Positions 1-20,143 of a stretch of DNA of 20,143 bases are shown in pieces (the stretch's first letter is position 1; every line of letters starts with the position of its first letter). The translations under genes and the position numbers were made by a program. The notes under the pieces were generated by a model. That model saw only the letters and a list, made by a program, of their open reading frames with translations. It had not been told where the DNA came from and made no database searches. Source of the stretch: a virus; IMG/VR virus record IMGVR_UViG_3300014838_000100, positions 1-20,143 of that record; one strand, written 5' to 3'.

Positions 1-568
1 AAGAAGGCTTAAGATCTTCGTGCGGAATCTCTATGCATTTGATTTTAGGAGGAGTAACCATTGTTTTGATCCCCTCTACCAATTCATATGTAGCCGATTT
101 CGTTTTTTTCAAATGGATGTTGTAATAAATCTCTGGGTGAAATCCGTTCAACTCACAGAGGTGTTTGTATGCAGCTAATTGCACGGGCCAGGATCTCGAA
201 ACGTTTGCCGACGTTTTGAGGTCCAGCATGGCAATTCTATTATTTTCTTTAAGTTTGACAATCATGTCAAATTCTCCTGTAATTTTTTTTTCATCGTCGT
301 ATAAACGAGTGTTGGTATGCAAGGTCCGTGAGACATTGACATCATACCAATTGATAAAAGCCTCGACATAAGGCTCGTATTCTTTTTCCATCTCAGGTAG
401 CCATAGTCCTTTGACGTATGCGGTGCAGTAATTATGGACTTTGGTTCCTCTATATCCGGCATTTTCAAGGACAGCAGGAGGAATGAGAGCCATATCCTCG
501 GCGGTTTGTTTACTTATTATGGTGCTCACCCTTACATAGTTGAGTCGTGCTATCTCTAGGTCTGTCAC
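1..568 (-). CDS. RecB/Cas4-like PD-(D/E)XK nuclease (partial, runs off left edge)
   Basis: A leftward open frame of 189 visible codons starts at GTG 568 behind an AGGGGG Shine-Dalgarno; an in-frame TAA lies just upstream, so this is the only plausible start. Visible motifs in order are GTKVHNYC (about residues 41-48), GEFDMIV with Asp101, LDLKTS with Asp116 and Lys118, and QLAAY (Gln130, Tyr134). This is the GxxxH / GxxD / DxK / QxxxY pattern of RecB-family exonucleases, so a role in phage DNA end processing or recombination is likely. The C-terminus lies outside the window. It is divergent from the Cro-like gene and shares its upstream region. Family call is firm; exact substrate is unknown. 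Confidence 0.85.
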   Translation of the reverse strand, partial: MTDLEIARLNYVRVSTIISKQTAEDMALIPPAVLENAGYRGTKVHNYCTAYVKGLWLPEMEKEYEPYVEAFINWYDVNVSRTLHTNTRLYDDEKKITGEFDMIVKLKENNRIAMLDLKTSANVSRSWPVQLAAYKHLCELNGFHPEIYYNIHLKKTKSATYELVEGIKTMVTPPKIKCIEIPHEDLKPS

Positions 569-597
569 AGTCCCCCTTTACATAAACTCGATATTCG

Positions 598-619
598 GTT
601 ACATTACATATTACGTAAC
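598..619. promoter_or_regulatory. Inverted repeat, candidate operator between divergent genes
   Basis: GTTAC (598-602) and GTAAC (615-619) form an inverted repeat separated by 12 bp, with further TTAC steps between the arms. It overlaps the -35 region of the likely promoter for the Cro-like gene and lies upstream of the divergent nuclease gene. That is where a Cro-type protein would autoregulate. Operator function is inference. Confidence 0.35.
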
Positions 620-639
620 GCAATGATTTTATGTATACA
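611..639 (+). promoter_or_regulatory. Candidate promoter of the Cro-like gene
   Basis: TATACA (634-639), preceded directly by TG, is a fair -10 box; the -35 position (TTACGT, 611-616, 17-bp spacer) is weak. Transcription would begin near 646, which fits the ATG at 661 and excludes the earlier in-frame ATG at 631. Confidence 0.35.
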
Positions 640-660
640 AAAATAACGACAGGGAAAAAA

Positions 661-960
661 ATGAGTCAATTGGGTGAGAGTGTAAATAAATACTGCAGAG
701 ACAACGGCGTCCAAAAACAGTGGATTGCTAAAAAAATTGGTCTAGACAAGCGATATTTCTATCAGATTTTATCGGGAAAGTTTTCGTTACCCCAAAAATA
801 TTGGGTGCCTTTAATGAAGGCGACTCGAGGAGAGGTCGGTCTTTCGGATTTGATTCATGATGTTTTGAGTGAAGAATTTACTATTGAATCTTTAGGCGGT
901 TGGGAATCTTGTGTTGTATCTTGCAACGAGAAAAAAGATCTTAAAATAAATGTAGTTTAA
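661..960 (+). CDS. Cro/YdaS-like helix-turn-helix regulator
   Basis: A 99-residue protein. A helix-turn-helix spans about residues 18-40 (QKQWIAKKIGLDKRYFYQIL). It is followed by SGKFSLPQKYWVPLMKATRG, which resembles the segment after the HTH in Cro/YdaS-type regulators, where a conserved (I/L)P precedes a helix ending in AT.G. The start at 661 is preferred over an in-frame ATG at 631 because AGGG lies at good spacing and a -10 box lies inside the longer version. It faces away from the leftward nuclease gene across a small inverted repeat. It probably represses one or both of these genes. The C-terminal 30 residues are not recognised. Confidence 0.7.
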   Translation: MSQLGESVNKYCRDNGVQKQWIAKKIGLDKRYFYQILSGKFSLPQKYWVPLMKATRGEVGLSDLIHDVLSEEFTIESLGGWESCVVSCNEKKDLKINVV

Positions 961-984
961 GCGAATTTTCTTCTAAAAAAGTTA

Positions 985-1143
985 GTTTAGGCTTATACCT
1001 GGAAAGTCTTCGCGAGGGAATTGCTTCCCCCGCGAATAAGAACACAATGAAAAAAACCGTGAGAGTGGTAACGAGCCACTCGAACAAGAACCCCGTCTAA
1101 GCCTAAGCCTAAGCCTAAGCCTAAGCCTAAGCCTAAGCTAAGG
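985..1143 (+). ncRNA. Candidate structured RNA with hexamer-repeat closing stem
   Basis: The stretch downstream of the Cro-like gene has no convincing reading frame but several nested complementarities. TTAGGCTTA (987-995) is complementary to TAAGCCTAA, present in several registers in the array at 1098-1138. Inside that possible closing stem lie a hairpin at 1009-1036 (12-bp arms with one A:C mismatch, loop TTGC) and a hairpin at 1063-1081 (GAGTGG / CCACTC). All fit one rightward RNA with a closing stem and two arms. No known RNA family was recognised. The strand is a guess, and the DNA repeats could instead act as protein-binding sites. Confidence 0.3.
1098..1138. repeat. Tandem hexamer array (TAAGCC)6 plus a partial unit
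   Basis: Six exact TAAGCC units occupy 1098-1133, followed by TAAGC at 1134-1138 and then TAAGG. The motif GTCTAAG precedes the array (1095-1101) and recurs twice just downstream within 1144-1190. The array is not in a gene: one frame is all stops, and the Lys-Pro frame has no start codon. Confidence 0.95.
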
Positions 1144-1350
1144 AGACCCCGATCTGTCTAAGAAACCAGTTACCGAGACCCGTCTAAGGATGCAACAGAA
1201 GATAATCAAAAGCCCTTTTCACTTCAACAGAAGCGCAAAAAACCCCGTTTTATTTGCTGCTATATCTTTACCGTTCGTTCTGTCTGTTTGGAAGTATACA
1301 ACGTACGTCAATAAAATTCAACAACTAGGATCACATGAAAAAATCTGAGC
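1144..1350. other. Gene-free stretch with scattered GTCTAAG copies
   Basis: No reading frame with a start and ribosome site was found. The stretch holds two more copies of the (CC)GTCTAAG-like motif near 1155-1190. Around 1233-1256 a weak imperfect dyad, GCAAA/TTTGC, flanks CCCCG. Near 1292-1309 lie short palindromes (GTATAC, ACGTACGT) that could be protein sites. Nothing else stands out. Confidence 0.5.
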
Positions 1351-1379
1351 AAAAAAAATGCTCCCTGGACGGGGAGCAT
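1351..1379 (-). terminator. Strong leftward intrinsic terminator
   Basis: ATGCTCCC (1358-1365) and GGGAGCAT (1372-1379) form a perfect 8-bp stem with loop TGGACG. On the minus strand the stem is followed by eight Ts (1358-1351), the arrangement of a Rho-independent terminator for leftward transcripts. On the plus strand no T-run follows. Confidence 0.7.
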
Positions 1380-1406
1380 CCTTATGAGAAACGACTATAT
1401 ACCATC

Positions 1407-1412
1407 TATACT
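1407..1412 (+). promoter_or_regulatory. Candidate -10 box for the replication operon
   Basis: TATACT lies 35 bp before the initiator gene start; a TTATGA about 19 bp upstream is a weak -35. The same -10 variant appears at 5187. No other promoter is evident for the replication genes. Confidence 0.35.
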
Positions 1413-1446
1413 ATCGTGCCCTGTCTTTTTGCGCAAGGGGGAATAA

Positions 1447-2343
1447 ATGAATAATTCTTCCATTCATCACTCGTTTGATATCGTCTTAGCCTCTGAATTG
1501 AAAAGTGTCGACTTGGCTATTTTGATTCATCATTTTCAGTTTTGGGTCTTGAAGAACAAGAGGATGGGAAAAAATCTCCATGAAAATCGCACCTGGACAT
1601 ATCAATCCATTGCTGAGGTAGCGGCTCATTTTCCTTATTGGTCATACGCTCATGTCAAGCGTCTTTTGCTCGAATTGGTTAGACGCAAGATTTTGATTAA
1701 GAACAATTTCAATAAAACTCCTTTAGACCGAACCATATGGTATGCGTTCGCGAATGAAGAAAAGTTTGCGATATTCCAGATTCGGAAAATGGAGATTCCA
1801 GATTCGGAAAATGGAGTTTCCGAAAATGGAAACTGTAATAAGGATACAGATTCTAAAACAGATGCTAAAAAAGAAGAGAGAGAGCGGGACAAACCCGCTC
1901 CACGCGCTCCTTCTTCTTCATTAAAAAAGCAAAGAGATGGGTTAGTCTTTACCGCCGATGCCGAGCATGATGATCTCATGCAATCCTATGGGCGCGAAAA
2001 TACCGAATCTTTTTATCGAATTCTCAGAGAATGGAAAGAGGAAACTGATCCCTCAAAATGGAAAAAGAACGACTACAAATCAATCCTGAGATGGGTAGTT
2101 AAAGCTCATGAAGAAAGAAAGTCTAACTCTACGGGAAAGGAAAAGGGAGAGTCGGACCGTAAGCTGGCTGAGAAAATATGGAATAAATGGAAAGGACGCA
2201 ATGATCTCCATTTAGGACCGGACTATCTTGAATTCATTCAGGGCGCCAATTCTCCTTCAGTAGTATTAAAATTTGGGTCTAAAGGATTTAGAGAAGAATG
2301 TTTGAACCAATTGAGAAAAAGGAAATTGGATATAAATGTTTAA
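1447..2343 (+). CDS. Phage replication initiator with N-terminal winged helix
   Basis: A 298-residue protein starting at ATG 1447 behind a strong AAGGGGG. Residues about 45-105 (TWTYQSIAEVAAHFPYWSYA, then KRLLLELVRRKILI, a NFNK motif and an aromatic WYAF end) match the winged-helix N-terminus of many phage replication initiator or replisome-organiser proteins. The middle (about 115-170) is charged, low-complexity linker. The C-terminal half is rich in Trp and Lys and could bind the loader or helicase. The next gene encodes a DnaC-like ATPase, which supports the replication role. DNA coding residues about 109-129 carries 22-bp repeats that are a candidate origin. Family call rests on pattern only. 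Confidence 0.75.
   Translation: MNNSSIHHSFDIVLASELKSVDLAILIHHFQFWVLKNKRMGKNLHENRTWTYQSIAEVAAHFPYWSYAHVKRLLLELVRRKILIKNNFNKTPLDRTIWYAFANEEKFAIFQIRKMEIPDSENGVSENGNCNKDTDSKTDAKKEERERDKPAPRAPSSSLKKQRDGLVFTADAEHDDLMQSYGRENTESFYRILREWKEETDPSKWKKNDYKSILRWVVKAHEERKSNSTGKEKGESDRKLAEKIWNKWKGRNDLHLGPDYLEFIQGANSPSVVLKFGSKGFREECLNQLRKRKLDINV
1773..1833. repeat. Intragenic 22-bp iterons with dyads, candidate replication origin
   Basis: Two exact 22-bp direct repeats (1773-1794 and 1795-1816), each with TTCC-N6-GGAA, are followed by a diverged third unit, GTTTCC-N6-GGAAAC (1816-1833). The dyad centres fall at 1780.5, 1802.5 and 1824.5, exactly 22 bp apart. Because 22 is not a multiple of three, the copies are read in different frames, so the conservation is in the DNA rather than the protein. 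Phage origins inside initiator genes are known (lambda O); origin function here is inference. Confidence 0.85.
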
Positions 2344-2413
2344 TCTATAAAGAGTGAGGATTCCTCTACTCATTCTTAAAAACAGAGGAAATAAAAAAAT
2401 TTATAAGGATTAT

Positions 2414-2953
2414 ATGACTACAAGTAACATTGGAAAAATTTTTGGGAAAAATTATCAACACGCTTCATTAGAAGATTTTAAGCTCAAAGAAGGGCGCCCT
2501 TTTTCTGGTTTAGCTCTCCACATTAACAGAAATTTGGCAAAAATAAAAGATCAGCTGAAGGATAATTCAGTATTGATTAACGCTCCACATGGCTCAGGAA
2601 AAACCCATTTTGCAGCTGCGTTAAGCCGTGATTTAGAAATTGATCCACATTATTTAAGATTTAGCGATCTCATTCGAGACTGTGAAAAGAGACACTACAG
2701 AGGAGATAATTTTAGAATTCATTTACACGGCATTTGCAATGCTAGGTTTTTGGTTCTGGATGAGTTGGGGAATTCTAAATACGAAATAAATTCTCCCCTT
2801 TTTAAAGAAATTATTGTACAGGTATTGCGTGAGCGCCATTGGTACGGTAAACCTACATTGTTTTTAAGTCCGTTAAGACACAAAGACATGTCTGAAATTT
2901 ATAAAGATACATTCTTTGAAAATGTGAATATAGATATGTATTCAACAGAATAG
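2414..2953 (+). CDS. DnaC/IstB-like AAA+ ATPase, helicase loader
   Basis: A 179-residue protein starting at ATG 2414, with AAGGA at 2405-2409; an earlier GTG at 2354 lacks this spacing. Walker A is APHGSGKT (residues 57-64) and Walker B is FLVLDE (112-117). The upstream LEDFKLKEGRPF resembles the short N-terminal linker of DnaC-like loaders. The first glycine of the usual GxxGxGKT is replaced by alanine, a common variant. It sits directly behind the initiator, the classic initiator/loader pair that brings the replicative helicase to the origin. It is shorter than E. coli DnaC (245 residues), so the N-terminal helicase-binding part is reduced or different. Confidence 0.8.
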   Translation: MTTSNIGKIFGKNYQHASLEDFKLKEGRPFSGLALHINRNLAKIKDQLKDNSVLINAPHGSGKTHFAAALSRDLEIDPHYLRFSDLIRDCEKRHYRGDNFRIHLHGICNARFLVLDELGNSKYEINSPLFKEIIVQVLRERHWYGKPTLFLSPLRHKDMSEIYKDTFFENVNIDMYSTE

Positions 2954-2960
2954 AATTGTT

Positions 2961-2996
2961 TTCTGTGCGCTCTCCGGATATGGAGAGCGCACAGAA
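2961..2996. terminator. 15-bp perfect hairpin between loader and Xis-like gene
   Basis: TTCTGTGCGCTCTCC (2961-2975) pairs perfectly with 2982-2996 around the loop GGATAT. It begins 7 bp after the loader gene's stop. There is no T-run on either side, so it may be a weak terminator, an RNA-processing or stabilising element, or a protein site. Confidence 0.6.
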
Positions 2997-3020
2997 TGAA
3001 ACCATAAAGGCTATTAAAAA

Positions 3021-3290
3021 ATGAAACATAAGATTCCAGATACCAGGCCATGCGAAGAATACCTCGAAAATCTAGAGGGCCTTCTTCCTGAGCTATGTAC
3101 GGTAAACGACCTTTTGAGAGTGGGGATTTATCGGTCGTGTATGGTCGCCCATACTGCCCGGAAAGCGGGGAACTGTCCGACGTATTTCCAGCAGTACAAA
3201 GGCGGTAAAGTTTTGTACCCGCGTAGTGGCGTGATCGCGTGGCTAAGAGAAAAAATCAATCTAGGCCTCGATGAAACCCCTTGCGATTAA
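3021..3290 (+). CDS. Excisionase/AlpA-like HTH protein
   Basis: An 89-residue protein. Residues about 22-78 follow the MerR-like winged-helix pattern of Xis/AlpA proteins. A first helix (LCTVNDLLRVGIYR) leads to a recognition helix near 37-50, then a turn with TYFQ, and a KVLYPRSGVIAWLREK ending typical of these small DNA binders. It starts at ATG 3021 after AAAGG, and its end overlaps the next gene by 20 nt. In phages such proteins act as excisionases or transcription regulators. No integrase is visible in this window, so the role in excision is unproven. Confidence 0.55.
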   Translation: MKHKIPDTRPCEEYLENLEGLLPELCTVNDLLRVGIYRSCMVAHTARKAGNCPTYFQQYKGGKVLYPRSGVIAWLREKINLGLDETPCD

Positions 3291-3666
3291 AAGAACTCCG
3301 AGGAAATTCGTTAATCATGCCGCGTGGCATGTAGTGGGAGGGAGACGGATCTATTTCCGTTCTAAATGGGAGTATAGCTACGCGCTCTACCTGCACTGGC
3401 AGAAAGAGCAAAAGATTATTTTAGAATGGGAATATGAGCCGAAAACCTTCTGGTTTGAAAATATCAAAAGGGGAGTCCGATCCTACAAGCCCGATTTTAG
3501 GGTCTTGCTTGCGTCAGGTTCAACGATCTGGATTGAGGTGAAGGGATACCTAGACCCGAAATCAAAAACGAAACTGGCGCGATTTAAGAAATACTACCCG
3601 AATGAGCAAATCGAGGTGGTGGGGAAAGCCTGGTTTGAAAGGAGGTCGTTTGTAGTTGGACGATAA
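3271..3666 (+). CDS. PD-(D/E)XK endonuclease, resolvase-like
   Basis: A 131-residue protein. The nuclease core reads SKWEY (Glu34), YKPDF (Asp75) and IWIEVKG (Glu89, Lys91), the E...PD...ExK pattern of small phage endonucleases of the DUF1064/T7 endonuclease I type. The LDPKSKTKLARFKKYYP helix after the ExK strand is also usual. Such enzymes cut branched DNA or act as Holliday-junction resolvases. The gene overlaps the end of the Xis-like gene by 20 nt and sits in the replication block, so recombination or branch resolution is the best guess. Its last codons carry the AGGAGGT that serves the next small gene. Confidence 0.75.
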   Translation: MKPLAIKRTPRKFVNHAAWHVVGGRRIYFRSKWEYSYALYLHWQKEQKIILEWEYEPKTFWFENIKRGVRSYKPDFRVLLASGSTIWIEVKGYLDPKSKTKLARFKKYYPNEQIEVVGKAWFERRSFVVGR

Positions 3667-3742
3667 TAAAATTGACCTCACACTTGCCACGATCTCTTTC
3701 GCCCTAGCTGTATATTTTTTCTTAATATGGTGGAGGGGATGA
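3656..3742 (+). CDS. 28-residue membrane peptide (TTG start)
   Basis: A short frame from TTG 3656 begins inside the end of the nuclease gene and stops at TGA 3740-3742. AGGAGGT (3640-3646) lies 9-10 nt upstream, and an in-frame TAG at 3653 rules out a longer form. The peptide has a short charged head (DDNKID) and one hydrophobic span (LTLATISFALAVYFFLIWW) ending in Arg-Gly. It would be a single-pass inner-membrane peptide. Its stop overlaps the next gene's ATG as ATGA, which suggests coupled translation. Function is unknown; small phage membrane peptides can act in lysis, superinfection exclusion or host control. Confidence 0.6.
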   Translation: MDDNKIDLTLATISFALAVYFFLIWWRG

Positions 3743-3927
3743 ATCAGCTTTCCAATCGAGAGAGGGCTTTGCGAGCCTATTCGAATGCAAAAAAAGAATG
3801 GGAAAAAGGAAAGCAACTTTACGCTTCAAAAGAAATTAATCATATAGGTTTAGCGGCGCGCATGAGCGCTCTGATAGCATCTGAAAAAATTTTAATAGAT
3901 AATAAGTGGTATGAAGAAAAAGTTTGA
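3739..3927 (+). CDS. Small helical protein, unknown
   Basis: A 62-residue protein from ATG 3739, which overlaps the stop of the preceding membrane peptide (ATGA). GGAGGGG abuts this ATG and an ATG at 3727 lacks a ribosome site, so translation is probably coupled to the upstream peptide. The sequence is Lys/Glu/Ala-rich and should be helical, with no recognised motif. It overlaps the next gene by 17 nt. It may be a small accessory factor of the replication block. Confidence 0.65.
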   Translation: MNQLSNRERALRAYSNAKKEWEKGKQLYASKEINHIGLAARMSALIASEKILIDNKWYEEKV

Positions 3928-4207
3928 AATAGATCTAGACGAAAGAGTCCACGGCATTGATAATACAATTCAAATACGCACTTTGCAGTTAGTGTGCTAT
4001 CAAGGCAAAGTTCTTACTCTTGAAGAGTATATGCGAGTGCTCATAACAAAAAATATGGAGAAGTCAGTGGACAAAAAAATTAAGAAACTAAAAAAAGATA
4101 CAAAGAAATTGGAGAAAGAAGAGGCGTCTCTTTTGAAGGCTGACCAGAAAAGAGATAAGTTGGTGGAGATAGGTGAGAAAGCAATGAAAAAGAAGAAAAA
4201 AAGATGA
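3911..4207 (+). CDS. Lysine-rich coiled-coil protein, unknown
   Basis: A 98-residue protein. The first 45 residues look like a small mixed alpha/beta domain (KFEIDLDERVHGIDNTIQIR). From about residue 50 it is a long, highly charged helix dense in Lys and Glu that ends in a run of Lys and Arg. The basic tail suggests nucleic-acid binding, but nothing identifies a family. The stop overlaps the next start (ATGA), and the start lies in the previous gene, so the small genes here are probably translated together. Confidence 0.65.
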   Translation: MKKKFEIDLDERVHGIDNTIQIRTLQLVCYQGKVLTLEEYMRVLITKNMEKSVDKKIKKLKKDTKKLEKEEASLLKADQKRDKLVEIGEKAMKKKKKR

Positions 4208-4413
4208 TAATGGAAGAATGGGAAGATGAGCTTTTTAAGAAATTAGTTAAATTTGGGCAAGAGTCCGGAGTTTCCACTGCTGAGATGATTAATTTTTTGT
4301 TGAAGTTCATCTCTTGTTTATTAAATGAAAACGCTGAGGACGAAGACGCAAGAGAACTGTCAAGATTATTTTATAAAATTTTATCCGAACAAATCAAATC
4401 AAATAGAATTTAA
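4204..4413 (+). CDS. Small acidic protein, unknown
   Basis: A 69-residue acidic, helical protein from ATG 4204 (a second in-frame ATG follows at 4210). The start overlaps the stop of the preceding Lys-rich gene, whose basic tail it could complement in charge. No motif was recognised. The ribosome site is weak, consistent with coupling to the upstream gene. Confidence 0.6.
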   Translation: MIMEEWEDELFKKLVKFGQESGVSTAEMINFLLKFISCLLNENAEDEDARELSRLFYKILSEQIKSNRI

Positions 4414-4420
4414 GGTTTAT

Positions 4421-4774
4421 ATGGTTGAAGTACTTTATTATGAGCAAGCTAACAAAAATAAGACGATCGGATATGTAGATATCCGCATTCCTATTCTAAA
4501 ACCGACAGTGATAGTGCTGCGTAAAGTTTCTCATGTTCAAAGCGGGGATCGCAAATGGTTTAACTACCCGAGTTTTTCGAGAGATCATGCCGACGGTACG
4601 CCAAACTATCTTAAGTTTTTTGAATTCGAAACTCAGGTATACAATGCCGAGCTGTTGGAAGGATTGAATAAAAAAGTTGACGAGTTCTGTCAGAAAAATG
4701 GAATCAAAAGCATTGAACCTATGGGGTTCGATACTTTCCCTGAACCTGCAAACGATTCGGAGCTACCGTTTTAA
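4421..4774 (+). CDS. Putative single-strand DNA-binding protein with SSB-like tail
   Basis: A 117-residue protein from ATG 4421 behind AAGG (4412-4415); a longer frame to 4325 would overlap the previous gene and has no ribosome site. The body has alternating strands (GYVDIRIPI, VIVLRKVSHV, WFNYPSF) and then a helix (AELLEGLNKKVDEFCQK), an arrangement like small PC4/SpoVG-type nucleic-acid-binding folds. It ends in NDSELPF, close to the acidic D-x-(D/E)-(I/L)-P-F tip through which SSB proteins recruit partners. With its place in the replication block, an SSB role is a fair inference, but there is no clear OB-fold signature. Confidence 0.5.
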   Translation: MVEVLYYEQANKNKTIGYVDIRIPILKPTVIVLRKVSHVQSGDRKWFNYPSFSRDHADGTPNYLKFFEFETQVYNAELLEGLNKKVDEFCQKNGIKSIEPMGFDTFPEPANDSELPF

Positions 4775-5109
4775 TGAATGAATGTACTTGCAGGAAAAAA
4801 CAGAAGTCCTTAGCTGATGTTAAAAGAGAAGCGAAAGAATTTTATAATACTATCGGGCAATCTCATGCAGATTTTAAGAAAGGGCAAAAAGTTAAAATCA
4901 TTGTCCCTTGTCAAGATTTTCATATGTGGTACGGGGAGACGGGGACAATTATTTCTACTAAGCCGGGGTATTTAAAAATTCATGTTAGGCTAGACGAGCC
5001 GCGTGAATACGAAAACTGGCGTTTGGAAAAGTTCTATTTTGATGCCGAAGATTTGATTGACTTAAAAAGTTATGAAAAAATAGGGCCCAAACCAGATGAA
5101 ACTATATAA
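4774..5109 (+). CDS. KOW/SH3-like domain protein, unknown role
   Basis: A 111-residue protein overlapping the previous stop by one base (TAATG). Residues about 34-75 (DFKKGQKVKIIVP, WYGETGTIIST, LKIHVRLDEP) follow the KOW/SH3-like small beta-barrel pattern, in which a K-G-x-x-V strand is followed by a G-x-x-G-x-I turn. Such domains bind RNA, DNA or proteins. An N-terminal CTCRKK could bind metal. It is the last gene before the hairpin at 5121-5142, so it probably ends the replication operon. Confidence 0.55.
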   Translation: MNECTCRKKQKSLADVKREAKEFYNTIGQSHADFKKGQKVKIIVPCQDFHMWYGETGTIISTKPGYLKIHVRLDEPREYENWRLEKFYFDAEDLIDLKSYEKIGPKPDETI

Positions 5110-5120
5110 AAATTCGACCC

Positions 5121-5142
5121 CCCTCACACATGCCTGTGAGGG
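5121..5142 (+). terminator. Hairpin ending the replication operon
   Basis: CCCTCACA (5121-5128) pairs with TGTGAGGG (5135-5142) around CATGCC, 12 bp after the KOW-like gene. A T-run appears only about 30 bp later, so it is an imperfect terminator candidate. A promoter-like sequence follows. Confidence 0.5.
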
Positions 5143-5183
5143 CGCTTGGAAATTTTAAAAATGTGGGGTTTTTTGTTGGGATA

Positions 5184-5192
5184 TGTTATACT
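5184..5192 (+). promoter_or_regulatory. Extended -10 promoter for the accessory block
   Basis: TGTTATACT contains an extended -10 (TGnTATACT) with no good -35. Transcription would begin near 5199, giving a leader of about 107 nt before the gene at 5306. CTTAGGCTTAG (5193-5203), at the likely start point, is the exact reverse complement of part of the hexamer array at 1098-1138. Confidence 0.5.
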
Positions 5193-5305
5193 CTTAGGCT
5201 TAGTCGTTTACGGAAGCAGAAGGAAGTTTGAGGACTGAAATCAGTACAACATAAGCACAATTATCAGACGTTTAAGAGTTTAGGTAATTTTAAAGAGTAA
5301 ATTAA

Positions 5306-5497
5306 ATGCAAGTAAATATTACCTGGGATGAGGTTCTACATGAACATTGGAGACAATTCAAATTAGCCTGCCAATCCATGAATAGAGGTGAAAAAATGCC
5401 AGAGCTGGAGTGGCGTGAATATGTGCTGTATGACTTGTGCAAAAAGCATAAGGAGTTTGCCAATGAAAAAAGAAAAAAACAAGCTTTACTCACCTAA
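5306..5497 (+). CDS. Small protein, unknown
   Basis: A 63-residue protein, the first gene after the promoter at 5184-5192. It is Trp- and Lys-rich (WDEVLHEHWRQFKLACQ, WREYVLYDLCKKHKEF) and probably all helical. It overlaps the next gene by 35 nt and carries that gene's AAGGAG site. An antisense frame of similar length covers the same bases but has no comparable ribosome site or context. No family is recognised. Confidence 0.6.
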   Translation: MQVNITWDEVLHEHWRQFKLACQSMNRGEKMPELEWREYVLYDLCKKHKEFANEKRKKQALLT

Positions 5498-5681
5498 GGC
5501 TGAAAAGAAAATGAAAAAAGTGTACCATGAATTTGGAAAAGGAGAATTACATTCTGGTTCCAAAACTGGTCCCATTGTAACCAATCCTAAACAGGCCTCT
5601 GCCATAGCTATTTCGGAAGCTAAGCGTAAGGGATTGAAAGCGGGAGAAAAATGGAAGAAAGCGGAACGCAAAAAGAAATAA
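5463..5681 (+). CDS. DUF6496-like small basic protein
   Basis: A 72-residue protein from ATG 5463, with AAGGAG at 5450-5455 and 7-nt spacing; longer in-frame starts have no such site. The core VYHEFGKGELHSGSKTGPIV and TNPKQASAIAISEAKRKG matches the pattern of DUF6496 proteins (HEFK.G.L.SGS...V..RKQAIAI.LSEA). These are small basic proteins found in bacteria and phages, with no established function. The tail is a Lys-rich helix. The last 31 nt overlap the next gene. Confidence 0.7.
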   Translation: MKKEKNKLYSPKAEKKMKKVYHEFGKGELHSGSKTGPIVTNPKQASAIAISEAKRKGLKAGEKWKKAERKKK

Positions 5682-6136
5682 TAGCTGTGAAACTAACTCC
5701 CAAGCAAAAAATTTGGTCCGTTCTACAACCGGAGGGAGAATTTTTTGAAGCTAAGAAAAATTTGGCATGTCCTATCTGTTTCCATAACTTTACCCCCCAA
5801 AAACTTTATCAGATATGGTGTTCGGATGCCTGTGAGCAACATGCTAATAAAAAGATGTTTGAAATAAGAGAGAACAAATTAAATGCTATCTGTTCTTCCT
5901 GTGGACTTACTTTTCGGCGGGTGAATGAAAGGAAGATGCAAGTGGTTTGTGATACTTGCAAACGTCAAAAGCAAATCATTCTACGAAAAAAAGATAAGCC
6001 AATAGAATGGAAAGAGAAAAATAAAGGTGTACCGGTTTCCTATGAGGAACTTAATAGAAGAGCCGAATACAAAAGAGTTTTTGATGAGAGTGGATGGACT
6101 CACTATTGTAAAGGAAGAAAGTGGGATCGCATCTAG
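5651..6136 (+). CDS. Protein with two four-cysteine zinc sites
   Basis: A 161-residue protein starting at ATG 5651 inside the previous gene, with GGGAG 5 nt upstream. Cys40, Cys43, Cys57 and Cys61 (CPIC...CSDAC) form one zinc site. Cys81, Cys84, Cys100 and Cys103 (CSSC...CDTC) form a second, zinc-ribbon-like site. Basic stretches follow, then a C-terminal SYEELNRRAEYKRVFDESGW. It probably binds nucleic acid or a partner protein. No specific family is recognised; a transcription or recombination accessory role would fit. Confidence 0.6.
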   Translation: MEESGTQKEIIAVKLTPKQKIWSVLQPEGEFFEAKKNLACPICFHNFTPQKLYQIWCSDACEQHANKKMFEIRENKLNAICSSCGLTFRRVNERKMQVVCDTCKRQKQIILRKKDKPIEWKEKNKGVPVSYEELNRRAEYKRVFDESGWTHYCKGRKWDRI

Positions 6137-6205
6137 AGGGATTGTGGACGGATTGATCAAAAAGATTTTGTGACACATTGTTTAAATGTTTATAGGTTTT
6201 CCACA

Positions 6206-6403
6206 ATGGATAAAAATCCCGTTCTATTTCCTAGAATTTCCCCGCTCACAAAGATTCTATTTATATTGTCTGTAATTTCTTTAACGTTTATATACTGTCT
6301 AGAAGACTATGTGGCTCAAAGACAAAATTCCTATACAGGTTTTGTCTATACTCCTACAGCGATTTATTACATAAACAAAGGCAAGCCGTGGAAATTAGCA
6401 TAA
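6206..6403 (+). CDS. Small single-pass membrane protein
   Basis: A 65-residue protein from ATG 6206; a GTG at 6170 is possible but has no ribosome site. Residues about 16-36 (LTKILFILSVISLTFIYCLE) form one hydrophobic span after a short polar N-terminus, and the remainder is polar with aromatic residues. The next gene, which encodes an exported protein, overlaps its end by 16 nt. The nested membrane plus exported arrangement is reminiscent of spanin pairs, but no lysis genes were identified nearby, so function is open. Confidence 0.5.
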   Translation: MDKNPVLFPRISPLTKILFILSVISLTFIYCLEDYVAQRQNSYTGFVYTPTAIYYINKGKPWKLA

Positions 6404-6657
6404 AATTCTATAAAGTTTTGAAGATCGCGCTCTTGATTGTGACATGCGGGTGCTACTGTCTCCCGGTATCTGCTGGTGAGATTCCGGGACATCCTAAAGG
6501 ACCGTCCGAAATTCAAGAAGAAGAAAAGCGAGAAAAACGAGAGAACAGTCCTACTAAACACATGGGCGATGAGAATCAGCAAGAACAGTACAAGAAGGGG
6601 ATTGGGGACTGGGCCTGCAATAGAACAATCCTTCCACCGACTGACATGAATTGCTAA
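6388..6657 (+). CDS. Small exported protein with signal peptide
   Basis: An 89-residue protein from GTG 6388, with AAAGG at 6377-6381. A basic start and hydrophobic core (KVLKIALLIVTCGCYCLPV) lead to a likely signal peptidase I site at VSA|GE. A Cys-type lipobox is less convincing. The mature part is short, charged and Glu/Lys/Gln-rich, ending in DWACNRTILPPTDMNC with two Cys that may pair in the periplasm. It overlaps the preceding membrane protein. An outer-spanin-like or envelope role is possible but unproven. Confidence 0.55.
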   Translation: MEISIKFYKVLKIALLIVTCGCYCLPVSAGEIPGHPKGPSEIQEEEKREKRENSPTKHMGDENQQEQYKKGIGDWACNRTILPPTDMNC

Positions 6658-6688
6658 AAAGATGTAATTTGCAAGAGAGGTAAATTCA

Positions 6689-6910
6689 ATGGAATGGATT
6701 AGCGTAGCTGACAAATCGCCAACACAATTTGAGGGGAAATATGTTTTGGTGCTAGTAAACGGGAACGTATATCTCGCACATGTGGTTAAACGTGGGACTC
6801 TGTATTTAGCCGATAATCGTTTCCTTTATAGTGAACAGGATGGATGGCACGGAGATTTTCGTTTTTCGAAACCCACGCATTGGATGCCACTGCCGGAGCC
6901 GCCCAAATGA
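6689..6910 (+). CDS. DUF551 protein, copy 1
   Basis: A 73-residue protein starting MEWISVADKSPTQFEGKYVL and ending THWMPLPEPPK. The opening W-I-S-V plus P and the closing H-W-x-P-L-P define DUF551, a small phage-associated domain of unknown function. AGAGGT lies upstream. Further DUF551 genes follow within 1.5 kb. Confidence 0.85.
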   Translation: MEWISVADKSPTQFEGKYVLVLVNGNVYLAHVVKRGTLYLADNRFLYSEQDGWHGDFRFSKPTHWMPLPEPPK

Positions 6911-6938
6911 TTATCATGATAAGTAAATTGGAATAAAT

Positions 6939-7205
6939 ATGGGAATTTATTACTTTGCTGTCGATTACGCTGCGGAAGAACAAATGTGGGCACCTGGAAA
7001 CTTTTCAAATAAATGTCCGTACTGTCCGGGCAATCCGTTACCGTATATGATTGTTTTTAAAAATTGTACGGGATCTAATTTTGAAGTAGTTAGAGATGTG
7101 TCGACTTATGAAGAACATGAATTTAAAAATGTAACGGAAGAAGTTTATGAAGAATGGAAAACTCAATTCCCCTGGACATTGTTGCGCTATTATAAAATGC
7201 CGTAG
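6939..7205 (+). CDS. Unknown protein with CPYCPG motif
   Basis: An 88-residue protein between two DUF551 genes. It contains CPYCPG near residues 26-31 and an isolated Cys43, which could bind zinc or form a disulphide. The C-terminal half is acidic (STYEEHEFKNVTEEVYEEWK). It is not a DUF551 member by eye: it lacks the WISV opening and HWxPLP ending. No family is recognised. Confidence 0.6.
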   Translation: MGIYYFAVDYAAEEQMWAPGNFSNKCPYCPGNPLPYMIVFKNCTGSNFEVVRDVSTYEEHEFKNVTEEVYEEWKTQFPWTLLRYYKMP

Positions 7206-7235
7206 AAGTTTGAATATATATAAGTAATACATTTA

Positions 7236-7451
7236 ATGGAAAGCAAACAACTGTATTCGCTGAAATGGATAGAGATGAAATCCCAAGAGCCACAGACGGA
7301 ATGTGACATATACTTTGTGGCGGATGAAGACATTACCGATGAGAAAGTTGGTTTAGCAATACCAGAGCATCGCTTGGTTATTCTACGTAGAACTGATATC
7401 TCATTTGATGACATCTCCCATTGGATTGCATTACCAGAGAGACCGACATGA
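7236..7451 (+). CDS. DUF551 protein, copy 2
   Basis: A 71-residue protein with LKWIEMKSQEPQ near the N-terminus and SHWIALPERPT at the C-terminus, the two DUF551 hallmarks. The centre differs greatly from its neighbours, so these are old paralogues rather than recent copies. Its stop overlaps the next DUF551 start as ATGA, implying coupled translation. Confidence 0.8.
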   Translation: MESKQLYSLKWIEMKSQEPQTECDIYFVADEDITDEKVGLAIPEHRLVILRRTDISFDDISHWIALPERPT

Positions 7452-7714
7452 TAGTGAAATGGATTAGCGTTAAAAAGAGATTGCCCGATGAAAACCAAGA
7501 AGTACTGGTATGTAATTACATAAAAAATTCTTATTTTTTAAATGGAATGTGGTGTCCTCAAATAAATGTAAATAGATATGCCAGATTGTTTAAAGATGGG
7601 GAATGTATGTTTTTAGATGTGCAATTTAGGAGTCATAATCCAACCCATTGGAGGCCTTTACCCGCGGCTCCAATTAAACAAAGTTCTGTTGGAAGAATTA
7701 AAGTAAGATCTTAA
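7448..7714 (+). CDS. DUF551 protein, copy 3
   Basis: An 88-residue protein from ATG 7448, chosen because it overlaps the previous stop (ATGA) and begins MIVKWISVKKRLPDENQEVL, the standard DUF551 opening. THWRPLPAAP closes the domain, followed by a short basic tail. It lies directly behind copy 2. Confidence 0.85.
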   Translation: MIVKWISVKKRLPDENQEVLVCNYIKNSYFLNGMWCPQINVNRYARLFKDGECMFLDVQFRSHNPTHWRPLPAAPIKQSSVGRIKVRS

Positions 7715-7733
7715 AAATTGACAGGTAGCAAAA

Positions 7734-7847
7734 GTGGATCAACTCCTCCTAGATGTTCATAGCTGTAAATCACTTCTACAGTTTATTTTGACCCTTGTTT
7801 TGTTAGGTGTTATTTTTATGTTTTATAATTTTATTTTTAAGAACTGA
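7734..7847 (+). CDS. 37-residue membrane peptide (GTG start)
   Basis: A short frame from GTG 7734 to TGA 7845-7847, with AGG 8 nt upstream. The peptide has a polar head (about 15 residues) and a hydrophobic helix (LLQFILTLVLLGVIFMFYNF) ending in a short Lys-containing tail. It fits a single-pass membrane peptide with the N-terminus in. It lies in a gap between DUF551 genes and is followed by another tiny membrane gene, with matching TGACAGG sequences before each. Function is unknown. Confidence 0.45.
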   Translation: MDQLLLDVHSCKSLLQFILTLVLLGVIFMFYNFIFKN

Positions 7848-7866
7848 CAGGATGCGGAGTTAGCTA

Positions 7867-8010
7867 ATGAAAGTTATTTTCAAATCTGTAGTCGTCTTTT
7901 TAGGAATTCTTTGCTTGATTTATAGATTTGCGCATAAGCATTTGAGTGAAACGCAACTTTTTCTAGATATAGTAAATGGCAACATGTGGAGATGGCTATG
8001 GAATGGATAG
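7867..8010 (+). CDS. 47-residue membrane peptide
   Basis: A frame from ATG 7867, with GGAG (7856-7859) at 7-nt spacing, to TAG 8008-8010. A basic N-terminus and a hydrophobic span (VIFKSVVVFLGILCLIYRF) are followed by a soluble part ending in WRWLWNG. This fits a single-pass membrane protein. Its end overlaps the start of the diverged DUF551 gene by 13 nt. Together with the peptide at 7734 it could form a small-holin-like pair, but no endolysin was seen. Confidence 0.6.
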   Translation: MKVIFKSVVVFLGILCLIYRFAHKHLSETQLFLDIVNGNMWRWLWNG

Positions 8011-8201
8011 AGGTGGATAAAGAATCTCCTGTCTATGAAGATCAATATGTAGTGTGGTGCGGAATGGAGTCCTGGGAAGTCGCTGCATGGTTCGACTGCA
8101 TGATGCAGCTCTTTTGTTTAAATACTAAAATGCCCCCTGAAATCCACAAGGATTTTATGCAGGCGATCGTAAACGACTACAATGCTAGTTTCGTCGCTTA
8201 G
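7998..8201 (+). CDS. DUF551-like protein, diverged copy 4
   Basis: A 67-residue protein from ATG 7998, with GGAG at 7988-7991. It opens MEWIEVDKESPVYEDQYVVW, clearly like DUF551, but the second half is different and the HWxPLP ending is absent. It may be a truncated or re-tailed paralogue, as if the DUF551 N-terminus had been joined to another sequence. In-frame GTG 7986 and ATG 7992 are less likely starts. Confidence 0.6.
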   Translation: MEWIEVDKESPVYEDQYVVWCGMESWEVAAWFDCMMQLFCLNTKMPPEIHKDFMQAIVNDYNASFVA

Positions 8202-8215
8202 CCTTTTTCTTTCTG

Positions 8216-8245
8216 TTTAAAAAATAAACACCTAAGTACTATAAT
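8216..8245 (+). promoter_or_regulatory. Late promoter with consensus -10, possibly leaderless transcript
   Basis: TATAAT (8240-8245) is a perfect -10, with TTTAAA (8216-8221) at 18-bp spacing as a poor -35. The start point would fall at 8251-8253, so the ATG at 8253 would lie at or next to the transcript's 5' end. It precedes the packaging and head genes. Confidence 0.55.
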
Positions 8246-8252
8246 TTTTCAT

Positions 8253-8438
8253 ATGAGCGAATGTGCTGAAATTATAGTCGTCATGAAAGATGAAGAGAAG
8301 ACTCTACGTCATGCTTTTCTATGCTATGAAGGTGTGCATAATATGGACATGATCAAGGCTTATGTCAAAGAAGCTCGAGATAATTTCCCTGGAGAGCCCG
8401 AGAGCATTACAGTTAAAACTACTGTGGTAATCCAATAA
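8253..8438 (+). CDS. Small protein at the head of the late operon
   Basis: A 61-residue protein. No Shine-Dalgarno precedes its ATG, which sits 7 bp after a consensus -10, so it may be translated from a leaderless mRNA. The sequence reads like a small alpha/beta domain (AEIIVVMKDEEKTLRHAF, ESITVKTTVVIQ). The stop overlaps the TerS start (TAATG). No family is recognised; being first in the packaging operon may imply a late regulatory or packaging role. Confidence 0.6.
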   Translation: MSECAEIIVVMKDEEKTLRHAFLCYEGVHNMDMIKAYVKEARDNFPGEPESITVKTTVVIQ

Positions 8439-8971
8439 TGGCTAGACCTCCTAAACCTATTGACTGGAATCTTGTGGAAGCTAAAGTAGCCGCCGGATGT
8501 AATGGAATAGAGATTTGCCAGGATTTTCGCCTAGATGATACTACATTCTATAATCGTTTCAAACAAGAATATGGGGAAAGTTTCCAAGATTATTCGCTTC
8601 GGCAACAGAGAGTAGGCGAAGGAAATATAAAATATGTTCAATATATTAAAGCAATAGGACTATCTAGGGATGGAGAGTTAACAAAAAAAGGGGATACTAC
8701 ATTGCTTATTCACCTAGGCCGTACCCGTTGCAATCAAGTAGAGGCTCAACCTTCTAAAGAAAAAGAGCTGCCCCCTACGGAAAATTATCTTCAATTACAA
8801 GACCGTTACATACAATTAGAACACAAATTCAATGAGTTAATGAATGCTCTTAAGCCCCAAGCAGACGCTCAGTTACATGGAAGCAACAGCCCCGTTCAAC
8901 ATCTGGGTGGGAGCGATATCATCGGGGAAATCCCACATAGCGACGCAGAAGGTAATAGAGAGACTCCGTAA
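8438..8971 (+). CDS. terS: Terminase small subunit
   Basis: A 177-residue protein. The N-terminus (about residues 8-45, DWNLVEAKVAAGCNGIEICQ followed by DFRLDDTTFYNRF) is a helix-turn-helix of the sort used by phage TerS proteins to recognise the packaging site. The middle includes a helical stretch (LQDRYIQLEHKFNELMNAL) suited to oligomerisation. Its last 42 codons overlap the TerL reading frame, including the part coding the TerL Walker A. The tail is hydrophilic and could contact the large subunit. Call rests on the HTH, length and position before TerL. Confidence 0.8.
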   Translation: MARPPKPIDWNLVEAKVAAGCNGIEICQDFRLDDTTFYNRFKQEYGESFQDYSLRQQRVGEGNIKYVQYIKAIGLSRDGELTKKGDTTLLIHLGRTRCNQVEAQPSKEKELPPTENYLQLQDRYIQLEHKFNELMNALKPQADAQLHGSNSPVQHLGGSDIIGEIPHSDAEGNRETP

Positions 8972-10133
8972 TGGACCTCCTGGCGACGTGCTTTTCACTG
9001 GCGTTAGCCGTACTACTATCCAGCATAATATTCTGTCTCTTCTCTATCCTGCCTTAGGATTTCCTATGCCTTCTCCCAAATGCATGCAAACGCAGCTTTA
9101 TGGAAGAGATGTCTACTTTAAAGGCGTCCATGACTCCGGAGCCTATAAAGACATTCAAGGGATGACTCTTGCTCTAGCATTCTGTGATGAGGTAGTCAAT
9201 ATGCCTCAAAACGTATGGAATATGCTTATCGGCCGTCTACGTAAACCTGGAGCTCAGCTTTTTGCTACCTGTAACCCCGAAGGGCCAGCCCATTGGTTTA
9301 AGAAAGAGATTATCGATCAAGCAGACGAAAAAGGGGTGAAGTATTGGACCTTCTTGATGGAAGACAATCCTACGCTTACAGTTGAATATGTAGAGCGTAT
9401 GAAAAAAATGTATACTGGTATGTGGTATAAGCGCTACATTCTGGGCGAATGGGCAGTAGCTCATGGGTTAATATATGATTCTTTCGACAAGGAAAACATC
9501 TATGAGAATGATCAGGATACTCCGAACTACTATGTCGTTGGTGTTGACTATGGGACTAGTAATGCTACTGCTGCCGTGTTATGTGGGATTCGCCCTACTC
9601 GTTGGCCTCAAATCACTGTTGAGAGGGAGTATTACTATGATTCGGTCAAAGGTGGGCGGCAAAAAACGGACGACGAACTAGCTCGCGATATAAAAGATTT
9701 TGTATCTTATCACAATGTTTCGGCTATCTATGTCGACCCCTCAGCGGCAAGCTTAAAGCTTGAGCTTCAACGCAGGAATCTTCCAGTTCTGTCGGCTAAG
9801 AACGACGTGCTTCCCGGCATCAAGACAGTCTCTAAGTTCATCGCTAACAAAAATATGGTTATTAATAAAAACTGCACAACATTGATCGAAGCCCTTCAAT
9901 CTTATTGTTGGGATCCCGCTGCTGCGGATCGTGGTGAGGATAAGCCATTAAAAAAATTTGACCATATTTGTGACTGCACTCGCTACGCAATTTTTAGCGC
10001 CTTTCCTTCGGGAGAATTCAATAATCCTGATGAGCATCTCACGATCGATCAAATTCGAAGAAATGTTTATGGCTCCAATGATGATAATTATGTTAGTGAT
10101 ATGTTAGGTTTAGGCCAAGGAGGATATTTCTAG
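8844..10133 (+). CDS. terL: Terminase large subunit
   Basis: A 429-residue packaging motor and nuclease. Walker A is GAISSGKS (residues 23-30), Walker B is LALAFCDE (109-116), and the coupling motif is TCNPEGP (142-148). The C-terminal RNase H-like nuclease has Asp235 in VVGVDYGTS, Asp298 in IYVDPS and DHICDCTRYA (Asp373/Asp377). The LSPKQ opening is typical of Terminase_6/PBSX-like large subunits. The start lies 128 nt inside terS. It drives ATP-dependent packaging of concatemers into proheads through the portal encoded downstream. Confidence 0.95.
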   Translation: MLLSPKQTLSYMEATAPFNIWVGAISSGKSHIATQKVIERLRNGPPGDVLFTGVSRTTIQHNILSLLYPALGFPMPSPKCMQTQLYGRDVYFKGVHDSGAYKDIQGMTLALAFCDEVVNMPQNVWNMLIGRLRKPGAQLFATCNPEGPAHWFKKEIIDQADEKGVKYWTFLMEDNPTLTVEYVERMKKMYTGMWYKRYILGEWAVAHGLIYDSFDKENIYENDQDTPNYYVVGVDYGTSNATAAVLCGIRPTRWPQITVEREYYYDSVKGGRQKTDDELARDIKDFVSYHNVSAIYVDPSAASLKLELQRRNLPVLSAKNDVLPGIKTVSKFIANKNMVINKNCTTLIEALQSYCWDPAAADRGEDKPLKKFDHICDCTRYAIFSAFPSGEFNNPDEHLTIDQIRRNVYGSNDDNYVSDMLGLGQGGYF

Positions 10134-10157
10134 TCCAGATCAATTGGCAATTTAGTG

Positions 10158-10163
10158 TATAAT
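10158..10163 (+). promoter_or_regulatory. Candidate promoter of the HNH gene
   Basis: A consensus TATAAT with TG just before it lies 29 bp upstream of the HNH gene; no good -35 was seen. A strong AGGAGG follows, so the inserted gene may carry its own expression signals. Confidence 0.4.
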
Positions 10164-10186
10164 CTTCTTATATATAGGAGGTTAAA

Positions 10187-10870
10187 ATGAAAATCTGTCA
10201 AACTTGTTCAAAAGAAAATCATTCTAATTACGTCGACCTGTGCCAATCGTGCTATAATAAGCAATGGTTTGCCAGCATTCCAGTAAGAAATTGTAATACG
10301 TGCCAAAAAACCTACAAAAATTTCGGTATTAATTGCCACACCTGCTCTCGTGTTCTACGAGAAGCTAACCGAGTATGTGAAAAATGCTCACATTGTCTTA
10401 GAGACAAAATTAAAATCATTAATAGAAGTTCCATGCTTTGCGGCAAATGTTATAGAAATAAATGCGACAATGAAATTCCTGGATACAAAGAAAAAAGAAT
10501 TCTTAACAACAGAAAGTCGCATAGAAAATATAGAGGACACGAACCCGATGGTCCACTTCGACGAAAAGCTGCGGGAGAGGGATATATAAATAAACACGGT
10601 TACAAAATCATTGCGCGAGTGGGACATCCGAATGCTAATAAGGATAAGGGAGCGATCCCAGAACATGTTTGGGTCATGTCTGAATATATGGGCAGACCTT
10701 TAAAAAAAGGCGAATCGGTCCATCATAAAAATGGAATTCGAGATGATAATCGGATAGAAAATCTAGAAATTTGGCATCGTGCGCAACCTGCTGGACAAAA
10801 ACTTGAAGATAAGATTAGATATTTTAAGGAATTTCTAATAGAGTACGGGTATAAAATTCTAGATCCTTGA
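10187..10870 (+). CDS. Free-standing HNH homing endonuclease with Cys-rich N-terminus
   Basis: A 227-residue protein with AGGAGG just upstream. The N-terminal 95 residues hold seven Cys clusters: 4/7, 19/22, 36/39, 50/53, 64/67, 70 and 85/88/93. These form several probable zinc sites for DNA binding. The C-terminal HNH_3 domain reads HVWVMSEYMGRPL (His160), then VHHKNGIRDDNRIENL with His179, His180, Asn188 and Asn192. It sits between terL and portal, which normally adjoin, and its stop overlaps the portal ribosome site. It is therefore a likely mobile endonuclease gene without an intron. All catalytic residues look intact. Confidence 0.9.
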   Translation: MKICQTCSKENHSNYVDLCQSCYNKQWFASIPVRNCNTCQKTYKNFGINCHTCSRVLREANRVCEKCSHCLRDKIKIINRSSMLCGKCYRNKCDNEIPGYKEKRILNNRKSHRKYRGHEPDGPLRRKAAGEGYINKHGYKIIARVGHPNANKDKGAIPEHVWVMSEYMGRPLKKGESVHHKNGIRDDNRIENLEIWHRAQPAGQKLEDKIRYFKEFLIEYGYKILDP

Positions 10871-10876
10871 GGTAAT

Positions 10877-12919
10877 TTGGGTAGCTACGAAAATTCGAAT
10901 TCGGGGTACAGCCTTGGAAATGGTTATCTCGATGGTTCCGATCCTAAAGCCAAACATATGAAACAGAGGATGGATAGTTTCTATGTCAAAACGTATCCGT
11001 CGAATTCTGCCTACTGGGTTCAAGGAAGTATTGACAAGCGCTTCAAGGTAGGGGATCAGACTCTTCTCTCCATGATGTATGGAGACAACAATTACTATCA
11101 AACTAGGCGTTGGTTTTTCAACCTAATTCGCCGTCAAATCAATATGATATGTGGATTTCAGCGAAAGAACCGCAAATCCACCATTACCATACCTAATCAC
11201 GACGCTGATCCCCTCGCTGATGAATTCAATGCATGCTTAAAATGGAGTGAAGAGAGAGATGGTTTTCAAGAATATCTTAGCGAAGGTTTCGAAGGAGCAT
11301 GCGACACCGGGATGTCTCTGTTACATTTGTATCCCGATTATACTCTCGATCCTATCAGCGGTGATCTATTTACTGACCAGGTTTCCTATAATAATTTTTT
11401 GATTGATCCCTATTTTCGAAAGCAAGACCTCACCGATTGTTCGGCAATCTGGAGGAGAAGATGGGTCACAAATATGCAGGCGCAAGCCCTTCTGCCTGGT
11501 CATGCTAAAGAAATAGCCAAGATGAGACCCTCTGGACTTAAAGATGGAAGATTTCCTCTCCAGGCTGAACTCCTCAACATGGCTACTAATCAACTCTTTG
11601 CCTATGACGAGTTCCACTATCGAGACACCCGAGAAGCAACAACCATCCTTGACCCTATCTCTGGTGAATCTGTCCTTTGGGAAGAAGATGAAGAGGATTC
11701 CGAAGATGAACTCAAGAGAACTATGCAGATGCAACCGTGGCTCATAGTTAGAAAGACTCAGGTGCCCACTGTTAAGCTATGCATTTGTCTAGGGGGTCGA
11801 GTTCTCTATGATGGGCCCAATTTGCTTAACATCGATTCATATCCTTTCGTTCCTCTACTCACCTATTACGAGCCTGATATTCAATCCTATGCTTGGCGCG
11901 TGCAAGGAGTGGTCCGCAATCTTAGGGATTGTCAATATCTTTATAATATGCGCAAGGTCATTGAGATGGACATCCTCCAGTCTCAAATTAATTCAGGATG
12001 GATCTATCCAGTTGATGCTGTTGTAGATCCTAAGTCATTTAGACAATCTGGACAAGGATTCCTAGTCCCTCTTAAAGCAGGTCACTTACCAAACGAGATA
12101 CAAAGAATTGAAGCAGCATCCATTCCCCAATCTCTCCTTGAACTTTCACGCAGTCTTAGTGAAGACATTACCCGAATCTCAGGAGTCAACGAAGAGTTAC
12201 TGGGGGCAGCAACGGACGATAAATCCGGAATACTTTCTATGCTTCGGCAAGGAGCGGGACTTACAACTTTACAAACAATATTTGACAAATTGGACTACTC
12301 TCAACGCTTATATGGTAAGATCCGGTTACAAGCCATACGAAAGAACTTTTCTAAAGGCAAGATTTCTAGCATCCTTGGTCATACTCCAAGCGAGCGCTTC
12401 TTCACCTCCCACTCTCTCAAATACTCGGTATTTGTCGAAGAGGGTAACTATTCCGCCTCCCAACGTCAAATGGAGCTCCAACAACTTTTACATTTCCGCG
12501 AAATCGGAATGACAGTAGCTGACAAAACGATTTGGAGGGCGGCTTTCTTAACCAATAAGAAACAAGCTGAAGAAGATGCAGCCGAGCAATCTCAACAACA
12601 GCAACAAGCTCAACAGGCACAAGCCGAGCAGCAATCGAAGGTTGAGAATGCTAAAGTTATGGCGTCGTTTGCGAAAGCGAAGAGCGATCTTGCTCGTGAA
12701 AAAGAGATTTTGGCTTCAGCTCAGGAGAAAATAAGCAAAATTCAAGACAACCAGGCCGATGCAGAGCGTAAAAGAATGGAATCGGACTTAGGACTTGTAA
12801 AGATTATGCTTGAATTAGAGACAATGGACTTCAATCAAATGAAGAGCGCTTTCGATATGGCACAAGCAATCAAATTAGCAAATCAACCTCAACCTTTACC
12901 TCAAGCAATAGGCCAATAA
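10877..12919 (+). CDS. Portal protein (P22-like)
   Basis: A 680-residue protein read from TTG 10877, with GAGGT at 10869-10873; no closer ATG fits. The length, the long N-terminal core with RRQINMICGFQRKNRKSTI, the central FLIDPYFRKQDLTDCSAIWR and ISGVNEELLGA, and the long Gln/Ala/Lys helical C-terminus (about 550-655) match P22-like portals. The dodecameric portal forms the DNA entry channel at one capsid vertex and docks TerL. The Gln-rich helix could form the internal barrel seen in P22. It follows the HNH insertion directly. Confidence 0.85.
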   Translation: MGSYENSNSGYSLGNGYLDGSDPKAKHMKQRMDSFYVKTYPSNSAYWVQGSIDKRFKVGDQTLLSMMYGDNNYYQTRRWFFNLIRRQINMICGFQRKNRKSTITIPNHDADPLADEFNACLKWSEERDGFQEYLSEGFEGACDTGMSLLHLYPDYTLDPISGDLFTDQVSYNNFLIDPYFRKQDLTDCSAIWRRRWVTNMQAQALLPGHAKEIAKMRPSGLKDGRFPLQAELLNMATNQLFAYDEFHYRDTREATTILDPISGESVLWEEDEEDSEDELKRTMQMQPWLIVRKTQVPTVKLCICLGGRVLYDGPNLLNIDSYPFVPLLTYYEPDIQSYAWRVQGVVRNLRDCQYLYNMRKVIEMDILQSQINSGWIYPVDAVVDPKSFRQSGQGFLVPLKAGHLPNEIQRIEAASIPQSLLELSRSLSEDITRISGVNEELLGAATDDKSGILSMLRQGAGLTTLQTIFDKLDYSQRLYGKIRLQAIRKNFSKGKISSILGHTPSERFFTSHSLKYSVFVEEGNYSASQRQMELQQLLHFREIGMTVADKTIWRAAFLTNKKQAEEDAAEQSQQQQQAQQAQAEQQSKVENAKVMASFAKAKSDLAREKEILASAQEKISKIQDNQADAERKRMESDLGLVKIMLELETMDFNQMKSAFDMAQAIKLANQPQPLPQAIGQ

Positions 12920-12921
12920 CA

Positions 12922-13245
12922 ATGATGTGGATGGTAGATAGAGTAAAGCAGGATACTAATTTGGAATATATTATTCCTAATCTTATGGGTTATGATCATT
13001 TTTTGGCTTTTTCTATCCGAGGATTTAAGACTCCTACCCTTAACTCAGATGATAGAATTATGTTGGAAGTATGTATCATTTTCAATTCCATCCTAAAATC
13101 TCTGGAAAATCTATATGTGGAACAGTACGTATTTACCGATCCACTTCTTATGTTTATGCCAGATAGCAGTGACTGGACTATGAAAATAGGGATGTTGACA
13201 AAAGAAAAATTTGAGAAAATGAAAGAACCAGCCCTAAATCCTTAA
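12922..13245 (+). CDS. Unknown protein after the portal
   Basis: A 107-residue protein two bases after the portal stop, translated from ATG 12922 or 12925. It is a globular-looking mix with alternating hydrophobic stretches (HFLAFSIRGFK, IMLEVCIIFNSILKSLENL) and no transmembrane span. No family is recognised. Its place between portal and scaffold suggests a virion or assembly accessory. Confidence 0.65.
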   Translation: MMWMVDRVKQDTNLEYIIPNLMGYDHFLAFSIRGFKTPTLNSDDRIMLEVCIIFNSILKSLENLYVEQYVFTDPLLMFMPDSSDWTMKIGMLTKEKFEKMKEPALNP

Positions 13246-13254
13246 GGAGGCTAT

Positions 13255-13458
13255 ATGGCAAAAGGAAAAAATATCCCATTGATGAAAGGAATGTCCAATC
13301 ATCAATCAAAAATGTCAATGGAGCATTGGGAAAAATCACAATCTGAAATGGGAGAAGAGAGCGATCTTCGTTACACTGATAAGCCGAATCCTGAAGCTTT
13401 GAAAGAGTCACAAGATAAGCTCGCTTCTTATGCTAAGAAAAACCAAATGAAATATTAA
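13255..13458 (+). CDS. Small hydrophilic protein, unknown
   Basis: A 67-residue protein with AAGGAGG at ideal spacing. It is polar and rich in Lys, Met, Ser and Glu, with no predicted hydrophobic core, so it is likely extended or disordered. The MAKGKNIP start resembles the MAKKEK start of the gene that follows, though homology is not clear. Possibly a minor packaged or assembly protein. Confidence 0.65.
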   Translation: MAKGKNIPLMKGMSNHQSKMSMEHWEKSQSEMGEESDLRYTDKPNPEALKESQDKLASYAKKNQMKY

Positions 13459-13572
13459 TTTATTTCTCAGTCGTCTAAAGCTGGCATTAATTTGATCCAG
13501 GAGGACGCCGAACTACGAGTGTCGGAAATGAAGGAGAATTGCCTTCTTGGGAAATTTAAAATTAGAGAGTAT

Positions 13573-13746
13573 ATGGCTAAAAAAGAAAAAAAAGAGAGAG
13601 CTGTTCCTAATACCCATTGGGAAAGGCATTATGACGTTTCCAAACCGTCAAAGAATATGGAAGCCACTGAGGGTTCAGACTTTGCTCCTAAGAATCCTAC
13701 AAATAGAAAAACCACTTATATCAAGGTAAATAAGGAAGATCATTGA
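13573..13746 (+). CDS. Small basic hydrophilic protein, unknown
   Basis: A 57-residue protein from ATG 13573. Longer in-frame starts exist (TTG 13492, ATG 13528), and an AGGAGG at 13499-13504 is not well spaced for any of them, so the start is uncertain. The protein is polar (Lys, Asn, Thr, Pro rich) with NTHWERHYDVSKPSKNMEA in the middle. Its stop overlaps the next ATG. No family is recognised. Confidence 0.5.
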   Translation: MAKKEKKERAVPNTHWERHYDVSKPSKNMEATEGSDFAPKNPTNRKTTYIKVNKEDH

Positions 13747-14114
13747 TGAATGAAAATGGATATGAAGAATCCGATATGATCAAACCAAAAAAAAGATTTG
13801 AAGATGATTTTTTTGCTTTGTCTGCCCAAGATGCAAAAATTGTCTTAGAAATGCGCACTAAAATGCACAATATGCTTCGAGTTTTTGGTTATCCTAAACT
13901 TGTCGCTTTATTATCCGGCGAGGTAGTAGACGTTTATAGATCATGTTCAGTGGCCAAAGAAGATTTTATGCATGCGATGAGTTGTTACTGGGATCAACAA
14001 GCCGCTGTTTATACCATTCCTAAAGAAGAAGTAGAAAGGGCAACCATGGAAGTATTCGAATTTTGTAGTAGCAACTTAATTCGAATGAAAGAAAGAAAAG
14101 AGAACATTGCTTGA
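13746..14114 (+). CDS. Unknown late protein
   Basis: A 122-residue protein from ATG 13746, overlapping the previous stop (TGATG), with AAGGAAG upstream. After a charged N-terminus it appears mostly helical (LSAQDAKIVLEMRTKMHNML, EVERATMEVFEFCSSNLIRM). No motif is recognised. It overlaps the next gene's TTG start by 4 nt (TTGA). Confidence 0.65.
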   Translation: MNENGYEESDMIKPKKRFEDDFFALSAQDAKIVLEMRTKMHNMLRVFGYPKLVALLSGEVVDVYRSCSVAKEDFMHAMSCYWDQQAAVYTIPKEEVERATMEVFEFCSSNLIRMKERKENIA

Positions 14115-14749
14115 GCTTTCCTCTAACTCCATCGGACAAAGTAAATAAGGTTTTCACGGCAGGCGCTCTAGCTTATAAGGCTTCGCATGATCCTACTTCT
14201 TATGATAGCCTTGAGGTTGGCCATGCTCTCACAGAAGACATAGCAAAAGAGCTAGAGATTTGCGCTAGAAGGCATAGAGATATCTTCGATGAGGATGAAT
14301 ATTGCGTGGGTTATGTTTTGGCTGGTGATCCTCTCATAAAGAATCTGATGAGACGCAAATTCTTTGCCTTTCTCTATTTACCCTCTCCTCGACCTAATCA
14401 GGCTGTGTTCCTCTATAATAAACGCTTGGATCAGTTTACAAAGCGACTCTGGACTCTTCCTAATGCCTGGACGATGGCTTGTCTATCTGAATTGACTTTT
14501 GTTGATCCCAAGTTAAGAGAGATGAAAGGATGGAGTGACGCATTCTATGCAGCAAAGTTTTGGGATCACATTCGAAAGCAACATAATATTTCGATGCTTT
14601 CTGAAATAGAATACTTAAATGCAAACCGTGAAAAACTCATCAAGGCGGGATGTCAAGAGACTAAGTCTTTTACTTCCGATCCCTTCGATTTTAGTAAGGT
14701 CACGGTTAATAAGGTCGTAAACCCTGACGATGCCATCGTTAAGCAATGA
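14111..14749 (+). CDS. Unknown conserved-looking late protein (TTG start)
   Basis: A 212-residue protein from TTG 14111, overlapping the previous stop as TTGA. It is globular and Phe/Leu/Arg-rich, with RRKFFAFLYLPSPRPNQAVF and LWTLPNAWTMACLSEL as distinctive stretches. Its place between portal and scaffold suggests a head or injection-related role, but no family is recognised. Its last 135 nt are antisense to the alpha-CTD-like gene, so both strands appear to be coding there. The C-terminal 45 residues look polar and may be tolerant of that constraint. Confidence 0.65.
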   Translation: MSFPLTPSDKVNKVFTAGALAYKASHDPTSYDSLEVGHALTEDIAKELEICARRHRDIFDEDEYCVGYVLAGDPLIKNLMRRKFFAFLYLPSPRPNQAVFLYNKRLDQFTKRLWTLPNAWTMACLSELTFVDPKLREMKGWSDAFYAAKFWDHIRKQHNISMLSEIEYLNANREKLIKAGCQETKSFTSDPFDFSKVTVNKVVNPDDAIVKQ

Positions 14750-14908
14750 TTTTTCTAAAGACTTGGGTAGGCACAGCACTTGAATTGGAACGTTGGCTCC
14801 CATGTAATAGAGCGTTTTCCTATAGTTATCGAAATCGTCTTTTAGATTTGTTTTTGCAAGAGGTTGAACATCAGGGTTAATAATAGAGATTAAATCATCA
14901 TCATTCAT
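14615..14908 (-). CDS. RNA polymerase alpha-CTD-like helix-hairpin-helix protein (leftward)
   Basis: A 97-residue leftward frame from ATG 14908 to TAA 14617-14615, against the direction of all surrounding genes. The C-terminal half (LPKSLEKSLLNDGIVRVYDL, NRDLTKIEGIGSKRLSLL) aligns by eye with the alpha-subunit C-terminal domain of bacterial RNA polymerase, whose pattern is S...N.L...GI..V.DL....DL.KI...G.K.L. The E. coli alpha-CTD binds UP-element DNA and activators. The N-terminal half is acidic and unknown. No Shine-Dalgarno precedes the ATG. It may influence host transcription; it overlaps the 3' end of the gene at 14111-14749. Confidence 0.6.
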   Translation of the reverse strand: MNDDDLISIINPDVQPLAKTNLKDDFDNYRKTLYYMGANVPIQVLCLPKSLEKSLLNDGIVRVYDLINRDLTKIEGIGSKRLSLLTSRLDEFFTVCI

Positions 14909-14914
14909 AGGATA

Positions 14915-14943
14915 ATAATATGGAACAAGAAGTAAAAATACAA
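14915..14943 (-). promoter_or_regulatory. Candidate leftward promoter of the alpha-CTD-like gene
   Basis: On the minus strand TTGTAT (14943-14938), a 17-bp spacer and TATTAT (14920-14915) form a fair sigma70-type promoter. Only six bases separate the -10 from the ATG at 14908, so the transcript would be leaderless. It lies in the start of the scaffold gene. Confidence 0.4.
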
Positions 14944-15636
14944 GAGCCTGAAGTAACTGCATCTGAGGTAAAAAGTTCTGAATCTGTCTCTCCACCTACA
15001 AGTGAAGATACACCTGAGCAAATTAACTGGAAGAAATTCCGGGAAGCTAGGGAGAAAGAGAGAAAAGAGAAAGTTGAGGCCGAGAAGAGAGCTAACGAAA
15101 AAGAAGCTGAAGTCTCTGCCCTTAAAGCAGCCATGGAAGCTCTTGTCAATAAGCCAGAATCAAATAACCGTCAAATAACTGAATCTTTCGAAGAGACTGA
15201 AGAAGAGAGAATTGCACGTCTGGTTTCCCAATCTCTAGAAAAAGAACGTCGCAAGCATCAAGAAGAGAATTTAAAGAGAGAACAAACCGAATTTCCCCAA
15301 CGGCTAGCCAATGACTTCAAAGATTTCCATCAAGTTTGTAACTCCGAAAATCTCGATTACCTTGAGTATCATTATCCTGAAGTTGCTGAAGCCTACAAAG
15401 AGATGCCAGATGGCTACTCTAAATGGTCGAAGATATACAAGGCTGTAAAGAGATTCGTTCCTAATCCTGACTCCAAGAAAGAACAAGCAAAAGCAGAGAA
15501 GAATTTCATGAAACCTCAAGCTATGAGTGTTTCGGGCAAGACGCAGGTAGGAGATACGGCCCCTCAGTCCTTAGATGATAAGCGTAAATCAGATAATTGG
15601 TCCAGGATGCAAAAAGTAATGCGATCGGGACCTTAA
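14920..15636 (+). CDS. Capsid scaffolding protein
   Basis: A 238-residue acidic and charged protein with an extended N-terminus, a long predicted coiled coil (about 38-75, and again about 95-125, rich in Glu, Lys and Arg) and a basic C-terminal tail ending SRMQKVMRSGP. This composition and its place just before the capsid gene are those of phage scaffolding proteins, which assemble with the coat protein and leave the prohead before or during packaging. In P22 a C-terminal basic helix-turn-helix binds coat. A diverged copy of this tail lies downstream at 15736-15771. Confidence 0.8.
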   Translation: MEQEVKIQEPEVTASEVKSSESVSPPTSEDTPEQINWKKFREAREKERKEKVEAEKRANEKEAEVSALKAAMEALVNKPESNNRQITESFEETEEERIARLVSQSLEKERRKHQEENLKREQTEFPQRLANDFKDFHQVCNSENLDYLEYHYPEVAEAYKEMPDGYSKWSKIYKAVKRFVPNPDSKKEQAKAEKNFMKPQAMSVSGKTQVGDTAPQSLDDKRKSDNWSRMQKVMRSGP

Positions 15637-15645
15637 TGTCAAGCA

Positions 15646-15671
15646 CTTAAATAAAGTTGAGTTTATTTTAG
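15646..15671. other. AT-rich hairpin after the scaffold gene
   Basis: AAATAAA (15649-15655) pairs with TTTATTT (15662-15668) around GTTGAG; with one mismatch the stem extends to 10 bp. It could stabilise or process the scaffold mRNA. It is not GC-rich, so it is a poor terminator. Confidence 0.4.
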
Positions 15672-15714
15672 CATGCGATGATTAGGAAATAAAGAAATAT
15701 GGGAAAAATTACAG

Positions 15715-15771
15715 ATGGCAGAATGTACATTTTATAGAATGCAAAAAGTTATGCGTGGAGGAGAGGCATGA
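15715..15771 (+). CDS. 18-residue mini-ORF repeating the scaffold tail
   Basis: A frame from ATG 15715 to TGA 15769-15771 encodes MAECTFYRMQKVMRGGEA. Its YRMQKVMRGG resembles the scaffold C-terminus SRMQKVMRSG. The DNA at 15736-15762 matches 15604-15630 at 21 of 27 positions. The stop overlaps the next ATG (ATGA), which carries GGAGG. It is either a translated mini-peptide or a remnant of a duplication. Confidence 0.4.
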   Translation: MAECTFYRMQKVMRGGEA

Positions 15772-15956
15772 TTTGGTTTATTCATGAAAATTCTTTGTAT
15801 AATCTTTCTCAATGCATGGAAATTCGAAAATATGACGAAGAATCTATAATTCTTTATTTCTTAGGAGGGGATGAGGTACTTGATTTCGATTCCGAAGAAG
15901 AAAGAGAGCAAGCATGGATGAATATTATGTACCTCACAAAAGTAATAGGAGATTAA
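15768..15956 (+). CDS. Small acidic protein, unknown
   Basis: A 62-residue protein with a GGAGGAG ribosome site, starting at ATG 15768 in an ATGA overlap with the mini-ORF. The sequence is acidic (DFDSEEEREQAWMNIMYLTK) with an aromatic N-terminus. It may have a compact fold. No family is recognised. It lies between scaffold and capsid, where small assembly factors often sit. Confidence 0.65.
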   Translation: MIWFIHENSLYNLSQCMEIRKYDEESIILYFLGGDEVLDFDSEEEREQAWMNIMYLTKVIGD

Positions 15957-15960
15957 AGGA

Positions 15961-16344
15961 ATGGAAAATCTTGAGTATAACACGCATGTTTATTTTGATG
16001 ATATTGAGGGGCTCGACGAGAAGAAAAAAAGAATGATGGAACAGTTAGTTGAACAGAGAGCGCGCGATTTAACAAATGTGTGTATAGCCTATAGACCTGA
16101 TTGCGGGTGTGAAATAGAGCAATTCGTGGTTTTAGATCGTTACCCCATGTCTCCTAAGATCCGTTCGGCTTGTCCTGTGTGTAAAAAGGGGTGCCTAATG
16201 GAGATTTCTGAGCCCCCTTTGTTTCATACTGAAATAGGAGGAGACTTTACCTTAGAGGAGTTAACTAAGTCTTTTATCTCTGATTCTTGGCAAAAAGAAT
16301 GGCTTCATCTCTATAAACTGCAAGCTATTCTTTCCGAGGATTAG
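15961..16344 (+). CDS. Cys-rich zinc-binding-like protein, unknown
   Basis: A 127-residue protein with TTAAAGGA upstream. Cys48, Cys50, Cys71, Cys74 and Cys78 (CGC... CPVCKKGC) form a probable zinc site. The N-terminus is an acidic segment then a helix (KKKRMMEQLVEQRARDLTN). The C-terminus is helical. No family is recognised. It is the last gene before the capsid promoter and leader. Confidence 0.6.
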   Translation: MENLEYNTHVYFDDIEGLDEKKKRMMEQLVEQRARDLTNVCIAYRPDCGCEIEQFVVLDRYPMSPKIRSACPVCKKGCLMEISEPPLFHTEIGGDFTLEELTKSFISDSWQKEWLHLYKLQAILSED

Positions 16345-16352
16345 TAAAGCGG

Positions 16353-16381
16353 TTTACATTCTCCTTTGCCATAAATATTTT
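16353..16381 (+). promoter_or_regulatory. Promoter for the major capsid gene
   Basis: TTTACA (16353-16358) with a 17-bp spacer and TATTTT (16376-16381) form a reasonable sigma70-type promoter. Transcription would start near 16388, leaving a leader of about 133 nt before the capsid gene, which would allow strong, separate expression. Confidence 0.5.
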
Positions 16382-16409
16382 ACTTTGATAGATTCGGACT
16401 AGCGCAATA

Positions 16410-16525
16410 GAGGATTCGCAATCCTCATCCATTCCGGCTGACATAAGGCTTCGCCAACCTAGGCTGATTAGTTTTTTCGCCAAAAACACGAAATAAACAA
16501 TTCAATTTAGGTTCAGGCTTATGTC
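16410..16525 (+). promoter_or_regulatory. Structured leader of the capsid mRNA
   Basis: The leader holds a hairpin GAGGATT-CGC-AATCCTC (16410-16426). GACATAAG (16440-16447) is complementary to CTTATGTC (16518-16525), which contains the capsid start codon. Pairing would hide the ATG. A T6 run near 16472-16477 has no good stem before it. Regulation is speculative. Confidence 0.35.
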
Positions 16526-17477
16526 AACTGGTATCACCAATATCAATAACATGGCTCCCGAGCTCCCTCTTCAGTTTTCTGAAGACCTGCTCTCAACGCC
16601 CATGTTTAACCTCATCCACTCTTTCGGAGCTGACCTTCACTACGCAGAAGCACATATCGGACGTAATATCCGTATGTCTCGCTATGAGCGTCTCTCCACA
16701 AACGGAGGACAATTAGACGGATCGGGTATCGACCCTGCTCCTGAAGTTGTAGTCCGTACTGATATCGACGCTAAGGTCGAAATTTATGCAAAGACTGTAG
16801 TAGTAAACGAGCAAGTCGTTCTCTGGGAGAATGACAAAGTTCTAACAAAGTTTACTGCATTATTAGGTCAGTGGCTTCGTGAAAAAGAAGATTTACTTAT
16901 GCGTGACCTTTACGCGTCGAGTGTATCCTACATTAACGCCACTGGGGGCGTTAACGGCCTACAACCAAGTGAAATATCTCGCGCAGATGTGAACAACATC
17001 GAGCGTATCTTGCTCGGAAACGATGCTCGCACAATGCTTGAAGTGATCGAAGCTGAGGATAAATTCTCAACAGGTCCCACACGCGATGCGTTCATTGCTC
17101 TTGCAAGCACCGATATCACAACTGACCTTCAAAACGTTCAGGGTGTTCTACTCAAAAATACGTATCCCGATCAAGACGGATTAAGACCGGAAGAGTACTG
17201 CTCGATCTCACGTTTCCGATTCTTTGTATCGTCTAAAGCGGCCTTCATCCCGGGGGCTGCATCCAATGGCTCTACCGTCTATACAATTCCAATGTATGGC
17301 CTAGAGGCGGCGGCTAAGGTTGAGCAAAATAATTACACAGCGATTTTAGGTTATAGACCTCCATACGTTGTATCTAGTGTTGCGCAAAACTCGCAACTCT
17401 ACGCGAAGTTTGCAATTGGTCGAGCAATTACCAATCAAAACTGGATCTCTGGTCTTAACGTTACAACAAGACTATAA
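16521..17477 (+). CDS. Major capsid protein (N4gp56-like)
   Basis: A 318-residue protein, the length of N4gp56/P22-like HK97-fold coats. The pattern fits that family: NIRMSRYERLST, a Pro/Gly-rich loop (GGQLDGSGIDPAPEVVV), KVEIYAKTVVVNEQVVLWEND, and then long helices (LTKFTALLGQWLREKEDLLM). The C-terminal strand region ends WISGLNVTTRL. Copies of it build the icosahedral shell on the scaffold. It follows its own promoter and leader; the ribosome site is only a weak CAGG, and high expression may rely on the promoter. Confidence 0.8.
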   Translation: MSTGITNINNMAPELPLQFSEDLLSTPMFNLIHSFGADLHYAEAHIGRNIRMSRYERLSTNGGQLDGSGIDPAPEVVVRTDIDAKVEIYAKTVVVNEQVVLWENDKVLTKFTALLGQWLREKEDLLMRDLYASSVSYINATGGVNGLQPSEISRADVNNIERILLGNDARTMLEVIEAEDKFSTGPTRDAFIALASTDITTDLQNVQGVLLKNTYPDQDGLRPEEYCSISRFRFFVSSKAAFIPGAASNGSTVYTIPMYGLEAAAKVEQNNYTAILGYRPPYVVSSVAQNSQLYAKFAIGRAITNQNWISGLNVTTRL

Positions 17478-17486
17478 GGAGTATAT

Positions 17487-18545
17487 ATGCCTTTTACTAT
17501 TATTACAGGGGGTTCGTATACCTCTACTGGCGCTAGCCAAGTAATTCCTTTGCCAAGCTCAGCCGATATGTTCGAGACGTGGAATTTTACTCAAATTGGT
17601 GGATCGGGAACAGTCTGCATCGGGGGAAAATGGTTTGGTCCGAAGTTCGGATTAGGACAATCCGCCTACAACGATGGGATTAGATACCGAATCGCTGGGT
17701 CCAATGCTGTCCTAGAAGACAAGTTTTCGACTGCCACTGCATCTAACGGATTTATCTATCTCACCGCGCTGCCCATGGTCGAAGCACAGGCAACAAATGC
17801 GATCACAGCAATTACGGCCGCTAACCCAGCTGTCGTCTCTCAGACAAATACCTATAGCAATGGGGACATACTTCGGATCTACAATACGACTGGGATGCTT
17901 CAAATTGCGGGTATGGATTTTGAAATTTCAAGTGTTTCTGGATCTGGATACACGCTCCTGGGCTTGCCTGCTACCGCTTCTAACGGATTCGCAGCGGCTG
18001 CAACAGCGGGGAATACACGTAGAGTAGGAAATACTCTTCTGAGTCCTTTAGCTGTAAACCCTGAGATGATGTATGTGACAAATATTTCCAACGCTACGCA
18101 AGCAGTAGTTTCAACGTCGGTCGATCCGTCCCTCTATTATTCCGTAGGCATGGAAATTCGTTTGAGTGTTCCTCCTTCCAGTTTTGGAATGAATCAAATG
18201 AATGGATTGACAGGGACTATTTTAGCTGTCAACGCAGTAATGGCGGCTGGAAACATAGGCGCTTATAATGTGACGTTGAATATCAATTCATCCGCATTTA
18301 ACGCTTTTGCATGGCCAGCCAGCACAGCCTCTCCAACCGCCCCTCTGTTTGCGACATTTGCTCCAGCAGGGGCTAGTACGCAATATAATCCTGTAACTAA
18401 CACATTTACAGGTTATGACTTTAACTTGCAGCCATTCAGAACGGCTAACTTCACCCCATGTATGATCATTGGTGGTGGGGCAGCTTCTGCGGGCGGAGCT
18501 AATCTAGACCAGATTAACTGGGTAGCGTACAAGTTCGAAGCATAG
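17487..18545 (+). CDS. Structural protein with two repeated beta domains
   Basis: A 352-residue protein directly after the capsid gene, with AAGGAG upstream. The N-terminal 100 residues (GGSYTSTGASQVIPLP, TVCIGGKWFGPKFG) are followed by two related beta-rich domains at about 105-170 (NPAVVSQTNTYSNGDILRI) and 197-277 (TQAVVSTSVDPSLYYSVGMEI). Both read like the E1 FCCH-type domains found in phage structural proteins. It is likely a head decoration or neck/tail protein. Ser, Thr, Ala and Asn are very frequent, as usual in virion proteins. A single related domain forms most of the protein encoded at 18600. Confidence 0.6.
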   Translation: MPFTIITGGSYTSTGASQVIPLPSSADMFETWNFTQIGGSGTVCIGGKWFGPKFGLGQSAYNDGIRYRIAGSNAVLEDKFSTATASNGFIYLTALPMVEAQATNAITAITAANPAVVSQTNTYSNGDILRIYNTTGMLQIAGMDFEISSVSGSGYTLLGLPATASNGFAAAATAGNTRRVGNTLLSPLAVNPEMMYVTNISNATQAVVSTSVDPSLYYSVGMEIRLSVPPSSFGMNQMNGLTGTILAVNAVMAAGNIGAYNVTLNINSSAFNAFAWPASTASPTAPLFATFAPAGASTQYNPVTNTFTGYDFNLQPFRTANFTPCMIIGGGAASAGGANLDQINWVAYKFEA

Positions 18546-18560
18546 TAGTTGCATTGAAAA

Positions 18561-18584
18561 AGGTGAGGGTTTAGGCCCTCACCT
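18561..18584 (+). terminator. Hairpin after the beta-domain structural gene
   Basis: AGGTGAGGG (18561-18569) pairs with CCCTCACCT (18576-18584) around TTTAGG. Only CTTAATT follows, so termination may be partial. It lies 16 bp after the stop of the upstream gene. Confidence 0.5.
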
Positions 18585-18599
18585 CTTAATTAGGAGGCT

Positions 18600-18983
18600 A
18601 TGGCAAATAATATTTATCTCCCCCCTTCGCCAGTTGTTCCGGGAGCTTTAATAATCACGGCTATCACTAATACTTACCCCATGGTAGTGAGCTTTATAAA
18701 CTCGATTTACAATACATATGCCCTAGGGCAATTGGTTTGCTTAACTGTTCCCCCTCAATATGGGATGGTACAGGCAAATGAGCTGACAGGAGAGATCACC
18801 AACATTTCAGGCACTAATTTTACCCTAAACATTGATGCTTCAAATTTTGATCCATTTGTGATTCCTCCTCCATCCTTTCCCCCTCCTAGCAGACCAGCCA
18901 GTTTAAGCCCTGCGGGTAGCCGCAATATTTACAATATAACCGTGGAACCTTTCCGCGCATTAAATGGACAACAAGGAAATTGA
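18600..18983 (+). CDS. Single beta-domain structural protein, paralogue of upstream gene
   Basis: A 127-residue protein with AGGAGG just 2 nt before its ATG; an in-frame TAG excludes an earlier start. Residues about 18-88 (TNTYPMVVSFINSIYNTYAL, LTGEITNISGTNFTLNIDA) align by eye with the second domain of the protein at 17487. The shared tail order is LTG, LNI..S.F.., a Pro-rich linker, PAG, then PFR. This indicates duplication of a domain into a separate gene. The Pro-rich linker (PPPSFPPPSRP) is longer than in the relative. It is probably a minor virion protein. Confidence 0.6.
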   Translation: MANNIYLPPSPVVPGALIITAITNTYPMVVSFINSIYNTYALGQLVCLTVPPQYGMVQANELTGEITNISGTNFTLNIDASNFDPFVIPPPSFPPPSRPASLSPAGSRNIYNITVEPFRALNGQQGN

Positions 18984-18985
18984 CG

Positions 18986-19393
18986 ATGACAACATTGATT
19001 AGAGTAGCTCCGAACGGCAGAGAACATGGATTGACAAGACAAGTGGCCAATAGCGTCCAAGGAGATGGATTTAGCCACATGACTCCCGAAAATAAAGAGA
19101 AAGCGATCAAGAAGAAGAAAGAAGATGGGAAAATAATCAAAGCTAGATATCTAAATAAGAATGGAAGAAACGAATTCCTCGCTAGACCCTACAATTTGGG
19201 AGCGGGGGAGCCGATTCAATTTTGGACATTTCTTCATGAGGAAGTATATGACGTACCCCAAGGTCTGGTTAATGAAGTCAATAATAAAAAATGTATAGCT
19301 AGACAGGGAAAATGCGATGAGAATGGAGAAAATCCATTAGCTAAAGATTCATATGAAGAACAAGAGCACCGATTTGTCCCCGCTAGCTTTTAA
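18986..19393 (+). CDS. Unknown basic late protein
   Basis: A 135-residue protein from ATG 18986 with AAGGAA at good spacing; a TTG at 18980 is less likely. The N-terminal half is basic (KEKAIKKKKEDGKIIKARYL) and the C-terminal half acidic, with IQFWTFLHEEVYDVPQGLVN. Two Cys (in KKCIARQGKC) could pair. The pattern resembles small head-associated proteins of P22-like phages, but no family is recognised. Confidence 0.6.
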   Translation: MTTLIRVAPNGREHGLTRQVANSVQGDGFSHMTPENKEKAIKKKKEDGKIIKARYLNKNGRNEFLARPYNLGAGEPIQFWTFLHEEVYDVPQGLVNEVNNKKCIARQGKCDENGENPLAKDSYEEQEHRFVPASF

Positions 19394-19432
19394 TTTCTTC
19401 GATGTACAGGTTCTTATTAAGGATAAGGAAAT

Positions 19433-20143
19433 ATGTCAGCAGTAACACCAGCCGATTCAACATATGCATATATAGCTCAAAAAGTAAGAAGACTAACAGG
19501 CTCTTCCTCGGAATCTTCACTTAAGAGTAGCGATATCGGTGTTTACATTAACAATTTCTATAACCAGAATTTTCCCAATTCTATTAAGACTGATCAGATG
19601 CGCGCAGTGTATACTTTTTACACTGCGCCATTTGTAGACCGTTATACCGTGGATGTTAATTATTGGCAGGGATTTCGCTCCCCTATGTATGTCGATGGGA
19701 TTGAAGGTTTTTTTGCGAAGGATCGTCAACAATTTTTCTATATGTGGCCTAAATGGCCCACACTTTCTCAGCCTATAGCGGGCAATGGAGTTACCCAGGC
19801 ATTCTCATTTACAGTGAATGCAATCCCATTTTACAGCCGTTCATTCACGCTTGGGGGCACTTCTACTTCGGGCGCTCCCATTTTGGTATCAGATGATGGC
19901 AAAGGAAATTTGATATACGAAGTACCTAATCCTCAAGTTTCTAACCCTCTTGCGACGACAAATCCCGCCATTCCAGGTATGTACAATGTTAATACGGGCA
20001 ATCCCGGACTTTATAATCCGACGACAATTGGAAGCGTGAATTATGTGACAGGAGCTGTGGCAATCGATTTTTCTATTGTGGGAGTAACGCCGATCGCCGG
20101 GCAAACGATGAACTTGTTTGTCTCTCAATATACGACCGGGAGA
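19433..20143 (+). CDS. Structural protein, partial at right edge
   Basis: An open frame of 237 codons from ATG 19433 (AAGGA upstream) continues past the window. The start (STYAYIAQKVRRLTGSSSES, then a YINNFYNQNFP segment) looks like a helical N-terminus, followed by a beta-rich, Gly/Thr/Asn/Pro-rich body. This is typical of neck or tail structural proteins. An antisense frame overlaps it, but the sense frame fits the context. No specific family is recognised, and the full length is unknown. Confidence 0.65.
   Translation, partial: MSAVTPADSTYAYIAQKVRRLTGSSSESSLKSSDIGVYINNFYNQNFPNSIKTDQMRAVYTFYTAPFVDRYTVDVNYWQGFRSPMYVDGIEGFFAKDRQQFFYMWPKWPTLSQPIAGNGVTQAFSFTVNAIPFYSRSFTLGGTSTSGAPILVSDDGKGNLIYEVPNPQVSNPLATTNPAIPGMYNVNTGNPGLYNPTTIGSVNYVTGAVAIDFSIVGVTPIAGQTMNLFVSQYTTGR

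Follow-up and report, generated by a model that had tools for sequence, protein, structure and literature searches.

The question raised by this locus is whether a small minus-strand frame lying within a rightward phage structural operon encodes a protein and, if so, what that protein resembles and does. The DNA analysed here, referred to as the window, is a 20,143-nt stretch of IMG/VR virus record IMGVR_UViG_3300014838_000100. It contains a P22-like structural operon with a terminase gene (8844–10133), a P22-type portal gene (10877–12919) and a capsid gene (16521–17477); an HNH endonuclease gene (10187–10870) is located between terminase and portal. A preliminary description of the window reported a 97-residue minus-strand ATG frame with a helix-hairpin-helix (HhH) core, overlapping a rightward gene by 135 nt. 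The frame, including the quoted HhH string, was found at 14908..14615 as described, and the stated overlap was confirmed: it covers the 3′-terminal part of the rightward ORF 14111–14749. The antisense ATG is 11 nt away from the ATG (14920) of a second rightward gene, which is called scaffold-like from its position between portal and capsid. The features of the locus are listed below, with their basis in brackets.

14615..14908, minus strand: antisense alpha-CTD-like gene, 97 aa, ATG start (ORF list; conservation; dN/dS)
14633..14794, minus strand: alpha-CTD-like domain, residues about 39–92 (profile matches; AF2 model; VIA-align)
14672..14731, minus strand: HhH core IVRVYDLINRDLTKIEGIGS, residues 60–79 (67-row alignment)
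14798..14845, minus strand: family-specific N-terminal helix, residues 22–37, outside the alpha-CTD-like domain (alignment; AF2)
14615..14749, no strand assigned: antisense overlap of 135 nt, covering the 3′-terminal part of the 212-aa gene
14909..14919, no strand assigned: 11 nt separating the two divergent ATGs (scaffold SD AGGAT on the plus strand)
14915..14943, minus strand: leftward promoter-like site, TTGTAT (14943–14938), 17-nt spacer, TATTAT (14920–14915)
14111..14749, plus strand: convergent late gene, 212 aa (without Pfam or PHROG match)
14920..15636, plus strand: divergent scaffold-like gene (position between portal and capsid)

The 212-aa neighbour, which also lacked a match by PDB fold comparison, gave an AF2 model with a pLDDT of 85 and has more than 200 relatives in viral contigs. 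It matched 11 IMG/VR contigs, and the antisense frame was present in all of them, with identity down to about 44%. A scan of IMG/VR with the antisense alignment yielded 97 relatives, of which 80 were retained. With the protein itself as bait, the position of the antisense gene was unchanged in 80/80 loci, where it is opposed to the 212-aa gene (convergent), the scaffold gene (divergent) and, where present, the capsid, portal and terminase homologues, so that the earlier statement that it runs against all of its neighbours is correct for each recognised neighbour. Scans in which the neighbouring genes served as bait are free of the bias that comes from selecting on the antisense protein itself, and 82 of the 83 loci obtained in this way held the antisense gene; the lone exception, L095, is a contig that stops inside the 212-aa gene, short of the site. 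The two sets share contigs, and 108 distinct proteins were collected in all. The lowest identity to the window protein in the 67-row alignment was 36%, and the length of the overlap was nearly constant among relatives (most often 123–132 nt). Distances between antisense proteins co-varied with those of the capsid (Pearson 0.65), scaffold, portal and 212-aa genes (Mantel p 0.001 each), as expected of a vertically inherited core gene and not of a roaming moron.

All-pairs dN/dS values were discarded because saturation made them useless, and close pairs were taken instead. In 13 close pairs, not all of which are independent, dN/dS of the antisense frame was 0.11 in the part free of overlap and 0.28 in the overlapping part, and the rates at its three codon positions were 0.27, 0.18 and 0.45. 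Among the five other frames of the same DNA, four gave values of 1.04, 1.09, 1.73 and 3.0, and the sister frame gave 0.25. Judged from these substitutions, purifying selection acts on the antisense protein in its own reading frame. The preliminary description had named conservation of the rightward frame alone as an outcome that would speak against it; this outcome is ruled out by the 80/80 and 82/83 loci together with dN/dS. These data show that the antisense frame codes for protein and belongs to the core genes of a P22-like phage clade, fixed between the 212-aa and scaffold-like genes. Neither the antisense protein nor its 212-aa neighbour was found in isolated phages (0 in 50,697 records searched), and the bacterial genomes searched contained no relative of the antisense protein.

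What does the product resemble? The preliminary description had matched it to the C-terminal domain of the RNA polymerase alpha subunit (alpha-CTD). This match holds by profile, by profile–profile comparison and by predicted fold; it fails in single-sequence searches. The window protein alone hit nothing in Pfam or PHROGs, RNA_pol_A_CTD (PF03118) included, and its PDB matches were at chance level. When a 67-member profile was compared with the PDB, the best 16 sequences were all RNA polymerase alpha (Thermus, Bacillus and others), with a best E-value of 4e-4. Aligned by hhalign to bacterial alpha-CTDs, the family profile gave a P-value of 1.1e-4 and a probability of 57%, and the reversed profile gave nothing. 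PF03118 was matched by 5/67 members, and its best E-value, 1.8e-4, was the lowest for any Pfam family; the curated cut-off of 23.8 bits was not reached, the best members scoring 17, 16 and 13 bits (E 1.8e-4 to 2.8e-3). The AF2 model (pLDDT 79) was compared with alpha-CTD chains by Foldseek (probability 1.00, E 0.2–0.5, TM of target 0.66–0.81, for a predicted model) and, by VIA-align, was superposed on 1z3e_B, the Spx-bound alpha-CTD, with a Z of 8.6 and an rmsd of 1.8 over 61 residues (34–94). The structure prediction proposed earlier thus agrees with the compact HhH fold of bacterial alpha-CTDs (PDB 1doq, 1z3e). The profile and the predicted fold show the product as a stand-alone alpha-CTD-like HhH domain with an added N-terminal helix, and the profile makes common ancestry with alpha-CTD visible with moderate, not overwhelming, support.

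The same data bear on whether the product is instead a small generic HhH DNA-binding protein, acting in recombination, packaging or the nucleoid, whose likeness to alpha-CTD reflects the common HhH fold only. We consider this possible, if rather unlikely, in view of the conserved I-K/E-G-L/I-G hairpin (I74, G76 and G78 are invariant in the 67 sequences), the matches to HHH_5 (6/67 members, best 8e-4) and IMS_HHH (7/67), and the RAD51 N-terminal HhH domains, which came close behind the alpha-CTDs in VIA-align (Z about 7–8). The nearness of the RAD51 domains means that the fold alone is not decisive and that the sequence profile has to decide; above noise, the profile ranks RNAP alpha chains alone, no Pfam family has a lower E-value than PF03118, and alpha-CTDs make up most of the top fold matches.

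The antisense protein differs from bacterial alpha-CTD in standing alone, without the N-terminal assembly domain, and under the Pfam cut-off; the 265, 261 and 287 determinants are gone, one loop is three residues shorter and an N-terminal helix is added. In the DNA-contact set R265, N268, G296, K298, S299 and E302, G296 alone is kept in all 67 sequences, as the invariant glycine of the family. The equivalents of R265 are mostly V, A, S or T, that of E302 is mostly L, that of S299 mostly R and that of E261 C in nearly all sequences; the N268 equivalent is not conserved, and profile–profile comparison places the loop with the 287 determinant three residues shorter than in alpha-CTD. The family conserves C46-L47-P48, E52, R62, D65 and R81, plus the N-terminal helix. 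R265, E261, E302 and the 287 loop are working residues of alpha-CTD; as these have been lost, the antisense protein is a derived stand-alone protein. The preliminary suggestion of a plain alpha-CTD mimic is not borne out, since the DNA- and activator-contact residues are not conserved. A plain decoy, binding UP elements or activators as the host alpha-CTD does, would fit the similarity in fold and profile; we nevertheless judge it improbable, because conservation does not extend to R265, N268, E302, E261 or the 287 loop and because the canonical version in a phage of the same clade, G006 (IMGVR_UViG_3300001798_000003), is a different protein. G006 carries the antisense gene and, in addition, a 139-aa canonical alpha-CTD protein (59 bits). 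Unlike the antisense gene, the latter lies elsewhere in the genome and keeps the contact residues (R265/N268/C269/G296/S299/E302), and its C-terminal part is longer. Its gene (L187:11053–11472) is oriented against the late operon and has an Arc/HicB-like gene beside it.

Phage alpha-CTD-domain proteins have already been annotated, and the antisense family is a variant of them. Proteins named 'RNA polymerase, alpha subunit, C-terminal' (A0A6J5MNY7, A0A6J5L490 and A0A5Q2WLP1 of Mycobacterium phage Mithril) are likewise phage-encoded and have the alpha-CTD fold; together with the G006 protein they are longer (128–149 aa) than the 97-aa antisense protein. Two uncharacterized UniProt proteins of uncultured Caudovirales phages, A0A6J5LGT9 and A0A6J5LGC0, shared 37–44% identity with it over 77–103 columns, gave Foldseek E-values of 2e-6 and 6e-6, and are evidently members of the antisense family. 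A tblastn search of phages with the Thermus alpha-CTD matched only six unannotated records, from Gram-positive hosts, which were taken to be host contamination. Other phages also redirect transcription through the alpha subunit. T4 Alt and ModA ADP-ribosylate Arg265 of host RNAP alpha, a residue whose meaning in alpha-CTD and targeting by T4 have been described (PMC2988021), and phiKMV-type Rac cleaves alpha (PMC7552054). These proteins modify or cleave alpha, whereas the antisense protein resembles alpha-CTD itself. The literature searched, on homologues of alpha-CTD in phages and on antisense late genes, contained no paper on the antisense family.

How might the gene be expressed? The divergent start codons of relatives are mostly 9–14 nt apart, and the gap is often AGGNNCCT, a near-palindrome that supplies an SD to both genes. 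The gap provides a minus-strand SD in about half of the relatives; none is present in the gap of the window and its lineage. An SD of at least 4 nt preceded the antisense start in 57% of relatives vs 13–15% in two controls, and CCT (AGG on the minus strand) occurred in 56% of scaffold leaders vs 0–7% at other late genes. These frequencies show the minus-strand SD to be apparently under selection, as is the amino-acid sequence. In the window, the −10 element TATTAT ends 6 nt before the ATG, so that an RNA would start at about the ATG, consistent with a leaderless start. Equally good promoter-like sites occur about 0.9 times per kb on the same strand, which makes this site only a fair one, and a stricter scan (threshold 9/12) did not list TTGTAT-17-TATTAT. 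Scores for a leftward promoter across the family were slightly higher than those of shuffles (p 0.006); the putative promoter signal is weak. The site described earlier is therefore present and fair, and the leaderless start belongs to the window's lineage only; the idea of a leaderless promoter conserved throughout the family was rejected, most relatives carrying an SD instead.

The fixed position of the gene over a 3′ end and beside a start region might be taken to mean that the locus acts through its antisense transcript, which would dampen expression of the 212-aa gene or the scaffold gene, with the frame being incidental. This is very improbable, because the dN/dS in the non-overlapping half and the selected minus-strand SD point to a selected protein; an RNA effect may exist in addition. 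Least probable of all is the reading as a moron-like accessory gene active in lysogens under a promoter of its own, which its separate strand and possible own promoter would favour, given that the gene is not sporadic (it was universal in the intact relatives examined, co-diverging with core genes), that a scan found no terminator-like site at it and that a tyrosine integrase was present in only 1/31 clade genomes (G033:C1:31153–31620).

We tentatively propose, at somewhat less than an even chance, that the antisense protein is a pre-late regulator of transcription by host RNAP that is silenced once late transcription crosses its gene. A promoter within the scaffold-like gene would drive its leftward expression, and it would regulate host-RNAP transcription before the late phase, probably through contacts with proteins (sigma region 4, an activator or NusA-like partners) and/or with DNA, non-specifically by way of the HhH; the loss of the 265, 261 and 287 determinants disfavours classical UP-element recognition. 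With the onset of rightward late transcription, the regulator would be switched off by convergent transcription together with antisense RNA, and regulator and late operon would thus be mutually exclusive in time. The regulator reading is supported by the fixed antisense position, the purifying selection, the minus-strand SD and the alpha-CTD profile and fold, by the second, canonical alpha-CTD protein of G006, and by the early or regulatory types of the other leftward genes in G004, the closest long relative. This genome (36.7 kb) has both ends inside one terminase gene, as would a complete circularly permuted genome, and its leftward genes are few: an exonuclease/RecT block, a two-gene island among tail genes that resembles the G006 island holding the Arc/HicB-like ribbon-helix-helix protein, a 404-aa HTH protein and the antisense gene. 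A T7-type polymerase was not seen in the clade search, which was run without a positive control; this is consistent with the use of host RNAP. The regulator reading is weakened by the weak leftward promoter signal, the lack of a terminator-like site in the scan, the replaced R265, E302 and E261 equivalents and the window protein's want of a convincing Pfam, PHROG or PDB match of its own. HhH domains are found in many proteins outside transcription and 6/67 members match HHH_5, and it is mostly the generic DNA-binding role that keeps our confidence low. More speculatively, and in our view unlikely as a whole, the locus could be a mutual-exclusion switch within the structural operon, in which an RNAP-like protein would hold back or redirect late transcription and would itself be extinguished by late read-through, with a near-palindromic ribosome-binding site common to the divergent starts in many members.

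To our knowledge, conserved protein-coding genes antisense to phage structural genes have rarely been shown. Here, every intact relative examined in a large uncultured clade carries such a gene, and selection can be seen in its amino acids as well as in its ribosome-binding site. It is a candidate phage transcription regulator, its relation to alpha-CTD suggests an unstudied phage route to control of host RNA polymerase, and through it the early–late switch of P22-like clade phages becomes testable.

Several minor observations were made in the clade genomes. The 404-aa leftward gene of G004 (L192:6396–7610), which has an HTH_Tnp-like end, is located between scaffold and capsid; no such ORF is listed at the corresponding place in the window. 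At L162:3441–3806, the antisense gene is apparently frame-shifted, with two overlapping matching frames, owing to sequencing error or decay. The portal is present on three MAG contigs from unrelated bins; L095, L096 and L097 are MAG contigs with clade phages, and their bins conflict (Burkholderiales, Nitrospiraceae and Bacteroidetes). In G029, a weak second alpha-CTD-like match (C1:32346–32525; locus L189; 16 bits) lies far from the antisense gene of that genome.
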